NCBI RefSeq assembly: GCF_000188155.2
Contig: NZ_KE124774.1
Location: forward strand, 3,736,934-3,800,933
Length of the DNA: 64,000 nt
DNA from: Methylocystis sp. ATCC 49242
Lineage (GTDB): Bacteria; Pseudomonadota; Alphaproteobacteria; Rhizobiales; Beijerinckiaceae
Reading direction: 5' to 3'
Shown: one piece after another, positions 1-64,000 of the stretch
Layout: every line of letters starts with the position of its first letter
Numbering within the stretch: the first letter of the stretch is position 1
Program-made: the position numbers and the translations under genes
The notes under the pieces: generated by a model
Databases searched by the model: none
Told to the model about the DNA's origin: nothing
What the model saw: the letters and a program-made list of their open reading frames with translations, nothing else

Positions 1-50
1 ACTCGGACGGGAGCGGTGAAAGGGGCGTCAGCCGACCCTCGCGCGGCAAT

Positions 51-761
51 TTATCGCGCGGATATCGGACGAAAGTCGAAGTCGAGATTCTCACTCGTAT
101 ATCGCTCATCGACCTCGGAAAATGGTTTCTGATCTTCAGAGTACAACACCGCACGGTGTTCGAATAATTCATGCGGAACGGGGATCGAACGGGGGGCGGC
201 GTCGGTCGGCACATCGGTCGCCGTGGCTCCGGACTCCCAGCCCTGCGGCAATGGCGACCAAAGTATTTTTGCGTCGATGTTTTGCCGAAACGGCCGCAAA
301 GGTTGCACGACTCGACCGAATGACGTTTCCGTCGTTTCCAGTGTGTGATTCATCTCCGCCGTGAGGCGAGCGGGCACATACCAGTTGTCCGCTTCCGACA
401 GAACGTGGTCGCCGCAGAAAAGTTGCACGTGACGGTGTTTCACGATTTCGTTCGGTTCGACGCGAAGGCGTTGGCGCGTTTCTGCGCTCGCGGGCTTCTC
501 CGGACCATCGATGCGGCGGGCGATCACTTTTGGCTCTGCCGCCATTTTATGGTCGGCGCACCACTTCTCCAGCACGGTTGTCGCACTACGGCCAGCGAGC
601 AGATTGGCGTTCAAGGTTTGCACCAGGGCCAGTATTTCGACGCGCGATACGAATCCATCCTGCCAGCGGGTCTTCGGGCGCTCCGTCGCGCCAACTGTGA
701 CGGTATGGAGCGCGATGAGGCAGGCCGCGATCGCGCTCGACTTGTTCGATTGGCTGAACAT
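51..761 (-). CDS. Secreted chorismate-lyase-like protein of unknown function
   Basis: I place the start at the ATG at 761, where a hydrophobic signal peptide ending near VTVGA begins. The frame is open further upstream, but that stretch has no secretory character. The mature part (about 215 residues) carries a block reading HRHVQLFCGD, then ADNWYVPARLT, then FGRVVQPL. This order of a strand, a tryptophan-rich turn and an FG-x-x-x-x-PL element resembles the chorismate pyruvate-lyase (UbiC) fold as found in small exported alphaproteobacterial proteins. A periplasmic location makes classical ubiquinone synthesis unlikely, so the activity is unknown. It is divergent from the next gene, with about 230 bp between the starts. 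The fold assignment is from memory and only moderately sure. Confidence 0.55.
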   Translation of the reverse strand: MFSQSNKSSAIAACLIALHTVTVGATERPKTRWQDGFVSRVEILALVQTLNANLLAGRSATTVLEKWCADHKMAAEPKVIARRIDGPEKPASAETRQRLRVEPNEIVKHRHVQLFCGDHVLSEADNWYVPARLTAEMNHTLETTETSFGRVVQPLRPFRQNIDAKILWSPLPQGWESGATATDVPTDAAPRSIPVPHELFEHRAVLYSEDQKPFSEVDERYTSENLDFDFRPISAR

Positions 762-994
762 GGACTCACCAATTCCCCACTGCCCCGGCAATCGGGCGCG
801 TGCCGAGAGAAGCGCCGAAAGTTCGGATGGCGCGCCATACTGATAACCCGGGAACAGGGCCTGAACCAAGACCGAATGCGCGATTGCAAACATCCCGTCG
901 GCCGGCGCTTTTGAAAATCAGCGAATGGATCGTTATTCTCCGCCTCGGTGAAATCACGCGCGATCGCGCGATAGACCTGCTGGAGAGCCTTATC

Positions 995-1759
995 GTGTAC
1001 CCGATCGGAGTCAGTCTGTTTTCTTTCGCGTGCTTCATGGCGGCGTCGCTTGGCGGCATGTGGGCCGGATATGTCCTGCCCGAAGGGCAGTTGACAGACC
1101 GCAATCGTGATTTGATCAAGGAGGCGCGACGCATGCTGGTCGCGCTCGCCACGCTGACTCTCGGTCTGATTATCGCCTCCGCCACCGCCTCTTTCGATTT
1201 GAGGACAAACGAGGTCGAAAACAGCGCGTCGAAGATCATCGCGCTCGATTCGACATTGGCGAAATATGGACCGAAAGCGAGAGAGAGCCGGGAGGCGTTG
1301 CGCCGAATTGTTGCGAAAGGCATCGAGCGGATAGAGATCGCCGCCGACGAAGGCTTCAATACGGAAAAGACTCGCAAGGGAATTGGCGTCAACAAGTTAC
1401 AGATCAAACTGTTCGAGTTGAGTCCTGAAAGTGATCGCGAAACCTGGCTCAGGTCGTCGGCGCTCACGCTCAGCAGCGAACTAGCCGCGTTTCGTTGGCT
1501 GAAATATTCGGGCTCGGAAGGCAATATACAGTGGCCCTTTCTCGCCATCCTCATTTTCTGGCTGGTCGGCGTTTTCGTCAGTTACGGAATTGTAGCTCCG
1601 CGAAACTGGGTGGCCGTTGGAACCATGGTGGTTGTCGCATCAGCCATGGCGATGGCGATCCATCTGACGCTTGATCTGGACTCGCCAAACAAGGGACTTA
1701 TCAGAATGTCCAGTGCGCCTCTTCAAATGGCGCTCGATCAGATCGGTCCGCTCGAATAA
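995..1759 (+). CDS. DUF4239 (bestrophin-like) membrane protein
   Basis: The protein is about 254 residues. The GTG at 995 is chosen because a GGAGAG ribosome site lies 7 nt upstream and the first transmembrane helix begins directly after it; the frame is open back to about 800. It has two N-terminal hydrophobic helices (VYPIGVSLF and LVALATLTLGLII), a soluble central part with charged helices, and two C-terminal helices around FLAILIFWLVG and AVGTMVVVASAM. The end reads AIHLTLDLDSP followed by an SSAPLQMALDQI element, which is the diagnostic tail of DUF4239. The family is sometimes described as bestrophin-like and may form a channel, but no function is established. There is no operon partner. 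Confidence 0.75.
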   Translation: MYPIGVSLFSFACFMAASLGGMWAGYVLPEGQLTDRNRDLIKEARRMLVALATLTLGLIIASATASFDLRTNEVENSASKIIALDSTLAKYGPKARESREALRRIVAKGIERIEIAADEGFNTEKTRKGIGVNKLQIKLFELSPESDRETWLRSSALTLSSELAAFRWLKYSGSEGNIQWPFLAILIFWLVGVFVSYGIVAPRNWVAVGTMVVVASAMAMAIHLTLDLDSPNKGLIRMSSAPLQMALDQIGPLE

Positions 1760-1916
1760 GGGCGGGTTCATGCGCGGGCGACGGCGAGATGTTGTAATCC
1801 CCCGGGGCGCCAGGACCTGCGGTATGGAAAGTTCGAGCAACGCTCTGTTGGAAACGATGCGAGCGCGTCTGGTTTATGGCTCTCACCCACAAAGTGATGC
1901 GTGGGTAAATAAAACC

Positions 1917-1941
1917 GCCCGGCCGTTTGTGGCGGCCGGGC
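1917..1941 (-). terminator. Rho-independent terminator for the porin-family gene
   Basis: A perfect 9-bp GC-rich stem (1917-1925 with 1933-1941) closes a 7-nt loop. Read on the minus strand it is followed by GGTTTTATTT, a U-rich tract. It sits about 70 bp downstream of the minus-strand porin-family stop. On the plus strand the tract is much weaker. Confidence 0.7.
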
Positions 1942-2010
1942 CATTTCATCATTATCCACTGGCAACTGCCCGTTGCGTTTCCCGCCTCATGGCAAGTCGT
2001 CCGATCTCGG

Positions 2011-2913
2011 TCAGAAACCTGGGAGGGCGGAGCTTCCCCAGTTGAAATGGTAATTCACGCCGGCCCGGACGATATGGCCATTGTAGCGGGACGAGACGTT
2101 CGACGCATAGGCGTAGCCGATTGATCCGGGAGGCAGGTTGAAAACATTGGCCAGGCCTGCAACCGGCGCAAGATTGTTCGTCGTTGATCCCAGATCATAA
2201 TAGAGATACTCGCCCTTTGCGCTCCAGCCCGGCATGAACATCCATTCCACGCCGCCGCCCGCGGTCCAGCCAACGAGCGTGTTGCTGAATGTCGTATTGC
2301 CGATCCCGGCCCCGAAAAAGGCGCCCGTATCGAAGGAGAATTGCGAGGCGTTGAGCCCAACGCCGCCATAGGCGAGACCGCCCGTTCCATACGCCAGCAA
2401 CGTCGGCGTGACGAGATAGCCCAGTCGCCCGCGCACCGTGCCGAGGTAATCGAGCCGCTTGCTGACGTCCGTCGTCGTCATCGCCATGGCGCCGGTCAAT
2501 GCGTTGAAGGCGACGCCTGTGACGCTGCTGCGGCCGCTGCTCGCGGCTATGCCCTGAATGTCGGCTTCGACGCCAGTAAGGAAGGAGCCCCCAAATTGCC
2601 AATTATAGCCGATCTGGCCGCCGCCGATGAAGCCGCTCGCATTGCTTGTGGGAACTGCGCCCCATGCGCTCGATGCGAAGGCATTCCCTTGAAACCACAG
2701 CGGGTCATTGAAAAGCGCGAAGGAAGACAGATTGGCGCTGTTGCTTTGGCCCCATGTTCCGCCGGCGTTGAGACCCACATAAAAGCCCGTCCATGTCATC
2801 ATCGGCGGTGGGGGCGGCGGCGGAGCCTTATAGGATGGCAGGTCGGCCGCGAAGCCGGCGGCGGCTGAAAAGTAACAAACAAGAAATGTTGCGGCGCAGA
2901 AATTCTTGCCCAT
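2011..2913 (-). CDS. Outer-membrane beta-barrel (porin family) protein
   Basis: The protein is 300 residues. A signal peptide (MGKNFCAATFLVCYF...AAGFA) is followed by ADLPSYKAPPPPPPP, the leader and proline linker typical of Omp25/Omp31-like proteins of Hyphomicrobiales. The barrel starts at WTGFYVGLNAGGTWG and alternates aromatic strands through GYNWQFG, GRLGYLVTPTLLAYGTGG and GEYLYYDLG, ending with VRAGVNYHFNWG. This matches the OMP_b-brl family of small 8-strand barrels that stabilise the outer membrane rather than forming a trimeric porin. The C-terminus extends six residues past the usual NYHFNWG strand. It is monocistronic, with a terminator downstream at 1917-1941. Confidence 0.85.
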   Translation of the reverse strand: MGKNFCAATFLVCYFSAAAGFAADLPSYKAPPPPPPPMMTWTGFYVGLNAGGTWGQSNSANLSSFALFNDPLWFQGNAFASSAWGAVPTSNASGFIGGGQIGYNWQFGGSFLTGVEADIQGIAASSGRSSVTGVAFNALTGAMAMTTTDVSKRLDYLGTVRGRLGYLVTPTLLAYGTGGLAYGGVGLNASQFSFDTGAFFGAGIGNTTFSNTLVGWTAGGGVEWMFMPGWSAKGEYLYYDLGSTTNNLAPVAGLANVFNLPPGSIGYAYASNVSSRYNGHIVRAGVNYHFNWGSSALPGF

Positions 2914-3192
2914 ATCGAAACTCCTATAGCGATTACTGTCAAGGCGTCTCCGTCGTCGCGCCCTTGGAGGAAAGAAATGCCATAAAAAGCCGCAGCTTTG
3001 TATATCACGCCAATCAGGTTGGATGATTTGCTCATGAGTGTATCATGTTTGCAACATTTGGAATGTGCGCAACATTATTACCGGATTGCGTTTCATGTTG
3101 CTTTTTGGTACGCACGATCGTCGCCTCATCTGTCGGTGGCGTTTTTTCTTTGCAGTTCGGGCGACCAATTAAATTTTCTCTCTGGAGGGGCT

Positions 3193-4062
3193 ATGCTTAG
3201 GAAGATGTTGATCGCAGGCGCTGCCGCCTGCTTTTTCTCGACTGGCGCGTTTGCGGCGAACGCTCCCTGCCCGAATATCTCGAACGCTCAACTTAAAACG
3301 GCTCTGAAGAACGCGATTGTTCAGACGGGCCCGAACGGCCTTGGTCTCGGTCTCAACATGTGGGCGACGGTCGTCGCAGCGGATGGCGTTGTTTGCGCGG
3401 TCGCCAATTCGAGCGGCGACCCCATTCAGGGCCAATGGCTTGCGAGCCGCGTCATTTCCGCCCAAAAGGCGTTTACGGCCGCGACGCTCAGCCTTGGTCC
3501 GACTGCCAACTCGGGGTCGGGACTGCCGCTGGCGACGGGTAAGCTGGCGCTGTCATCCGCCAATCTTTATTCGGCGGTCAACCCCGGCGGCAGCCTCTAT
3601 GGTCTGCAGCACAGCAATCCGGTCGCGGCGGCTGGCGCCTATGGCGACAAGATCAGCCCCGGCGGCGTATACGCCGGCCCGATCGATACGGCGACCTATG
3701 GCACGGCGTCTGACCCGATGATCGGTCAGGTCATCGGCGGCATCAACGTCTTCGGCGGCGGTCTGGGTCTTTACGCCCAAGGCGGCGTGAAGGTTGGCGG
3801 CGTCGGCGTCAGCGGCGACACCTCTTGCGAGGACCACCTCGTCGCGTGGCGCCTGCGCCGCAATCTCAATCTGGACTATCTCGCGACGATCGGCGGCGTT
3901 TCCGGCGATGCGGCGCGCCCGGACAACATCGTCTTCGACATCACCCCGAATCCCAATGGCGGCACGGGCGTGAGCGCAGGCGGTTTTGGACATCCGACCT
4001 GCCTCGCCTTCACACAGGCTCAGTCGAAGAACCGGGCTAAGGCGTTGCCGGCGGTTCGCTGA
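3193..4062 (+). CDS. Secreted GlcG/HbpS-like heme-binding-family protein
   Basis: The ATG at 3193 is preceded by CTGGAGGGG 3 nt upstream and begins a clear Sec signal peptide (MLRKMLIAGAAACFFS...GAFA); the longer frame from 2998 lacks such features. The mature protein (about 268 residues) has the GlcG/HbpS signature: early MWATVVAADG, then QWLASRVISAQKAFTAATLS, and a late IGGINVFGGGLGLY segment. The family includes the heme-sensing HbpS of Streptomyces and GlcG-like proteins, where a small alpha/beta fold binds heme or other ligands. After the core there is a C-terminal extension with the pair DTSCEDH and GHPTCLAF, whose two cysteines could form a disulfide. Ligand binding is inferred from family only. 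A strong hairpin follows the gene. Confidence 0.8.
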   Translation: MLRKMLIAGAAACFFSTGAFAANAPCPNISNAQLKTALKNAIVQTGPNGLGLGLNMWATVVAADGVVCAVANSSGDPIQGQWLASRVISAQKAFTAATLSLGPTANSGSGLPLATGKLALSSANLYSAVNPGGSLYGLQHSNPVAAAGAYGDKISPGGVYAGPIDTATYGTASDPMIGQVIGGINVFGGGLGLYAQGGVKVGGVGVSGDTSCEDHLVAWRLRRNLNLDYLATIGGVSGDAARPDNIVFDITPNPNGGTGVSAGGFGHPTCLAFTQAQSKNRAKALPAVR

Positions 4063-4091
4063 ACTGTAACCCAAGCTCGGGTTTGAAAAGG

Positions 4092-4127
4092 AAAAGCCGG
4101 GAGGCGCTGGTCGCCCCCGGCTTTTCT
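4092..4127. terminator. Bidirectional terminator between GlcG-like and RND genes
   Basis: AAAAGCCGGG pairs with CCCGGCTTTT around a 14-nt loop and runs into TTTTCTTC on the plus strand and an A/T-rich arm on the minus strand. It lies 30 bp after the plus-strand stop at 4062 and 41 bp after the minus-strand stop at 4168, so it can end both convergent transcripts. Confidence 0.8.
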
Positions 4128-4167
4128 TCATTGCGTCACGATTTTCCGGATCTTTTGCCGCGCGTTC

Positions 4168-7100
4168 TCAATGGGCTTCGGGCGGATCGCCTGGCGCCTC
4201 CGGGGCGACGGCCGGAACTTGTTGTCCACGGATTCGCTCGCGCAGCGTCTGGATGATGACGTAAAGCCCCGGGATCAGGAAGACGCCGACAAGGCTCGCC
4301 GCCAGCATGCCGCCAAATACGGAGGTGCCGACCGCACGTTGCGTCGCGGCGCCGGCGCCCGTCGCCTTCACCAGCGGCACGAGGCCGAGGATGAAGGCGA
4401 AGGAGGTCATCATCACCGCGCGAAAGCGCAGGCCCGCGGCTTCGAGCGCAGCGTCACGTATGGAAAGGCCGGCGCGGCGTCGCTCCATGGCGAATTCGAC
4501 AATGAGAATCGCGTTCTTTGCAGCGAGCGCGATGAGCACCACAACACCGATCTGCGCAAACAGGTTATTGTCCAGCCCCGTGAGTTTCAGCGCCAGCATG
4601 GCCCCGAAAAGACCCACCGAGACTGAAAACAGCACGGCCGTCGGGATCGACCAGCTTTCGTAGAGCGCGACGAGAAAGAGGTAGGCGAAGAGGACGGCGA
4701 GACCGAGAATGCGGCCGGTCTGCCCGGCGGCGGCTTTTTCCTGAAGCGCCGTGCCCGTCCATTCATAGCCAAATCCATTCGGCAGATTGTTCTTCGCGAC
4801 TTCCTCCATAGCGGCGATCGCCTCGCCGGAGGAATATCCCGGCGCCGGGCCGCCATTGAGCGTGACGGAGCGCAGATTGTTGTAGCGCACGATCGACGCC
4901 GGCGCGTTGACGAGGTCAATGTCGGCGACGGCGCGCAGCGGCACCATTTCGCCCGACGCGCCGCGCAGTCTCACGCGGAAGATGTCGTCCGGCGTCATGC
5001 GGTTCGAGGCGTCAGCCTGCGCCTTCACCTGCCATGTCCGGCCAAAAAGGTTGAAGTCGTTGATATAGGCGCCCCCGAGATCGGTCTGCAGCGCATTGAA
5101 AATGTCGGCGGGCGGAATGCCAAAAGTCTGCGCTTTTTCACGATCGACCTTGACGAGGATTTGCGGCGTCGAGGCGCTGAAAGTGGTGAAGACGCCCTTC
5201 AGTCGCGGATCCTGACTGGCGGCGATCATCAGGCCGCGCGCGACCGCCGCGATTTCATCAGGCTTCGCGCCCGCGAGACTCTGAAGCTGGAACTCGAAGC
5301 CAGAGCCTGTGCCGAGACCCATGATCGGCGGCAGGTTGAAGGGAAAGATATTCGCCGCCGCCACGCTCTGGAAGGCCGCGCGCAATTCCGCAAGGGCGGC
5401 GAAAGCCGACATGGACGGATCCTTGCGCTCGGCGAAAGGTTTCAGGGTGACGACGAAAAAGGCCTTGTTCGACAAGGCGAGGCCGTCGAGCAAGCTCTTG
5501 CCGGAAACCGAGAAGACGCCCGCCGCCCAGGGCTTCTGCATGATGATCTGCTCGACGTCCTCCAGCACGGCCGTGGTGCGAGAGACCGAGGCGGCGTCGG
5601 GGAGCTGGATCTCGCCCATGAAGGCGCCCTGATCCTCGTCCGGGAGGAAGCCGGTCGGAACGATCTTTGCGAGCGCGCCCGCGCCAATCGCGAAAAGCAG
5701 CACAATGGCGCCGGAGATCAGCGCTCGATGCACAAGGGGACGCGCCATTCTGACATAGCCGTCGCGTGCGGCGTCGATGCCGCCCTGAAGTTTCGCCATC
5801 ACGCCAGTCGGCCGCTCGCGTCGCTTGAGGACCAGCGAGCAGAGCGCCGGCGAGAGGCTGAGCGCCGCAATAGCGGAGATGAGCATCGAGAAGCAGACGC
5901 TCACCGCAAATTGCTTGTAGAGCTGGCCGGTGATGCCCGGGATGAAGGCCGTGGGCACGAAGACCGAGAGCAGCACCAGCGTAATGGCGATGATCGGGCC
6001 AGTGATCTGCCCCATCGCTTTTTCGGTCGCCTCCGCCGCCGTCAGCTCCGGATGGTGTTCCAGCACATGTTCGACATTCTCGACCACCACGATAGCGTCG
6101 TCGACCACGATGCCGATGGCCAGAACGAGCGCGAGCAGCGACACTGTATTGAGAGAAAAACCCAGCGCCAGCATGACGGCGAAGGCGCCGATGAGCGCCA
6201 CCGGCACGGCGACGATCGGAATGATCGTCGCGCGCAGGCTGCCGAGAAACACGAATACGACGACGCCGACGAGCACGAAGGCTTCGACAAGCGTGTGTTT
6301 CACCGCTTCCATCGTCTGTTCGACGAAGACGGTCGTGTCGTACATCACCTCTGCGGTGACGCCCTCGGGCATGCGCGGCTTCAGCTCCTCCAGCACCTTT
6401 CGCACGCCATGGGCCGTCTCGATGGCGTTGGCGCCCGGCGCCTGGTAGACGCCGATGCCCGCGGCCGGCTTGCCGTTGAAGCGGGTAGCGGAGTCGCTCA
6501 CCTTCGCGCCGAGTTCGACGCGCGCGACGTCCTTGACGCGCACCAGCGCGCCTTCGCCGCTCGCGCGCACGATAATGTTCTCGAAGTCCTCGACGGAGGT
6601 CATGCGGCCCTGCGCCGTGAGATTGATCTGGAAATCGACGGAGTCGACCAATGGGGCCGCGCCGATGCGGCCGACCGCGGCCTGCACATTCTGCGCCTCG
6701 ACCGCCTTGACCACGTCCGCCGCCGTGAGTCCGAGGCTCGACAGCCGGTCTATGTCGAGCCACAAGCGCATGGAGTAATCGAGAGGCCCGAACAATAGCG
6801 CCTCGCCGACGCCCGGCACGCGTGCGAGCCGATCGAGCGCATTGATCGTCGCATAATTGGACAGAAACAGCGCGTCCTTCGATCCATCCGGCGAATAGAA
6901 GGTGACAACCTGCACCATCGCGGCGGAGCGCTTCTTCACCGTGACGCCGAGGCGTTGCACCTCCGGCGGCAATTGCGCGATGACCTGATTGACGCGATTG
7001 GTGACATTCACCGAGTCGAGATCGGGATTGGAGCCAACCTCGAAGCTGACGAGCAAGGTATAGCTGCCGTCGGCGCCGGAGGTGGACTTCATATAGATCA

Positions 7101-7326
7101 TTTTTTCAACGCCATTGACGGCGGGCTCGATGATCTGGGCGACGCCCTGTTCTACCGCGCTGGCGTCGGCGCCCGGATAGACCGCCGTCACCTGCACCTG
7201 CGGCGGCACGATGTCGGGAAACTGCGCGACCGGCAGGGCGAAATAGGCGATGAGTCCCGCTACCGTGATGACGATGGAGATGACGAGAGCGAGTCGCGGC
7301 CGACGAATGAAAACGGAGGAGAGCAT
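4168..7326 (-). CDS. RND multidrug efflux permease, HAE1 (AcrB/MexB) family
   Basis: The protein is 1052 residues, the normal length for a hydrophobe/amphiphile-efflux RND pump. It opens with [18 protein letters not shown] (TM1), followed by the periplasmic porter domain. The proton-relay pair is present as DD in [14 protein letters not shown] (TM4) and the partner lysine is in [12 protein letters not shown] (TM10). The repeated architecture of two 6-TM halves, each with a large periplasmic loop, is complete. It acts in the inner membrane as a trimer that exports drugs or lipophilic compounds by proton antiport, together with the adaptor encoded 12 nt upstream. No TolC-type outer-membrane factor gene is seen nearby, so the pump probably uses one encoded elsewhere. 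The substrate cannot be deduced. Confidence 0.95.
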
Positions 7327-7338
7327 GAGCGGTCTCCG

Positions 7339-8433
7339 TTACTTCGTCGCTCGCGGCGCCATTTGCGGCGTCACGGTCAGCCCCGGCTTTACGCGCTGCT
7401 GACCCTGCACCACGACGCGCTCGCCAGCGTTCACGCCCTCGGAGACGGCAATATAGCCCTCGCGCTGATCCGTGACTTTGACGGGACGCCGTTCGATCTG
7501 GTTCTTGTCGTTCACGACGAACACGTAAGGCCCGGCCTGATCGGAGGCGACCGCCACCTGGGGAACAGCGACGACCCGCGTCGCGGCCGGCTGCTCGACC
7601 ATCACCCGCAGGGTCTGACCGTCGGTCAAAAGATGGTCGTGATTCTGGACAGTGGCGCGAACGATCTGTCCATCGGTTCTCGGATCGACGATAACGTCGA
7701 GGAAGTCGAGCTGCCCGAGGTCTTTCAGAAATGTGCCGTCGGCGAGCTTCACGAACACCGTCGAGTTGCCGCCCTTGAAGCCATTGCGGCGCGCCTCGAG
7801 AATTTCCTTCTGGCTGACCGGGAAAAGGATCCGCACTTCCTCGTCGCGGACGATGGTGGCAAGCACGCCGGAGTCGGGGCCGACCAGATTTCCGGGCGTG
7901 ACATTCGCGCGACCGATCCTTCCATCGATGGGGGAGACGATCGTCGTATAGGAGAGATTGATGCGCGCGAGGTCGAGAGCGGCCTTGGCTTCTTTCACCT
8001 GTCCCGCGGCGCGCAATTCATCGGCGGTCAGCCGATCGACTTCCGCCTCTGAAATCGCCTTCGTCTTCACGAGCGCCTTGGCGCGCCGCAATTGCTGTTC
8101 GGCGTTGGCTTGCGCCGCCTGCGCCTGGAGAACCTGCGCTTCGCGTTGGGCGACGGTCGCCTCATAGGGAGCGCGCTCGATCTCGAACAGGACCTGGCCG
8201 GTTTTCACCTTGTCGCCGTCCTGAAAGCGCCGGGGCCCGAGCTGGCCTGTCACCCGAGCCCGCAGTTCAACTTTTTCGAGAGACTCGACCCGGCCGACAA
8301 AATCCCTTTGACGCGCGAGCGAACGGAGTTCCGCCGCCTCGACCAGTACGGCGGGCGGCGGCGTTTCGGCGGCAAAGGCCGGCTCGACGAGGAGCATAAC
8401 GCCAAGCAGATAAAAAAGGGCAGGGGTAGACAT
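7339..8433 (-). CDS. RND efflux periplasmic adaptor (membrane fusion protein)
   Basis: The start at 8433 (MSTPALFYLLG) is preferred because a GAGGA site lies about 6 nt upstream; a start five codons earlier lacks one. A signal peptide ends near EPAFA. Then come a beta-barrel/lipoyl half (VELRARVTGQLG, GQVLFEIERAPYEA), an alanine-rich coiled-coil hairpin (about residues 90-155), the second lipoyl half (YTTIVSPIDGRIGRANV) and C-terminal barrel strands ending in GLTVTPQM. This is the AcrA/MexA family order. There is no lipobox cysteine, so it is probably a soluble or N-terminally anchored adaptor. It is co-transcribed with the RND permease (12-nt gap) and bridges pump and outer-membrane channel. 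Confidence 0.93.
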   Translation of the reverse strand: MSTPALFYLLGVMLLVEPAFAAETPPPAVLVEAAELRSLARQRDFVGRVESLEKVELRARVTGQLGPRRFQDGDKVKTGQVLFEIERAPYEATVAQREAQVLQAQAAQANAEQQLRRAKALVKTKAISEAEVDRLTADELRAAGQVKEAKAALDLARINLSYTTIVSPIDGRIGRANVTPGNLVGPDSGVLATIVRDEEVRILFPVSQKEILEARRNGFKGGNSTVFVKLADGTFLKDLGQLDFLDVIVDPRTDGQIVRATVQNHDHLLTDGQTLRVMVEQPAATRVVAVPQVAVASDQAGPYVFVVNDKNQIERRPVKVTDQREGYIAVSEGVNAGERVVVQGQQRVKPGLTVTPQMAPRATK

Positions 8434-8749
8434 GATATCCTCGCGCACGGGTGCGTTCCTCGTATCCCGCGACCGTCCAGCGTCGAGCGCTCATGTTGAA
8501 ATTTGGCGGGACCTGTTTTGCGCGACTATCTTTACCTTGGGGCCGCGTTGCAAGCCCCCTCTCCGTCAGCGCATGCCGCGGAGGCCACGTCGAGACAGAC
8601 CGGGAATTGCGGTTGAAAGACTTCGCCTCCCAACCCGCCCCTCGCCGAATCCATGAGGAGAACGCCGAGGGAACCGTGGAAACGTCGAAAGCATCGCTTG
8701 CCCGGATGGGCGCAAAAATGAAATTTGGTATGCTCTGTCGAAATGCAGG

Positions 8750-10783
8750 GTGAAAAACGCGAGTATGTACATGTGGCCTGTCGAACTTAGCTTTGCCTCC
8801 CGCCTCGTTGCGCTGGTCGCCGCAATGAGCGTTAGCGCAACGCTGATGTCGTCTGCTCTCCTGTCGTGGTCCTATTATCGCGCCACCCTTGCAGAAGCTG
8901 AAGTCCAGGGCGAGAGCGTCGCCCGACTCCTGGCGAGAAGCGCCAGCCTCGCGCGTGAGCTTCCGCTCGAAGTGGAGCAGATGCTGTCCGAGCATATGGT
9001 TGTCACGGCAGAGCTTCTGGCGCAGTTTGTCGCCGCCGCGGAAAAAGCCGGCATGAGCGCAATCGAGATAAACAATCGGTTGACCGCCATCACTGGCAAG
9101 ACAATTCTCGACGAGTTCTGGGTCACCGATGAAAATGGCCACGCCTATATTCATAAGAACGAACATAGTGATTTCGCATTCAGTTCTTCGGCTCTGGAAC
9201 AGCCGCAGGCATACGAGTTTTGGGACTTGCTGACAGGCCGCAAGAACGTAATTGTTCAGGAAGCCCGAAAACGTGAAATTGACAACGAGAAGTTCAAATA
9301 TGTCGGTGTAGGCGGCGTCGACAAGCCCCGCATCGTTCAGGTCGGCTATAATGCAAAATATCTCGGCGCCCTCACGGAACAGATTGGCCTCCCGCGCGCC
9401 ATCGACAATCTTCTTGGCACTGGTGAGATCGACGCGATCTTCGTTTTCAACAAGGATTCGGACTTGATCGCGAGCCCAAAAACAGCGCGCAAGAAAGTCG
9501 GGGACGACCATTTGAGCGAGCAGGAGCTGCTCCCGGTTCGCGCCGTCATCGAAAGCGGAGTACCGCGATCGGTAAAGAGTAACGACACGCTCAGCGTCAT
9601 CTCTCCAATAAACACTGATGAGGGCGCTGTAATTGGGGCTGCTCTAATCCGAATTCCGACCAATCGTCTCAAAAACATCATTTCTCTGCAAATCGAAGCA
9701 GCCCTCGGGATTGCGGCGGCGATTACTCTAATCGGAGCCGCCATGGCCGCCTTGATCGCACGGCGGCAGACGGCGCCGGTTGTGGCGATAACGAATGCTG
9801 CGCGCAATGTCGAACGCCGAGCCTTTTCGGCGGGCGAACTTTCAGACGTTGAAATACGCAATGATGAAGTGGGACAGTTGGCGCGGGTCTTCAATAAGAT
9901 GGCCCAGGATTTTCTCGATCGCGAAAAGATCCTCGATTCGGTCGTAAAGGAACGAACCCTCGCTCTGGAGGAAAGAAACACAGAGCTGGAGAGGCTTTCG
10001 GCCCGTCTTTCGAAATATCTTTCGCCCCAACTGTATGGAACTCTGTTCAGGAACAACCAGGTCTCGTCGATTTCGGCGAAGCGGAAAAAGTTGACGATCT
10101 TTTTCTCGGATATCGTCGGCTTCAGTGAAATGACGGAGCGGCTGGAGTCTGAAGATATTACACGAATGCTCAACGAATATCTGAACGAAATGGCCATCAT
10201 CGCTCTGCGGCACGGCGCAACGATAGACAAATATATCGGCGACGCTGTGATGATCTTTTTCGGCGACCCAGAGACACGAGGCGTCAAGGAGGACGCGCTG
10301 GCTTGCGTCTCGATGGCGATAGAGATGCAATCGATGACACGTCACCTCGAGAGCAGATGGCGCCAGCAGGGTTTGGACAACCGGTTCCAGATACGTATCG
10401 GGATCAACACAGGATATTGTACAGTTGGAGATTTCGGAAGTCAGGAACGCATGGATTACACGATTGTAGGCCATCAGGTTAACGTCGCGGCGCGGCTCGA
10501 GCAATCCGCCGCCCCGGGCACGATCTTGATATCTCATGAGACAATGTCGCTCGTTCGAGATGCGATAGAAGCAGAAGAGCAAACTATACTGCATGTGAAA
10601 GGAATCAGTGCGCCGATTCGCACATACAAAATAACACGAATGAAAAGCGCGGATGCGTTGGCTCTTATTCACGAAGAGCGCGAAGGGCTTCTCGTGGCGG
10701 TCAATCTTGCGACGGCGGACAAGGGTGAGGCAGTCCGAATACTCCAATCAGCGATTGAGCGCATGACTTCTGACGCAGAATGA
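8750..10783 (+). CDS. Membrane-bound class III adenylate/guanylate cyclase with sensor and HAMP
   Basis: The frame opens at a GTG at 8750; ATG codons at 8765 and 8771 are alternative starts, and no ribosome site clearly decides. The order is: TM helix (about 15-45), an extracytoplasmic cache-like sensor domain (about 46-315), a second TM helix (ALGIAAAITLIGAAMAALI), a HAMP linker, a short coiled coil (ERTLALEERNTELERLS) and the cyclase domain. Metal-binding aspartates are visible at D454 (FFSDIVGFSEM) and D498 (KYIGDAVMIFFGDP), and the end of the domain reads NVAARLEQSA. It should make a cyclic nucleotide in response to a periplasmic ligand. cAMP is the likelier product, but specificity is not resolved. 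It is divergent from the RND operon; a shared 300-bp region separates them. Confidence 0.9.
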   Translation: MKNASMYMWPVELSFASRLVALVAAMSVSATLMSSALLSWSYYRATLAEAEVQGESVARLLARSASLARELPLEVEQMLSEHMVVTAELLAQFVAAAEKAGMSAIEINNRLTAITGKTILDEFWVTDENGHAYIHKNEHSDFAFSSSALEQPQAYEFWDLLTGRKNVIVQEARKREIDNEKFKYVGVGGVDKPRIVQVGYNAKYLGALTEQIGLPRAIDNLLGTGEIDAIFVFNKDSDLIASPKTARKKVGDDHLSEQELLPVRAVIESGVPRSVKSNDTLSVISPINTDEGAVIGAALIRIPTNRLKNIISLQIEAALGIAAAITLIGAAMAALIARRQTAPVVAITNAARNVERRAFSAGELSDVEIRNDEVGQLARVFNKMAQDFLDREKILDSVVKERTLALEERNTELERLSARLSKYLSPQLYGTLFRNNQVSSISAKRKKLTIFFSDIVGFSEMTERLESEDITRMLNEYLNEMAIIALRHGATIDKYIGDAVMIFFGDPETRGVKEDALACVSMAIEMQSMTRHLESRWRQQGLDNRFQIRIGINTGYCTVGDFGSQERMDYTIVGHQVNVAARLEQSAAPGTILISHETMSLVRDAIEAEEQTILHVKGISAPIRTYKITRMKSADALALIHEEREGLLVAVNLATADKGEAVRILQSAIERMTSDAE

Positions 10784-11066
10784 ACAATGTATTATGCATT
10801 GGCTTCGCGTCCCATATCAGGTTTCCTGGCGTCAGCGGGCAGGTATAGTCGTATCTAACGTGCGGCGCATGAGATTATTAAAGGGCTCAACATTTAATAT
10901 GAATGCGATGTGCGGTGCCGACTGACGTTACTACGCCAAAGCGCTAAAACGAAGTGAGAGCTCCCCCGGCTTTGCCGGGGTCGCAGTCGCAGCTTGACGT
11001 TTTCGGAAGTCCATCGAGGACATTTCCTCTTGCGGGCCGCCAAGCACACGACGAGGAAATTCCACG
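10784..11066. other. Intergenic region with left end of IS200/IS605 fossil
   Basis: No gene is seen. A hairpin (CCCCGGC-TTT-GCCGGGG, about 10964-10980) about 90 bp before the decayed transposase start resembles the subterminal hairpin bound by IS200/IS605 TnpA at the left end. Confidence 0.45.
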
Positions 11067-11498
11067 ATGGACGAGTATTAGAGCCTAAGCCACACGAAAT
11101 GGGACTGCAAATGCCATGTCGTGTTCATCCCGAAATATCGCAGACGAATGCTTTAGGGTCGTCTTCGCCCGCGTCTTGGTGAGGTGTTCAAGAGGCTTGC
11201 CGCACAAAAGGAAAGCCGGATCGAGGAGGGGGATATTATGCTCAACCATTTCCACACGATGCTCGCGATCCCGGCGAAATATGCGGTTTCCCAAGTGACG
11301 GGATACATCAACAGCAAGAGCGCGATCCATCTGACGCGGGTCCATGGCGAACGCAAACGCAGTTTCGTTGGCGAACATTTTTGGGCGAGGGGATATTTCG
11401 TTTCGACGGTCGGCCGGGACAAGGAACTGATGCGGGAATATATTCGCAATCAGGAACAGGAAAACGCGCGACTGGATCAGTTGACCCTGTGGCACTGA
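11067..11498 (+). pseudogene. tnpA: Decayed IS200/IS605-family transposase TnpA
   Basis: One frame of 143 codons runs from the ATG at 11067 to the stop at 11498, broken by two in-frame TAG codons (11079-11081, codon 5; 11154-11156, codon 30). Read through, the product begins SLSHTKWDCKCHVVFIPKYRRR and continues to NHFHTMLAIPAKYAVSQV and EYIRNQEQEN. The HUH metal-binding pair (HFH) and the catalytic tyrosine (EYIRNQ) are both still present. The family is a Y1 HUH single-strand transposase of about 140 residues, so only the nonsense codons inactivate it. Whether it can be expressed from an internal start (11184) is doubtful because part of the fold would be missing. Confidence 0.85.
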
Positions 11499-11688
11499 GG
11501 CTTCGTAGCCGCCTTTAACCCGTCCTATTCGCACAGCCGACGAGCTTTGCTGAGTTTTTCCGCGACATGATCGTGGACGCGGGTTCGCTTTGCGCTTTAC
11601 CGTTGAGTGAGGTCCGGACTTTTTGAACGCGTTGGAGATGAAAGGACGGGCTATCTGGGGCTTCCGGACGTAGTCTCGGCCCCGTCGT

Positions 11689-13032
11689 TCACGGTCCTGC
11701 CGGCTGCAACGCGCCGGCCAGACATCGGAATAGCTCGGCTTGCGGGCAGGCGCTGGCGAGCGCAAGGCTGATGCGGGTTGCGGTCTCGACGACGCGCGCG
11801 CCGATCTTTAGCAGCTTCTCGCGCAAGGTGGCAAATTCAGCGACGGCGAGCGGATGAGGCTTTGGAATGGCGTCGCGCAATTCGGGCATCAGCCAATAGG
11901 CGGCTGTATGCAGGAAGAGCCGCATCTGATTGGCGAGCGGCTCCCGGCAGGAGGCGCCATCCGACGCCAGCTGGCTCTTGTGCAATTTGATCAGATTTTC
12001 CATCTGGCCACGCGCGCAATAGAGCGTGTCGTAGATATGTTCGGCTGAGCCCGTCGTGATGTTGGTGACAACGTAGCGGACATCCAGCCCCATTTCCGTC
12101 GCTTCGATGCGGGCGCAGACGCGGCGCTCGGCCCGCCAGGATTTGGCGGCGTAGTGCGTTTGCGCATAGTCGCGCAGGACGACCAACTGTTCCAATGCGC
12201 GACGGGTGCGGATGTCGTCGGCCTTTTCTTCGACGGCGGCGGCGAGAAGCCTATTGCCAGACAGGCCGAAAACATAATCGAGGCCATTGTCCTCACACCA
12301 GTCCATCACCTCGTGGCGGCCGTAGTGACCGTCGCCCCGAATGGTGATCCTGGTCGTCGGCCAATGGGCGCGGATGCGGTGGACGATCCGGCGCAAATGA
12401 CCGCGCACTTCCTTGCCGGTCGGCGTCTTTCCTGGACGTAGAATGATGGCGACAGGGCGTCCGGTCGCGGTGTCGTAAATATGGATCGGCAGGAAGCAGC
12501 GCTCGTCGTAATGAGTATTGAACAGCGACAGTTGCTGATGCCCATGCACGATGTTGCAAGTGTCGTCGATATCGAGCGTGACGGCTTTCGGAGGCGTGGC
12601 GTAGCTGGCGCAATAAAGATCGATCAGCACGCCGCCGAGCTTCACGATTTCGCGCAAAGCCGGCGCATTCTCCCAACGCGACATGGTCGGGTGCGAGCAC
12701 AAATCGTTCCCCGTATCGGGCAAGCGCCCGCAAGCGATCTTGAAGACCGGATCCTTGCGCAGATGATCGAGATCGTCCGCATCCTCGTAACCGCAAGCAA
12801 TAGCGAGAATGCGCGCAAGAAAAATGCTGGCGAGCGAATGGGTGATCAACAAAGGATTACGCGGATCGGCAATGACGGCGGCGAGCTTGTCGGCCAGACC
12901 CGGACGATGCTCGGCTTGCCCCAAAAGCATCACCCCAGCATCCGAGGTGATGCGTCCACCGTCGAAGGCTGCAGTGATCTTCTTGCGGCCAACGGCTGGA
13001 AACGAGAACGGGAGGGGGATACCTTCGGTCAT
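11689..13032 (-). CDS. IS1380-family transposase
   Basis: The protein is 447 residues, full length for IS1380 transposases. The N-terminus MTEGIPLPFSFPAVGRKK and the DGGRITSDAGVMLL block are typical. The DDE catalytic domain shows LDIDDTCNIVHGHQQLSLFNTHYDE (first Asp), ITIRGDGHYGRHEVMDWCE (second Asp) and the late YCARGQMENLIKLHKSQL with the catalytic Glu. No frameshift is visible, so the copy may be active. I could not define the terminal inverted repeats with confidence; the element probably extends from about 11.62 kb to about 13.06 kb. It may have interrupted the AraC-type gene whose tail lies just to the right. Confidence 0.9.
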   Translation of the reverse strand: MTEGIPLPFSFPAVGRKKITAAFDGGRITSDAGVMLLGQAEHRPGLADKLAAVIADPRNPLLITHSLASIFLARILAIACGYEDADDLDHLRKDPVFKIACGRLPDTGNDLCSHPTMSRWENAPALREIVKLGGVLIDLYCASYATPPKAVTLDIDDTCNIVHGHQQLSLFNTHYDERCFLPIHIYDTATGRPVAIILRPGKTPTGKEVRGHLRRIVHRIRAHWPTTRITIRGDGHYGRHEVMDWCEDNGLDYVFGLSGNRLLAAAVEEKADDIRTRRALEQLVVLRDYAQTHYAAKSWRAERRVCARIEATEMGLDVRYVVTNITTGSAEHIYDTLYCARGQMENLIKLHKSQLASDGASCREPLANQMRLFLHTAAYWLMPELRDAIPKPHPLAVAEFATLREKLLKIGARVVETATRISLALASACPQAELFRCLAGALQPAGP

Positions 13033-13207
13033 GGCGAGTGTGGCTGCGATGGCGTGAGGGATCAGCGTAAGAAACTAATGTATACGCTAATTCAAAATCC
13101 TACGCTACGCTCGCCAACCCAAAATGACCTCATCGCTGAATAAGATGGGTTAACGCTGAGTTCGTCAGGCAGTATGGTGTAACCATTCATTCATAACTGA
13201 ACATCGC

Positions 13208-13363
13208 ATGAGATTTGCTCGTGACTGTGTAAAGCAGACAGACTTGCCGTTGAAGATAATGGCCGAGCGCGCAGGGTACTCTCACGTGAATCACTTCAAT
13301 GCGGCGTTCCGGCGATTTTTCGACCACCCGCCCGGAACTCTTCGACGAAACAAGAAGAAATGA
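13208..13363 (+). pseudogene. C-terminal fragment of an AraC-family regulator
   Basis: A short frame (51 residues from the ATG at 13208, open back to a TGA at 13157) encodes the second helix-turn-helix of an AraC/XylS DNA-binding domain: TDLPLKIMAERAGYSHVNHF, then NAAFRRFFDHPPG and TLRR. The 'IA..AGY...NHF..AFRRFF...PG..R' pattern is diagnostic. The ligand-binding half and the first HTH are missing, so this is a remnant left between the IS1380 copy and the IS110-type copy, not a functional gene. Confidence 0.75.
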
Positions 13364-13470
13364 AAGGGCAATGATCAATGACACCCGTTTGTAGGATAGC
13401 GAGGGTCCGGATGAATGTGTAATTTGCGACTGCGAGAGTAGATTGTAAGGCCGTATGTCCGCTTCTGCGA

Positions 13471-13533
13471 CTGAGGTAGCTCGCTCTACGCTGTGCGAGC
13501 GAGGGTTGCTCGGTGTTCCGAGCCGAGCCTCAG
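13471..13533 (+). other. Three-way-junction structure in IS leader
   Basis: CTGAGG (13471-13476) pairs with CCTCAG (13528-13533) and encloses two hairpins: GCTCGC/GCGAGC (13479-13484 with 13495-13500) and GCTCGG/CCGAGC (13508-13513 with 13518-13523). It ends 16 nt before the transposase ATG. It could control translation, be a recombinase-binding site or be part of an end-encoded RNA. The same structure is in the right copy at 18294-18356. Confidence 0.5.
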
Positions 13534-13549
13534 CGCAGGAGAGCGAGCC

Positions 13550-14659
13550 ATGGAGCGGTCTACAGAAATTTTTGTTGGGATCGACGTTTCGAAGGCGCGC
13601 AATGCGATTGCCGTCGCCACGGAGGGACGCAGCGGCGAGGTGCGTTATGTCGGTGAAGTTGACTCCTCCGTCGACAGTATGCGTCGCTTGATCAAGCGCA
13701 TTACCGCCAAACACCCGCAGGCACATTTTTGTTATGAAGCCGGACCGACCGGCTACGGCCTGCACCGGCTCATCATTTCCATGGGGTTCGCTTGCTCCGT
13801 CGTGGCGCCCTCGCTCATTCCGCGCAAGCCAGGCGATCGGGTCAAGACCAACCGGCGCGACGCCGTTGCGCTCGCCAAGTTGCTTCGAGCCGGGGAATTG
13901 ACTGCTGTGTGGGCGCCGGACGAAAGCCATGAAGCGATGCGCGATCTGGTGCGCGCTCGATCCGCCGCGGTTGAAACACTGCGTGTGCATCGTCAGCAGG
14001 TGAGCGCATTCATGCTCCGTCACGGTCGGATTTTTCCGCGCAAAACGACTTGGGGCGCTCGTCATCTTCGTTGGCTGCAAGAACAAAAGTTTGATCATCC
14101 AGCCCATCAGATCGCGCTGCAGGAGATGGTCGAAGCCGTGAGAATCTCCAAGGAGCGCGCGGAGCGGCTCGAGGCGGCGATCAAAGAGTTCATACCCCAA
14201 TGGTCGCTGGCGCCTGTGGTCCGGGCGCTCCTGACATTACGCGGGATTGATCTGCTTGTGGCAGTCACCTGCGCCACGGAGCTCGGTGATTTAAGCCGTT
14301 TCGATAATCCGCGTCAGCTTATGGGCTATCTCGGCTTGACCCCGAGTGAACGCTCGACGGGTGACACGGTTCGTCGCGGCGGCATCACCAAGGCCGACAA
14401 CGGACGTGTCCGGCATCTGCTGATTGAAAGCGCCTGGACCTACCGTCATCCGCCAAGGGTCGGAAAAGAGAAGCTCTACAAAATTGAAGCCGCGCCGCCG
14501 CGCGTAAGGGAGATCGCGTGGAAAGCGCAGAGTCGCCTTACAGCTCGCTATCGCGCACTCAGCGCACGCGGCAAAAAGACAACCGTCGTCTGCGTTGCAA
14601 TTGCGCGGGAACTCGTTGGCTTCATGTGGTGCATCGCAAAGGAGGCGCAAGTCGCCTAA
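13550..14659 (+). CDS. IS110-family (IS1111 group) DEDD transposase, copy 1
   Basis: The protein is 369 residues from the ATG at 13550; a start 19 codons earlier lies within the leader structure and is less likely. The N-terminal RuvC-like domain starts FVGIDVSKARNAIAV (first Asp), then CYEAGPTGYGL (Glu) and KTNRRDAVALAKLL (Asp-x-x), giving the DEDD set. The C-terminal transposase_20 domain has LTLRGIDLLVAVT, LMGYLGLTPSERSTGD (with the serine implicated in catalysis) and RRGGITKADNGRVRHLLIE. No lesion is seen. IS110-family recombinases act with an RNA guide encoded in a non-coding end of the element (known for IS621 and IS110/IS1111 relatives). The second copy encodes an identical protein. 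Confidence 0.93.
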   Translation: MERSTEIFVGIDVSKARNAIAVATEGRSGEVRYVGEVDSSVDSMRRLIKRITAKHPQAHFCYEAGPTGYGLHRLIISMGFACSVVAPSLIPRKPGDRVKTNRRDAVALAKLLRAGELTAVWAPDESHEAMRDLVRARSAAVETLRVHRQQVSAFMLRHGRIFPRKTTWGARHLRWLQEQKFDHPAHQIALQEMVEAVRISKERAERLEAAIKEFIPQWSLAPVVRALLTLRGIDLLVAVTCATELGDLSRFDNPRQLMGYLGLTPSERSTGDTVRRGGITKADNGRVRHLLIESAWTYRHPPRVGKEKLYKIEAAPPRVREIAWKAQSRLTARYRALSARGKKTTVVCVAIARELVGFMWCIAKEAQVA

Positions 14660-14934
14660 GCGACGGTTGATTGTCCGCTCGCGCATGGGCGGGGACTGGA
14701 TCACGGCAGGGGAATACCCGTCAGACGCTTTGTGGCCGGCGACAGCCGACGCCCGATGTAAGATAGGGAAAGCCCCAGACGCATTTTCGGGAATGCGGTA
14801 ACCAACCCGCGCATAAGAGCTTGATCACCGACGTCTTTCAGATCCAGTCCCTACCCCTGCGCGATAACCTTCCCTTGACGCTGCTGCCCGTGGCGCGAAG
14901 TCGCTCGTCAAAATTGTTGACTGCGGACATAAGA
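14660..14934 (+). ncRNA. Candidate guide (bridge) RNA region at IS right end
   Basis: About 275 nt between the transposase stop and the element's right end hold no coding frame, although they are identical in the two copies. In IS1111-group elements the bridge RNA is encoded in this right-hand non-coding end. Several self-complementary stretches are visible, for example GTCCGC with GGCGGGGAC near 14675-14695. The boundaries, the strand of transcription and the target- and donor-binding loops cannot be fixed by eye. The counterpart in the other copy is 16893-17167. Confidence 0.4.
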
Positions 14935-14943
14935 GCGCTGCTT

Positions 14944-15963
14944 TCAGGCCACGTCTCTGAGGTCGGTGTGCGGGGCGTAGGCCCAGGGCATGAACTCGTC
15001 GAGCTTGCTCATGAGATGGCCGTTGACGATCTTCGTGAGGACGTCGGCCATGTGGGCCTGCGGATCGACGCCATTGAGTTTGCTGGTCTCGACGAGCGAG
15101 GCGGCGATCGCCCAATTTTCGGCCCCGCCGTCGGAGCCGGCGAAGAGCGCATTCTTGCGATTGAGCGCGATGGGGCGAATGGCGCGCTCGACGATGTTGG
15201 AGTCGATCTCGATGCGCCCGTCGTCGATGAAGCGCGTCAGGCCGTCCCAGCGCGAGAGGGCGTAGCGGATCGCCTCGGCGAGCCTGGTCTTCTGGCTGAT
15301 CAGCGCGAGCTTTTCACGCAGCCATGGCTCGAGGGCGTCGAGAATGGGGCGGGATTTTTCCTGCCGCGCGTCACGACGCTCGTCGGGGCTGCGTCCGCGG
15401 ATGTCGCTCTCGATGGCATAGAGGGCGCCAATGCGCTTGAGCGCTTGCGTAGCGATCGGCGCCGCGCCAACGGCGGCGAGTTCATGGAAGCGCCGGCGGA
15501 CATGCGACCAGCAGAAGGCGAGCGACACGCTGTTCTTCGGCGCCAGCGCGCGATAGCCGGCATAGCCGTCCACCTGCACGACGCTCGGAAACATCCTCGC
15601 CGATCTTGTGCAGCAGTCCCTTGCAGCAGAGACAAGTCTTCTCGTCGATGTCGACGATGGTTTCGATGCACGGCAGATGCGCCGGCAGCGCGCGACGGTT
15701 CGTGCGGCGCTTTCTGGCCGCCTTCTCGCGTTCGGCGGCGGATGTTGCTTCCGTCGCCGCCGCCGCGCCGGCCTCCGTCTGCTCGACCTCTTCGTGCGCC
15801 AGCAGCATCTGGCCTTCGGGAAGCGTTCTGCGCGCCGTCCGAAGCGATGGCGCTGCATCTCCTTGATGATCCGAACGAGGCGCTCGTTGCGCGCCCGCTC
15901 GGCGAGAAGCATCGCCTTCAGTTCGCTCGGATCGTCGGGAAGCGTCTCGATCGCCTGCGCCAT
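14944..15963 (-). pseudogene. tnpC: IS66 transposase TnpC with frameshift and internal deletion
   Basis: The frame starts MAQAIETLPDDPSELKAM (leucine-zipper-like N-terminus) and ends in a normal IS66 C-terminus (GGAENWAIAASLVETSKLNG...). After FGRRAERFPK it leaves frame: the expected GQMLLAHEEVEQTEA lies in another frame for about 80 residues. About 165 residues, including most of the first half of the DDE catalytic domain, are then missing. The junction near 15580-15590 fuses GEDVSER directly to VVQVDGYAGY; the intact order is seen in copy 2 at 33079-34530. The net result stays open by chance but cannot encode an active transposase. Confidence 0.88.
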
Positions 15964-16030
15964 AACCGCAGAAGATCATATTCTCCGCCGCCTTTCGATA
16001 CGCTTCGACGCCCCGATTCACTGTGTCGCA

Positions 16031-16387
16031 TCATCCCGGCAAGGCCGGCGCCGGCGTCTCTTTCGCGCAGTGGACGCGTCGCCAGTCGAGCCCCTCCAGC
16101 AGCGCCGAAAATTGCGCCGCCGACAGACGCATGACTCCGTCTTCGATCTTGGGCCAGCGGAACTCCCCGTCCTCCAGCCGCTTGGCGAAGAGGCGCACGC
16201 CCGCGCCGTCCCAGAAGACCAGCTTGATGCGGTCGGCGCGCCTGGCGCGAAAGACGTAGATCGCGCCGTCGAAGGGATCGCATTGCATCGTCTCGCGCAC
16301 CAGCGCCGCGAGACCCTCCGCGCCTTTGCGGAAGTCGACCGGCTTCGTCGCCACCATCACGCGCACCGCGCCCGTCGGGCCGATCAC
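16031..16387 (-). CDS. tnpB: IS66 TnpB (Orf2) protein
   Basis: The GTG start at 16387 overlaps the tnpA stop (GTGA), the usual coupled arrangement in IS66. The product (118 residues) begins VIGPTGAVRVMVATKPVDFR and carries KGAEGLAALVRE, DPFDGAIYVFRARRADRIK and the FWDGAGVRLFAKRLEDGEF core of the TnpB family, ending APALPG. TnpB is required for IS66 transposition, but its biochemistry is unclear. The copy is intact although the adjacent tnpC is not. Confidence 0.9.
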   Translation of the reverse strand: MIGPTGAVRVMVATKPVDFRKGAEGLAALVRETMQCDPFDGAIYVFRARRADRIKLVFWDGAGVRLFAKRLEDGEFRWPKIEDGVMRLSAAQFSALLEGLDWRRVHCAKETPAPALPG

Positions 16388-16818
16388 TTCGCCCCCGGCG
16401 AGGTTCGCAGCGCGCGAAGGATCGCCGTCGCCATGCCGATGTCCGCGTCGCGCCAGATCCACACATGCGTCTCGCCGATCTCGATCTCCACGACCGGAGC
16501 GGCGGCCTCCGTTTTCGGCGCAGGCGCCGGCGCGCGCACGGCGGCGCCGCTGTTCTCCGTAATCGCCGGAACAAATGGCGGGACGCCCTCCGCCTCAGCC
16601 CTGCGGCGCGCCTCCCTTCGCCAGGTGAAGAGTTGCTGTGGCGTCGCGCCATGTCGATGCGCGACCTGCGAGACGACCGCGTCGGGAGCCAGCGACTCTT
16701 CGACCGCCAGCGCCTTCTCGTCCTCAGACCACCGGCGCCGCCCGCCAGCTCCAGTGATTACCTCGATGCGCCGTAACCCGGAGCCGTTCGGCTCAAGCGA
16801 AGGATCAAGTCTGGACAC
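16384..16818 (-). CDS. tnpA: IS66 TnpA (Orf1) helix-turn-helix protein
   Basis: The GTG start at 16818 matches the start used in copy 2 (both read VSRLD/VSRLN). The product is 144 residues. The N-terminal HTH reads RRRWSEDEKALAVEESL, then VVSQVAHRHGATPQQLFTWRREA, typical of IS66/IS3-type OrfA DNA-binding domains. A proline/alanine linker leads to a C-terminal VWIWRDADIGMATAILRAL motif. It overlaps tnpB by 4 nt. Confidence 0.88.
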   Translation of the reverse strand: MSRLDPSLEPNGSGLRRIEVITGAGGRRRWSEDEKALAVEESLAPDAVVSQVAHRHGATPQQLFTWRREARRRAEAEGVPPFVPAITENSGAAVRAPAPAPKTEAAAPVVEIEIGETHVWIWRDADIGMATAILRALRTSPGAK

Positions 16819-16886
16819 AAGCCTTATCTCCAAATCAGGAGATCAGACTCGTCGCTTTAATCTCGCGTTTGAAGGTGGGGCCGTAA

Positions 16887-18382
16887 CAGCGCTCTTATGT
16901 CCGCAGTCAACAATTTTGACGAGCGACTTCGCGCCACGGGCAGCAGCGTCAAGGGAAGGTTATCGCGCAGGGGTAGGGACTGGATCTGAAAGACGTCGGT
17001 GATCAAGCTCTTATGCGCGGGTTGGTTACCGCATTCCCGAAAATGCGTCTGGGGCTTTCCCTATCTTACATCGGGCGTCGGCTGTCGCCGGCCACAAAGC
17101 GTCTGACGGGTATTCCCCTGCCGTGATCCAGTCCCCGCCCATGCGCGAGCGGACAATCAACCGTCGCTTAGGCGACTTGCGCCTCCTTTGCGATGCACCA
17201 CATGAAGCCAACGAGTTCCCGCGCAATTGCAACGCAGACGACGGTTGTCTTTTTGCCGCGTGCGCTGAGTGCGCGATAGCGAGCTGTAAGGCGACTCTGC
17301 GCTTTCCACGCGATCTCCCTTACGCGCGGCGGCGCGGCTTCAATTTTGTAGAGCTTCTCTTTTCCGACCCTTGGCGGATGACGGTAGGTCCAGGCGCTTT
17401 CAATCAGCAGATGCCGGACACGTCCGTTGTCGGCCTTGGTGATGCCGCCGCGACGAACCGTGTCACCCGTCGAGCGTTCACTCGGGGTCAAGCCGAGATA
17501 GCCCATAAGCTGACGCGGATTATCGAAACGGCTTAAATCACCGAGCTCCGTGGCGCAGGTGACTGCCACAAGCAGATCAATCCCGCGTAATGTCAGGAGC
17601 GCCCGGACCACAGGCGCCAGCGACCATTGGGGTATGAACTCTTTGATCGCCGCCTCGAGCCGCTCCGCGCGCTCCTTGGAGATTCTCACGGCTTCGACCA
17701 TCTCCTGCAGCGCGATCTGATGGGCTGGATGATCAAACTTTTGTTCTTGCAGCCAACGAAGATGACGAGCGCCCCAAGTCGTTTTGCGCGGAAAAATCCG
17801 ACCGTGACGGAGCATGAATGCGCTCACCTGCTGACGATGCACACGCAGTGTTTCAACCGCGGCGGATCGAGCGCGCACCAGATCGCGCATCGCTTCATGG
17901 CTTTCGTCCGGCGCCCACACAGCAGTCAATTCCCCGGCTCGAAGCAACTTGGCGAGCGCAACGGCGTCGCGCCGGTTGGTCTTGACCCGATCGCCTGGCT
18001 TGCGCGGAATGAGCGAGGGCGCCACGACGGAGCAAGCGAACCCCATGGAAATGATGAGCCGGTGCAGGCCGTAGCCGGTCGGTCCGGCTTCATAACAAAA
18101 ATGTGCCTGCGGGTGTTTGGCGGTAATGCGCTTGATCAAGCGACGCATACTGTCGACGGAGGAGTCAACTTCACCGACATAACGCACCTCGCCGCTGCGT
18201 CCCTCCGTGGCGACGGCAATCGCATTGCGCGCCTTCGAAACGTCGATCCCAACAAAAATTTCTGTAGACCGCTCCATGGCTCGCTCTCCTGCGCTGAGGC
18301 TCGGCTCGGAACACCGAGCAACCCTCGCTCGCACAGCGTAGAGCGAGCTACCTCAGTCGCAGAAGCGGACATACGGCCTTAC
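16887..18382 (-). mobile_element. IS110/IS1111-type element, right copy (inverted)
   Basis: Inverted duplicate of 13445-14940; coordinates of matching positions add to 31827, and the encoded transposases are identical. The element proper is about 16893-18377, bounded by CAGCGC (inner half of the IS66 repeat) and CTTAC (outer half). Its outer flank differs from that of the left copy immediately after CTTAC, so the shared repeat ends exactly at the IS66 terminal sequence. Confidence 0.85.
17168..18277 (-). CDS. IS110-family (IS1111 group) DEDD transposase, copy 2
   Basis: The 369-residue product is identical to the one at 13550-14659, with the same start choice (ATG at 18277 behind the leader structure 18294-18356). 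All DEDD residues (GIDVSK, YEAGPTG, NRRDAVALA) and the serine of PSERSTGD are retained. The lack of divergence implies a recent second insertion or gene conversion between the two copies. Confidence 0.93.
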   Translation of the reverse strand: MERSTEIFVGIDVSKARNAIAVATEGRSGEVRYVGEVDSSVDSMRRLIKRITAKHPQAHFCYEAGPTGYGLHRLIISMGFACSVVAPSLIPRKPGDRVKTNRRDAVALAKLLRAGELTAVWAPDESHEAMRDLVRARSAAVETLRVHRQQVSAFMLRHGRIFPRKTTWGARHLRWLQEQKFDHPAHQIALQEMVEAVRISKERAERLEAAIKEFIPQWSLAPVVRALLTLRGIDLLVAVTCATELGDLSRFDNPRQLMGYLGLTPSERSTGDTVRRGGITKADNGRVRHLLIESAWTYRHPPRVGKEKLYKIEAAPPRVREIAWKAQSRLTARYRALSARGKKTTVVCVAIARELVGFMWCIAKEAQVA

Positions 18383-19230
18383 GGCGCCGGCATCGGTCGC
18401 GCGCCGTTTCCGCAGGCCCGCCGGGGGTGGGAATTTCCCTATCCCGCCGATGAGATCCGTCAGCGGTCGCAGTGAAGATGAGGTTCATAGACCCATCCCC
18501 GTTTGCCCCCCTCGAGCGGAGCAACATCAACCCATAGGCTCGAGTCAACGTATGTCTTATCCGGAATTTCAGCCGGGGGTGCGCTGATCACGCGGCGATC
18601 GTCCACCCGAGGCGCTCCGTGTGACAAGGAAAACAAAGGGAAATCAGAGCCATCTGCGCTTCGTTGAGCAAAAACAAATCGCCCGTCAACGCCTCCCTGT
18701 CCGGAGGCCTCGAATCACATCTCAAGCAAAATTGATGGGTCCCGAGCCTGACGCGAAATGGCGGCTGAATATCAGAATATATAATAAAAACATTACGCTA
18801 TAAAGCTAAAAATTACTTGCTCGGCGTCTGCTTCAATTCTGAAAAACGCGCAAGCAGTGGGCAGATGTCGCTAACGAAAGGGCTGTGTTTCGACGTTTTC
18901 TGGCTTGTCCTGCGACCTGCATGCTTGGGGGCGGTTCAGCGGCCTCAAACGGAACCCCGTTCACCATGACACGGGGAGAAGTTGCCGGCCTTCGCCATCA
19001 GACTCAGGCCGAGGCTATTGCGGCATCCAAAGGCGGCGTATGCTTTGCGGGTCGTTGACATTGGACACGAGAATCGTATTATCGTTCCGGCACAACGAAG
19101 TTTCGGTTGAGCCCCCACAAGGAATCTTGCTGAAGATACATGGTAACTGATCGGGACATCGACGCAATAGAAAGATAATTTTGAAGCTATTGCGCGTAGG
19201 ATATCTAACCGTTTACCTTCGAGTTACCTG
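18383..19230. other. Junk region with an IS5-like transposase fragment
   Basis: No intact gene is seen over about 850 bp. On the minus strand (about 18477-18650) a frame reads FVFAQRSADGSDFPLF and then HGAPRVDDRRVISA, which matches the start of IS5-group transposases (GxPRVDDRRVISG...). It then runs into unrelated sequence containing VDVAPLEGGKRGWVYEP before a stop. This looks like two fused remnants. The rest, up to the methyltransferase remnant, is unassigned. Confidence 0.4.
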
Positions 19231-20018
19231 TTGGCCGAGCCACTAAACTCTTACGGAAAGTTGAATAAGGGCGTTATGCAACCTCCTGTAAACGCTTTGA
19301 CCGAACGGTATGCCATCTATGACCAAATCGACCGTATACCGGGTTGGCTTAATAAGACGACAGCTCACAGAACGATGGTATTCTCCGCTGGTAGGCCGAA
19401 CAAGGTATCACGGGAAACCTTCTCGAGATAGGTGTTTTCTGTGGCAAATACTTTGCGGTTTTGGTCAATTCCGCGATAGCAACCAATTCTACCGCGCTGG
19501 GTATTGATACGTTCCAGTATTCGGCGGAGCAGCGCGTGGTGGATGAGCTTGGTAGGGTATTCGGCCCTGACGGCAAAAAGTCCTTCGCGATTTGGCGGTG
19601 GCAATCATCCAGCGTGACGCCGCACGAGATTGCGGCGGCCATCCAGCAGCCCCGCTTCATTAGCATCGATGGGGCGCATGACTTCGAAAATGTGTATCGT
19701 GACCTTCTTCTTTGCGAGCAGGTTCTGGGATCTGAAGGCCTCATCGCCGTGGATGATTTCCTCAATCCGCTGACTATTGGCGTTAGTCAGGCTGTAAACG
19801 CATTTTTGAGCACGCCGCGCGCTGTCGTCCCTGTGGCCTATATTTCCAACAAATTGTTTCTCGCGCACCGATCAAACGAGGACCGGTACCGGTCCGCCAT
19901 CGAGAGCATGATCATGGAAGGTGATGAGCCGCAAAGCGTGAACTTCCGCACGAACATTCAGAAGGGCAGGCATAACGTCGAGCAGGACTTCCATGGCCAT
20001 AAGATCGTCCTTTCATAG
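19231..20018 (+). pseudogene. Decayed class I SAM-dependent methyltransferase
   Basis: The reading frame is open from 19398 to 20018, but no ATG, GTG or TTG precedes the TTG at 19461. The SAM-binding motif I, NLLEIGVFCGKYFAVLVNS (about 19410-19470), therefore lies upstream of the first usable start. An apparent N-terminal piece, RYAIYDQIDRIPGWLNKTTA, is in a different frame at about 19300-19365, so at least one frameshift or deletion separates them. Downstream the fold continues normally: FISIDGAHDFENVYRDL, SEGLIAVDDFLNP, VPVAYISNKLFLAHR. This is the Methyltransf_24 type often found in glycan and natural-product loci. The sulfotransferase-like gene follows 11 nt later, so the two were probably co-transcribed. 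Loss of function is likely but not certain. Confidence 0.7.
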
Positions 20019-20029
20019 CGATTGAGGTC

Positions 20030-20872
20030 ATGAAACCGATTCTGTACCTTCACGTTGGTGTACATAAAACCGGCACCACGGCGATACAAAAGTTCCTCTT
20101 CGACTACGCTGATCGACTGAACGAGGCTGGCATCTTCCGTCCGGTCACGGGCGCGCTCGATAACGCCGTGAGCTGGGGTCATCATGAACTCGCCTGGACG
20201 CTTCGGGATGGAGACAAAAGCGGCCTCTGGCGCAAGGCGCGCATGGAAATCGCTGGCAAAAAAGCAGTCGTTAGCTCCGAAGAATTTTGTCTTATTCGCG
20301 GCGCCCATTCCTATGCCCCTGTGAGGGATGCTTTTGACGGATGGTCGATTCGACCCATCTGTTATGTGCAACGTCAGGATCAACTGCTCGAGTCAATATA
20401 TAACCACCATGTCAAGTCTCTCGGCGAAACCGAAGACATACAAAGCTTTGCCAAGAGGCTTGGAAGGCGATTGGACTACAAGCAATTCATCGACACCCTT
20501 GAAGGGGTCTTTGGGCAAGGTTCCGTAACGGTGCGCGTTTATGGCAAGCGCGAGTTCGATGATCTCTTTGACGACTTTCTCCTCCAGCTTGGCGTGATTG
20601 GCGCAGGTTGGAACCGGCCTGCCACCGCAGTGAATCCGGGTCTCTCTTCCGACGGCGTGCGTCTCATGCTCAAGGCAAACCGGGCTCTAAAAGACGCGCC
20701 AGACGCGTTGAAGCGATCTCGCGCCCAAATCATGCGCGAGCAGAGCGCACCGGCATTTGCTGCTTACGACATCCTCAGCGCGGACGAGCGGGAGCAGTTG
20801 ATGAAGCGCTTCCAAGCGGATAACGACGAAATCGCATCCCGATTCTTGGGACGAAGCCGCCTCTTTGACTGA
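20030..20872 (+). CDS. Sulfotransferase-family-like P-loop protein
   Basis: The protein is 280 residues. It opens MKPILYLHVGVHKTGTTAIQ, where HKTGTT is the 5'-phosphosulfate (PAPS) binding loop of carbohydrate sulfotransferases. A second element, VVSSEEFCL, then ICYVQRQDQLLESIYNHHVK, corresponds to the 3'-phosphate binding region (the 'R...S.Y' pattern). Residues 140-190 (FAKRLGRRLDYKQFID...) and VTVRVYGKREF follow, as in the bacterial LPS- or exopolysaccharide-associated group. It probably transfers sulfate to a surface glycan in the cytoplasm or at the inner membrane. Acceptor and actual sulfotransferase activity are inferred. Its neighbours, a methyltransferase remnant and GT2-GT4 fusions, support a glycan role. 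Confidence 0.75.
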   Translation: MKPILYLHVGVHKTGTTAIQKFLFDYADRLNEAGIFRPVTGALDNAVSWGHHELAWTLRDGDKSGLWRKARMEIAGKKAVVSSEEFCLIRGAHSYAPVRDAFDGWSIRPICYVQRQDQLLESIYNHHVKSLGETEDIQSFAKRLGRRLDYKQFIDTLEGVFGQGSVTVRVYGKREFDDLFDDFLLQLGVIGAGWNRPATAVNPGLSSDGVRLMLKANRALKDAPDALKRSRAQIMREQSAPAFAAYDILSADEREQLMKRFQADNDEIASRFLGRSRLFD

Positions 20873-21478
20873 GGTGGGGCGGGGCCTTGACACTTCGCAG
20901 GCTGATTATGGCAAAGCCATCTTCAGCAAGTGCGGATGACGGTGACCGCCTATAACTTTGGTGGATTGCGAGGCGCTGTGCGACACACGTCCCGTTGGAT
21001 AGGCTCACTATTCCCCCTCCCTATGGGGTCTCTTGCCCTCAAAGGGCCGCAATAGGCCAGGATTTTAACCGAAACGGGGCTTTTTCGTTGATCAAACAGA
21101 GTGTTCGGGCGCGATGTGCTTCACTTCAGAACCCTCGGACAGCGACGGGGTTCGCGGGCGTGAAGCACAGTTGAGGAGCTCACAAGGTTCCTCGAGCATA
21201 ATACTTCGGGGCGACAGCAGCATTTTTTACGCCGACGCCAAGCGATTTTTGTTGCCAATCAATTGAAAATGCAGAGGCTTGTTGATATCGCCAAGTTGTG
21301 GCAATAAAGAATCCGTGTTTGGGAGGACTGGCAATGTGCCGACTAAATTGGCGCGCAACCAAAAGACCGCTTCATTGAAGACGCTCCTATGCATTCAGGC
21401 CCTTTCATGAGTCGCCGGTTTGTGTTGGATGCGCCCAAAAGGATCCCTTCCCTGGAAGCGATCTACAAGCGCCCGGGA
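20873..21478. other. Intergenic region, no recognised gene
   Basis: I see no supported gene over about 600 bp on either strand. A weak hairpin-plus-T element (GAAACGGGGCTTTTTCG) near 21070-21086 might end the sulfotransferase transcript. The composition is mixed and is probably recombination debris. Confidence 0.4.
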
Positions 21479-22515
21479 TCACTGGTGCGCGAAGCACGAT
21501 TTGAGCCGTTTCTGGTGAAACTTGGACTTTGTCCATCCGAGCCGTCCGTCGTTTTGGTTGCAACCGACGGTCAATGCGTCGATATCAGCGACGAGTTCCT
21601 CGACGCTGGTGAAGGAGGGCCCGTCGAGCGATTTCCGGGCCGGAATCGAGAATCAGATTTCGATCTGATCGAGCCGGGAGGCAGGGTAGGTCTTTAATGG
21701 AGATACAGGTTCTTGTGGCGCTTCAGCCACATGTCGCGCCAGGGCTTGTGTGTGGATAGATTGTCGAGGATCACATGGATTACTCGCTCCGGATACGCGG
21801 CGACGAGATTGTTCATGAAGTTGAGGAAATCGATGCGCCTGCATCTTTTGTAATGGCGGCAGACAACTTCGCCGCTCGAACGATCGAGGGAGGCGAACAG
21901 CATAGCGGTCACATGGCGCTTGTAATCATAAGGTTGTGCGGTCATGACGTGACTATTGGGCTGCTTCGAATAACCCTGCTAAGCGTCGAGCGTCTGGATC
22001 GACGTGCTTTCGTTGACCGCCAGCGCGATGGCGTTCCTGGGGGGCGCCATGTAGAGCCCGATGATTTCGGCCGCCTTGCTAATGCACTCGGGGTCGTTGC
22101 TTTCGCACCACGATTTGCGGCCGGACACGTAGATATCGTCGGCGCGCAAGTAGCGCCAAACATTTTGCGCGCGCACATCGCCGAGCGCTCTGGCGATGAG
22201 TGGTCCCGTCCAGTTGGCGTAGCCCTCCGGCGGGTTCGCGTCGCGCAGCGACCGAATGCGGCGGTCCGTCTCGACCCCGTATTCGGACTCGGCGCCGCGC
22301 TTGCCAACCTCCGAAAAGCCAGCGAGGCGGTTCCTCGCATAGCGCACGGGCCACTTCGACGCCGTTCCGGTCGTGCAACCGAGCGCGCGCCCAATCACCC
22401 GCGTCGCCGCGCCATCGACAGCTCTCAGCACGATTTGCGCCTTCACTCGCGAGCGGCGTTCCGTCCTGATCGAGCGCGCCAAGCCCTCCAGTTCGGCGCG
22501 TTCATCACAAGGCAA
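21479..22515 (-). pseudogene. Decayed IS630-family transposase
   Basis: Read on the minus strand from 22515, the frame gives an IS630 N-terminus (LARSIRTERRSRVKAQIVLRA, an HTH with GRALGCTTGTASKW). It continues to NAIALAVNESTSIQTLDA, where a TAG interrupts and the same frame resumes QGYSKQPNSHVMTAQPYDYKRH. Past VIHVILDNLSTHKPW (catalytic Asp) it meets a TAA after KNLYLH. The tail then continues in a shifted frame (RLDQIEI, stop, FSIPARKSL, VEELVADIDA, WTKSKFHQKRL) to the TGA at 21479. At least three nonsense codons and one frameshift make it inactive. The DDE signature was otherwise well preserved, so decay is moderately recent. Confidence 0.88.
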
Positions 22516-22702
22516 CGTAACCCGCGTCGCTCCATAAAGGTTGTCGATGCAGCCTTGAATTACTTCTCACCGAAGTGCGACAGTGGCTACTAGTGCGGGG
22601 TCCCGCTATGGCGGCGCGTGACGCCGATCAAATTCCACTAGAGGAATTTGCGGAAAACTAGCTGAGCAACTCGGATGCGTCTTACCTTGGAGGAGATCGC
22701 CA

Positions 22703-23113
22703 GTGATATTCACTGAATTAAATAGACTTTATGCCAAGGTCGTCTATGGGGACAAGCAGCCCGAGTATATCGTTCCTGGCTATCTGTTCGAAATTTTATT
22801 GAATGCGGCCGTGTCTAGCATAAGAGTCGACGAAGACTGGTATCTAGCGCGATACGAGGATGTCGGACGCGCAATTGAGGCTGGCTTTGTAAACAGCGCA
22901 GCCGAACACTATCGTCTCTATGGCTACAAGGAGAACCGGCAACCCCGGCCGATCAAGGTCGATGAGGATTTTTATCGACAGCAATACCCGGATATCGTCG
23001 CTGCGATCGAGGACAACATATTTGAATCGGGACAGCAGCACTTTGAGCGGTCAGGCTTCGCAGAAGGACGACTCCCCTACCCGAATTTCTCTTTGTTCCG
23101 AGGTGACCGATGA
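22703..23113 (+). CDS. Small protein of YPDV...GYxExRxP repeats, coupled to glycosyltransferase
   Basis: The protein is 136 residues. The GTG start at 22703 has a GGAGGAG site about 8 nt upstream. After a short N-terminus, two repeats are visible: VDEDWYLARYEDVGRAIEAG...HYRLYGYKENRQP and VDEDFYRQQYPDIVAAIEDN...HFERSGFAEGRLP. Each is about 40 residues, with a tyrosine/aspartate-rich first half and a glycine-arginine turn. The same repeat occupies the N-terminus of the next protein. The stop overlaps the next start (ATGA), so translation is coupled. The repeat is common ahead of bacterial glycosyltransferases, but its role is not established; a scaffold or glycan-contact role is a guess. Base composition is AT-richer than the backbone. 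Confidence 0.7.
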   Translation: MIFTELNRLYAKVVYGDKQPEYIVPGYLFEILLNAAVSSIRVDEDWYLARYEDVGRAIEAGFVNSAAEHYRLYGYKENRQPRPIKVDEDFYRQQYPDIVAAIEDNIFESGQQHFERSGFAEGRLPYPNFSLFRGDR

Positions 23114-26088
23114 GCAAAGCTTACTGGCGTAAACTTCTTGGTTTCGTCAATTCTTCAGGAGCCGAAGTGTTGGTCGTCGACGAGAAGTTCTATCTCGCGG
23201 CATACCCTGATGTCGTTGCGTCAGGGATATCTGCACACGATCACTTTCACAATTATGGTTGGAAGGAAGGCCGAAATCCCGCCTCCTGCTTCCACACGTT
23301 ATATTATGCAAAAAAGAATATGCCGGGTGGCCAACTTTCTATGAATCCTCTGTTGCATTACGCGCAACTTGGAAAAAAGACTGCCACTGCTCCAAAAACG
23401 CCGGCTGAATGGCTGGAAATACAAAAAAAAGAAATTGCCTATCTTTTCGATGAAACATTTTACAAGCGACAATATGGGCCTATGCTCAGCTGGCTTGAGC
23501 CTATTGATCACTACTTAGAATCCGGCTGGAAGCAGGGTTTCAATCCTCGAGAGGATTTCGACACGCAACAATATGTTGCGCTCAACTCCTTTCTTACCAA
23601 CTCAGATATCAATCCATTTTATCACTTCATCGTAACCGCAGAAAATTCGCGCACGCAAGCAGCGTCGTCGACACAAATGGGCGGCGACCAGGAATCAGTC
23701 GCAAGAGAAGCCGAAAGGATGGAGCTGATAACGGCGATTGCTCCACATTTCGATGCGCGATTTTATTGCGATGAAAATCCAGACATCGCAAGGGCTAAGG
23801 TTAATCCGGTCAGTCACTACGTTGACTATGGCTGGAAGGAAGGGCGTAACCCAACTGCGTATTTTTGGACTAATTATTACCTGTCCAGCCATCCCGAAGT
23901 TAAGTTGGCGGGCGTGAATCCATTTCATCACTATCTGCGCCATGGACGGCAGAATGGCTTGAAGCCCAATCCTATGGGTGTGGAACGATGGTCGCGTCCT
24001 GTCGCCCCCACGGACGAACAATGGGCAAAGCTGGCGCCCATGACAGACCAAGAACACCTCAATGTAAGCGTAATCGTGCCTGTCTATAAAGGCTACGATG
24101 ATTCTTTGGCCGCGATTTATTCTGCTCTTTGTAATCCGCAGAAATGTAAATTTGATCTTATTGTCGTTAACGACAAGAGCCCCGAGTCAAACCTGACGGA
24201 AAAGCTGCGGGCTTTGGCGCAGAAAGGCTTGTTCGTGTATGTCGAAAACCCCGAAAACCTTGGTTTCGTAAAGACCGTCAACAAGGCATTGCAAATGCGG
24301 CCACACAATGACGTGGTCCTGCTCAACGCAGATACGCTCGTCTATGGCGATTGGCTCGACCGCCTGCTTCAACATGCCAAGAATGATTCGAGAGTTGCGA
24401 CTGTGACGCCGTTCTCCAACAACGCGTCAATTTGCAGTTATCCCGATACGAATCGTGCTAATTTTCTTGCACTCGAGTGCACATTAGAACAACTTGATGA
24501 GTATGCGAGCGTTTCTAATAAGGGACGAAGCACGCGCGTGCCGACGGGCGTCGGATTCTGTTTCTATATGCGTAGATCCGTTATCGATGAAATCGGCGAT
24601 TTCGATCTCGTTTTCGGCCGAGGCTATGGCGAGGAGAACGACTTCTGTATGCGCGCCTTAAAAGCCGGTTACAAGAATCTATTCGCGCATGACGTTTTCG
24701 TCTATCACAGTGGTCAGGTCTCCTTCAATGAGTTTCGTGTAGAGGAGTATGAGCCCGGTCAACTTGCTCTCGCAAGGAAGCATCCGGACTATCAGTCTCA
24801 GGTCAGCGCGTTCATCCACGCCGATTCTGCGCTCGACGCTCGTATGCGACTCGATCTTTATCGATTAGCGCGTCATATCGGCCCTCGTTCCGCGGTCCTT
24901 ATCACGATCGAAAGTAGCGGCGGCATTCCGACCCATGTAGAACGCCTCGCTGAGCGGCTCGAAGAGTCCGGAATGACGACGGCGTTGCTTTACGTCAAAA
25001 ATGATACCGCCACTATACGTCTGTTCGATCAAGGCAAGAATATCTACTTACCTTCGCTCAGCCCGGTTAACATAAAGGCCAATGTGAACCTCATCGCAGA
25101 GTTTCTCGATTGGCTGAATCCTGAAATTGTCCACGTGCATTCGTTTGCGATCGTTAATTGGACTTCAGCGAATCTTTTGATGAAGATGCTTTGCGACAGG
25201 TCGGGCCCGTTCTTCGTTACACTGCATGATTATGACTCGATCTGCCATCGTCACCATATGGTGGATCGAGAAGCTCGCTATTGCGATGTCATGACATTAG
25301 CCGATTGCCGGATTTGTGTACGAAATGACAATGCCGCCGTAGACGTCGTCGATCCCGCGGAACGAAAGGAGGCATATCGATCGTTTTTGAAACACGCGCA
25401 CCAGGTGTTCGTGCCTTCGGAGGATACTCAAAAGCGGCTATCCCACCATTTCCCCGGCCTATCGTTCGTCGTTCGTGAGCATGAGGAATCGTTTACCGAT
25501 GTCGCCTTTCTTTCGCCTCACGCCGGACGCTCAACAATTCGTGTCGTAACGATCGGCGCTATCGGAGCCCACAAAGGACGCGATGTGCTTTACTCCCTGG
25601 CGCTCGATGCAAAACTGCGCTCTTTGCCAATCGAATACTATATAGTGGGCTACTCTTCGAGCGAAGAAAAAATGCGCGAAGTAAATGTTGTGGAAACAGG
25701 GCGCTACAGTACGGTCGCCCAGTGCATATCGATGATCGAGAAGCTTGAGCCTGATTTTGCGCTGTTCCCGTCGATCTGGCCAGAGACCTATTGTTATTCG
25801 CTTTCCATCGCCTTCGCTCTCGGACTTCCACCTTTGGTGTTTGACATCGGCGCACAGGCAGATCGTGTCAAATACGAGGACTTCGGAGTGGTTTTCGATT
25901 ATGCGCTCATTCGCAACCCTGTGGCTCTAAACGACGCAATTCTTAAGCTGAACGTGTCCAATGAGTGGGCTAAGCGGCACGCCTGCACATTTCGAAGCTA
26001 CAGCAATTTCCTAGAGTCTTACTATGGCCTCAATCCGGGAAGCTCCAGAGAGAACCTGCTGTCAAATTCGGAGGTTGTCCGGCAATAA
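23110..26088 (+). CDS. Bifunctional GT2-GT4 glycosyltransferase with N-terminal repeats
   Basis: The protein is 992 residues. Residues about 22-300 hold three long 'D..FY...PD...HY..GWKEGRNP' repeats: VDEKFYLAAYPDVV...GWKEGRNP, FDETFYKRQYG...GWKQGFNP and FDARFYCDENPDIA...GWKEGRNP. A GT-A domain of family 2 starts at about 318 (VSVIVPVYKGYDDSL), with LLNADTLVYGDW near 408 and GRGYGEENDFCMRALKAGY near 503. A GT-B domain of family 4 starts at about 596 (VLITIESSGGIPTHVERLAE) and ends with ALFPSIWPETYCYSLSIAFA near 881. The two domains could add two sugars in sequence to a cytoplasmic acceptor at the inner membrane. Codon use is AT-richer than that of flanking genes, suggesting transfer. There is no TM segment. 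Confidence 0.88.
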   Translation: MSKAYWRKLLGFVNSSGAEVLVVDEKFYLAAYPDVVASGISAHDHFHNYGWKEGRNPASCFHTLYYAKKNMPGGQLSMNPLLHYAQLGKKTATAPKTPAEWLEIQKKEIAYLFDETFYKRQYGPMLSWLEPIDHYLESGWKQGFNPREDFDTQQYVALNSFLTNSDINPFYHFIVTAENSRTQAASSTQMGGDQESVAREAERMELITAIAPHFDARFYCDENPDIARAKVNPVSHYVDYGWKEGRNPTAYFWTNYYLSSHPEVKLAGVNPFHHYLRHGRQNGLKPNPMGVERWSRPVAPTDEQWAKLAPMTDQEHLNVSVIVPVYKGYDDSLAAIYSALCNPQKCKFDLIVVNDKSPESNLTEKLRALAQKGLFVYVENPENLGFVKTVNKALQMRPHNDVVLLNADTLVYGDWLDRLLQHAKNDSRVATVTPFSNNASICSYPDTNRANFLALECTLEQLDEYASVSNKGRSTRVPTGVGFCFYMRRSVIDEIGDFDLVFGRGYGEENDFCMRALKAGYKNLFAHDVFVYHSGQVSFNEFRVEEYEPGQLALARKHPDYQSQVSAFIHADSALDARMRLDLYRLARHIGPRSAVLITIESSGGIPTHVERLAERLEESGMTTALLYVKNDTATIRLFDQGKNIYLPSLSPVNIKANVNLIAEFLDWLNPEIVHVHSFAIVNWTSANLLMKMLCDRSGPFFVTLHDYDSICHRHHMVDREARYCDVMTLADCRICVRNDNAAVDVVDPAERKEAYRSFLKHAHQVFVPSEDTQKRLSHHFPGLSFVVREHEESFTDVAFLSPHAGRSTIRVVTIGAIGAHKGRDVLYSLALDAKLRSLPIEYYIVGYSSSEEKMREVNVVETGRYSTVAQCISMIEKLEPDFALFPSIWPETYCYSLSIAFALGLPPLVFDIGAQADRVKYEDFGVVFDYALIRNPVALNDAILKLNVSNEWAKRHACTFRSYSNFLESYYGLNPGSSRENLLSNSEVVRQ

Positions 26089-26475
26089 TTTGCTACTTGG
26101 GGGCGACTCCCTCCAGCGATAGGGCGCGCCTTTTTGCGGGTGACACTTGGAGAAAGAATCGAGACCAGCGCTAACGATTTTTGGAAGGACGAATTTGGGC
26201 GGTAAACCAATGGTCGTGTACGTCTGGACGCTGCGATCAAGATCGTCCCTGGTGTTGCATGGTCGACATGCGTCCGGTAGGCGAATAATGCCGCCTTGAG
26301 GCGTATCGTGGGCAAATTCTCCATGGTTCACCCCCGATGAAGAATGAACTGATCCGCCTCGAAGTATGTCTTTGGGCATGAGCTGGAGAGCGAGTATGGG
26401 GGCGAGGCGTCCTGCCGCAGCGGACTTTTATTCTTCCAGGCAGTGCGCCGAGGCCCATTGTTGACATAAAAAATA
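26089..26475. other. Intergenic region, no recognised gene
   Basis: I see no recognisable gene over about 390 bp between the first GT2-GT4 gene and the IS1595 remnant. The minus strand has an open frame with SGVNHGEFAHDTPQGG, which might be old transposase or integrase debris, but I cannot name it. Confidence 0.35.
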
Positions 26476-27357
26476 TTATTGCTTGAAATCGTGTAATTCT
26501 ATGTGATACTGAGGAAGGTGGAGACGGTCGAGCTTCAATAGCTCTTCGTGCAAGGCCATAGCCTTGAGAAGGAAACGCGCGGTCATGAATACGGGCGGAG
26601 GCTCATTCCGAAGCTCAGGTTTGGCCGACAGTAATTATGTAGCAGCCTGTGTGGCGCGGGCGATGGAGAAGACAGGGCGGAAGTCGGCTTGACGCGATTG
26701 GCGTAAGTTGAAGCGAAGGACGAGCTCGTCCAGATAGCTTTGAAGACACTGATCCCGCATCCCACGATAGAAGATGAGCGCCTAGATCTTCGGATTAGAG
26801 ACGACGCGATGGATCCACGGCAAAACAACATGGGCGGCCATCACGCCTGCTACATGGGTCCCGCGATCGACGCCGGTCGCCTCCGGATAAGCGGCTCATC
26901 AGTCAGTCTCGATGGTCGCGCCTTGCGCCAAATTTACGTCGACGAAACCATGCAACGACGCTGCGAAGTAGTTCGCGACCTTCCCGAGACGGGTGCGCCC
27001 CGGACCTTCAGATTCGATCTCAACCGCGGCGCCGAGAAGCATTTTGTCCTGACGAGGGCGACCGCGTCCGCCCAAGAACAGCTCGTTCGTTCCCCGCAAG
27101 GGGGGAGTCGCCTCATCGACATCGACCATCCCCGCAGGCGAACGGGGATCCCGAGCGCTCATGGCGTGGCGCAGCTGGGCGGCAACGACTTTATACCAGC
27201 CCAACGCGAGTCGCCCTTGCAATTGGGGCAAGGAAATTCCGTCGGAATCGGTGCGCATGAAGTAGGACGCCCAAAACCAAACGATCAGCGGCAGTTTCGC
27301 GCCGTGCAGGATCGTCCCCGGGGTGATGGAAATCGGTTTGCCGCAGGAGGCGAATTC
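26476..27357 (-). pseudogene. Decayed IS1595 (ISXO2-like) transposase
   Basis: A single minus-strand frame holds most of an IS1595 transposase without indels: CGKPISITPGTILHGAKLPL, ISLPQLQGRLALGWYKV, MVDVDEATPPLRGTNELFLGGRGR (the first DDE Asp region), ASLHGFVDVNLAQGATIETD, MAAHVVLPWIHRVVSN and YLDELVLRFNLRQSR. It is broken by nonsense codons at the expected GW of 'TDGWSGY' (TGA TGA), at the Trp of 'KIWAL' (TAG) and at the Tyr of 'ATYLL' (TAA). It ends at the TAA at 26476. The N-terminal zinc-ribbon part is not recognisable beyond 27357. Point-mutation decay rather than deletion is evident. Confidence 0.85.
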
Positions 27358-27569
27358 CTAAGGGAAGGACTTGCCGCCGTTCGCCAAAGCGGCGCTGAAA
27401 ATCGATGAGCGAGGTTTTGAAATTGGCTGTGCCGCTTACTCGGGCGTCAAATTATGTCCCGGATATGTTCGTGCCTACAGCCGGGGTGTCTGTTGCTCAA
27501 TATCTGGTAGTTCGGCGCCTGAGGGATTGTCGTCATGGGCGACTCGGCGCATGTTCGATGTTGCCATAA

Positions 27570-29900
27570 ATGACGACGCAATACTCAGTGAGAAGCGTGA
27601 TAGCTTACATCGCCTATAGGCAGATGATTGAGGTTGACGCCCTCATCAAGGATGGCTTTGATCCTGTTTTCTATCGATTTCTTTATCCAGATCTCGAGCA
27701 TCTCGATGATGAAAAGTTATTAGCTCACTATAATGAAATTGGATGGCGAGAGTATCGCGACCCGTGCGCATGGTTTTCGACCGCTTTTTATTTGAAGCGC
27801 TATCAAGACGTTCAGGGCGCCGGATTAAATCCATTCTACCACTATCTCACGCACGGAAGGGGCGAAGGAAGGCTGCCCAGCAATATGCGCGCTAAACGGC
27901 CTGCCTCTTCCAAGCGATTGCAGGTCTCCGTGATCGTTCCCAATTTCAAGAACGCCAGTTTGCTTGAGCAGCACATCAATTCAATTGCTATACAAGAATG
28001 GTCTCCTGTCGAAATAATAATTTTATACGATGCATCCAGCGACGGCCGCCATGAGGTCATCGAGCGAGCAACGAAAGATCTCGCAATTCCTGTGAAGTTG
28101 ATCGTGGACGACGCGCCTTCAGGAAATATTTTCCATCAGTGGGAGAAAGGCGCAACACTCGCGAATGGGGACTTATTGTGGTTTTTCGGCACAAACGTTG
28201 AATGCGACAAAAAGTTCCTCGAGACTCTTGCGCCGTATTTTAGCGATTCAAGCGTCATGATCGCTTTTGGCGCGTTTGATCAGCCGTCATCCGAGGGGCT
28301 TTTTAGCTCAGAGTCGGACAACTACTGGGGAAGGGTCGAGCATGGACTAGGAAAAGAGCCGCGCATCGACGCTGCGTCCGCATGGTTCAAAGGTCCGTTC
28401 GGCATGCAGAACCTTATCGATAGCGTGGGTGGATGCCTCATTCGAAAGCAGACGTTAGAGAGAGAGGTGTGGGCTGATGCCCAAACATATAGTGTGTGCG
28501 GCGAATGGTATTTGTACATGCATTTTGCGCGCGGTGGGCGAATCGCTTTCGACCCGAGAACTGTTACTCGCTTTCATTCGCAGGTCGACAATTCCTCCCG
28601 TGGTGAAACTCATAGCGCTGTGTTTTTCGAGGAGCATTTTCGTATCGCGCTCGAGCTCCAACGACAATTTGGCCTCAGCCAACCGGCTGTCTTCGCGTTT
28701 TACAGGCGCGTCGCGGGTCTTTTCTATGCTGAATTCAAGAAAGAAGCAGAACGAAATTTTTCGAAGGTCTTTCATTTGAACACGATTCTGAAACAGCGTC
28801 GGGAGCGACGTCATGTTTTGATGATCATTATTGGGTTCTTCACCGGGGGTGGGGAGATTTTCCCTATCAATTTGGCGAACGCGTTCGTCGAACGTGGCTA
28901 TACAGTATCGGTCATGACGTTGACCGAGGCGGGTGAAAACGAAGAGATTCGAGGGCGTCTCGACTCACGAATTCCTGTTTTCGAGCGGAAGCTGATCGAA
29001 GATATTGGCTTCGATCGCTTTCTCGAAAGCCACCAAATCGATTTGGTTCACACTCATTACGTCTCCGCCGACGTGGATTTTCACAGGGCTATCCAGAAGC
29101 AACAATTGCCTTATGTTGTGACCCACCACGGATCCTATGAGATTTCCGATATCGATCCCGAAACCTTAAAGTCGATCATGAACGCGGTACGACATTGGGT
29201 TTATATTAGCGAGAAAAACCTCTCGACGCTCGACGCTCTTGGTCTCGATCGAGCTTTGACGACCAAATTGCCAAACGCAGTGCCTGTTCGCGTTGCGACT
29301 TTCCCTTACACGAGAGAATCTCTCGGAATCGAAAATAATGCTTTTGTTTTCGGCGTAGCTTCGCGCGCCATCCAGTCAAAGGGATGGAATATCGCCGTGG
29401 AAGCTCTCGAGAAAGTACGAGCCGAAAGTGACGTCCCTGTATACGTTGTGTTGTGTGGAGAGGGGCCGCATTACCAGCATTTTCACGACGCCTACCACAA
29501 GAGGCCGGGCGTCATCTTTCTTGGGTACCAACGCGAAGTCATGGCGTTCTATGACATGTGTGATTGCGCGCTGCTGCCCACGAGATTTGCCGGAGAGTCA
29601 TATCCACTTACAATTGTCGAGGCGATTATGAAATACAAACCCGTAATCTCAACTGATATTGGAGAACTCCGGCTTATGGTTGAGGCCAATAACATAACGG
29701 CGGGCATTCTCGTTCCAAATTTGGAAGATGACGACGCTTTTGTCGCAAAGCTTGCCGAAGCAATGCGTGCGATGCTCGACGCCGATAATTATGTGCGATT
29801 TGCCCGAGGAGCGCAGGAAATGTCAGCGAAATACGACTTTGCCCAATTGGTTCGTGATTATGAGGCGACGTACCGGATCGCCGGATTAGCAGCCCGATGA
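27570..29900 (+). CDS. Bifunctional GT2-GT4 glycosyltransferase with one N-terminal repeat
   Basis: The protein is up to 776 residues. The ATG at 27570 has no clear ribosome site, and the ATG at 27624 (MIEVDALIKDGFDPVFY) is an alternative. One repeat (FDPVFYRFLYPDLE...GWREYRDP, then FYLKRYQDVQGAGLNPFYHYLTHGRGEGRLP) precedes a GT2 domain from about residue 119 (VSVIVPNFKNASLLEQHI) that has FFGTNVECDKKFLE as its acidic motif. A GT4 domain starts at about 415 (VLMIIIGFFTGGGEIFPINLANAF), with VYISEKNL, VASRAIQSKGWNIAVEAL and the nucleotide-sugar motif FAGESYPLTIVEAIMKYKPVISTDIGE near 670. The layout matches the 992-residue protein, so the two probably act on one glycan. It is cut off from the first by the IS1595 remnant. 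Confidence 0.88.
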   Translation: MTTQYSVRSVIAYIAYRQMIEVDALIKDGFDPVFYRFLYPDLEHLDDEKLLAHYNEIGWREYRDPCAWFSTAFYLKRYQDVQGAGLNPFYHYLTHGRGEGRLPSNMRAKRPASSKRLQVSVIVPNFKNASLLEQHINSIAIQEWSPVEIIILYDASSDGRHEVIERATKDLAIPVKLIVDDAPSGNIFHQWEKGATLANGDLLWFFGTNVECDKKFLETLAPYFSDSSVMIAFGAFDQPSSEGLFSSESDNYWGRVEHGLGKEPRIDAASAWFKGPFGMQNLIDSVGGCLIRKQTLEREVWADAQTYSVCGEWYLYMHFARGGRIAFDPRTVTRFHSQVDNSSRGETHSAVFFEEHFRIALELQRQFGLSQPAVFAFYRRVAGLFYAEFKKEAERNFSKVFHLNTILKQRRERRHVLMIIIGFFTGGGEIFPINLANAFVERGYTVSVMTLTEAGENEEIRGRLDSRIPVFERKLIEDIGFDRFLESHQIDLVHTHYVSADVDFHRAIQKQQLPYVVTHHGSYEISDIDPETLKSIMNAVRHWVYISEKNLSTLDALGLDRALTTKLPNAVPVRVATFPYTRESLGIENNAFVFGVASRAIQSKGWNIAVEALEKVRAESDVPVYVVLCGEGPHYQHFHDAYHKRPGVIFLGYQREVMAFYDMCDCALLPTRFAGESYPLTIVEAIMKYKPVISTDIGELRLMVEANNITAGILVPNLEDDDAFVAKLAEAMRAMLDADNYVRFARGAQEMSAKYDFAQLVRDYEATYRIAGLAAR

Positions 29901-29999
29901 CGAGGTTGTTTTTGGTTGATTGGGTTAGAGCCTGTTTGGAAATCGAGGTTTGCGGGGATTCCCTTTTCGCTGCGCCTATGATTAACACTTTGGATGTGG
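29901..29999. other. Spacer between glycosyltransferase and IS3 element
   Basis: No gene is present. GAGCCTGTTTGGAAAT at about 29928-29943 resembles an IS5-group terminal repeat and may be a solo IS end. The IS3 element starts at 30000. Confidence 0.3.
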
Positions 30000-30058
30000 T
30001 GACCTTGCCCCCTTGAACGCCCTCGTTTTGAACTGGAATTCAAAGCGAGGAGTAAGAG

Positions 30059-30325
30059 ATGAAGAAGAGTCGTTTTTCCGAAGAGCAGATCATCGGGGTT
30101 CTGAAGGAGCATCAGGCTGGGATCGCCGTCTCAGAGATTTGTCGCAAACACGGGATCAGCGACGCTACCTTTTACACGTGGCGTTCGAAATACGGCGGCT
30201 TGGAGGTTTCGGACGCCAAGCGGTTGAAATCTCTTGAAGAGGAGAACCGCAAGCTCAAGAAGCTGCTCGCCGAGTCGATGCGCGACGTTGCAACGCTCCG
30301 TGAAGCGCTCGGAAAAAACTTCTAA
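30059..30325 (+). CDS. IS3-family OrfA, element A
   Basis: The protein is 88 residues: an HTH (FSEEQIIGVLKEHQAGIAVSEI, CRKHGISDATFYTWRSKYGG) followed by a leucine-zipper stretch (LKSLEEENRKLKKLLAE). This is the standard OrfA DNA-binding protein of IS3 elements (IS51/IS407-like branch). Near its end an A-AAA-AAC slippery heptamer at 30313-30319 would allow -1 frameshifting into orfB. orfA itself is intact. Confidence 0.88.
   Translation: MKKSRFSEEQIIGVLKEHQAGIAVSEICRKHGISDATFYTWRSKYGGLEVSDAKRLKSLEEENRKLKKLLAESMRDVATLREALGKNF
30313..30319 (+). promoter_or_regulatory. -1 frameshift heptamer A-AAA-AAC, IS3 element A
   Basis: The heptamer is in the zero-frame phase X-XXY-YYZ of orfA, 6 nt before its stop. 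A -1 slip continues through CTT CTA ACG into the orfB frame (VNWAIEAKGYSQ), giving the OrfAB fusion that is the active transposase in IS3 elements. Confidence 0.6.
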
Positions 30326-30728
30326 CGCCCGGCGCACGGAGAAAAGTCGTGAACTGGGCAATCGAAGCAAAGGGCTATTCGCAGCGTCGCGCCTGCGATC
30401 TTATCGGCATTGCGCCGAAAACGTATCGCTATGCGTCATCTCGTCCCGATGACGGGACGCTACGCGAGCGATTGAAGACGCTCGCCAATGAGCGCCGGCG
30501 GTTCGGCTATCGTCGGCTGCATATTCTGCTCAAGCTCGCCGGCGTCGTCGTCAATCACAAAAAGCTGTTTCGGCTCTATCGGGAAGAGCGACTGACAGTG
30601 AGGCGGCGCAGCGGGCGAAAGCGAGCGATCGGCACACGGGCGCCTATGACGGTTCCTCGGCAGCGTGACCTGCCCCTGAGAAACTCGACCAGATGCGATT
30701 AGAGTCCGGCCATATCGGGACGGACGAG

Positions 30729-30995
30729 ATGAAGAAGAAGCGGTTCACGGAAGAGCAGATCATCGGGATTTTGCGGGAGCACGAGGCGGGCGCGAAGGCG
30801 GCGGATCTGGCTCGCAAATATGCTGTGTCGGAGACGACGCTTTACAACTGGAAGGCCAAATATGGCGGCATGGACGTCTCCGAGGCCAAGCGGTTGAAAG
30901 CGCTCGAAGAAGAGAATGCGCGGCTGAAGAAGCTTCTGGCCGATCAGATGCTGGAAGCCGCGGCGCTGAAGGAGCTTTTGTCAAAAAAATGGTAG
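30729..30995 (+). CDS. IS3-family OrfA, element B
   Basis: The protein is 88 residues with an HTH ([42 protein letters not shown]) and a zipper ([20 protein letters not shown]). The start at the ATG at 30729 aligns with OrfA of element A (MKKKRF and MKKSRF). It overlaps orfB by 7 nt in the -1 frame. Confidence 0.9.
30983..30989 (+). promoter_or_regulatory. -1 frameshift heptamer A-AAA-AAA, IS3 element B
   Basis: Seven adenines in the orfA phase (TCA AAA AAA) directly precede the last two codons of orfA. Slippage by -1 enters orfB, whose own ATG (30989) begins on the last A of the run. This is the classical layout for production of OrfAB. Confidence 0.65.
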
Positions 30996-31915
30996 GGCCC
31001 GCCGCCAAGCGCGCAGCCGTTGTGCATCTGCGAGCCGCCATGGCTCTGTCGGAGCGTCGGGCCTGCCAGATTGTCGCCGTCGATCGCGCGACCGTCCGCT
31101 ACATCTCGAAGCGGCCGACCGACAAGCCGTTACGGGAGCGGCTGCGGGAACTCGCCAACGAGCGCCGGCGCTTCGGCTATCGGCGGCTGTTCGTGCTGCT
31201 GCGGCAGGAGGGCGAGACGTCGGGCAAGAACCGCATCTACCGGCTCTATCGCGAGGAAGGGCTGACGGTGAGAAAGCGGCGCGCCCGCCGAAGGGCTGTC
31301 GGCGCGCGGGCGCCCATTCCTGTCGAGGCGCGGCCGAATGCGCGTTGGTCTTTGGACTTCGTGCATGACCAGTTCGCCTGCGGACGCCGGTTCCGCATCC
31401 TGAACATCGTCGACGACGTGACGCGTGAATGCCTCGCGGCGATCCCCGACACATCCATCTCGGGCCAACGCGTGGCGCGGGAACTGTCGGCGCTGATCGC
31501 ATGGCGCGGCAGGCCCGGCATGATCGTTTCGGACAACGGCACGGAGTTCACCTCGAACGCCGTGCTGTCGTGGTCGAGCGAGAACAGGATCGAGTGGCGC
31601 TATATCGCGCCGGGCAAGCCGATGCAGAACGGCTTCTGCGAGAGCTTCAACGGGCGCATGCGCGACGAACTGCTGAACGAGACGCTGTTCTTCGGGCTCG
31701 ACCATGCCCGGGAGAAGATCAGCGCCTGGGCCCAGGACTACAATCACCGCCGCCCGCATTCGGCCCTCGGCTATGCGACGCCCGCCGCCTTCGCGGCCAA
31801 TCTCACCGCAACAGGCGATCGGCTGCGCAACCCGGACCAACTCCGCCGATCGCCTGTTGCTCCATTCGCGCCCTCGGGCGTATCAACCGGAAGGACTCAA
31901 CCCGCCGCTGGATGA
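30989..31915 (+). CDS. IS3-family OrfB (DDE integrase), element B
   Basis: The protein is 308 residues. The N-terminal HTH_21 region reads [20 protein letters not shown] and [17 protein letters not shown]. The rve integrase core has [24 protein letters not shown] (first Asp), [16 protein letters not shown] (second Asp) and [23 protein letters not shown] (catalytic Glu), closing with [18 protein letters not shown]. The DDE triad is complete and the element ends are intact, so the copy may be mobile. Confidence 0.93.
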
Positions 31916-32226
31916 AAGTTCAGGGGCAGGTCAAGCGCAATCAACGATGTAGTCTCGACTTTGTGTCGGACACGCTCAGCGACGGCCGTCGCTTTCGCGT
32001 GCTCGTCGTGGTCAACGATTTCACCCGGGAATGTCTGGCGCTTGCCGTGGACACGTCGATCGGCGGTCGTCGCGTTGCGCGAGAGCTCGACGCGCTGATC
32101 GCCCAGCGCGGCAAGACGCTGATGATTGTCAGCGACAACGGAACGGAACGTAAGCGATGTCCTGACCTCACCTTCAAAACGGGAAGCGACAGCTGCGAGT
32201 CTGATCCTCTGCAGGAGGTAAGGCTT

Positions 32227-32658
32227 GTGTCCAGACTTAATCATACGCTTGACCCTAAGGGCGAGACTGTCCAGCGCATTGAAGTCATCACGGGCGGCAG
32301 AGAACGCCGACGCCGATGGTCGGATGACGAGAAGGCGGAAGCCGTGGAGGAATCGCTGCAGCCTGGCGTAGTTGTCTCGCAGGTTGCGCGGCGGCGGGGA
32401 TTGACCCCGCAGCAATTGTTCACCTGGCGGCGCGAAGCACGCCAAAAGGCAGTGGTTTCCGATGGGGTTCCCTTCGCGCCGGCCGTTGTTGAGCCGCGGG
32501 GGACAGCGCCAACGGCGTTACCGTCTGAGAGCAACGCAGCTACGTTCCGGCCGCATGTGATCGAACTCGACATTGATGGCGCGAGCGTCTGGATCTGGCG
32601 CGACGCCGATATCGAGATGGTCACGGCGATCGTTGTCGCATTGAAGGCCCGGTCATGA
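32227..32658 (+). CDS. tnpA: IS66 TnpA (Orf1), copy 2
   Basis: The GTG start at 32227 has a strong AGGAGG site about 9 nt upstream. A much longer in-frame open stretch begins near 31429, but that only reads through IS3 sequence. The product is 143 residues: an HTH (RRRWSDDEKAEAVEESLQPG, then QVARRRGLTPQQLFTWRREA), a variable linker, and the C-terminal VWIWRDADIEMVTAIVVALK. It overlaps tnpB by 4 nt (ATGA). Confidence 0.9.
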   Translation: MSRLNHTLDPKGETVQRIEVITGGRERRRRWSDDEKAEAVEESLQPGVVVSQVARRRGLTPQQLFTWRREARQKAVVSDGVPFAPAVVEPRGTAPTALPSESNAATFRPHVIELDIDGASVWIWRDADIEMVTAIVVALKARS

Positions 32659-33008
32659 TCGGCCCGACTGGCGCGGTGCGCGTGATGGTGGCGACGAAGC
32701 CCGTGGATTTTCGCAAGGGGGCCGAAGGCCTCGCCGCCCTGGTGCGCGAAACGATGAAAGCGGACCCTTTCGACGGCGCGATCTACGTTTTCCGCGCCAA
32801 GCGCGCAGATCGGATCAAGTTGGTCTATTGGGACGGCGCAGGCGTCTGCCTCTTCGCCAAGCGGCTCGAGGATGGCGAGTTTCGCTGGCCGAAGATCGAA
32901 GACGGAACGATGCGACTCTCCGCGACGCAATTTTCGGCGCTGCTCGAAGGGCTCGATTGGAAGCGCGTGCATACGAAAGAGACGCCGGCGCCGGCGTTGC
33001 CGGGATGA
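32655..33008 (+). CDS. tnpB: IS66 TnpB (Orf2), copy 2
   Basis: The protein is 117 residues, MIGPTGAVRVMVATKPVDFR to TPAPALPG, with the full TnpB core (DPFDGAIYVFRAKRADRIK, YWDGAGVCLFAKRLEDGEF). The ATG start overlaps the tnpA stop. It differs at about a dozen positions from copy 1, so the two IS66 elements are related isoforms rather than recent duplicates. Confidence 0.92.
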   Translation: MIGPTGAVRVMVATKPVDFRKGAEGLAALVRETMKADPFDGAIYVFRAKRADRIKLVYWDGAGVCLFAKRLEDGEFRWPKIEDGTMRLSATQFSALLEGLDWKRVHTKETPAPALPG

Positions 33009-33078
33009 GCCGCGACACAGTGAATCAGGGCGTCGAAGATCGTCGAAAGTCGGCGCGAAATATGGTCTTCTGCCCCCG

Positions 33079-34620
33079 ATGGCGCAGGCGATCGAGAAAC
33101 TTCCCGACGACCCGAACGAGCTGAAGGCGATGCTGCTCGCCGAGCGGGCGCGCAACGAGCGCCTCGTTCAGATCATCAAGGAGATGCAGCGCCATCGCTT
33201 TGGGCGTCGCGCTGAGACGCTCCCCGAGGACCAGATGCTGCTCGCGCTCGAAGAGGTCGAGCAGACGGAAGCCGTCGCAGCCGCGGAAGCAGAAGCCAGC
33301 TCTGCCCCTGAACGTGAGAAGGCGGCCAGAAAGTGCCGCACCAACCGGGGCGCGTTGCCCGCACATCTGCCGCGCGTCGAGACGATCGTTGATATCGAGG
33401 ACAAGGCCTGCCCCTGCTGCAAGGGCGTCCTGCACCAGATCGGCGAAGATGTTTCCGAGCGGCTCGATGTCGTTCCGGCGCAGTTCGGGGTGCTTTTGAC
33501 GCGTCGGCCAAAATACGCCTGCCGGGCCTGTGAGGGCGCGGTGGTGCAGGCGCCCGCTCCGGCACGACTGATCGAGGGTGGCCTGCCCACCGAGGCGACA
33601 GTCGCCCATGTGCTGGTCTCGAAATACGCCGATCATCTTCCCCTCTACCGCCAGGCGCAGATCTACGCCCGACAGGGGATTGCGCTCGACCATTCGACGC
33701 TCGCCGACTGGGTCGGACGCGCCGCTTGGCATTTGCGGCCCCTGCACGAGCGCCTCCTCGAACAGATTAGGGCTTCCACGAAAATCTTCGCCGACGAGAC
33801 GAGGGCGCCGGTGCTCGACCCCGGACGCGGGCGCACCAAGACCGGCCAGCTCTGGGCTTACGCAAGAGACGATCGGCGATGGGGCGGCGCCGATCCGCCA
33901 CTCGCCGTCTATGTCTATGCGCAAAACCGCAAGTCAGAGCAGCCGCTCGTCCATCTTGCCGGCTTCACGGGCATCGTGCAGGTCGACGGTTACGCCGGCT
34001 ATCAGGCGCTGGCGCAGAAGAACAGCGTGTCGCTCGCCTTCTGCTGGGCGCATGTCCGCCGGCGCTTTTACGAACTCGCCGCAGCGGGGCCCGCGCCGAT
34101 CGCTGCGCAAGCGTTCGAGCGCATCGGCGCGCTCTATTCCATTGAAAGCCAAATCCGCTGTCGGAGTCCTGGCGAGCGTCGTGATGCGCGACAGGAGAAA
34201 TCCCGTCCCATCCTCGACGCGCTTGAACCCTGGCTGCGCGAGAAACTCGCGCTGATCAGTCAGAAGACCAGGCTCGCCGAGGCGATCCGCTATGCGTTAT
34301 CGCGCTGGGACGGCCTGACGCGCTTCCTCGACGACGGGCGCTTCGAGATCGACTCCAACATCGTCGAACGCGCGATCCGCCCCATCGCGCTCAATCGCAA
34401 GAACGCGCTCTTCGCGGGCTCAGACGGCGGCGCCGAGAACTGGGCGATCGTCGCCTCGCTCATCGAAACGTGCAACCTCAATGGCGTCGATCCGCTCGCC
34501 TACATGACCGACGTGCTCATCAAGATTGTCAACTGTCAATGGCGGGGACAAAGTGTGCATGAAGGCGGGGTAAAAGTGTACCGGTCTGGTTTCGAGAAAA
34601 GGGCCGCACGGCCCTTGTAG
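33079..34620 (+). CDS. tnpC: IS66 transposase TnpC, copy 2, C-terminus replaced by IS21-encoded tail
   Basis: The ATG at 33079 (MAQAIEKLPDDPNELKAM) is the family start; the open frame extends upstream within tnpB. The order is: zipper, the acidic linker, zinc-finger cysteines (ACPCCKG ... YACRACEGA), the DDE_Tnp_IS66 core (STLADWVGRAAWHL, KIFADETRAPVLDPG, IVQVDGYAGYQAL, FCWAHVRRRFYELA) and the C-terminal NIVERAIRPIALNRKNALFAG with SDGGAENWAI. After TDVLIKIVN the native end is lost: 28 residues from the IS21 left end (CQWRGQSVHE... to AARPL) replace the usual tail. All catalytic parts are present, but the element lacks its right end, so it cannot move as a unit. Confidence 0.9.
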   Translation: MAQAIEKLPDDPNELKAMLLAERARNERLVQIIKEMQRHRFGRRAETLPEDQMLLALEEVEQTEAVAAAEAEASSAPEREKAARKCRTNRGALPAHLPRVETIVDIEDKACPCCKGVLHQIGEDVSERLDVVPAQFGVLLTRRPKYACRACEGAVVQAPAPARLIEGGLPTEATVAHVLVSKYADHLPLYRQAQIYARQGIALDHSTLADWVGRAAWHLRPLHERLLEQIRASTKIFADETRAPVLDPGRGRTKTGQLWAYARDDRRWGGADPPLAVYVYAQNRKSEQPLVHLAGFTGIVQVDGYAGYQALAQKNSVSLAFCWAHVRRRFYELAAAGPAPIAAQAFERIGALYSIESQIRCRSPGERRDARQEKSRPILDALEPWLREKLALISQKTRLAEAIRYALSRWDGLTRFLDDGRFEIDSNIVERAIRPIALNRKNALFAGSDGGAENWAIVASLIETCNLNGVDPLAYMTDVLIKIVNCQWRGQSVHEGGVKVYRSGFEKRAARPL

Positions 34621-34687
34621 TTTAGTTGACGCGGGCGTTGAGGCGCGCGGAGCGTAGCGCAGCGCGGTTCAACGCGCGCGACGGCGA

Positions 34688-35530
34688 TCAGTTCGTCGTG
34701 TCGGCGCCTCCTTTGTCGATTGCGGGCGCGTCGGGGAGATCGCGGTTTCGCCGTTGCGCTTTCTTTGCGGTCGAGAGCCGATAGCTCTCGCCGTTCATTT
34801 CCAGAATGTGGACATGATGGGTGAGCCGGTCGAGCAATGCGCCGGTGAGACGCTCGGAGCCAAACACCGACGTCCATTCATCAAAGGGCAGATTGCTGGT
34901 CACCAGCGTCGCACCGCGTTCATAGCGCTGGCTGAAGACCTCGAAGAGCAGCTCTGAGCCGACCGTCGTGAACGGCGCATAGCCCAGCTCGTCGACGATC
35001 AGCAGTTTGACGGTGTTGAGATGCTTTTGCAGCGCGCGCAGGCGGCGCTCGTCGCGCGCCTCCATCAGTTCGTGCACAAGAGCCGCGGCGGTCGTGAACG
35101 CGACGCTGAACCCCTTCTGGCAGGCGGCGAGCCCCAGGGCGAGCGCGACGTGGGTCTTCCCCGTTCCGCTTGGCCCAAGGGCGATGCAGTTCTGTCGCTT
35201 CTCGATCCATTCGCACCGCGCCAGCTCCAGCACGAGCGGCTTGTTGAGTGAAGGCTGGGCGGTAAAGTCAAATGTGTCGAGGCTTTTGACCTGCGTAAAG
35301 CGCGCCAGCCGGATGCGGCGCTCGACATTGCGCCGCTCGCGATCAATGCGCTCCAGTTCGCACAGGCGTAGCAGATAGCGCGGGTAATCGGCGCGGTCCT
35401 GCGCCGACTCCAGCGCCACCTTCTCATATTCGCGCGCGAAGGTGGGAAGCTTCAGCGCCTTGAGATGATTACCCAGCAGCACCTGCGGCGCGACGATCGT
35501 CTGCGAACCCGTCTCATGCGAGGTGGTCAT
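34688..35530 (-). CDS. istB: IS21 IstB ATPase helper, element 1
   Basis: The protein is 280 residues. The AAA+ ATPase domain has Walker A GPSGTGKT, Walker B VKLLIVDELGYAPF and sensor TLVTSNLPFDEW, then LLDRLTHHVHILEMNGESYRL near the end. IstB delivers target DNA to the IstA transposase. The start overlaps the istA stop by 4 nt (ATGA), giving coupled translation. Full length and intact. Confidence 0.93.
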   Translation of the reverse strand: MTTSHETGSQTIVAPQVLLGNHLKALKLPTFAREYEKVALESAQDRADYPRYLLRLCELERIDRERRNVERRIRLARFTQVKSLDTFDFTAQPSLNKPLVLELARCEWIEKRQNCIALGPSGTGKTHVALALGLAACQKGFSVAFTTAAALVHELMEARDERRLRALQKHLNTVKLLIVDELGYAPFTTVGSELLFEVFSQRYERGATLVTSNLPFDEWTSVFGSERLTGALLDRLTHHVHILEMNGESYRLSTAKKAQRRNRDLPDAPAIDKGGADTTN

Positions 35531-37065
35531 GCCGGACCTCCCGCGGTCGTCTCCATGACGCCCGCGATGACGCTCGCGCCGGCGACGAGCCCGAGATAGG
35601 CGCGCGGATCCGTCGCGCCGACCGTAGCCGCCGGCAGGTAGGGGTAGAATGTCAGATCGAGCCGCGCGGGCCGGTTCTCCAGCCTGGCCAGCAGCAGCAT
35701 CTTCACTGCGTCAAAGCTGATCGCGCCAAGACGCAGCGCCTCCGCGACCGCCTGTTCGACCTGATGCTGATGAAAGTCCTCCATCAGCCGCAGCACCTGG
35801 ATGAACTCGCGGCGCCCGCTATTCCCCATGCGCGCCTCCATCAGCCGCCGCAGACGATGCACGCAGTCGGCAAGCCGCCAGTCGTCGAGCGGCGCGGCCT
35901 GATCGAGCGCGCGGCTCTTGTGTTCGAGTAAAGCGAGATAATGCAGCGGGTTGTAGATGAACTCGGCCTTGCCGTAGCTGCGCGCATGCACGGCGATGGT
36001 CTCCCCGCCGCAGACAATCTCGACCCGATCGACATAGCCCTTGGCCAGCACCTCCCGATGGCCGAAGCGCGTCGGGACCGAGTAATCGTTGTTGCGGTAG
36101 CGCACCAGCGCCATCGACGACACGCGCGTCGCGACCTTGTGACAGGCGTCATAGGGAGCCGGCGGCGCCGGCAGGAATGCCGCCATATCCGCCTGCATGC
36201 GTTCGCCGATCGGCGTCGACTGGCCGCGCAGGATCGCCCGCCGTCGTTTCGTGCAGGCGTCCAGGAACCTCGCGTTCAGCGCCTCGAAACTCTCCGCCAC
36301 GGGCAGTGGCGTCATGAAGTTGCGCCGGACATAGCCGACAAGCCCCTCGACCTTGCCCTTGTCATTCCCCTTGCCGGGCCGGCCAAAGCGATCAGCAAAA
36401 AGGTAATGGCTCTGGAGTTCCGCAAACATTTGCGAACGCAGACGCTCTCCACCCTTCACGATCCTGGCGACCGCGAGACGCGTATTGTCGTAAAGAATGG
36501 ACTGGGGGACGCCGCCAAAGAAGGCGAAGGCCGCGACATGGCCGTCGCAGAAGGCTTCCGCCGTCTCCGCCGGATAGGCCTTGACGAAGCAGCCGTCCGA
36601 ATGCGGCAGGTCCATGCAAAAATAATGAAAGCGGACCTTCCTGCCGGCGATATAGGCGTCCGCCTCGCCAAAATCCGCCTGCGCATTCCCCGGTCGATGG
36701 CTGAGTGGAATAAACATCTCGCGCGACCGCAACTGCGCCTGCGCGACATATTCCCGGACGATCGTGTAACCGCCGGAAAACCCTTCTTCGTCCCGCAGCC
36801 GTTCGAATATCCGCTGTGCCGTATGACGCTGCTTGGCGTGAACAAGCCGATCATCCGCCAGGACCTTGTCGATCCAGGCCATATACGGCCCCAGCTTCTT
36901 CGAGATCGGCCGCTCCCGACGCCGATACCCCGGCGGAACCGAATATTGAAGCATCTTCGTGATCGTATTGCGGTGCACGCCGAAGCGCCTGGCCGCTTCC
37001 CGCCGGCTCAGCCCTTCCGCCATCACCGCGCGTCTCACCCGGGCATAGAGTTCCACTGTGAACAT
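35527..37065 (-). CDS. istA: IS21 IstA transposase, element 1
   Basis: The protein is 512 residues. The N-terminal HTH (EGLSRREAARRFGVHRNTITKML) is followed by an integrase core with GNAQADFGEADAYIAGRKVR (first Asp), FGGVPQSILYDNTRLAV (second Asp) and KGNDKGKVEGLVGYVRRNF (catalytic Glu). The C-terminal beta-barrel includes YSVPTRFGHREVLAKGYVDRV. It is complete, with a full-length istB after it. This is the IS21 subgroup whose transposase begins MFTVELYARVRRAV. Confidence 0.92.
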   Translation of the reverse strand: MFTVELYARVRRAVMAEGLSRREAARRFGVHRNTITKMLQYSVPPGYRRRERPISKKLGPYMAWIDKVLADDRLVHAKQRHTAQRIFERLRDEEGFSGGYTIVREYVAQAQLRSREMFIPLSHRPGNAQADFGEADAYIAGRKVRFHYFCMDLPHSDGCFVKAYPAETAEAFCDGHVAAFAFFGGVPQSILYDNTRLAVARIVKGGERLRSQMFAELQSHYLFADRFGRPGKGNDKGKVEGLVGYVRRNFMTPLPVAESFEALNARFLDACTKRRRAILRGQSTPIGERMQADMAAFLPAPPAPYDACHKVATRVSSMALVRYRNNDYSVPTRFGHREVLAKGYVDRVEIVCGGETIAVHARSYGKAEFIYNPLHYLALLEHKSRALDQAAPLDDWRLADCVHRLRRLMEARMGNSGRREFIQVLRLMEDFHQHQVEQAVAEALRLGAISFDAVKMLLLARLENRPARLDLTFYPYLPAATVGATDPRAYLGLVAGASVIAGVMETTAGGPA

Positions 37066-37138
37066 CCTTTCGGCCTCTCCATGCCAGTCGATGACATCGA
37101 GTTCGGCCTATCAGGACCGGTACACTTTTGCGCCGCCG

Positions 37139-37783
37139 TCACAGCAGCCCCCAAAGCCGGTTCAGTGGTACACTTTGCCGCCGCTGTTCATAGGCGCGCT
37201 CATAGAGCTTGCTGAGCAGGTGGAAGAGCAAGGCCCCGCCGGACGGGCTGAATGGCAAATAGCCGAGTTCATCCAGGATCACGAGATCGTTGCGAACCAG
37301 CCGTTCGGTGATCTGGCCGGTTTTTCCTAAGGCTTTCTCCTTCTCGAGCGCATTGACCAGTTCGACCGTCGAGAAGAAGCGAACCTTTTTGCGGTGATGT
37401 TCGACGGCTTGAACGTCGAGGGCCGTCGCCAGATGCGTCTTTCCGGTTCCGGGGCCTCCGACGAGAACGACATTGTCGGCATTGGTGATGAACTCGCAGC
37501 GATGGAGTTGTCGCACCAGAGCTTCATTGACCTCGCTGGAGGCAAAGTTGAATCCGGTCAGATCTTTGTAGGCGGGGAAGCGCGCCGCCTTGATCTGATA
37601 GGCGATCGATCTGACCTCTCGTTCGGCGGTTTCGGCTTTGAGCAGTTGGGAGATGATGGGGACAGCCGCTTCGAACGCCGGCGATCCTTGCTCCATGAGA
37701 TCGCTCACGGCCTGCGCCATTCCATACATTTTCAGGCTGCGTAACATGATGACGATGGCGGCGCTGGCGGGATCATGACGCAA
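37139..37783 (-). pseudogene. istB: IS21 IstB, element 2, C-terminally truncated
   Basis: The frame (214 residues) starts MRHDPASAAIVIMLRSLKMYGMA and has Walker A VGGPGTGKTHLATAL and Walker B LVILDELGYLPFSPSGGALL. It is native through LSKLYERAYEQ, then runs into IS21 end sequence (RRQSVPLNRLWGLL). The missing part would contain the sensor and the LLDRLTHH segment, about 40-50 residues. It overlaps istA by 11 nt. The break point is at about 37190, where another IS21-type end begins. Confidence 0.85.
37144..37190. repeat. Extra IS21-type terminal sequence
   Basis: On the minus strand from 37190, TGAACAGCGGCGGCAAAGTGTACC is a third IS21-like end (GGCGG...AAAGTGTACC shared with the two ends of element 1). 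It lies between element 1 and the truncated istB of element 2, suggesting the scar of another IS21 insertion or a recombined end. Confidence 0.45.
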
Positions 37784-39311
37784 AGCGCGCCTCCTGCGGC
37801 GCTTCTTCGCGGCGGAGCGCGTCGTAGCGTTCGACGTCGGCGCGCGGTTCCTGGGTCAAAGTCAGCGCCTGCGGCGGCTCCACCGTCGATGTGATCGGGG
37901 ATTTGCCGTCGACCAGTCGATGCAGCAGGTTCAAAACGTGCGTCTTTGTCGGCGCGCCGGCGTTCAAGGCCAACTCGACGGCGCACAGCACCGCCTCCTC
38001 GTCGTGGTGGAGAACCAAAGCGAGAATCTCCACCATTTCCCGGTCGCCGCCGGGATGTTTGAGCAGATGCTGCTGGAGCTTCTTGAAGCCTTCCGGCAGA
38101 TCGACGAAGGGCGCGCCATTGCGCCGGGCGCCGGGCTTGCGCTGGATCACCGCCAGATAATGCCGCCAATCATAGACCGTCCGCCCCTGGCGATCATGCG
38201 AACGATCAATCAGCCGCGCATGCTCGCAAAGCACTTGCCCTTCCGCGACGACGACAATGCGTTCGGGATAAACGCGCAGGCTGACCGGTCGATTGGCGAA
38301 GGACGCGGGCACGCTGTAGCGATTGCGCTCCAGATGAACAAGGCACGTTGGCGATACGCGCTTGCTATATTCGACAAAGCCGTCGAAGGGCCGAGAGAAC
38401 GGCGTCAGACTCGCCGCTTCGCATTCCCAGACGTCGGCAATCGTTCCCGGTTGGCCGCCATGTGGCGTCTCGCGCCAAAGCTCGATGCAACGCTGCTCCA
38501 GCCAGTCATTCAATGCATTCAGCGTCGGAAAGCGCGGCATCGTCTGCCAGAGCCGATGGCGGATGTCCTGCACGTTCTTTTCAACCTGGCCTTTTTCCCA
38601 GCCGGAGGCCGGATTGCAGAACTCTGCGTCGAAAAGATAGTGGCTGGCCATGGCCGAGAAGCGGGCGTTGACCTGGCGCTCCTTGCCGCGGCCAACGCGA
38701 TCCACCGCGGTGCGCATGTTGTCGTAAATTCCACGCCGTGGAACGCCGCCGAACACCCGAAACGCATGATAATGCGCGTCGAACAGCATTTCGTGGGTTT
38801 CAAGAAGATAGGCGCGAACGAAAAAGGCGCGGCTGTATGACAACTTCACGTGAGCGACTTGCAGCTTGATCCGCTCATTGCCGATGAACGCCCAATCCTC
38901 GCTCCAGTCGAACTGGAACGCTTCGCCCGGCTGGAAAGCCAACGGCACGAAGACGCCACGACCAGTCGTTTGCTGCTCTCTTTGTCGATCCGCTTTCCAG
39001 TCGCGAACAAAGGCGGCTACGCGGCCATAGGAGCCGTCGAAACCAAGAGCCATCAGATCTGCATGCAATTGCTTGATCGTGCGCTTTTGCTTGCGCGGCT
39101 TACCCGCTTCCGTCTTCAGCCATCCCGCCAATTTGTCGGCGAAAGCATCCAGTTTGCTCGGGCGCTCAGGAACCTTGAACTTCGGCTCGACCGTTCCCGC
39201 GCGCAGATACTTGCGGATCGTGTTGCGCGACAGGCCGGTCCGACGCGCAATCTCTCGGATCGAAAGCTGGTCCCGCAACGCCCAGCGGCGAATAACGCTC
39301 AACAACGCCAT
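37773..39311 (-). CDS. istA: IS21 IstA transposase, element 2
   Basis: The start at 39311 (MALLSVIRRWALRDQLSIRE) has a GGAG site about 8 nt upstream; an upstream in-frame start at 39371 is less likely. The product is 512 residues. The HTH reads IREIARRTGLSRNTIRKYL. The integrase core reads GEAFQFDWSEDWAFIGNERI (first Asp), FGGVPRRGIYDNMRTAVDRV (second Asp) and GWEKGQVEKNVQDIRHRLW (Glu). It belongs to a different IS21 subgroup from element 1. The right end of the element is about 39423 (TGTTGATTTCTGC on the minus strand). The transposase looks intact, but its istB is truncated. Confidence 0.9.
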   Translation of the reverse strand: MALLSVIRRWALRDQLSIREIARRTGLSRNTIRKYLRAGTVEPKFKVPERPSKLDAFADKLAGWLKTEAGKPRKQKRTIKQLHADLMALGFDGSYGRVAAFVRDWKADRQREQQTTGRGVFVPLAFQPGEAFQFDWSEDWAFIGNERIKLQVAHVKLSYSRAFFVRAYLLETHEMLFDAHYHAFRVFGGVPRRGIYDNMRTAVDRVGRGKERQVNARFSAMASHYLFDAEFCNPASGWEKGQVEKNVQDIRHRLWQTMPRFPTLNALNDWLEQRCIELWRETPHGGQPGTIADVWECEAASLTPFSRPFDGFVEYSKRVSPTCLVHLERNRYSVPASFANRPVSLRVYPERIVVVAEGQVLCEHARLIDRSHDRQGRTVYDWRHYLAVIQRKPGARRNGAPFVDLPEGFKKLQQHLLKHPGGDREMVEILALVLHHDEEAVLCAVELALNAGAPTKTHVLNLLHRLVDGKSPITSTVEPPQALTLTQEPRADVERYDALRREEAPQEARFAS

Positions 39312-39516
39312 GTCTATCACTCCGTTGACCCCCGCTGAAAACAGCCAGGGCGGGTTCAAAACATGGGTCAATTCTCAGCAGAAAATTCTCCTTCCCCGGG
39401 TCAAATCCAGGCAGAAATCAACAGTTTGTTGTTGATTGCGCATTTAGATAAGGTGTGACAGCCCCAGAGAGGGGTCATTCCGAAAATATGTGCGCAGGCG
39501 CCGCGCATGGCTTCGA

Positions 39517-40698
39517 TCAGATCCGGCAGCCCACCTCGAAGGCTGCGAGGTAATTGCGCAAATCATCCGGGGTGGAGACGCCGTCAAAAGGCCCAATTGG
39601 ATCGACCGCGGCGAGACCGGTCGGCGGAGATGAGTGACGGCCGTAAAGGGCGGAGTCATAGAGTTCGGGACGGAAAACGCGTTGTGCGGCGGCAACATGT
39701 TCCTGAGAATATGATCCCTGCTTCCAGCGCAGCATTTGCGCATAGATCCAAACGGCCTGACGCACATCGGGGCGCACAGACCCGCCCTTGCCGATGACGA
39801 GGTAATCGTCATCCGATCGGGATGCGCCGGATGCGTCCAGCTTCAATTTTCCTTCCAGGGAACGACGAATTAAATTCGCATCGACGCCCAGCCGGTCCGG
39901 ACTGGCCATGCTTGCTGATATTTCAGCGTGATTTTCGTGCTCAGCGACATAAAGGGCGGCCTTTGCGAGCGCGCGCGTCAGGGCGAGCGCTACGGACGGG
40001 TCTGCGTCGACGTCGGCTTCGCGCAATGCGAGAACTTTTTCAGGCGCATGCGAAAAAATTTCGCAACCGAAATGCAGAATTTGACCAACGCCGGCGTCGA
40101 CAGCGACCGAGCTCCATGGCGCGCCGACGCAAAAGCCGTCGACCTGGTCCCGCCGGATAGAGTCGACCATATAGGGTGGGGGCAGAACGACGAGTCGAAG
40201 ATCCTGATCGGGATCGAGACCGCCGGCTGCGATCCAGTAACGCAACGCGTAATTATGCATCGAATATGGAAACGTCATTGCGAAGGTCAGGGGTTCCTGC
40301 CCCCGCTTGCTGCGGGTTCGGACCACTTTTTTCAAGGCGCGGGCGGTGACGAGCGGGTCGACGATATTGCCGTCAACCGCTTCTCGCAATTGTGCATGCA
40401 GCGTCGCCGTGGCGGTAAGGGCGTTTCCATTCATCGCAAGGTTCATCGGCGCGACGAGCGGCGTCTTGAAATGCCCAAAGCCCAGGCTCGACGCTATGGC
40501 CATGGGCGCAAGCATATGCGCTGCGTCCAGGACGCCGATCGCCAGCTTGTCGCGAATGTTCGACCACGAGACGTCTTTTACGAGTTCGACATCCAGTCCT
40601 TCGTCGACGAAATAGCCTTTGTCGAAGGCGACAAAGATTGCGGCCGCGTCGACCAGTGGGATGAAACCGATTCGCAACGGCCTGGCTGCGCCGCTCAT
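39517..40698 (-). CDS. nasS: NasS-like nitrate/nitrite sensor protein
   Basis: The protein is 393 residues, related to NrtA/CmpA periplasmic binding proteins but without a signal peptide. It starts MSGAARPLRIGFIPLVDAAA, continues FDKGYFVDEGLDVELVKD, and has the NrtA-like segments DAAHMLAPMAIASSLGFGH, MNGNALT and GFCVGAPWSSVAVD. A cytoplasmic NrtA-like protein encoded directly after an ANTAR regulator (stop and start overlap in ATGA) is the NasS/NasT arrangement. NasS holds NasT inactive until nitrate or nitrite binds; NasT then promotes antitermination of nitrate-assimilation operons. No nitrate transporter or reductase gene lies in the window; the downstream side ends at an IS21 element 94 bp away. 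Confidence 0.88.
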   Translation of the reverse strand: MSGAARPLRIGFIPLVDAAAIFVAFDKGYFVDEGLDVELVKDVSWSNIRDKLAIGVLDAAHMLAPMAIASSLGFGHFKTPLVAPMNLAMNGNALTATATLHAQLREAVDGNIVDPLVTARALKKVVRTRSKRGQEPLTFAMTFPYSMHNYALRYWIAAGGLDPDQDLRLVVLPPPYMVDSIRRDQVDGFCVGAPWSSVAVDAGVGQILHFGCEIFSHAPEKVLALREADVDADPSVALALTRALAKAALYVAEHENHAEISASMASPDRLGVDANLIRRSLEGKLKLDASGASRSDDDYLVIGKGGSVRPDVRQAVWIYAQMLRWKQGSYSQEHVAAAQRVFRPELYDSALYGRHSSPPTGLAAVDPIGPFDGVSTPDDLRNYLAAFEVGCRI

Positions 40699-41267
40699 TT
40701 CAACAGCTCCGCTGCAGTGATGATCGCCTGGGCGATTTCAGCGATCTTCTTGTTCTCGCGCATCGCCGTTCCGCGCATCAGTTTATAGGCTGCGTCTTCC
40801 GACAGGCCTTTCGCTTTCATCAAAATTCCCTTGGCGCGATCGAGCTTCTTTCGTTCCTCTAGGTCGGATTTTGCCCGCTCGAGTTCGTCTTGAAGACGGG
40901 AGAAGACATTGAATCGCGAGACGCAAAGGTCGAGGATCGATTTGATGCGTTCCTTTTTCAGTCCGTCGACGATATAGGCTGAGACGCCGGCGTCGACAGA
41001 GGCGCGGATCGAGTCGGCGTCGCTCTGATCGACGAACATCGCCACCGGACGGCGCACGGCACGACTAACCTGGAACATCTGTTCCAGAACGTCGCGGGAG
41101 GGATTTTCGAGGTCGATGAGAATCACGTCCGGATCTATGGAGTAGATCCGTTGCAGGAGGTTGCGCATTTCGGACAGGCGCTCGACCTCCGTAAACCCGG
41201 CTTCGCGCAGTCCTTCTTCGAGGATGGCGGCGCGGATCGGGCTTTCATCGACTATGACGATTTTCAA
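40695..41267 (-). CDS. nasT: NasT-like ANTAR antiterminator response regulator
   Basis: A TTG at 41267 (KIVIVDESPIRAAILEEGL) is chosen because the receiver fold begins there; the frame is open to 41369 and no ribosome site settles the start. The product is about 190 residues. The receiver domain has the acidic pocket VDES and the region DVILIDLENPSRDVLEQM. The C-terminal ANTAR domain reads KKLDRAKGILMKAKGLSEDAAYKLMRGTAMRENKKIAEIA, the RNA-binding helices that recognise paired hairpins in leader RNAs. It would antiterminate nas operons, controlled by NasS. It follows the small membrane gene on the same strand with a 125-nt gap. Confidence 0.88.
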   Translation of the reverse strand: MKIVIVDESPIRAAILEEGLREAGFTEVERLSEMRNLLQRIYSIDPDVILIDLENPSRDVLEQMFQVSRAVRRPVAMFVDQSDADSIRASVDAGVSAYIVDGLKKERIKSILDLCVSRFNVFSRLQDELERAKSDLEERKKLDRAKGILMKAKGLSEDAAYKLMRGTAMRENKKIAEIAQAIITAAELLK

Positions 41268-41392
41268 GTGCGGTGTCCGGCGTGGTCTGCGCGAGAGGGG
41301 CTTTGCTGCGCTCAGCCATAATCTGTTCGTGTTGTAGTCGCGGCGCGAATACGGAACAAGACGCCGCATCGCGGCGCCTTCATCCTTTCTCG

Positions 41393-41608
41393 TCAGTGAA
41401 GTTCGTCCAGAAACGCGTCCAGACCTTTAATGATTGCAACGGCCCCAAGAATGAAGCCGCCTGTGAATAGCGCGCCCTTGACGATCATCCAGACGCACCA
41501 CCATGCGTCTGCAAGAACGGCGCCGCGTTGCGCGCGTTGTTGCCGGTCGCAAGGCGCGGTCATGAAGCTGATGACGTCAAACCGGCGCCGCGCATTCGCG
41601 AGAGACAT
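41393..41608 (-). CDS. Small predicted membrane protein, unknown
   Basis: The protein is 71 residues. The start at 41608 (MSLANARRRFDVISF) is favoured by GAAGGA about 8 nt upstream; the ATG at 41617 overlaps that site. A basic N-terminal half (CDRQQRAQRG) is followed by one hydrophobic helix (WWCVWMIVKGALFTGGFILGAVAIIKG) and a short acidic end. I do not recognise the family. It lies between an outer-membrane protein gene and nasT, all on the minus strand, so it may belong to one transcript. Confidence 0.5.
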   Translation of the reverse strand: MSLANARRRFDVISFMTAPCDRQQRAQRGAVLADAWWCVWMIVKGALFTGGFILGAVAIIKGLDAFLDELH

Positions 41609-41679
41609 CGTGAGCATCCTTCAATGAGGGATATTGTTGCAAAACCGGGCGTCCATCGAGCCTCGAATGCGCAGAACCG

Positions 41680-42822
41680 TCAGATCCTCCATCGCAAGGC
41701 CATGCCCGCCTGCCAGTTCTTGGAGAGCTGCGGGCCGTTGAGATTTTGATAGACTGGCGCGCCGGCCTCGACGGCGAGCGTCACATTTTCGTAACCGACG
41801 AATTTGCCGCTGATGACGGCGCCGCCGAACAGTTCGATACGCTCGCCGCCATAGAAATTCGGGTTGGCGGCTTGCGCGCGCCCGCGAATGTTCGGGTCGT
41901 AGCCGCGAATTGGGCCCTGTATGCTCGCGTTGACGCGAAAAGTGGTCGTCAGACCCGGGATCCAGGTGTAGCCTCCCCAACCGTTGAATTCATGCAGATC
42001 GCCCCACAGATAGCCTTGGCGATTGGCGGCGATCGGAAAGCGACCGCGATATGAAACGCCCCACGACCATTTTTCGAGGTGTCCGGCGTAGACCACGCCG
42101 GGCATGACGTCGAAGGTTCCCGTTCCCGGCTGCATTGCATAGAAGGCGCGGTTGGTCGCGTAAGTTCCGTCGGGCTGAAGCAATGTGAAGGTGTTGGTGT
42201 TGCTGCCCGTGGGGAATGTAACGCCTGCATTGAACTGGATGCGATGTATGGGATCCTGATAGATCCTGTAAATGCCCGACAGGGTGAAGTCGGTCAGGCC
42301 CGTCGTTCCCGTGTAGCTCATGCCGCGGGGGATTATTCCGGCAAGGCCGCGAAAGGTCAGCATGTCGAGATTTCGCTCGATCATGCCCGCTGTGAACACA
42401 ACGGAGAGCTCCTTCGTTACGCCGTAGGCGAGCGCGACCGTCTGCGTCGCTACCGCCGCATTCTGGGGCACGAGGCGCAGTTTTTGAGTCGGGTTGAAGA
42501 AATAGGGAACCGTCGCCGCTATTTCCTGCGACGAGACGGGGCGCGTTCCGATAAGTGACGTAGAGAGATTTGCGAATTGCGGAATGATGGACAGAACGAG
42601 TTTACCGGCGGGCGCCATGTCGGCGCCGAAGACGCCGAGCGGCGCCGGGGGCAGAGGCGGCGGCGCTGCCGGCGCGGGTGCGCTCGACGATTTCGTGGCG
42701 ACCTTGTCCGCACGGGCGTCGCCAGATGCAGCAATTACAGTTGCTGCGACCGATATCGCGACGGCGGCGATGCTCGAGCGGCGCCGAATTGTCTGCGGAT
42801 CAATGATCGCGTTGTTCCTCAT
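41680..42822 (-). CDS. Outer-membrane beta-barrel protein (Phenol_MetA_deg/transporter-like)
   Basis: The protein is 380 residues. A signal peptide (SIAAVAISVAATVIAA...DARA) is followed by a proline/alanine linker and a barrel with alternating aromatic strands: KLVLSIIPQFANLS, VALAYGVTKELSVVFTAG, TDFTLSGIYRIYQD, QFNAGVTFPTGSNTN, YAGHLEKWSWGVSYRGRFPI and NWQAGMALRWRI. The pattern 'tG.tDf.l...yr' followed by 'g...PtGs' resembles the Phenol_MetA_deg (PF13557) group of outer-membrane channels. The transported compound is unknown. A 420-bp upstream region separates it from the ABC transporter gene. Confidence 0.65.
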   Translation of the reverse strand: MRNNAIIDPQTIRRRSSIAAVAISVAATVIAASGDARADKVATKSSSAPAPAAPPPLPPAPLGVFGADMAPAGKLVLSIIPQFANLSTSLIGTRPVSSQEIAATVPYFFNPTQKLRLVPQNAAVATQTVALAYGVTKELSVVFTAGMIERNLDMLTFRGLAGIIPRGMSYTGTTGLTDFTLSGIYRIYQDPIHRIQFNAGVTFPTGSNTNTFTLLQPDGTYATNRAFYAMQPGTGTFDVMPGVVYAGHLEKWSWGVSYRGRFPIAANRQGYLWGDLHEFNGWGGYTWIPGLTTTFRVNASIQGPIRGYDPNIRGRAQAANPNFYGGERIELFGGAVISGKFVGYENVTLAVEAGAPVYQNLNGPQLSKNWQAGMALRWRI

Positions 42823-43245
42823 TTCGCACCCCCGAATTTCGCGCTTTCACCGCATTTGCGGCGCGTCGAACGGCAATAAAAAAGCCGCGGTCTGAAGGCG
42901 CGCCCATGTGGCGTCGTTCAGAACAGCGGCGATGCTGAGTGGCCCGTCGGTGGACCGGTTGACGTCGCAGCCGACGTCAGTCGATCAGATTTTGCAATTC
43001 GGGCGCCATGGTTCCACAGGTTGGAAGTATATTTGAAAACAATATCATATGATCGTGCATATTTTCCGGGCGCGTAATAAGTCGATCAAGGGTTCGGCGG
43101 ATTGCCGATTTGATATGCATCATGCGCGCGCAGTCGCTCGTCGCAGCGCCGAATGTCCAGAGACGCGCTGCGTGTGTCGCTTACGGAACGATGCGGTTTG
43201 ACTTGGGTAGTGCGAAAAGCGTCCCGCAAATTCTTATGAATGGGG
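42823..43245. other. Intergenic region upstream of outer-membrane protein gene
   Basis: No gene is seen. The minus-strand promoter of the outer-membrane protein gene should lie here. The stretch 43028-43085 is AT-rich (AAAACAATATCATATGATCG). No clear terminator for the ABC transporter was found. Confidence 0.4.
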
Positions 43246-45024
43246 TCATGCGGAGCCCTTCACGACCGTCTGGCGCTCGCCGCGCGGCGTCAAGTTCAGG
43301 TGCAGGACGCGGTCGAAAAACCTGTCCTGCGCCTGCGGCCCGTTGATGTAGACGAGCGCGGCATGCGCCAGCTCGTCCGCAAAAACCTTGAAGAGAGTGC
43401 GGCGCGCCTCGGGAGAAAGCGACTCGATCGCCTCGTCGACAATGACGAAGCGCGGCTTGTGCAGCAGGACGCGCGCGAAAGCGAGGCCCTGCTGCTCCGC
43501 GTCCGTCAGCTCCTTTTCCCAATGGGGGATTCGATTGAGCTGGCCCGCGAGATGCGCGAGGCCGAAGCGTGTCAGAACGGCGACGTATTCCTCGTCGGAG
43601 AAATCGCTCGATGAAGCCGGATAAGAGAGAATGTCTCGCAAGGCGAGATCGGCGATGTAGGGCCGCTTTGGGACGAAATAGACGGCGTTCGCCGGCGGCA
43701 GGCTGATGTTCCCGCGTCCCGATGTCCATAATCCCGCGATGGCCCGGAACAGCAGAGTCTTGCCGGAGCCATGCTCGCCTATGACGAGCACATGATCCTG
43801 GGGTGCGATTTCGATATGAGATTCGTCGAGGCGCGTAGAGCCCGATGGCGAATAGAGCTCCAGATTCTCCAGCAGCAGTCGGTCCCGGGAGGTTGATGTG
43901 AATGTGATGCGCGCCGCGTCTGGGGCGGAAGCATCGATGTCGAGCAGAGCCTGCCGGAAGCTTCCGACGCGAAACAATGTCGCACGCCAGTCGGCGATGA
44001 CGCCCGCATTATCGACAAACCAGCGTAACGACTGCTGCGCCTGCGTGAAGGCGCCGACCGCCATGAGCAGTCCGCCGAATGTGAGATTGCCGGCAAAATA
44101 GGCGGGCGCGGCGACGATGATCGGCGCGACGATGGTGAACCAGCCATAGCCGGCCGTGACCCAGGCGAGGTTCGTCGTCGCGGTGACAAGCTGCCGGAGA
44201 ACATCGAGAAGTCGATCGAACTCGATCCGCAGGCGCGCTTGCTCCGCCTCCTCGCCACGATGAATTGCAATCGCCTCGCCATGCGCGTTCACATGCATGA
44301 GCGCGAAGCGCATCTCGGATTCGCGAGCGTAGCGCTCGGCGCCCAGATGCACGAGCGGGCGGCCAACCCGCCAGCTGGCGAGCGACGCGAGGGCGGCGTA
44401 TAGCAGCGCGCACCAGACCATATATCCCGGTATGTCGATATGCGCGCCGAGGAGAGAGAATGTGACGCCCTCGGAGAGCGTCCAGAGGACACCGACGAAG
44501 CTCACCAGCAATAGCGAGGCCTGAACGAGGCCGACGCCAAGATCGGTGGACACCTCTGCGAGATGCTGCGCGTCGGCATGGATTCGCTGGTCGGGATTGA
44601 CCCCGATTTCGCCGGAGCGCGCGATCAGGAATGCGCGCTTGGGCGTCAGCCATTGGGCGAACAGGTCTCGCGTCAGACCTTCGCGCAGTTTGAGCTTGGT
44701 CATCTGCACGAGCCATGTCTGGCTGACGTTCAAAATCAGCAAAGTGATGGCGATGCCCGTGAACACGAGAAGCTGCTCGCCGATCGCGGCAAGATCCTTT
44801 CGCGCGAGCGCGTCGTAAAAAGGCTGGTTCCAGGCGTTGAGCCTGATCTGCCCGTAAGCGGTTGCGGCAATCACCAAGAGCAGGCCCCCGCCGAGCCAAT
44901 AGAGCGCGACCCTCTCGCGCGCGGCGCGCAAGGCAACCAGGATCATTCCCAGATATGGCGCGAATCCGTTGATCGGCGTTTGCTGATCCGTGCTCCTCGG
45001 CGCTTTGCCGTTCCGGTTTGTCAT
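43246..45024 (-). CDS. SbmA/BacA- and YddA-like ABC transporter (permease-ATPase fusion)
   Basis: The protein is 592 residues. A GGGAG site sits 3 nt before the ATG. The membrane half (about 25-370) has the ABC_membrane_2/SbmA features ARKDLAAIGEQLLVF, LREGLTRDLFAQWLTPKRAF and NPDQRIHADAQHLAE. The ATPase domain (about 385-580) has Walker A GEHGSGKT and Walker B PRFVIVDEAIE. The ABC signature reads LTDAEQQGLAFARVLLHKP in place of the usual LSLGEQQR. Relatives import peptides, bleomycin or B12-like compounds, or transport very-long-chain lipids. It is divergent from the beta-glucosidase gene. Signature deviation may lower ATPase activity. Confidence 0.85.
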   Translation of the reverse strand: MTNRNGKAPRSTDQQTPINGFAPYLGMILVALRAARERVALYWLGGGLLLVIAATAYGQIRLNAWNQPFYDALARKDLAAIGEQLLVFTGIAITLLILNVSQTWLVQMTKLKLREGLTRDLFAQWLTPKRAFLIARSGEIGVNPDQRIHADAQHLAEVSTDLGVGLVQASLLLVSFVGVLWTLSEGVTFSLLGAHIDIPGYMVWCALLYAALASLASWRVGRPLVHLGAERYARESEMRFALMHVNAHGEAIAIHRGEEAEQARLRIEFDRLLDVLRQLVTATTNLAWVTAGYGWFTIVAPIIVAAPAYFAGNLTFGGLLMAVGAFTQAQQSLRWFVDNAGVIADWRATLFRVGSFRQALLDIDASAPDAARITFTSTSRDRLLLENLELYSPSGSTRLDESHIEIAPQDHVLVIGEHGSGKTLLFRAIAGLWTSGRGNISLPPANAVYFVPKRPYIADLALRDILSYPASSSDFSDEEYVAVLTRFGLAHLAGQLNRIPHWEKELTDAEQQGLAFARVLLHKPRFVIVDEAIESLSPEARRTLFKVFADELAHAALVYINGPQAQDRFFDRVLHLNLTPRGERQTVVKGSA

Positions 45025-45197
45025 GGGCTCCCGATCCGTGTTCAGCGGTCACAAGAGCGTCGCGACGCTGACTTAATCTTGGCTTGTGAAATTCTGCTAT
45101 ATCCGGTTGGTAGTTTAAACCGCTTCGGTCCCCGCAGGCGAGGCTTTCGCGTCGGGTCAAATGGACGCTGCATCATGAGATTTGTTCGAGGGGAGAC

Positions 45198-47327
45198 ATG
45201 AGCCGGGTCGAGTCGCTTCTGCGGTCCATGACCATCGAGGAAAAGATCGGCCAGCTCAATCTGGTGACGGCGGGGCAGACCGTCACCGGACCGGTCGTCC
45301 ATGTCGAGACCACGGCGGAGATTCGGGCGGGCCGCGTCGGCGGGGTGTTCAACCTTTGGGGGCGCGAGGCGATGGCCGCCGCGCAGAAGCTCGCTGTAGA
45401 AGGGACGCGCCTGGGCGTTCCGCTTTTTTTCGGCCTCGACATCCTCCACGGACACCGGACGATCTTTCCGATTCCACTTGCTGAAGCGGGAGCGTTCGAT
45501 CCGTTGCTCTGGGAGCGCACGGCGCGTGTGGCCGCGATCGAGGCGGCGCATGAGGGCGTCAGCCTGACTTTTGCGCCGATGCTCGATGTCGCGCGCGACC
45601 CGCGCTGGGGACGCATTGCGGAGGGGCCGGGCGAAGATCCGCTCGTCGCCGTCAAAATGGCCGAGGCCAAGATTCGCGGTTTTCAGGGTCGGGCGCTTGA
45701 AGCGCCAACGTCGATCGCCGCCACCGCCAAGCATTTCTGCGCTTATGGCGCGGCGACCGCAGGACGAGACTATGCGGCGGTCGATGTTTCGGAGCGCGCG
45801 CTGCATGAAATCTATCTCCCGCCGTTCCGCGCCGCAGTGGAGGCGGGTTGCGCGGCAATCATGCCCGGTTTCAACAGCCTCGCCGGCGTTCCGATGACCG
45901 CGCATGCGCGCCTGCTGCGCGAATATCTGCGGCGCGACCTCGGTTTCGATGGCGTGATAATAAGCGACTACACCGCCATTGCGGAACTGATCGAACATGG
46001 CGTCGCCGGCGATCTCACTGACGCCGCCGCGCTTGCACTAAGGGCGGGCGTGGACATGGACATGATGAGCATGGCCTATGTTCGCCGCCTGCCGGAGGCG
46101 CTGGCGCGCGGCCTCGTCGATCTGGCTGACGTCGACGCCGCCGCAAGGCGCGTTCTGCTCCTGAAGGAAAGGCTCGGGCTCTTCGACGATCCCTTTCGTT
46201 CGATCGCAGCTGGCGAATACAGCCGAGCCGCGCATCGGGAGCTCGCGCGCGACGCGGCGCGACGTTCGATCACGCTGCTGTCCAACGACGACATTCTCCC
46301 GCTTTCGGCAGATGTGCGTCGAATAGCGGTGATCGGCCCTCTGGCTGACGCGCGCGCGGAAATGCTGGGTCCATGGTATTCCGCAGGCGCGGCGGAAGAT
46401 TGCGTCACGATCCTCGAAGGATTGCGTTTCGCCCTGCCGAATTGCGAGGTCGTTTTTCACGCGGGCGCAGGCATCGACGACGACGACGCGAGCGGAATCG
46501 CGCCGGCTTGCGATATGGCCGCGGGAGCTGACGTAATTGTATTGTGTCTCGGAGAGGCGGAGAAAATGAGCGGCGAGGCGGCCAGCCGCGCGATGATCGG
46601 CTTGCCCGGACGTCAGCGCGAACTCGCTGAAAGAATTCTGGCGACGGGAGTTCCGGTCGTCGCGCTTCTTTCCTCGGGCCGTCCACTCGCCGTGAGCTGG
46701 CTCGTCGAACGTGCTCGCGCCGTCCTCGCGACCTGGTTCCTCGGCGATATCGCTGGCCACGCCATCGCGGATGTTCTCACGGGTCGATACAATCCGAGCG
46801 CGCGGCTTGCCGTCACCTGGCCACGGGAGGTCGGGCAGATACCAATATTCTATGCTTCGCGTTCGACGGGTCGTCCGTGGAATGCAGACAATAGATACAC
46901 AAGCCGATATCTCGATCTCCCCGTCGAGCCGCTTTTTCCCTTCGGTCATGGGCTTTCCTATAGCCATGTCGTCCTGTCCAACCTTCGCGTCGCTCCAAGC
47001 GATATTTCTGCCGATGGGACCGTCGAGATCGTGATTGATGCGCAAAACATCGGCGCGTTCGAGACCGAAGAAACGATTTTTGTCTTCGCGCGCGACGTCG
47101 TTGCGAGCATCGCGCGACCGCTGATGGAATTGAAAGGATGGGTCAAGATCGTATTTTCACCCGGCGAGAGCAGGACGGTCGCCCTCACGTTGAGCGCGGA
47201 TAGTTTCTCGTTTCCGGACGAGGACATGAAGCCAAAGATCGAGCCCGGACAGTTCGAAATTCTTGTCGGCCTCGACGCCGACAGGAAAAATCTGCTGGCG
47301 ACCGTTCTGAACATAACGTCAACATAG
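45198..47327 (+). CDS. bglX: Glycoside hydrolase family 3 beta-glucosidase
   Basis: The protein is 709 residues with no signal peptide, so it is probably cytoplasmic. The start MSRVESLLRSMTIEEKIGQL has a GGGGAGA site just upstream. The N-terminal TIM barrel contains VPLFFGLDILHGHRTIFPIPL, RDPRWGRIAEGPGEDP, AATAKHFCAYG and the nucleophile in GFDGVIISDYTAI (D257). The alpha/beta sandwich holds GEAEKMSGEAASRAMIGLPG. A C-terminal fibronectin-like domain follows FPFGHGLSYS. It hydrolyses beta-glucosides such as cellobiose-type sugars; exact linkage is not predictable. It lies 22 nt upstream of the GH13 gene in the same direction, so an operon is likely. Confidence 0.92.
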   Translation: MSRVESLLRSMTIEEKIGQLNLVTAGQTVTGPVVHVETTAEIRAGRVGGVFNLWGREAMAAAQKLAVEGTRLGVPLFFGLDILHGHRTIFPIPLAEAGAFDPLLWERTARVAAIEAAHEGVSLTFAPMLDVARDPRWGRIAEGPGEDPLVAVKMAEAKIRGFQGRALEAPTSIAATAKHFCAYGAATAGRDYAAVDVSERALHEIYLPPFRAAVEAGCAAIMPGFNSLAGVPMTAHARLLREYLRRDLGFDGVIISDYTAIAELIEHGVAGDLTDAAALALRAGVDMDMMSMAYVRRLPEALARGLVDLADVDAAARRVLLLKERLGLFDDPFRSIAAGEYSRAAHRELARDAARRSITLLSNDDILPLSADVRRIAVIGPLADARAEMLGPWYSAGAAEDCVTILEGLRFALPNCEVVFHAGAGIDDDDASGIAPACDMAAGADVIVLCLGEAEKMSGEAASRAMIGLPGRQRELAERILATGVPVVALLSSGRPLAVSWLVERARAVLATWFLGDIAGHAIADVLTGRYNPSARLAVTWPREVGQIPIFYASRSTGRPWNADNRYTSRYLDLPVEPLFPFGHGLSYSHVVLSNLRVAPSDISADGTVEIVIDAQNIGAFETEETIFVFARDVVASIARPLMELKGWVKIVFSPGESRTVALTLSADSFSFPDEDMKPKIEPGQFEILVGLDADRKNLLATVLNITST

Positions 47328-47349
47328 ATCGACGATTCGGGAGCGCATC

Positions 47350-48930
47350 ATGTCTTTCGCCTGGTGGCAAAAGGGAGTCATCTATCAGATTTATCCGCGC
47401 TCCTTTCAGGATACGAATGGTGACGGCGTCGGCGATCTGGAAGGCGTGCGTCGGCGGCTCGATTATCTCGTCTGGCTTGGAGTCGATGCGATCTGGCTCT
47501 CGCCTTTCTATCCGTCGCCGATGCATGATTTCGGATATGACGTCGCCGACTATTGTAATGTCGACCCGCTGTTCGGCTCGCTGGCCGCCTTCGATGCGCT
47601 CCTGTCGGAAGCGCATCAGCGCGGTTTGAAGATTATCCTCGATTTCGTCCCCAACCATACTTCCAATGCGCATCCATGGTTTCTGGCGAGCAAGCGCTCC
47701 CGGAACGATCCGAAGCGCGACTGGTATATCTGGCGTGATGCGGCGGAGGATGGCGGGCCTCCGAACAATTGGGTCAGCCATTTTGGCGGTAGCGGCTGGA
47801 CCTGGGACGAGGCGACACGACAATATTACTACCACGCCTTCCTGCCCGAGCAGCCAGACCTGAATTGGCGCAACCCGCAGGTTCGCGCCGCAATGCACGA
47901 GGTTTTGCGTTTCTGGCTGCGTCGTGGCGTAGACGGATTCCGCGTCGACGTGATTTCGCATCTCATCAAGGATGCTGCCTTTCGAGACAATCCGGTCAAT
48001 CCCGGCTGGACGGGAAATGGCCCGGACATCATCCGTTTCAAGCAGACATTTTCATCCGATCAACCCGAAGTGCATGAGGTGATCGCCGGTCTTCGACAAG
48101 TCGTCGAAGAATTCGAGGATCGTTTGCTCATCGGCGAGATTTACCTTCCGCTCGACAGGCTGGTTGCTTACTATGGCGACAATTTGAAAGGAGCGCACCT
48201 GCCCTTCAATTTCCAGCTTCTCGATGCAGACTGGAACGCTGCGGGGATCGCCCGTTTGATCGGGAATTACGAGGCGGCGCTACCGAAAGGCGCTTGGCCG
48301 AATTGGGTGTTGAGCAATCATGACCGGCCCCGCGTCGCTGCGCGTGTCGGCGCGGGGCAATCACGCGTCGCAACCATGCTGCTTCTGACATTGCGCGGCA
48401 CGCCGACGCTTTTTTATGGCGACGAAATCGGCATTGGCCATGTGGAGGTGCCGCCGGAGCGATTTCAGGATCCATGGGCAAAGCGCGAGCCCGGTCTCGG
48501 CGTCGGCCGCGATCCGTCGCGAACGCCGATGCAATGGGACGCGAGCGTTTTTGCCGGCTTTTCGACGCGCGAGCCCTGGCTTCCGCTGACGGCCGATCAC
48601 GAAACGCGAAATGTCTCGACGATGAGCGGCGATGAAACGTCGATCCTCGCTCTCGCGAGAAAACTGCTCCGCTTCAGGCGTGAACACGCCGCGGTCAACT
48701 GTGGCGCCTGGCGACTTCTGTCGAGTGACGATGACGTTTTGGCTTACGAGCGTAGAAGCGAAAATGAGCGCGTTTGCGTTGCGCTCAATTTCTCCAACAC
48801 CACGAAGCGGTGGCGATCGGCAATGTGCGAAAGCGCCACAATTGTGTTATCGACGCTAGGCGATCGGGTTAATGAGCCCGTCGGATCGGACGTCCTGTTG
48901 CGCGCCAACGAGGGCGTCCTCATTCAATAA
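47350..48930 (+). CDS. GH13 alpha-glucosidase (oligo-1,6-glucosidase type)
   Basis: The protein is 526 residues. The (beta/alpha)8 barrel starts WWQKGVIYQIYPRSFQDTNGDGVGD and continues AIWLSPFYPSPMHDFGYDVADY and ILDFVPNHTS. The catalytic triad is visible: nucleophile D200 in GVDGFRVDVIS, acid/base E263 in LLIGEIYLP and D325 in LSNHDRPR. The YYHAFLPEQPDLNWRNP segment is typical of GH13_23-like intracellular alpha-glucosidases of alphaproteobacteria. The C-terminal beta domain is complete. It releases glucose from alpha-glucosides (sucrose, isomaltose or maltose type). It is part of a probable operon with the GH3 gene; ppsA follows after 167 nt. Confidence 0.93.
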   Translation: MSFAWWQKGVIYQIYPRSFQDTNGDGVGDLEGVRRRLDYLVWLGVDAIWLSPFYPSPMHDFGYDVADYCNVDPLFGSLAAFDALLSEAHQRGLKIILDFVPNHTSNAHPWFLASKRSRNDPKRDWYIWRDAAEDGGPPNNWVSHFGGSGWTWDEATRQYYYHAFLPEQPDLNWRNPQVRAAMHEVLRFWLRRGVDGFRVDVISHLIKDAAFRDNPVNPGWTGNGPDIIRFKQTFSSDQPEVHEVIAGLRQVVEEFEDRLLIGEIYLPLDRLVAYYGDNLKGAHLPFNFQLLDADWNAAGIARLIGNYEAALPKGAWPNWVLSNHDRPRVAARVGAGQSRVATMLLLTLRGTPTLFYGDEIGIGHVEVPPERFQDPWAKREPGLGVGRDPSRTPMQWDASVFAGFSTREPWLPLTADHETRNVSTMSGDETSILALARKLLRFRREHAAVNCGAWRLLSSDDDVLAYERRSENERVCVALNFSNTTKRWRSAMCESATIVLSTLGDRVNEPVGSDVLLRANEGVLIQ

Positions 48931-49097
48931 CTCCCGCCGGGCCGGCGGCGGCGCGGCGAAATGCCTCACTTCCGAGAGAGGCGAAATCGACGACTGTCGT
49001 TGAACTTCCAGAATTGCGTTGAAGACTCTAACATTCTGCGACCGCCATTCGGCCAGTCGCTCAACATGCGACCACCGCCAACGATCGATGATCCTCA

Positions 49098-51575
49098 ATG
49101 ACTGAAAAAAGAAACACATCGCCTGTCTCGTCCGCCTCTATGACAAGCGCTCGTTCGGGAGTCGGCCGCTTCGTGCGCTTTTTCTCCCAGATCGGCATTG
49201 GCGATGTGCCGCTCGTCGGCGGAAAGAACGCCTCGCTCGGGGAAATGTATCGAGAGCTGACTGCGAAAGGCATCCGTGTTCCCAACGGGTTTGCGATTAC
49301 CGCCGAGGCCTATCGCCATACACTCGAGCACGCCGACGCATGGCCTGCGTTGAAGGAATCGCTCGAGGGGCTGAACCCGGACGACGTCGACGATCTGGCG
49401 CGGCGCGCGGCGCGGGCTCGTCAAATCGTTTATGACGCCGCGCCGCCGCCCGATCTCGAAGCCGATATTCGCGACGCGTTCGCGCAATTGAGAGAGGAAT
49501 ACGGCGCCGAACTGACCGTGGCGGTGCGCTCCTCCGCCACCGCGGAGGACTTGCCGAGCGCGAGCTTCGCCGGGCAGCACGACACCTATCTGAATGTCCG
49601 CGGCGAAGCGGCCGTGATCGACGCCGTCCGGCATTGTCTGGCGAGTCTTTTTACCGACCGCGCCATTCGGTATCGCATCGACAATGGTTTCGACCATTTC
49701 AAGGTCTATAATTCCGTTGGCGTCATGAAAATGGTGCGCTCGGACCTCGCAGCGTCCGGCGTCATCTTCACGATCGATACGGAGACCGGATTCGAGGACG
49801 TCGTTTTCATCACCGGCGCCTATGGCCTTGGCGAAAATGTCGTGCAGGGCGCTGTCGATCCCGACGAGTTCTACGTCTTCAAGCCAACCTATCGCCAAGG
49901 CAAGCGCGCCGTGCTGAAGCGCACGCTCGGACCGAAAAAGATCAAGATGATCTTTTCCGACCGGGGACGCATGACAACCCGCAACATGCCGACCGACCGG
50001 AAGGAAAGAGAGAAATTCTGCATCTCCGACGACGAAGTCGTGACGCTCGCGGGTCAGGCCATCGCCATCGAGGAACATTACAGCGCCAAGGCGGGCGTTC
50101 ACCGTCCCATGGATATCGAATGGGCGAAGGACGGCGTAGATGGCGAACTTTACATAGTTCAGGCCCGCCCCGAAACCGTGGCGTCCCGCCGCGACAGGAA
50201 TGTCGTCGAGGAATACAGGGTCCGCAAGCACGGTCCTCTAAAGGTAGAGGGCCGCGCTGTCGGCACGAAGATCGCGCTGGGCAAGGCGCGCATTATCGAA
50301 CACGCGAGTGAGCTGTCGAGTTTTATGCCGGGAGAAATTCTGGTCGCGGATACGACGTCGCCTGACTGGGGCACGGTGATGAAGTCGGCCGCGGGCATTG
50401 TGACGAACCGCGGCGGCCGCACCTGTCACGCCGCCATCGTCGCGCGTGAACTCGGCATTCCTGCGATTGTCGGAACCGACGCGGCGACGCGCGTCATCCG
50501 CACGGGCGATTTGATTGCGGTCAGTTGCGCCGAGGGTGACGTCGGCAGGGTCTATGAGGGCGCGATCGAGTTCGAGGTCGAGAAGACGAACCTGAAGACA
50601 GTGCCGAAGCCCGCAACGCATATCATGATGAACGTCGGTAATCCCGATATTGCCTTCAGCTTGGCGGCCTTGCCAAATGACGGCGTCGGGCTTGCGCGCA
50701 TGGAGTTCATCATCGCTGAGTCGATCAAAGCTCATCCGATGGCGCTGGTCCATCCGGAACGGCTCGACGCGCGTGAGCGCGAGGCGATTGCGAAAATCAC
50801 CGCACAATACGAGAGCCCGAGCGACTACTTTATTCAGCGTCTGTCTGAGGGGGTCGCGACGATCGCGGCGGCGTTCTATCCCAAGCCTGTCGTCGTGCGC
50901 ATGTCGGATTTCAAGAGCAACGAATATGCGTCGCTTCTCGGCGGACGCGTTTTCGAAGGTGACGAAGCCAATCCCATGATCGGTTTTCGTGGCGCGTCGC
51001 GCTATGCGCATCCCGCCTATCGCGAAGGCTTCGCGCTCGAATGCGCGGCGATGAAACGCGTGCGCGAGGATCTCGGGCTTACGAATGTCAAGTTGATGAT
51101 CCCGTTCTGCCGTCGCATCGAAGAGGCCGAGAGAGTGATTGCGCTGATGCGCGAACTTGGTCTCGAACGCGGCGAAAACGGGCTTGAAATCTACGTGATG
51201 TGCGAGATCCCGAACAATGTCATGCTCATCGATGCGTTCTCGAAACACTTCGACGGGTTCTCGATCGGCTCGAACGACCTCACCCAGCTGACGCTCGGCG
51301 TCGACCGCGACTCTGAAATCGTCGCATTTGATTTCGACGAGCGTGACGAAGGGGTCAAGACCATTATTCGCATGGCGGTGGAGGGCGCACGGCGCAATGG
51401 GCGACATTGCGGCATTTGCGGACAGGCGCCTTCGGATTATCCGGAGATGGCGGAGTTCCTCGTCCGTCTCGGAATCGATTCGATCAGCCTGAACCCGGAC
51501 ACGATCCTTCGCACGACGCTCCGCATCGTCGATCTGGAGCGTACGCTCGGTCGCGGCGGACGGGACAGGAAATAG
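49098..51575 (+). CDS. ppsA: Phosphoenolpyruvate synthase (pyruvate, water dikinase)
   Basis: The protein is 825 residues; M15 (MTSARSGVGRFVRFF) is an alternative start, since E. coli PpsA has 792. The N-terminal ATP-grasp domain has VPLVGGKNASLGEMYREL, RSSATAEDLPSASFAGQHDT and YGLGENVVQG. The swivelling phosphohistidine domain has GGRTCHAAIVARELGIPAIVG with H444. The PEP-binding barrel ends with HCGICGQAPSDYPEMAEFLV, whose cysteine (C774) is catalytic, and GIDSISLNPD. It converts pyruvate and ATP to PEP, AMP and phosphate, a first step in gluconeogenesis from C1-C3 compounds. Converges on the FixJ-type gene; a hairpin lies between. Confidence 0.95.
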   Translation: MTEKRNTSPVSSASMTSARSGVGRFVRFFSQIGIGDVPLVGGKNASLGEMYRELTAKGIRVPNGFAITAEAYRHTLEHADAWPALKESLEGLNPDDVDDLARRAARARQIVYDAAPPPDLEADIRDAFAQLREEYGAELTVAVRSSATAEDLPSASFAGQHDTYLNVRGEAAVIDAVRHCLASLFTDRAIRYRIDNGFDHFKVYNSVGVMKMVRSDLAASGVIFTIDTETGFEDVVFITGAYGLGENVVQGAVDPDEFYVFKPTYRQGKRAVLKRTLGPKKIKMIFSDRGRMTTRNMPTDRKEREKFCISDDEVVTLAGQAIAIEEHYSAKAGVHRPMDIEWAKDGVDGELYIVQARPETVASRRDRNVVEEYRVRKHGPLKVEGRAVGTKIALGKARIIEHASELSSFMPGEILVADTTSPDWGTVMKSAAGIVTNRGGRTCHAAIVARELGIPAIVGTDAATRVIRTGDLIAVSCAEGDVGRVYEGAIEFEVEKTNLKTVPKPATHIMMNVGNPDIAFSLAALPNDGVGLARMEFIIAESIKAHPMALVHPERLDAREREAIAKITAQYESPSDYFIQRLSEGVATIAAAFYPKPVVVRMSDFKSNEYASLLGGRVFEGDEANPMIGFRGASRYAHPAYREGFALECAAMKRVREDLGLTNVKLMIPFCRRIEEAERVIALMRELGLERGENGLEIYVMCEIPNNVMLIDAFSKHFDGFSIGSNDLTQLTLGVDRDSEIVAFDFDERDEGVKTIIRMAVEGARRNGRHCGICGQAPSDYPEMAEFLVRLGIDSISLNPDTILRTTLRIVDLERTLGRGGRDRK

Positions 51576-51635
51576 ATCGCTGCGAGTTCGCCGACCACGG
51601 ATCGGCGGCGTTCTCGCGCATCAAGACTACGATCG

Positions 51636-51664
51636 CGCGAAACGGATGGCGTGTCCGTTTCGCG
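51636..51664. terminator. Strong hairpin between ppsA and FixJ-type gene
   Basis: A perfect 11-bp stem (CGCGAAACGGA at 51636-51646 with TCCGTTTCGCG at 51654-51664) closes a 7-nt loop. It sits 60 bp after the ppsA stop and immediately after the minus-strand stop at 51666. There is no long U tract, so termination efficiency is uncertain. Confidence 0.6.
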
Positions 51665-51665
51665 T

Positions 51666-52298
51666 TCATTCCTGGGCTTCGCCTTCCGGTCCGCTCGACG
51701 CGGCAAGCACCATTTTCACGAGCGCAGCGAGATTGCCGGCTTGCATCTTCGCCATGATGTTTGCGCGATGGACCTCGGTGGTGCGGATGCTGATGCCGAG
51801 CTCATGTGCGATGACCTTGTTCGATTGGCCTTTGAGGAGACCCGCGAGGATCTCGTTTTCGCGCTTGGTCAGGCTGGCGAGCCGATCCTTGGTCGCCTGC
51901 GTTTCACGACTGCGCGATTGTTCCATGCTCCGTCGCGCGAATGCGGCGTCGACGGCCGCGAGCAGCGCGTGGTCTTCGAAAGGTTTTTCCAGCAAATCCA
52001 CGGCGCCGAGCTTCATCGCCTCGACGGCGAGAGGCACGTGCGCGTGCGCGGTCAGGACGATGACCGGCATGGCGATCCGATCCTCTTTCATCCGCGCGAT
52101 GAGCTCGATGCCGCTCATTTCCGGCATGCGAACGTCGGTTATCACGCAACCTTCGCGATTCGTGGCGACGGCCTTCAGAAACGCCGGCGCAGAGGGGTAC
52201 GTGTGGACGCTGAAGCCTTCCGTACTCAACAGAAGCCCGACAGCATCGCGCATTGCCGCATCATCGTCGATCAGGTGAACTATTTTCGTGTCGTTCAT
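51666..52298 (-). CDS. FixJ-type response regulator
   Basis: The protein is 210 residues. The receiver domain has acidic pocket DDD at 11-13, phosphoacceptor D55 (CVITDVRMPEMSG) and K105 (LLEKPFED). A LuxR-type HTH follows (LTKRENEILAGLLKGQSNKVIAHELGISIRTTEVHRANIM), with an extra EVHR helix typical of FixJ. The start overlaps the stop of the kinase gene (ATGA), so the two form one signalling pair. In rhizobia FixJ activates nifA and fixK; here the target is unknown because the partner kinase differs from FixL. Confidence 0.9.
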   Translation of the reverse strand: MNDTKIVHLIDDDAAMRDAVGLLLSTEGFSVHTYPSAPAFLKAVATNREGCVITDVRMPEMSGIELIARMKEDRIAMPVIVLTAHAHVPLAVEAMKLGAVDLLEKPFEDHALLAAVDAAFARRSMEQSRSRETQATKDRLASLTKRENEILAGLLKGQSNKVIAHELGISIRTTEVHRANIMAKMQAGNLAALVKMVLAASSGPEGEAQE

Positions 52299-54625
52299 GT
52301 TTCCTCTTCCGCATTTTGCAGAGGCAGCGTGAAGCTGAAAACGGCCCCGCCTCGGGGATTCGGTTTTGCCCAGATTCGCCCGTAATGCGCTTCGATGATG
52401 GATCGCGAAATCGACAGCCCGACGCCCATGCCCTTCTCTTTCGTGGTCGCAAAAGGTTCGAAGAAATCTTCTTCGACATTTCCGGCCAACCCTCCGCCGG
52501 TGTCCGTGACGTCGACGCGAATTGTCCTGTCGTCGGGATTGGACGTGGAGACGATCAATTCCCGCTTTTCCGTTTCTTGCATCGCCTCCATCGCATTGCG
52601 CATGAGGATGACGAGAACCTGTTGCAGCTGGGCCCTGTCCGCCACCACATCGTCTCTGCTCGCGTTGCGTTCCAGACGTATCTGCGCGTCTGTTTTGGCG
52701 CCGTCCGCCAGCATCGAGTCGTAAGTGTTCAGGATCAGCTCGTGCACGCTCACGAGGGTTTTGTCGGGCTCGCCGCGCGCAACCAGTTGCCGCAGGCTGT
52801 TGACGATTTTCCCTGCGCGCAATGTCTGGATTGTCGCCTTGTCGATCAATTCGACAATATTCGTTCCGGCTTCTTGCGGCGGTCTTTCCAGCAATCGCCG
52901 CGCGACCTTGAGATAGGTGGCGGTCGCCGCGAGCGGCTGATTGATCTCATGTGCGAGCTTCCCGGCCATTCCGGCCATGGCGTCGAGACGGCCCCTGTTC
53001 AGTTTTTCTACCCGCTGCTGAACTTTTCGTTGCTCGGACAGATCCTTGACGAAGCCGATAAGGATGCGTCGATGATCGTATCGGGCCTCCGAAAGACTGA
53101 ATTCCGCAGGAAAGACTTTTCCGTTTCGGCGACGCGCCTCGACTTCCCATCTGTGGCCGATTCCGGCCTCGAGGGCGCGGAGGTCATTGGCCTCCTTGGT
53201 TTCGGGTCTGGTCGCGACGTCGCTCAGCAGCGCTGTGATATTGCATGCAGCCAGTTCCCCGGCGTCGTATCCGAACATCGAAAGCGCAGCCCGATTGACG
53301 GACTGGATACGACCGTCTGAATCCATCGTGATGACGGCGTCCTGTGCGCCGTCGATCATGGCCTGCAATCGCGCGGCGGTTTCGGCGAGGGCTATTTCGG
53401 ATCTCTTGCGTTCGGTAACATCGGACACATAGCCGTGCCAGACGAGTTTGCCGTCTTGTTCGCAGACAGGCGCAGCCTGAGCCTCAAGCCATATTGCTCC
53501 CTTTTCCGGATGCTCGAAACGAAATTCGACATCCCAGTGGGAGAGGCTGTGCGCCGACTCGACAAGCGCGGCGTTGAGATGGTCGTGATCCGCGACATGA
53601 ACGCGTCGATAGAAGACGCGCGCGTCTGCGCAAATATCCTCGGCGGCGACGCCGAACACGGCTTTGGCCTTGGGCGAGACGTAGCGATAGGCGATGTGAC
53701 TGTCGTCGCCAAGATAGAATGAAAACACCACGCCGGGAGTCGTGGCGGCGACGCTCTCCAATTGCTCCGCCAATTGTGCGCGTTCCTGATGCGCCCGTGC
53801 GGCGACTTTTTCATCCGTAACATCGCGCGCGACGCCGACGACGCGCACCGGCTTGCCGTTCTCGAACGCCGTCTGGCCGCGCGACGAGACCCAGCGAATG
53901 GCGCCGTCCGTCACTCTGCGAATTCGATACTCGGCGTGATAAAGCCCGTTGCCGGATGGCTCGAGCGCCGCACGCAAAGCCTCGCGCGGCCGGGAAACGT
54001 CGTTGGGAAGGATGGTTCGAAACACCACATCCGGATTGACGTCGACATCGGGCGCCAAACCGAAGATCGAACGAAATTCGTCGTTGACGATAGCGGCGTT
54101 TTTTCCAAGATCGAGAAGCCATGTCCCGATGGCGCCTGCGGAAATCGCGATCTGGAGATGCCGGGTCGCGATATTCAGCCGTTCGGCGATTTCGCGTTTT
54201 TCCTGCGATTCGTTGAGGCGAAGCCGCGTGCGATGCAGGATTTCGGTGATGATGGAAAGGACCGTGCAGCTGGCGATGAAGAGCGACAGGCCAAAAGGAT
54301 AGGCGGCGGTCTCCACCGGCCTGAACCAGAGATGCGAAACAAAGGCCCCTGAAAAAGTTGCGAACAGGCCGGGGTAGAATCCGCCGAGAACGGCGGCGAT
54401 TTCCACGGCAGGGTAGAGGGTCGCAAATGTAAAATGCCCTTCGAGCCCGCTCGCAAGCGCGACGCGCGCCGACGTCCCGATGGCGACGGCCAAGGCCGCG
54501 ATCGCCAGACGCCACCATAGCGGCGACGCGTAAACGGACGCGACCCAGCTGGTCGCGGCGTCGACGCGTCGCATGAACGATGGAGTCGTTACGAAGGGTT
54601 TCATGTCAGGGAGTGGGGCGACCAT
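52295..54625 (-). CDS. Membrane PAS sensor histidine kinase, FixL-like
   Basis: The protein is up to 776 residues; a start at M18 is possible. An N-terminal set of hydrophobic helices (about 35-135: FATLYPAVEIAAVLGGFYPGLFATFSG) resembles DUF4118/MASE-type sensor segments. Three PAS/PAC domains follow (about 150-275, 290-410, 415-535), the last ending DLSEQRKVQQRVEKLNRGRLDAM. The kinase core has H559 in LAHEINQPLAATATYLKVARRLLE, then NAMEAM (N box), DTGGGLAG (G1) and TTKEKGMGVGLSISRSI. The layout from the third PAS to the end matches FixL. However, the heme-ligand His region of FixL (RHEHDGY) is absent: the site reads VATRPETKEAND. Heme-based oxygen sensing is therefore not supported. Confidence 0.88.
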   Translation of the reverse strand: MVAPLPDMKPFVTTPSFMRRVDAATSWVASVYASPLWWRLAIAALAVAIGTSARVALASGLEGHFTFATLYPAVEIAAVLGGFYPGLFATFSGAFVSHLWFRPVETAAYPFGLSLFIASCTVLSIITEILHRTRLRLNESQEKREIAERLNIATRHLQIAISAGAIGTWLLDLGKNAAIVNDEFRSIFGLAPDVDVNPDVVFRTILPNDVSRPREALRAALEPSGNGLYHAEYRIRRVTDGAIRWVSSRGQTAFENGKPVRVVGVARDVTDEKVAARAHQERAQLAEQLESVAATTPGVVFSFYLGDDSHIAYRYVSPKAKAVFGVAAEDICADARVFYRRVHVADHDHLNAALVESAHSLSHWDVEFRFEHPEKGAIWLEAQAAPVCEQDGKLVWHGYVSDVTERKRSEIALAETAARLQAMIDGAQDAVITMDSDGRIQSVNRAALSMFGYDAGELAACNITALLSDVATRPETKEANDLRALEAGIGHRWEVEARRRNGKVFPAEFSLSEARYDHRRILIGFVKDLSEQRKVQQRVEKLNRGRLDAMAGMAGKLAHEINQPLAATATYLKVARRLLERPPQEAGTNIVELIDKATIQTLRAGKIVNSLRQLVARGEPDKTLVSVHELILNTYDSMLADGAKTDAQIRLERNASRDDVVADRAQLQQVLVILMRNAMEAMQETEKRELIVSTSNPDDRTIRVDVTDTGGGLAGNVEEDFFEPFATTKEKGMGVGLSISRSIIEAHYGRIWAKPNPRGGAVFSFTLPLQNAEEET

Positions 54626-55041
54626 TGGGAGTTCCGGCCAAACGCATTCGTCTCTCGCTTCCTATGCTGCTCACAGGGGAAGGCGAGGAGCGCGCCGCCT
54701 CGACCGATGGCTCTAGTTTCCGCTTTTACAACGCCTTTGTCGACGTTCGAGTAAGATTTTTCCCGGACGCCGCCGGAAAGGCGGGATAGGCCTCATTAAG
54801 GCCAAGGCAAAGGTTTAGCGCTCGATCTTGCTGTCATTTCAAACGCTACGAAGCGGCGCGCCACGCCTTCGGTCTGTCGTGAAAAAACATTGTGATACGA
54901 CCCGCCTCGTGACGTCTGCGCCGTCTCGGCGCACCCGAACTCCATCCATGAAATACCCGCTCCGACGGGCGCCGATCCTGTCGTCGGAACCCGAACATGG
55001 GGTCGCTGCGACGTTAGATCGCTCCTGCGACGCTTTTGCTA

Positions 55042-55069
55042 TTGAACTATAGTTAAGGTTGCATATTAT
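55042..55069 (+). promoter_or_regulatory. Candidate sigma-70-like promoter for hybrid kinase
   Basis: TTGAAC (55042-55047) and TATTAT (55064-55069) are separated by 16 nt in an AT-rich pocket of the divergent region, about 210 nt upstream of the preferred start. A small palindrome ACTATAGT overlaps the -35 side. Only pattern-based. Confidence 0.4.
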
Positions 55070-55281
55070 CACGAAACGTCAAGTTCTGGTTGTATCGTGA
55101 TTTGTGCGGGAAAGCGTCGGCCTGACAAGGGCTTGTGACGACGGAAACTCTTGTTTCCGCGTTGGCGTGCGCATCCCCCGGGCCTCGTGGCAGGGGTCGC
55201 GTCGTGTCGAGAAACATCGGGGCTGTCGCCGAAAGGCGGCGCGATGCGGGCCTCTGCATCGCATGCGGGCGGAGTGTTGCG

Positions 55282-57198
55282 GTGAACCTTGAAAAGGTCG
55301 ATTGCGCGGAGAGTCTCGACTCTGGATCGTTCCTGCGCGGGGCGATTGACGCGTTGCCGCATCAGATCGCCGTGCTCGACCACGATGGCGTGGTGATCGC
55401 CGTGAACGAATCCTGGAAACGCTTCGCGCATGAAAACGGTGCCTCTTCGCGCGCGGCTTTCGTCGGAGCGGATTATCTCCATAACTGCCGCGCCGCCGCG
55501 GAGACCGACATTTACGCGCTCAGAACGCTTGTCGGATTCGGCGATATTCTCGCGGGCGAGCGCGACCAGTTCTCGATCGAATATCCATGTCGCGCGCCCG
55601 GAAACGAACGATGGTTCCTGATGCATGCGGCGCGCGTGAATCAACCGCCCGCAGCGGTGGTCGTCAGCCACACGGAGATCACCGATCGCAAGCGCATGGA
55701 AGAAGCGCTGAGGCGCGGTCAGGAGGATTTCGCGCTCGCGCAACAGGTCGGACAGATCGGCTGGTGGCGCCTGGAGACGAAGAAGAACGAATTGACATGG
55801 TCCGATGAAACGCGCCGCATATTCGACGCGGAACAAGTCGCTCCGCTGACCTATGATGACTTCATCGCCATGGTGCATCCTGATGATCGGGCCATCGTCA
55901 ATGGACGATGGGACGCGGCGTTGAACGGCGAGGCCTATGACGTCGAACATCGCATATTTGCGGGTGGCTGTGTGAAATGGGTGCGAGAAAAGGCCTATCT
56001 GGAGTTCGACGCCGCTGGCGCAGTAGCGAGCGCATTCGGCATCGTGCAGGACATAACGGAACGCAAGGCCGCTGAAGCGGCGCTGCGCGACGCTGACCGG
56101 CGAAAGGACGAGTTTCTCGCGACGCTGGCGCATGAACTGCGCAATCCGCTCACGCCGATCCGAAACGCCGTCCATCTCCTGCGCCTCAATTCCGAGACTC
56201 CCGGCAGGGAGAACCGTAATCCCAGGCTGTTCGAGATGGTCGAACGGCAGGTCAGTCATCTTGTCCGTCTTGTCGACGACCTTCTCGAAGTGTCGCGGAT
56301 CACGCGTGGCAAGATCGAGTTGAGGAAGGAGCGCCTCGATCTGACGGCGCTCCTTCGTCATGTCGTCGACGCCAGCCAGCCGGCTATTCAGCGTGGTGGT
56401 CATGAGCTTCGGATGGACCTGCCGTCTGCGCCCCTGATCCTCGACGCTGACCCCGTGCGGCTTTCGCAAATCTTCACGAATCTTCTCGACAACGCGGCCA
56501 AATACACCGAGGCGGGCGGGACCATTACGCTGACTGCGGCGCGACAAGGCGCCGCCGCGACGATCAGCGTGCGCGACAACGGCGTCGGCATTCCTGCGGA
56601 ATTGTTGCCTCGCGTGTTCGACATATTCACGCAGGTCGATCGGTCGTTAGGCCGGGCGCAAGGCGGGCTCGGCATCGGCCTTGCGCTCGTTCGCAGCCTG
56701 GTGGAGATGCACGGAGGTTCGGTCGAGGCCGACAGCGCGGGGCTGGGTCGTGGAAGCACATTTGTCGTTCGTCTGCCGCTGGCGGCGGGCGGCGCCGCGG
56801 ACAGCGAGACAGAAGACGGCGCGCTTCAGGGAGCGATGGTTTCCCGTCGGGTTCTGGTGATCGATGATGATCGGGACGTGGCCGACAGTCTTGCGATGTT
56901 TCTCGAGACGATGGGAGCGACGGTGCGGGCGGCCTACAGCGGCGACGCGGGGCTTGACGCGCTCGGCGAATTTGATCCGGAACTCGTTTTCCTCGATCTC
57001 GGCATGCCGCGAATGGACGGCTACGAGACCGCCCGCCGTATCCGCTCGCGGCCGGAGGGACGAAGGCTTCCCCTGGTGGCGCTGACCGGATGGGGGCAGG
57101 ATCAGGTCTGCGCGCGCGCCCGCGCGGCCGGTTTCGACCGGCACCTCACAAAGCCTGCCGACCTCGACGCGCTGCAGAACCTGCTGGTTTCGCTCTGA
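55282..57198 (+). CDS. Hybrid sensor histidine kinase with PAS domains and receiver
   Basis: A GTG at 55282 with GGCGGAG 7 nt upstream is preferred; an upstream GTG at 55135 would add 49 residues of low-quality sequence. From 55282 the protein is 638 residues. PAS 1 (about 15-140, ALPHQIAVLDHDGVVIAVNESWKRF), PAS 2 (about 150-260, GQIGWWRLETKKNELTWSDE) and a linker lead to the kinase: H284 (ATLAHELRNPLTPI), NLLDNAAKYTE (N box), DNGVGI and GGLGIGLALVRSLVEMHGG. A C-terminal receiver has LVIDDDRD and phosphoacceptor D572 (LVFLDLGMPRMDG). There is no TM helix, so it is a cytoplasmic sensor that phosphorylates its own receiver. It is divergent from the FixL-like gene. Ligand is unknown. Confidence 0.9.
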   Translation: MNLEKVDCAESLDSGSFLRGAIDALPHQIAVLDHDGVVIAVNESWKRFAHENGASSRAAFVGADYLHNCRAAAETDIYALRTLVGFGDILAGERDQFSIEYPCRAPGNERWFLMHAARVNQPPAAVVVSHTEITDRKRMEEALRRGQEDFALAQQVGQIGWWRLETKKNELTWSDETRRIFDAEQVAPLTYDDFIAMVHPDDRAIVNGRWDAALNGEAYDVEHRIFAGGCVKWVREKAYLEFDAAGAVASAFGIVQDITERKAAEAALRDADRRKDEFLATLAHELRNPLTPIRNAVHLLRLNSETPGRENRNPRLFEMVERQVSHLVRLVDDLLEVSRITRGKIELRKERLDLTALLRHVVDASQPAIQRGGHELRMDLPSAPLILDADPVRLSQIFTNLLDNAAKYTEAGGTITLTAARQGAAATISVRDNGVGIPAELLPRVFDIFTQVDRSLGRAQGGLGIGLALVRSLVEMHGGSVEADSAGLGRGSTFVVRLPLAAGGAADSETEDGALQGAMVSRRVLVIDDDRDVADSLAMFLETMGATVRAAYSGDAGLDALGEFDPELVFLDLGMPRMDGYETARRIRSRPEGRRLPLVALTGWGQDQVCARARAAGFDRHLTKPADLDALQNLLVSL

Positions 57199-57485
57199 CG
57201 CTCAGACCGCTTTGAGGCCCGCGCGCCCGGCCGAGCCGTAAATTTCCTCGACGGCGGTCCATTGGGTTCCGCAATCGACCGGCGCATTCCGGTCTCGTGA
57301 CCCGGCGCCCGATCAGCAACCAGGCCGGCTTTGGCTTCTCGCGTGGAAAAGCGAGAACGGCATTGCCGGCCGTCGTCCAGACGCCTCGATGATCGAGAGC
57401 CCGGCGCGCAATCCATAGAATTTGTTCATGTAATCACAAAAGCTTTGATGTTGACAAGCGATTGACGAAATCTCAGATTGCGTAA
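57199..57485. other. Intergenic region after hybrid kinase
   Basis: No firm gene is seen. On the minus strand from an ATG at about 57429 a frame reads MNKFYGLRAGLSIIEASG, is stopped after about 38 codons, and continues to VDCGTQWTAVEEIYGSAG. It might be a decayed small gene, but I do not recognise it. The stretch 57420-57510 is markedly AT-rich. Confidence 0.3.
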
Positions 57486-57734
57486 ATGAATTACAATAAC
57501 AAAAATAAGCACTTATACGGATGGGCTCCCTTTGTCGAGGTTCATGGCGTCTTCGTTACAGCCTGCTGCGACGGCCCCTATGTCGCCCGCTCGGCGGCCG
57601 AGGGGAATGAAAACTGGAGCTACTGGTATGTAGCCGGGCGGGATGGCCTCACGAATGCCTGGCGTGTCGGAGACGCCAATTGCGATTTGCGGCCGGCCCG
57701 CGTGTTTTCGCGGAAGCAGCCGCGAACGCCCTGA
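57486..57734 (+). CDS. Small ORF of unknown function
   Basis: It is 82 codons starting MNYNNKNKHLYGWAPFVEVH and containing WSYWYVAGRDGLTN. The N-terminus is asparagine/lysine-rich, unlike the neighbouring genes. There is no clear ribosome site, and a G+C-rich stretch downstream (57735-57890) is open in another frame (VIDADFIPRRGGGELLSLSD). A frameshifted or chance ORF is possible. Confidence 0.3.
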   Translation: MNYNNKNKHLYGWAPFVEVHGVFVTACCDGPYVARSAAEGNENWSYWYVAGRDGLTNAWRVGDANCDLRPARVFSRKQPRTP

Positions 57735-57887
57735 ATGAAGCTCTGAAGGCGAAGCCGTCGAAACGGATTCTGGCAGAGCCGCCAATGGCGCGCCGGTGAT
57801 CGATGCCGACTTCATCCCCCGGCGCGGCGGGGGTGAGCTTTTGTCGCTTTCGGATGGTGAGCGGCGCAGGCTTTTCATGAAGGCGTT

Positions 57888-59129
57888 CTAGCGCCCCGGC
57901 GTCAGCGCCTCCTTCATACGTCGATGCGTGCTCTCGAAGGCGGGCGCATAGGTCGGGTTTACGTTAGGCGCCTGAATCTCGATATAATTTCCGCCCTTCG
58001 CAATTCCGTTGTCCAATATCGCCCTGAAATCATCGATGGTTTCGCATGTGCGGGCGACGAAGGGCTTGTAGATGCAGCCGCTGCCCTCCCGAACACCCAT
58101 GAAGCCATTCATTTGCCATCCGATTTGCGCGCCCTTGTGGCCGGCGTCGAGCACTTCCTGAGGCGCCTTGGCCTGCCAGAGCGCGTTCCATTTCACCATC
58201 AGGCGATCCCGGAACATCGGAACCGCGGCGTTCAGTATCATGACTGTCAGGTCGTCCGGCGCGTCATGCGACGGCGTATAGATCTGTCCATTGTCGTCGA
58301 TGGAAGGAAAGGCGCCGCGGTGGATGATGTCCACCGCCAGGGTCTTGTCAGGAAACGCCTGCGCCGTCTCGGTCGCAATTTTCATCCACGCCGAGAGGAT
58401 CCTGTTTGGCGTAAAGCCGGCGTCAGCCCAGATCGCCGTCGCATCGGATTGTTTGCAGGGACCATCGTCGGGCTTGTTCGCCGCGACTCGCAATTCCTCC
58501 GTGGTGACATTGATGCCGCTGAGCTTGACGATCCTGACCGCATCATAGACAGCCCCGCGCGGCCGGCCGGCGACCTGCATGTCGCGCAAGTGCCCGGAAA
58601 GCGCAGTAATCATCGCGCCATATTCGCGCAGATAGGCGGGATGCCAGGGCGACGGCTGCGCGAGGACCGAGCAAAAGACGCCCCGCGGATTTCTGTTGTA
58701 ATTGAAATTGTTCCTCGGCACGCCAATCTGCGGATCATAGAGCCACTCCGGCGCAAAATGGCCGGCGATGATTCCCAACGACAATTTCTTGTTCAGCAGG
58801 ATGGCCTTCTCGACCCATTTGTCGAGATACGACCAGTCATAGACATGGGGGTTCGGCTCCACCAGATTCCACTCGATCGAGATGGCGGCGCCATCGATAT
58901 AATCGGCCGCCAGAGCGGCGTCGTACATCTCGTCGAAATTCTTGAGCGAGGGATGGTTCATATACACATAAAGGCCCGCCTCGCCTCGCTTCTCTGCGCT
59001 GGCTGAAGAGAGGGAACAACACTCCGATAATAAAAGCGCCGGCAAGGCGATGAGCCAGATCGATCGTCGCCGCCTCGTCGCGCGGGACGCGCGATAGCCG
59101 ATCCTGTGAGCGGTGTGACGCGGTTTCAT
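57888..59129 (-). CDS. Secreted TIM-barrel, glycoside-hydrolase-like protein
   Basis: The protein is 413 residues. An arginine-rich N-terminus (RASRATRRRRS) and a hydrophobic stretch (IWLIALPALLLSE) end at an AxA-type site SSASA, so it is exported; no good lipobox is present. The mature part looks like a (beta/alpha)8 glycoside hydrolase: AAISIEWNLVEPNPHVYDWSYLDKWVEKA resembles the beta-galactosidase/GH42-like 'W...EP..G.YDW..LD' element. It continues LSLGIIAGHFAPEWLYD, VYDAVRIVKLSGINVTTEEL and GAQIGWQMNGFMGVREG. The family is not certain and the catalytic acids cannot be fixed. It is the last gene of a probable operon, 65 nt after the FkbH-like gene. Confidence 0.6.
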   Translation of the reverse strand: MKPRHTAHRIGYRASRATRRRRSIWLIALPALLLSECCSLSSASAEKRGEAGLYVYMNHPSLKNFDEMYDAALAADYIDGAAISIEWNLVEPNPHVYDWSYLDKWVEKAILLNKKLSLGIIAGHFAPEWLYDPQIGVPRNNFNYNRNPRGVFCSVLAQPSPWHPAYLREYGAMITALSGHLRDMQVAGRPRGAVYDAVRIVKLSGINVTTEELRVAANKPDDGPCKQSDATAIWADAGFTPNRILSAWMKIATETAQAFPDKTLAVDIIHRGAFPSIDDNGQIYTPSHDAPDDLTVMILNAAVPMFRDRLMVKWNALWQAKAPQEVLDAGHKGAQIGWQMNGFMGVREGSGCIYKPFVARTCETIDDFRAILDNGIAKGGNYIEIQAPNVNPTYAPAFESTHRRMKEALTPGR

Positions 59130-59194
59130 CGGGGGCGCTCAACTTTCTCCGGCGCTTACGTATGGGGCGCGCGGCCGGCGCTCGATGCCGACGC

Positions 59195-61117
59195 TCACGC
59201 GGCCACAATATGCGAGATTGATCTCAAGTCCTCGTCAATGTCCATCGGGAGCTCCGGCGCGACATAATCGTCGAGCTTCAAGACCCAGGTCGAGCCCGGC
59301 TCGTCCCTGATGATTTCGCTGAAACCGAGCTTGCCGTAATGGTCGCGGACCATCTGGTTTTTCGCGCTCGGAATATAGCGCCCCACTAGCGTTTTTGCGC
59401 CGGCCGCCCGAGCCGCGGCGACCAGATGCCGCAAGACCGCCTCTTCGACGCGCCGCCCCAAAACCCTGCAACTCATGAGCCAGGTGTCTATCGTCCATTT
59501 TCCGTCGCCGATATCGGCGATCACGACGCTGATCATCCCGTTGTCGCCGAAGCGGTCCGCAAGGCGCACCTGCATCGTATGCTTGCACGGATCGGCCGCC
59601 ATTCGGCCGACCTCCAGTTCCGTATAGCGACGGGTGGTGAGGTTGAACTGGTTCGACTTGTTGATCAGTTGGGCGATTCTGGCGCAGCCTTCGGCGTTGA
59701 AGCGCTGAATGGCGCATTTCATTCCGAGCGACCGCAGATAGGCCTCCATATCGCTGGCGACCGCCTGCAAGGACGCGCGCGCCGCGTTGGCCTGGTAATC
59801 GTCGGCTCGCTTTCGGTCCTCATCGCCGAAGGCGACGGCCTCGAAGTAGCCAGCGGCCATGAGGGCGCGCGGATAGAGCGCGGGACACGACGGCAACTCC
59901 GGCACGGCGACCATCGGCAGCTCGGCGCGCACCTGCGCGCGTTCCGCCGGGTTGTCGTCGAGGAACACGAGCGCGTCGAGACCTATGTTCAACGTCTCGG
60001 CGATGACCTTCAGATTGGCGGCCTTGTCGAGCCAGTTCGCCTGGAACACGGCGATATGGTCCTCCTTCAGGACCATTTCCGAATGCTCCCGGAAGGGCAG
60101 GCGCGCGGCGGCGTCTTCGTTCTTCGAGCTGACGGCGAGGATAACGCCGCGATTTCGCAGTTCGAGCGCCATTTTCTGGATGGAGAGGAACGCTTCGCCC
60201 GCTGCGGAGCCTTGTCCGAGCCTGATTCCGGCGACGCCGTCGTCGCCGATCACGCCGCCCCACAGCGTGTTGTCGAGGTCGAGGACGAGGCATTTGCGCG
60301 ATTTGCCATAAACGGCTCCCAGCGTCCGCGCGACGAGCTCGGCGTATGGCGGGATGACGTCGGCGGAGAAGGGAAGCTTGGTCGCGTGCCACTGCTGCGG
60401 GTCGTCCCAGCGCTCCAGTCCGATCGAGCCGGCAAGCCGCGCCACGTCGACGATGACGAAACCATTTTCGGCGGCGAGTTGAGCCAGCCCGCTGTTGAAC
60501 GCGTCGACCTGCGTCAGCGGGGCGCCGGAATAGCGCCGGTCGAAACTGCCGAACAAAGGCTCCATCGGCGGCACGATCGTCTGCAACAGGATTGCGCCCT
60601 TCACGAACTGTTGAAGGCCGGCGCAGATGGAACGGACGACGCCGAGCGCCATCTCGGCAATCTTTTGAGATTCCTCGGGTGAGAACGCCGCCCTGTCCAG
60701 CCCCAGGCTGCGACGATCGCAGGCGACGAGAACCGCGTCCAGCCCGATCTGGCGAAGAGGACTGTCCGGATTCACCGCGTCGTCGACGGCCCTGCCGTAG
60801 TCGCCTTGGATCACGCGTATCCGCAGGTCACGGCGCGTCGCCGAAGCGGTGATCGCCGGTCCGAGCAGGGAAAGAGTGCCGTCGCCGATCAGGCCCAATT
60901 TGAGCTGTCTGGCGACATTGCCGCCCTCGGGCAGATCGTCGACGACGCGCGCGAGCTGGGCGAGCTGGACTTCGTCCAGCGCGCAATTCCCCAGCGCCTT
61001 CGCGCGCAGCCACAGACTCTCCCGATCGACGCCTTCCGCGGCGTCGCGCCTAATCCCGCGAACGCGATCGCGAAAATCCGCAGGCGGCGACGGCAGCCAG
61101 CCGAGTCGTGTCCACAT
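59195..61117 (-). CDS. FkbH-like HAD-IIIC protein (acyl-carrier-dependent glyceryl transfer type)
   Basis: The protein is 640 residues. A GGAG-type site (TAGGAGCAGGAC) overlaps the ACP stop. An N-terminal SGNH-like region (GLIGDGTLSLLG) precedes the HAD domain: motif I LVLDLDNTLWGGVIGDDG, motif II AVSSKNEDAA and motif III LVFLDDNPAERAQV. The C-terminus is an N-acetyltransferase-like fold (INKSNQFNLTTRRYTELEV, DRFGDNGMISVVIA, LVGRYIPSAKNQMV). FkbH proteins dephosphorylate 1,3-bisphosphoglycerate and load the glyceryl group on an acyl carrier protein, giving precursors such as methoxymalonyl-ACP. The ACP gene is 9 nt upstream, which fits this role. Which product is made is unknown. Confidence 0.88.
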   Translation of the reverse strand: MWTRLGWLPSPPADFRDRVRGIRRDAAEGVDRESLWLRAKALGNCALDEVQLAQLARVVDDLPEGGNVARQLKLGLIGDGTLSLLGPAITASATRRDLRIRVIQGDYGRAVDDAVNPDSPLRQIGLDAVLVACDRRSLGLDRAAFSPEESQKIAEMALGVVRSICAGLQQFVKGAILLQTIVPPMEPLFGSFDRRYSGAPLTQVDAFNSGLAQLAAENGFVIVDVARLAGSIGLERWDDPQQWHATKLPFSADVIPPYAELVARTLGAVYGKSRKCLVLDLDNTLWGGVIGDDGVAGIRLGQGSAAGEAFLSIQKMALELRNRGVILAVSSKNEDAAARLPFREHSEMVLKEDHIAVFQANWLDKAANLKVIAETLNIGLDALVFLDDNPAERAQVRAELPMVAVPELPSCPALYPRALMAAGYFEAVAFGDEDRKRADDYQANAARASLQAVASDMEAYLRSLGMKCAIQRFNAEGCARIAQLINKSNQFNLTTRRYTELEVGRMAADPCKHTMQVRLADRFGDNGMISVVIADIGDGKWTIDTWLMSCRVLGRRVEEAVLRHLVAAARAAGAKTLVGRYIPSAKNQMVRDHYGKLGFSEIIRDEPGSTWVLKLDDYVAPELPMDIDEDLRSISHIVAA

Positions 61118-61126
61118 GTCCTGCTC

Positions 61127-61381
61127 CTAACCCGCCGCTTGCGCGCGCCGCGCTACGGCGGCCACGAGATCGCCGACGTTCTTGAGCCCCTCTATCTCCT
61201 CGTCGGAAAAGCGGAACTGAAATTTGCGCTCGAGGGCGGTGAGGATCCGGACGTGTTGCAGACTGTCCCAGCCCTCGACTTCGTCCGCTGTCGTTGCTTC
61301 CGTAATCTCGCCAGCGTTCTCGAGATCGAGAACATCGACGATCACAGTCCTGATTTCTTCGAGCATGTCTGGATTTGACAT
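61127..61381 (-). CDS. Acyl carrier protein
   Basis: The protein is 84 residues from the ATG at 61381 (MSNPDMLEEIRTVIVDVLDL), which has AGGA 5 nt upstream; the longer frame to 61444 lacks a site. The phosphopantetheine serine is in the motif VEGWDSLQHVRIL, followed by ALERKFQFRFSDEEIEGLKNVGDLVAAV, the standard ACP helix pattern. It is most likely the carrier for the glyceryl unit loaded by the FkbH-like protein encoded 9 nt downstream. Confidence 0.9.
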   Translation of the reverse strand: MSNPDMLEEIRTVIVDVLDLENAGEITEATTADEVEGWDSLQHVRILTALERKFQFRFSDEEIEGLKNVGDLVAAVARRAQAAG

Positions 61382-61469
61382 CTTGTTCCTCATGCAAGTT
61401 TTCGAATATCTGTCGCCGTATTTCCCCGTTTGTGACGCCGGCAAGCGAAAAAGGCGGCCCTGTCTGCCG

Positions 61470-62723
61470 TCAAATACGCTGGTGGGGGTCGAAGCTGTCG
61501 GAAAACAAACGCGCCCATTGCGATCTCAAGGGGAGATTGCGCGGCGGGCCCGTCAGCAAGCGAGTGATCTGGTCCTCATAAAAGGCAAACCAGCGTTCCC
61601 GAAACGCTCGATACTTTTCCCCGTCGCGCCGGACGGGGCCGGACACAAAATGGGGAAAGAATCTGTCGCCACGGCGTTCGACCGCAATCCAGATCGTTTC
61701 GCAACGGGTTTCGTAGGCGATGAATGGAGCGCCTTCCGCCATTGGCACGTCAAGTCCGAGGACATTAATCTTGGCGTTTAGCTTTCCGGCGAGACCATCA
61801 GGCGCCATGAAGATCGAATAACCATCCTCGATCGCCCTCACGCCCTGATATAAAGCCGTACGGGGATCCTTTACGTTGAAGTGGTTTTCCGCCGATATGA
61901 CCGAGAAAACGCGGCCTTTCGCTCCAGTGCCCCAAACAAAGGCGAGGCTCAGCAAATTCACGAAACCGCCATGGAAGAACACGACCAGGGTTCCTCTGGA
62001 AGGACTGAATTGTCGAAAACCGCGACGCAATGTTTGAACATCCATCAATGCAAATAGCGCTCGGATGTCGGCCTCGGGGAACATGTCGCCCCACCGGTCC
62101 GCCATAATGTGATCGAGAGCAAAAGCCTCCTCCAGATCGCGCATCCATCGGTCGCGTGGTATTTCATCGAGGCGATTGACCGCGAGCAGGCGGTTCGCCA
62201 AATTGGGCGGCATTTCCACGCGACCTGCGAGGATCTTCGAGGTATCAAGAAGGTTACGAAAGTTGAGGTCCTCATGGCCGAGATACTTCAGTCGCATGAG
62301 CAACTGCAAATTTTCCTGCCCGACGTAATTGAACCTCTTCATAAGATCGAAATTTGAAAAGCGCGGCGGCGGCAGGCGGCCTTGCGCCTCCCGCGCCGAT
62401 ATATGACCGACAATCCTGTCTAGCTGGCCTGCATGGACCCCGAATTCCAGCAGCCTTGCAATAATTTTCAGATGACCGAAAGTTATGTCCTCGCGAAGGA
62501 GGAGCATTCGCAGGAAGGCGTCGGAGGAGGCGCGCCTTCCGTCTCTTTTGATCAGCGCGCTGAGCCTGTCCAGCCCGAATTCCATCCAGACCGGAATTTC
62601 AACGAGGCGGGCAAACAGGTCTCCAGCCGCTTCGAGATTCTCGTCCGACAAATGGCGGATCAATATCAAATGAAGTTCGGCGAAGCTTGACGTGAGCGCC
62701 GCAGAATCCGGGAGCGCGGGCAT
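61470..62723 (-). CDS. LPLAT-like putative acyltransferase
   Basis: The protein is 417 residues. The ATG at 62723 has GAGG about 9 nt upstream. The N-terminal 200 residues are helical and unassigned. The C-terminal part resembles lysophospholipid/lipid A acyltransferases (LpxL-like): TLVVFFHGGFVNLLSLAFVWG, a run including SVISAENHFNVKDP, then YSIFMAPDGLAGK and VPMAEGAPFIAYETRCETIWIAVER. The APDG...G and EGAP...T elements occur in that order in LpxL-type enzymes, but the usual HX4D pair is not clear. It may transfer the acyl unit of the ACP encoded 88 nt downstream to a lipid or glycan. Family assignment is tentative. Confidence 0.5.
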   Translation of the reverse strand: MPALPDSAALTSSFAELHLILIRHLSDENLEAAGDLFARLVEIPVWMEFGLDRLSALIKRDGRRASSDAFLRMLLLREDITFGHLKIIARLLEFGVHAGQLDRIVGHISAREAQGRLPPPRFSNFDLMKRFNYVGQENLQLLMRLKYLGHEDLNFRNLLDTSKILAGRVEMPPNLANRLLAVNRLDEIPRDRWMRDLEEAFALDHIMADRWGDMFPEADIRALFALMDVQTLRRGFRQFSPSRGTLVVFFHGGFVNLLSLAFVWGTGAKGRVFSVISAENHFNVKDPRTALYQGVRAIEDGYSIFMAPDGLAGKLNAKINVLGLDVPMAEGAPFIAYETRCETIWIAVERRGDRFFPHFVSGPVRRDGEKYRAFRERWFAFYEDQITRLLTGPPRNLPLRSQWARLFSDSFDPHQRI

Positions 62724-63140
62724 AAATCATCGCCTCAAAAATATTGATCGCTGAAGTTTTACTATCAGTCCTTTTGAATCTGTGTGCAAGTCCTCACCGG
62801 GTCATTTCTGGGCGTCATCACGATGGAGAGCGCGTCCGTATCCCCGGATCCAATCCAGCTAAATATTTGAGGACGTATGGGGTTCCATGCTCCATTTCGG
62901 ACAGGACTCCGATTGCCCCGCGGATTTTATGGCGTTCGATCCAGCAAGATTCCGACGTCATTATCGATCTTCTGTTCGCGCATAGGTAAGCCTAATTATA
63001 ATATACAACTAATAATTGTATTGTGGCGTGAGGAACGCGGGAGGAAGCGCCTTGAGTGATCCGGGCGCCAGCACAATCTGCTTCTTGCCATAAGCTTACC
63101 AGACAATCATGATGACCGGATATTTGCAAAGGAGAGCTCA
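62724..63140. promoter_or_regulatory. Divergent promoter region with AT-rich core
   Basis: About 417 bp without a gene separates two divergent transcripts. An AT-rich core at 62990-63025 includes TATAAT (62997-63002) in the plus orientation and an imperfect palindrome ACAA...TTGT (63004-63018), possibly a regulator site. A good GGAG ribosome site (63131-63134) serves the plus-strand gene. Confidence 0.4.
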
Positions 63141-64000
63141 ATGACGATTGTCGATGGTCTGGTCGCGTCCCAACTGGATCCAAACTCGGCGCTCGGTCGC
63201 GTCATCTCCACCGTCGTCGCGTCATGGCCGGAGCACGAGAAGCTGCTCAATACGAGTTTGCGGGTTCGCAGTCCTCGCGTCCTGCAGCAAAGCGAACATG
63301 TTGCTGAAATGATCGAGAAGCTCGCCGATGGCGGCCTGGAGGCTTACGTCAGGGGCTATCGCTGGATGTGCGACATGGTGCGCGCCGAGGAGCTCGAGTT
63401 TCTGCGCAGCGGGCATTATCGACTCAGTTCTTTCGAAGAGGCGTTCGCGACCGTTTATTCCAATGACGAGGTGATGGCGAAATATATGGATGGCCTGCTC
63501 CTGTCGCAGGTGTTGTGGAGCAACCATGCGCTGATGCTGAATTTCTATATCGACACATTCCTTGCGAATACGCGCCGCGACGGCCGGCATCTCGAAATCG
63601 GGCCCGGCCACGGATTGCTGCTAGCGCTCGCGGCCCGGGAAGGCCGTTTCCGTGAATTGACTGGCTGGGACGTCAGCGAGACAAGCCTTCAGCACACGGC
63701 AAAATGCCTGAAACGTCTCGGCGTGACGACGCCGACAAGGCTGCAAGAGCAAAACGTCTTTGCTCTCGGCGGCGTGTCTGAGCAATTCGACAGTGTGGTC
63801 ATCAGCGAGGTTTGCGAACATCTCGAGCGGCCGGTGGAGGCGCTCGTGGCGTTGAAGAAGGTCATGGCGCCCGGGGGCCGAATTTTCGTCAATGTGCCGA
63901 TCAATGCGCCGGCGATCGATCACATTTATCTGCTGCGGACGCCCGAAGAAGTGGTCGATCTCGTTCGGCAGGCGGGATTTGGAATCGAAACCACCTGCAT
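63141..64000 (+). CDS. Class I SAM-dependent methyltransferase, partial (runs off window)
   Basis: The ATG at 63141 follows AAAGGAG with 6 nt spacing. 286 codons are visible, with no stop before the window end. An N-terminal helical region (about 1-150) has AEMIEKLADGGLEAYVRGYRW. The methyltransferase domain starts DGRHLEIGPGHGLLLALAAREG (motif I) and continues ELTGWDVSETSLQH, DSVVISEVCEHLERPVEALV (motif post II/III) and MAPGGRIFVNVPINAPAIDHI. This is a Methyltransf_11/23-type domain, with the 'SEVCEHL' element typical of O- or C-methyltransferases. It is divergent from the LPLAT-ACP-FkbH operon. Substrate unknown; a link to the ACP-bound unit is only inferred. Confidence 0.85.
   Translation, partial: MTIVDGLVASQLDPNSALGRVISTVVASWPEHEKLLNTSLRVRSPRVLQQSEHVAEMIEKLADGGLEAYVRGYRWMCDMVRAEELEFLRSGHYRLSSFEEAFATVYSNDEVMAKYMDGLLLSQVLWSNHALMLNFYIDTFLANTRRDGRHLEIGPGHGLLLALAAREGRFRELTGWDVSETSLQHTAKCLKRLGVTTPTRLQEQNVFALGGVSEQFDSVVISEVCEHLERPVEALVALKKVMAPGGRIFVNVPINAPAIDHIYLLRTPEEVVDLVRQAGFGIETTC

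What the first reader, a model, noticed from the sequence alone, without database searches (positions are those of the whole stretch)
13445..18382. Two identical IS1111-type elements inserted into both terminal repeats of one IS66 element
The 1496-bp inverted repeats (13445-14940, 16887-18382) end exactly with the two halves of the IS66 terminal repeat. GTAAG lies outside and GCGCTG inside each IS1111 copy, so the original IS66 ends were GTAAGCGCTG on both sides; the intact IS66 at 32150 also starts GTAAGCG. The opposite orientation of the two IS copies follows the opposite orientation of the IS66 ends. This implies sequence-directed insertion into IS66 termini. IS4321/IS5075 are known IS110-family elements that target Tn21-type terminal repeats; an IS66-end specialist would be a parallel case. 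Such insertion would also silence IS66 movement.
Basis: partly seen in the sequence, partly recalled or inferred. Interest (0 to 1): 0.75.

Follow-up and report, generated by a model that had tools for sequence, protein, structure and literature searches.

The report
RNA-guided element targeting IS66 transposon ends
A small mobile DNA element appears to use its own short guide RNA to insert into the ends of another kind of mobile DNA, IS66, which probably freezes its victim in place; relatives in other bacteria sit at the same kind of site.

Summary
Two identical 1,486-bp IS1111-type elements occupy both ends of one IS66 element in what is inferred to be a Methylocystis genome. The shared GTAAG belongs to IS66, not to the IS: an uninterrupted IS66 in the same genome and two singly hit IS66 elements elsewhere carry exact 8-bp duplications abutting GTAAG. 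All six full or split copies in the genome sit in IS66 ends, filling both ends of three IS66 elements. Of 32 sites read in relatives with at least 62% transposase identity, 26 have exactly GTAAG on the left; IS66 sequence was found to the right of 15 of the 32.

The downstream non-coding region encodes a conserved, covarying RNA. Two guides face each other in one loop, GTAAGA and GACGCT (complement of AGCGTC); together they spell the IS66 start GTAAGCG. Across relatives guides and flanks change together (0 of 2000 permutations as good). One sister lineage sits at the ends of an IS annotated as IS5 family.

So this is a seekRNA/bridge-RNA IS1111 element specialised on IS66 ends, parallel to IS4321/IS5075 and IS1383. 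Nine searches listed no report of this target. RNA expression, transposition and silencing of IS66 are untested.

The parts
13445..13447 (+). Outer 3 bp (GTA) of the left IS66 end; with AG of the border it reads GTAAG
13448..14933 (+). IS1111-type insertion sequence, copy 1 (1,486 bp; 2-bp AG ambiguity at the borders)
   Evidence: 7-bp/3-bp end rule from PMC11187229
13550..14659 (+). Transposase/recombinase, 369 aa (DEDD_Tnp_IS110 and Transposase_20 domains; NF033542 IS110 family RNA-guided transposase)
13455..13462 (+). Left subterminal inverted repeat ATGTCCGC (9 bp perfect with the preceding T)
14923..14930 (+). Right subterminal inverted repeat GCGGACAT
14660..14933 (+). Downstream non-coding region (274 bp)
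14679..14864 (+). Predicted guide RNA (long seekRNA/bridge RNA), closed by a 22-pair outer stem
14724..14729 (+). Guide 1, GACGCT = reverse complement of AGCGTC (would pair with the top strand of the right target half)
14758..14763 (+). Guide 2, GTAAGA = left target half (would pair with the bottom strand)
14812..14819 (+). Donor-matching segment CATAAGAG, identical to the IS right end and varying with it in relatives
14934..16893 (-). IS66 element body (tnpA, tnpB; tnpC with an internal deletion of about 500 bp)
16894..18379 (-). IS1111-type insertion sequence, copy 2, identical, opposite orientation
17168..18277 (-). Transposase of copy 2
18380..18382 (-). Outer 3 bp of the right IS66 end (TAC on the + strand)
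32150..34539 (+). Second IS66 element with an uninterrupted left end GTAAGCG; right end lost to an IS21-type insertion

Best explanation
This is an IS1111-family element whose DEDD recombinase is guided by an RNA from its downstream non-coding region. Two guides in one RNA loop (GACGCT against the top strand, GTAAGA against the bottom strand) direct it to GTA|AGCG, the conserved start of IS66 elements. It inserts there in one orientation, left end outward, without a target duplication. Because both IS66 ends carry the same start, both can be hit. Splitting the IS66 terminal repeat after 3-5 bp should stop IS66 transposition. Shown from sequence: the sites, the orientation, that the target bases belong to IS66, the conserved RNA, and guide-flank covariation. 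Inferred: RNA expression, the reaction itself, loss of IS66 mobility.
For: All 6 full or split copies in the genome lie in IS66 ends. GTAAG at 26 of 32 relatives' left borders; CG follows the border AG at 22 of the 24 right borders the script could read. Exact 8-bp duplications abut GTAAG in L033 and L152, at a chance of about 1e-4 each. IS66 proteins or matching DNA on the right in 15 of 32 sites (2 of these, L034 and L036, only through an antisense frame), on the left in 3 of 32. RNA: 21 sequences, 54 pairs, 97.2% of cells paired, 15 pairs with changes on both sides, 0 of 500 shuffles as good on four of five measures. Guide 1 matches its own right flank by 5.35 nt on average against 3.50 permuted (n=40 distinct pairs, 0 of 2000); one per guide 5.28 against 3.47 (n=29); guide 2 4.20 against 3.08 (n=40, 0 of 2000). 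Within the IS66-end group the signal is small but present: 3.59 against 2.99, 9 of 10000 (n=17 distinct pairs). L145 and L166 are equally distant (62%): L145 has guide GTAAGA and flank GTAAG, L166 has GCTAGA and ACTAG. In strain MJC1 two IS66 stretches are identical over 1,500 bp while the IS copies beside them differ at 9 sites, and IS copies differing at 2 sites have unrelated right flanks: independent insertions.
Against: The host genome has 350 uninterrupted GTAAGCG heptamers, so the heptamer alone does not explain 6 of 6 in IS66 ends. Guide 1 of the host IS matches its own targets only partly (GCG, or GCGT at the B/C right end), and the left end of IS66 copies B and C reads GTAAGGCG, off by one base. 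In 17 of 32 relatives' sites no IS66 sequence was found on the right; 10 of those have under 2 kb of flank, but L155, L159, L160, L162, L164, L165 and L166 have over 3 kb. L153 lacks AGCG on the right; L035, L131, L150 and L157 differ from GTAAG; L165 has no GTAAG on the left although its guide 2 reads GTAAGA. The duplication test found 2 matches in 38 border scans; of 17 relatives' sites with at least 4.6 kb downstream 15 had none, and so did all 7 host-genome borders. Of four other host IS66 stretches only L031 showed a duplication. One RNA measure was not exceptional (further pair types, 86 of 500), and the structure was predicted from the same alignment.
Confidence: 0.88

Rival explanations
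1. GTAAG and GCG are part of the IS itself, and the IS66 association is accidental.
For: GTAAG flanks nearly every copy.
Against: Uninterrupted IS66 ends carry GTAAG with an exact 8-bp duplication, and duplications abut GTAAG around two IS66 elements hit at one end only. Left borders vary (TTAAG, GAAAG, AGAAG, ATAAG). Guide 2 follows the left flank in sister lineages.
Confidence: 0.02
2. Hitchhiking: the IS entered an IS66 end once, and IS66 then carried it to new sites, so the association is inherited rather than targeted.
For: The composites at loci B and C are nearly identical (99.97% over 3,166 bp); L033 has a perfect duplication around the IS66 plus IS.
Against: Different IS66 types are hit in one genome (A against B/C). 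In MJC1 the IS and IS66 sequences have discordant histories. An IS66 end split after 3-5 bp should not be usable (general knowledge).
Confidence: 0.05
3. The IS inserts at any GTAAGCG-like site, and IS66 ends are merely the sites where insertions are harmless and survive.
For: 350 GTAAGCG heptamers exist in the genome; 17 of 32 relatives' sites showed no IS66 sequence on the right.
Against: 6 of 6 in IS66 ends in the host genome, and guide variants that follow the bases after CG in some members (L144, L145, L150, L155, L165).
Confidence: 0.25

Closest known systems
IS4321/IS5075 (IS1111 family, target the terminal repeats of Tn21-type transposons)
   Same: IS1111-type element inserting into the ends of another mobile element.
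   Different: Target is Tn21-type repeats, not IS66 ends. Seen here: the title in the reference list of PMC11208160 and a mention of the IS4321 target in PMC11187229 section 13; the paper itself is not held.
IS1383 (target: inverted repeats of IS1384)
   Same: An IS that integrates specifically into the inverted repeats of another IS; the nearest precedent.
   Different: IS1384 is not IS66 (IS1383 as IS1111-type and IS1384 as IS5-family are recalled). Only the title was seen; the paper is not held.
ISEc11, ISKpn4, ISPst6, ISPa11 (IS1111 elements with demonstrated seekRNA)
   Same: Downstream non-coding region, guide order (top-strand match 5' of bottom-strand match), subterminal repeats. Abstract and sections 4, 6, 8, 9, 10 and 13 of PMC11187229 read.
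   Different: Their targets are a short linear site, attC sites or REP sequences; they have experimental proof, this one has none.
IS621 bridge-RNA system (IS110 group)
   Same: DEDD recombinase (sequence match to solved IS621 and ISCro4 chains over residues 8-153); target and donor segments in RNA loops.
   Different: IS621 belongs to the IS110 group, whose RNA is mostly in the left end; here it is downstream of the gene (passages of PMC11208160).

Membership tests
IS1111 family | DEDD transposase with the Transposase_20 C-terminal domain | tested here: met
   PF01548 and PF02371 above cut-off; NF033542
IS1111 family | Subterminal inverted repeats with 7-bp left and 3-bp right extensions | tested here: met
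   ATGTCCGC/GCGGACAT with AGGCCGT and AAG outside; the perfect repeat (8-9 bp) is shorter than the usual 11-13 bp. The 7/3 split was used to place the ends, so it is consistent rather than independent.
IS1111 family | Long non-coding region downstream of the transposase gene | tested here: met
   274 bp, window 14660-14933
IS1111 family | RNA from that region with matches to both target strands, top-strand match first | tested here: met
   By sequence and covariation only; expression not tested
IS1111 family | Insertion without target duplication, single orientation | tested here: met
   Uninterrupted ends GTAAGCG against split ends
IS1111 family | Circular intermediate | not testable with these tools
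   Needs PCR or reads across the joined ends
IS66 family (the target) | TnpB and DDE TnpC genes | tested here: met
   PF05717 at loci A, B and C; PF03050, PF13817 at A
IS66 family (the target) | Ends starting GTAAG and 8-bp target duplication | tested here: inconclusive
   Both met at L031, L033 and L152; GTAAG but no duplication at the three doubly hit copies A, B and C

The most novel reading that the evidence does not exclude
The element belongs to a lineage of RNA-guided hyperparasites of transposons: sister branches of one IS1111 clade carry guide RNAs rewritten for the ends of unrelated IS families (IS66 here, an IS5-annotated family in Rhodobacterales and Bradyrhizobium relatives), tend to occupy both ends of a victim, and have guides that follow variation in the victims' ends, so they act as natural brakes on other transposons.
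Probability: 0.4. Interest if true: 0.72.

Novelty: new member of a known kind. Interest (0 to 1): 0.55.

Why it matters
It ties a visible insertion pattern to a readable RNA guide: the guides spell the conserved start of a large transposon family. The natural set of 40 distinct guide-flank pairs is a ready test bed for the targeting rules of IS1111 RNAs, and for whether such elements restrain other transposons. It is less than a new kind of system, because IS1111 elements that attack the ends of other mobile elements were known.

Tried and rejected
Rejected: GTAAG as part of the IS (duplications); hitchhiking on IS66 as the general cause; a known Rfam RNA (no match up to E=1); recovering the lost duplications by pairing outer flanks among the six borders of the three doubly hit IS66 elements (none match; by eye).

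Led nowhere: searching the outer flanks of locus B in 39 genus genomes for an empty site. The IS66 TnpA query was poorly framed (27-position model), so TnpA counts are uninformative. The first within-group guide test (tail) was misaligned by one base and is superseded, which holds 25 rows typed (L034 and L151 left out; L151 has the same guide and first flank bases as L138).

Rows dropped: 40 of 104 loci failed end parsing. For one search, 10 of the 64 parsed rows with doubtful or truncated ends were dropped and 11 were read by hand (10 of the 40 failures, plus L158 whose automatic row was wrong), giving 65 rows; guide 1 was read in 50 of them and guide 2 with a left flank in 48, collapsed to 40 distinct pairs each. 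Several guide 2 strings were cut short by the parser (L038, L153, L161, L162), which weakens the guide 2 result.

Literature: nine searches listed no paper whose title or abstract start reports an IS110/IS1111 element targeting IS66 ends. Listings were capped (for instance 30 of 72 papers, 8 of 260) and cover only the held open-licence library; ISfinder and TnPedia could not be searched. The main texts of PMC11187229 and PMC11208160 contain no 'IS66' (counts); their supplements were not seen. PMC11208160 was seen in passages only.
Full report
What is there. The repeats at 13445-14940 and 16887-18382 are identical and inverted. Each holds an IS1111-type element with a 369-aa transposase of the IS110 RNA-guided kind. 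By sequence its solved relatives are IS621 and ISCro4, matched over the N-terminal part. With the family end rule the IS runs from 13448 to 14933 (copy 2: 16894-18379), between GTA and AGCG.

Whose bases are GTAAG and GCG? They are IS66's. Eight places in the genome match IS66 TnpB over the cut-off. One, in L031, is uninterrupted, 2,449 bp from GTAAG to CTTAC, begins GTAAGCG at both ends and is bounded by the exact duplication GAAGAGCA; the other three stretches scanned (L029, L030, L032) showed none. In Methylocystis sp. B8 (L033) the duplication CTTTCGAC bounds an IS66 whose left end carries the IS while its right end is whole. In M. iwaonis (L152) GTTCATGT bounds an internally shortened IS66, about 860 bp long after the IS, whose far end is also whole; there the IS itself holds another insert. 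These are 2 hits in 38 border scans (L116 and L151 are one site), with a chance of about 1e-4 for each hit. Fifteen other relatives' sites with at least 4.6 kb downstream had no duplication.

All copies in the genome. Of 17 matches, five are full copies and two are the halves of a sixth, split by an IS21-type element. These six occupy both ends of three IS66 elements: A (the window), B (L018) and C (L019). A 74%-identical fragment near C also follows GTAAG; the remaining partial matches, 68-71% identical, were not examined. Under independent insertion into 16 equal ends, six insertions would fill exactly three of eight elements in 56 of 8,008 cases (arithmetic, not a tool result; at least one IS66 end is missing, and B and C may not be independent).

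Relatives. I read 32 sites from other genomes at 62-93% transposase identity: the 10 best of 80 loci kept by the genome scan, 6 from whole-genome searches (duplicates of the first 10 and short partial matches left out), and 16 plasmid loci fetched out of 60 listed hits (at least 5,000 records matched). GTAAG is exact at 26; TTAAG, GAAAG, AGAAG, ATAAG and ACTAG occur once each, and L165 has none. Of 24 right borders the script could read, 22 continue CG; L154 has one extra G and L166 differs. L153, not parsed, lacks it. IS66 proteins or matching DNA were found on the right in 15 of 32 and on the left in 3 of 32; an HMM search of 22 of these loci added none and did not confirm L034 and L036. Of the 17 negatives, 10 have under 2 kb of right flank; L155, L159, L160, L162, L164, L165 and L166 have over 3 kb. 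So the link to IS66 ends is strong but not shown for every site.

The RNA. The region downstream of the gene folds into a conserved structure in 21 sequences: an outer stem of 22 pairs (12 with changes on both sides), a target loop, and a multiloop with a donor-like segment. Overall 97.2% of cells pair and 15 pairs change on both sides. Four of five measures beat all 500 shuffles; the fifth (further pair types) was reached by 86. All six slid versions fall to 39-47% paired, but the structure was predicted from the same alignment. The two guides lie on opposite sides of one loop; the consensus fold draws two pairs between them (columns 54-88 and 55-87). GACGCT is the complement of AGCGTC and GTAAGA equals the left half, so the RNA spells GTAAGCG plus one or two bases. 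The guide order fits IS1111 seekRNAs. The donor segment CATAAGAG or CATCAGAG agrees with the IS right end, and L036 has ATGAG in both places.

Guides predict flanks. In relatives at about 55% identity flanks and guides differ together, for example L051 (AGAGTCCG in both), L052 (AGGTTGT), L087 (AGAGCGG), L055 (AGCTGT). Over 40 distinct pairs the match is 5.35 nt own against 3.50 permuted, 0 of 2000. Poor rows exist: L050, L060, L153, L154 and L166 match 2-3 nt. Within the IS66-end group the effect is small (3.59 against 2.99, 9 of 10000, 17 pairs), and L163 scores 0 there because its guide differs at the first base although the six following bases match.

A sister lineage. Among the 70 more distant loci of the genome scan (L043-L112), 11 have a right border CAGG by the script's pattern and 11 have, on the right, a transposase like the one between the two copies in Paracoccus yeei; 9 have both, and none of the 70 has it on the left. 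L048 and L084 have the border AACAGG without such a transposase. The P. yeei protein is annotated IS5 family and has DUF772 and DDE_Tnp_1 domains; whether IS5 or IS1182 is the better name I leave open. In P. yeei (L188) two copies with the same protein flank that element in opposite orientation; L070 and L073, two overlapping loci of one Rhodobacteraceae contig, show the same arrangement by position. So occupation of both ends recurs.

Targeted, not inherited. In strain MJC1 the right flanks of L116 and L138 (IS66, annotated) are identical over 1,500 bp while the IS copies differ at 9 positions; L131 and L138 differ at 2 positions but their right flanks do not match. L131's own right flank shows no IS66 gene in 1.5 kb.

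Loose ends. The three doubly hit IS66 elements lack a duplication. At C the outer flanks belong to another IS110-family element (domains), whose whole copies elsewhere show that 107 bp were lost there, which would suit an adjacent deletion by IS66 (inference); A and B are unresolved. The genome has 350 GTAAGCG heptamers, so something beyond the heptamer, or selection against other sites, is needed.

Judgement. A well-supported new member of the IS1111 elements that attack other mobile elements' ends, with a readable guide. Nine searches of the held library listed no report of IS66 ends as the target.

Noticed in passing
L188 3358-8086; L070 and L073; L062-L079: Relatives at about 55% identity sit at the ends of an IS annotated as IS5 family, with different guides (TAG / CAGG); in L188 and on the L070/L073 contig both ends are occupied.
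   Followed up: partly
L019 2896-10296; L191, L192: IS66 copy C with its two IS copies lies in another IS110-family element; whole copies elsewhere in the genome show that 107 bp of the host site are missing and no 8-bp duplication is left.
   Followed up: partly
window 14934-16893: The IS66 between the two IS copies had already lost about 500 bp of tnpC relative to the copy at 32150.
   Followed up: partly
window 34540 onward; L018 7686-10339: An IS21-type element cuts the right end of the IS66 at 32150; a 99.2% identical element splits one of the IS copies at locus B.
   Followed up: no
L019 11922-12341: A 74% identical decayed fragment of the same kind of IS, also preceded by GTAAG.
   Followed up: no
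L018 3915 / L019 (IS66 copies B and C, left end): This IS66 end reads GTAAGGCGTG, one base longer than the usual GTAAGCG, yet carries the IS at the same place.
   Followed up: no
L152 1019-5764 (Methylocystis iwaonis plasmid): A shortened IS66 (about 860 bp beyond the IS) with intact 8-bp duplication carries the IS, which itself carries another insert beside an annotated istB gene.
   Followed up: partly
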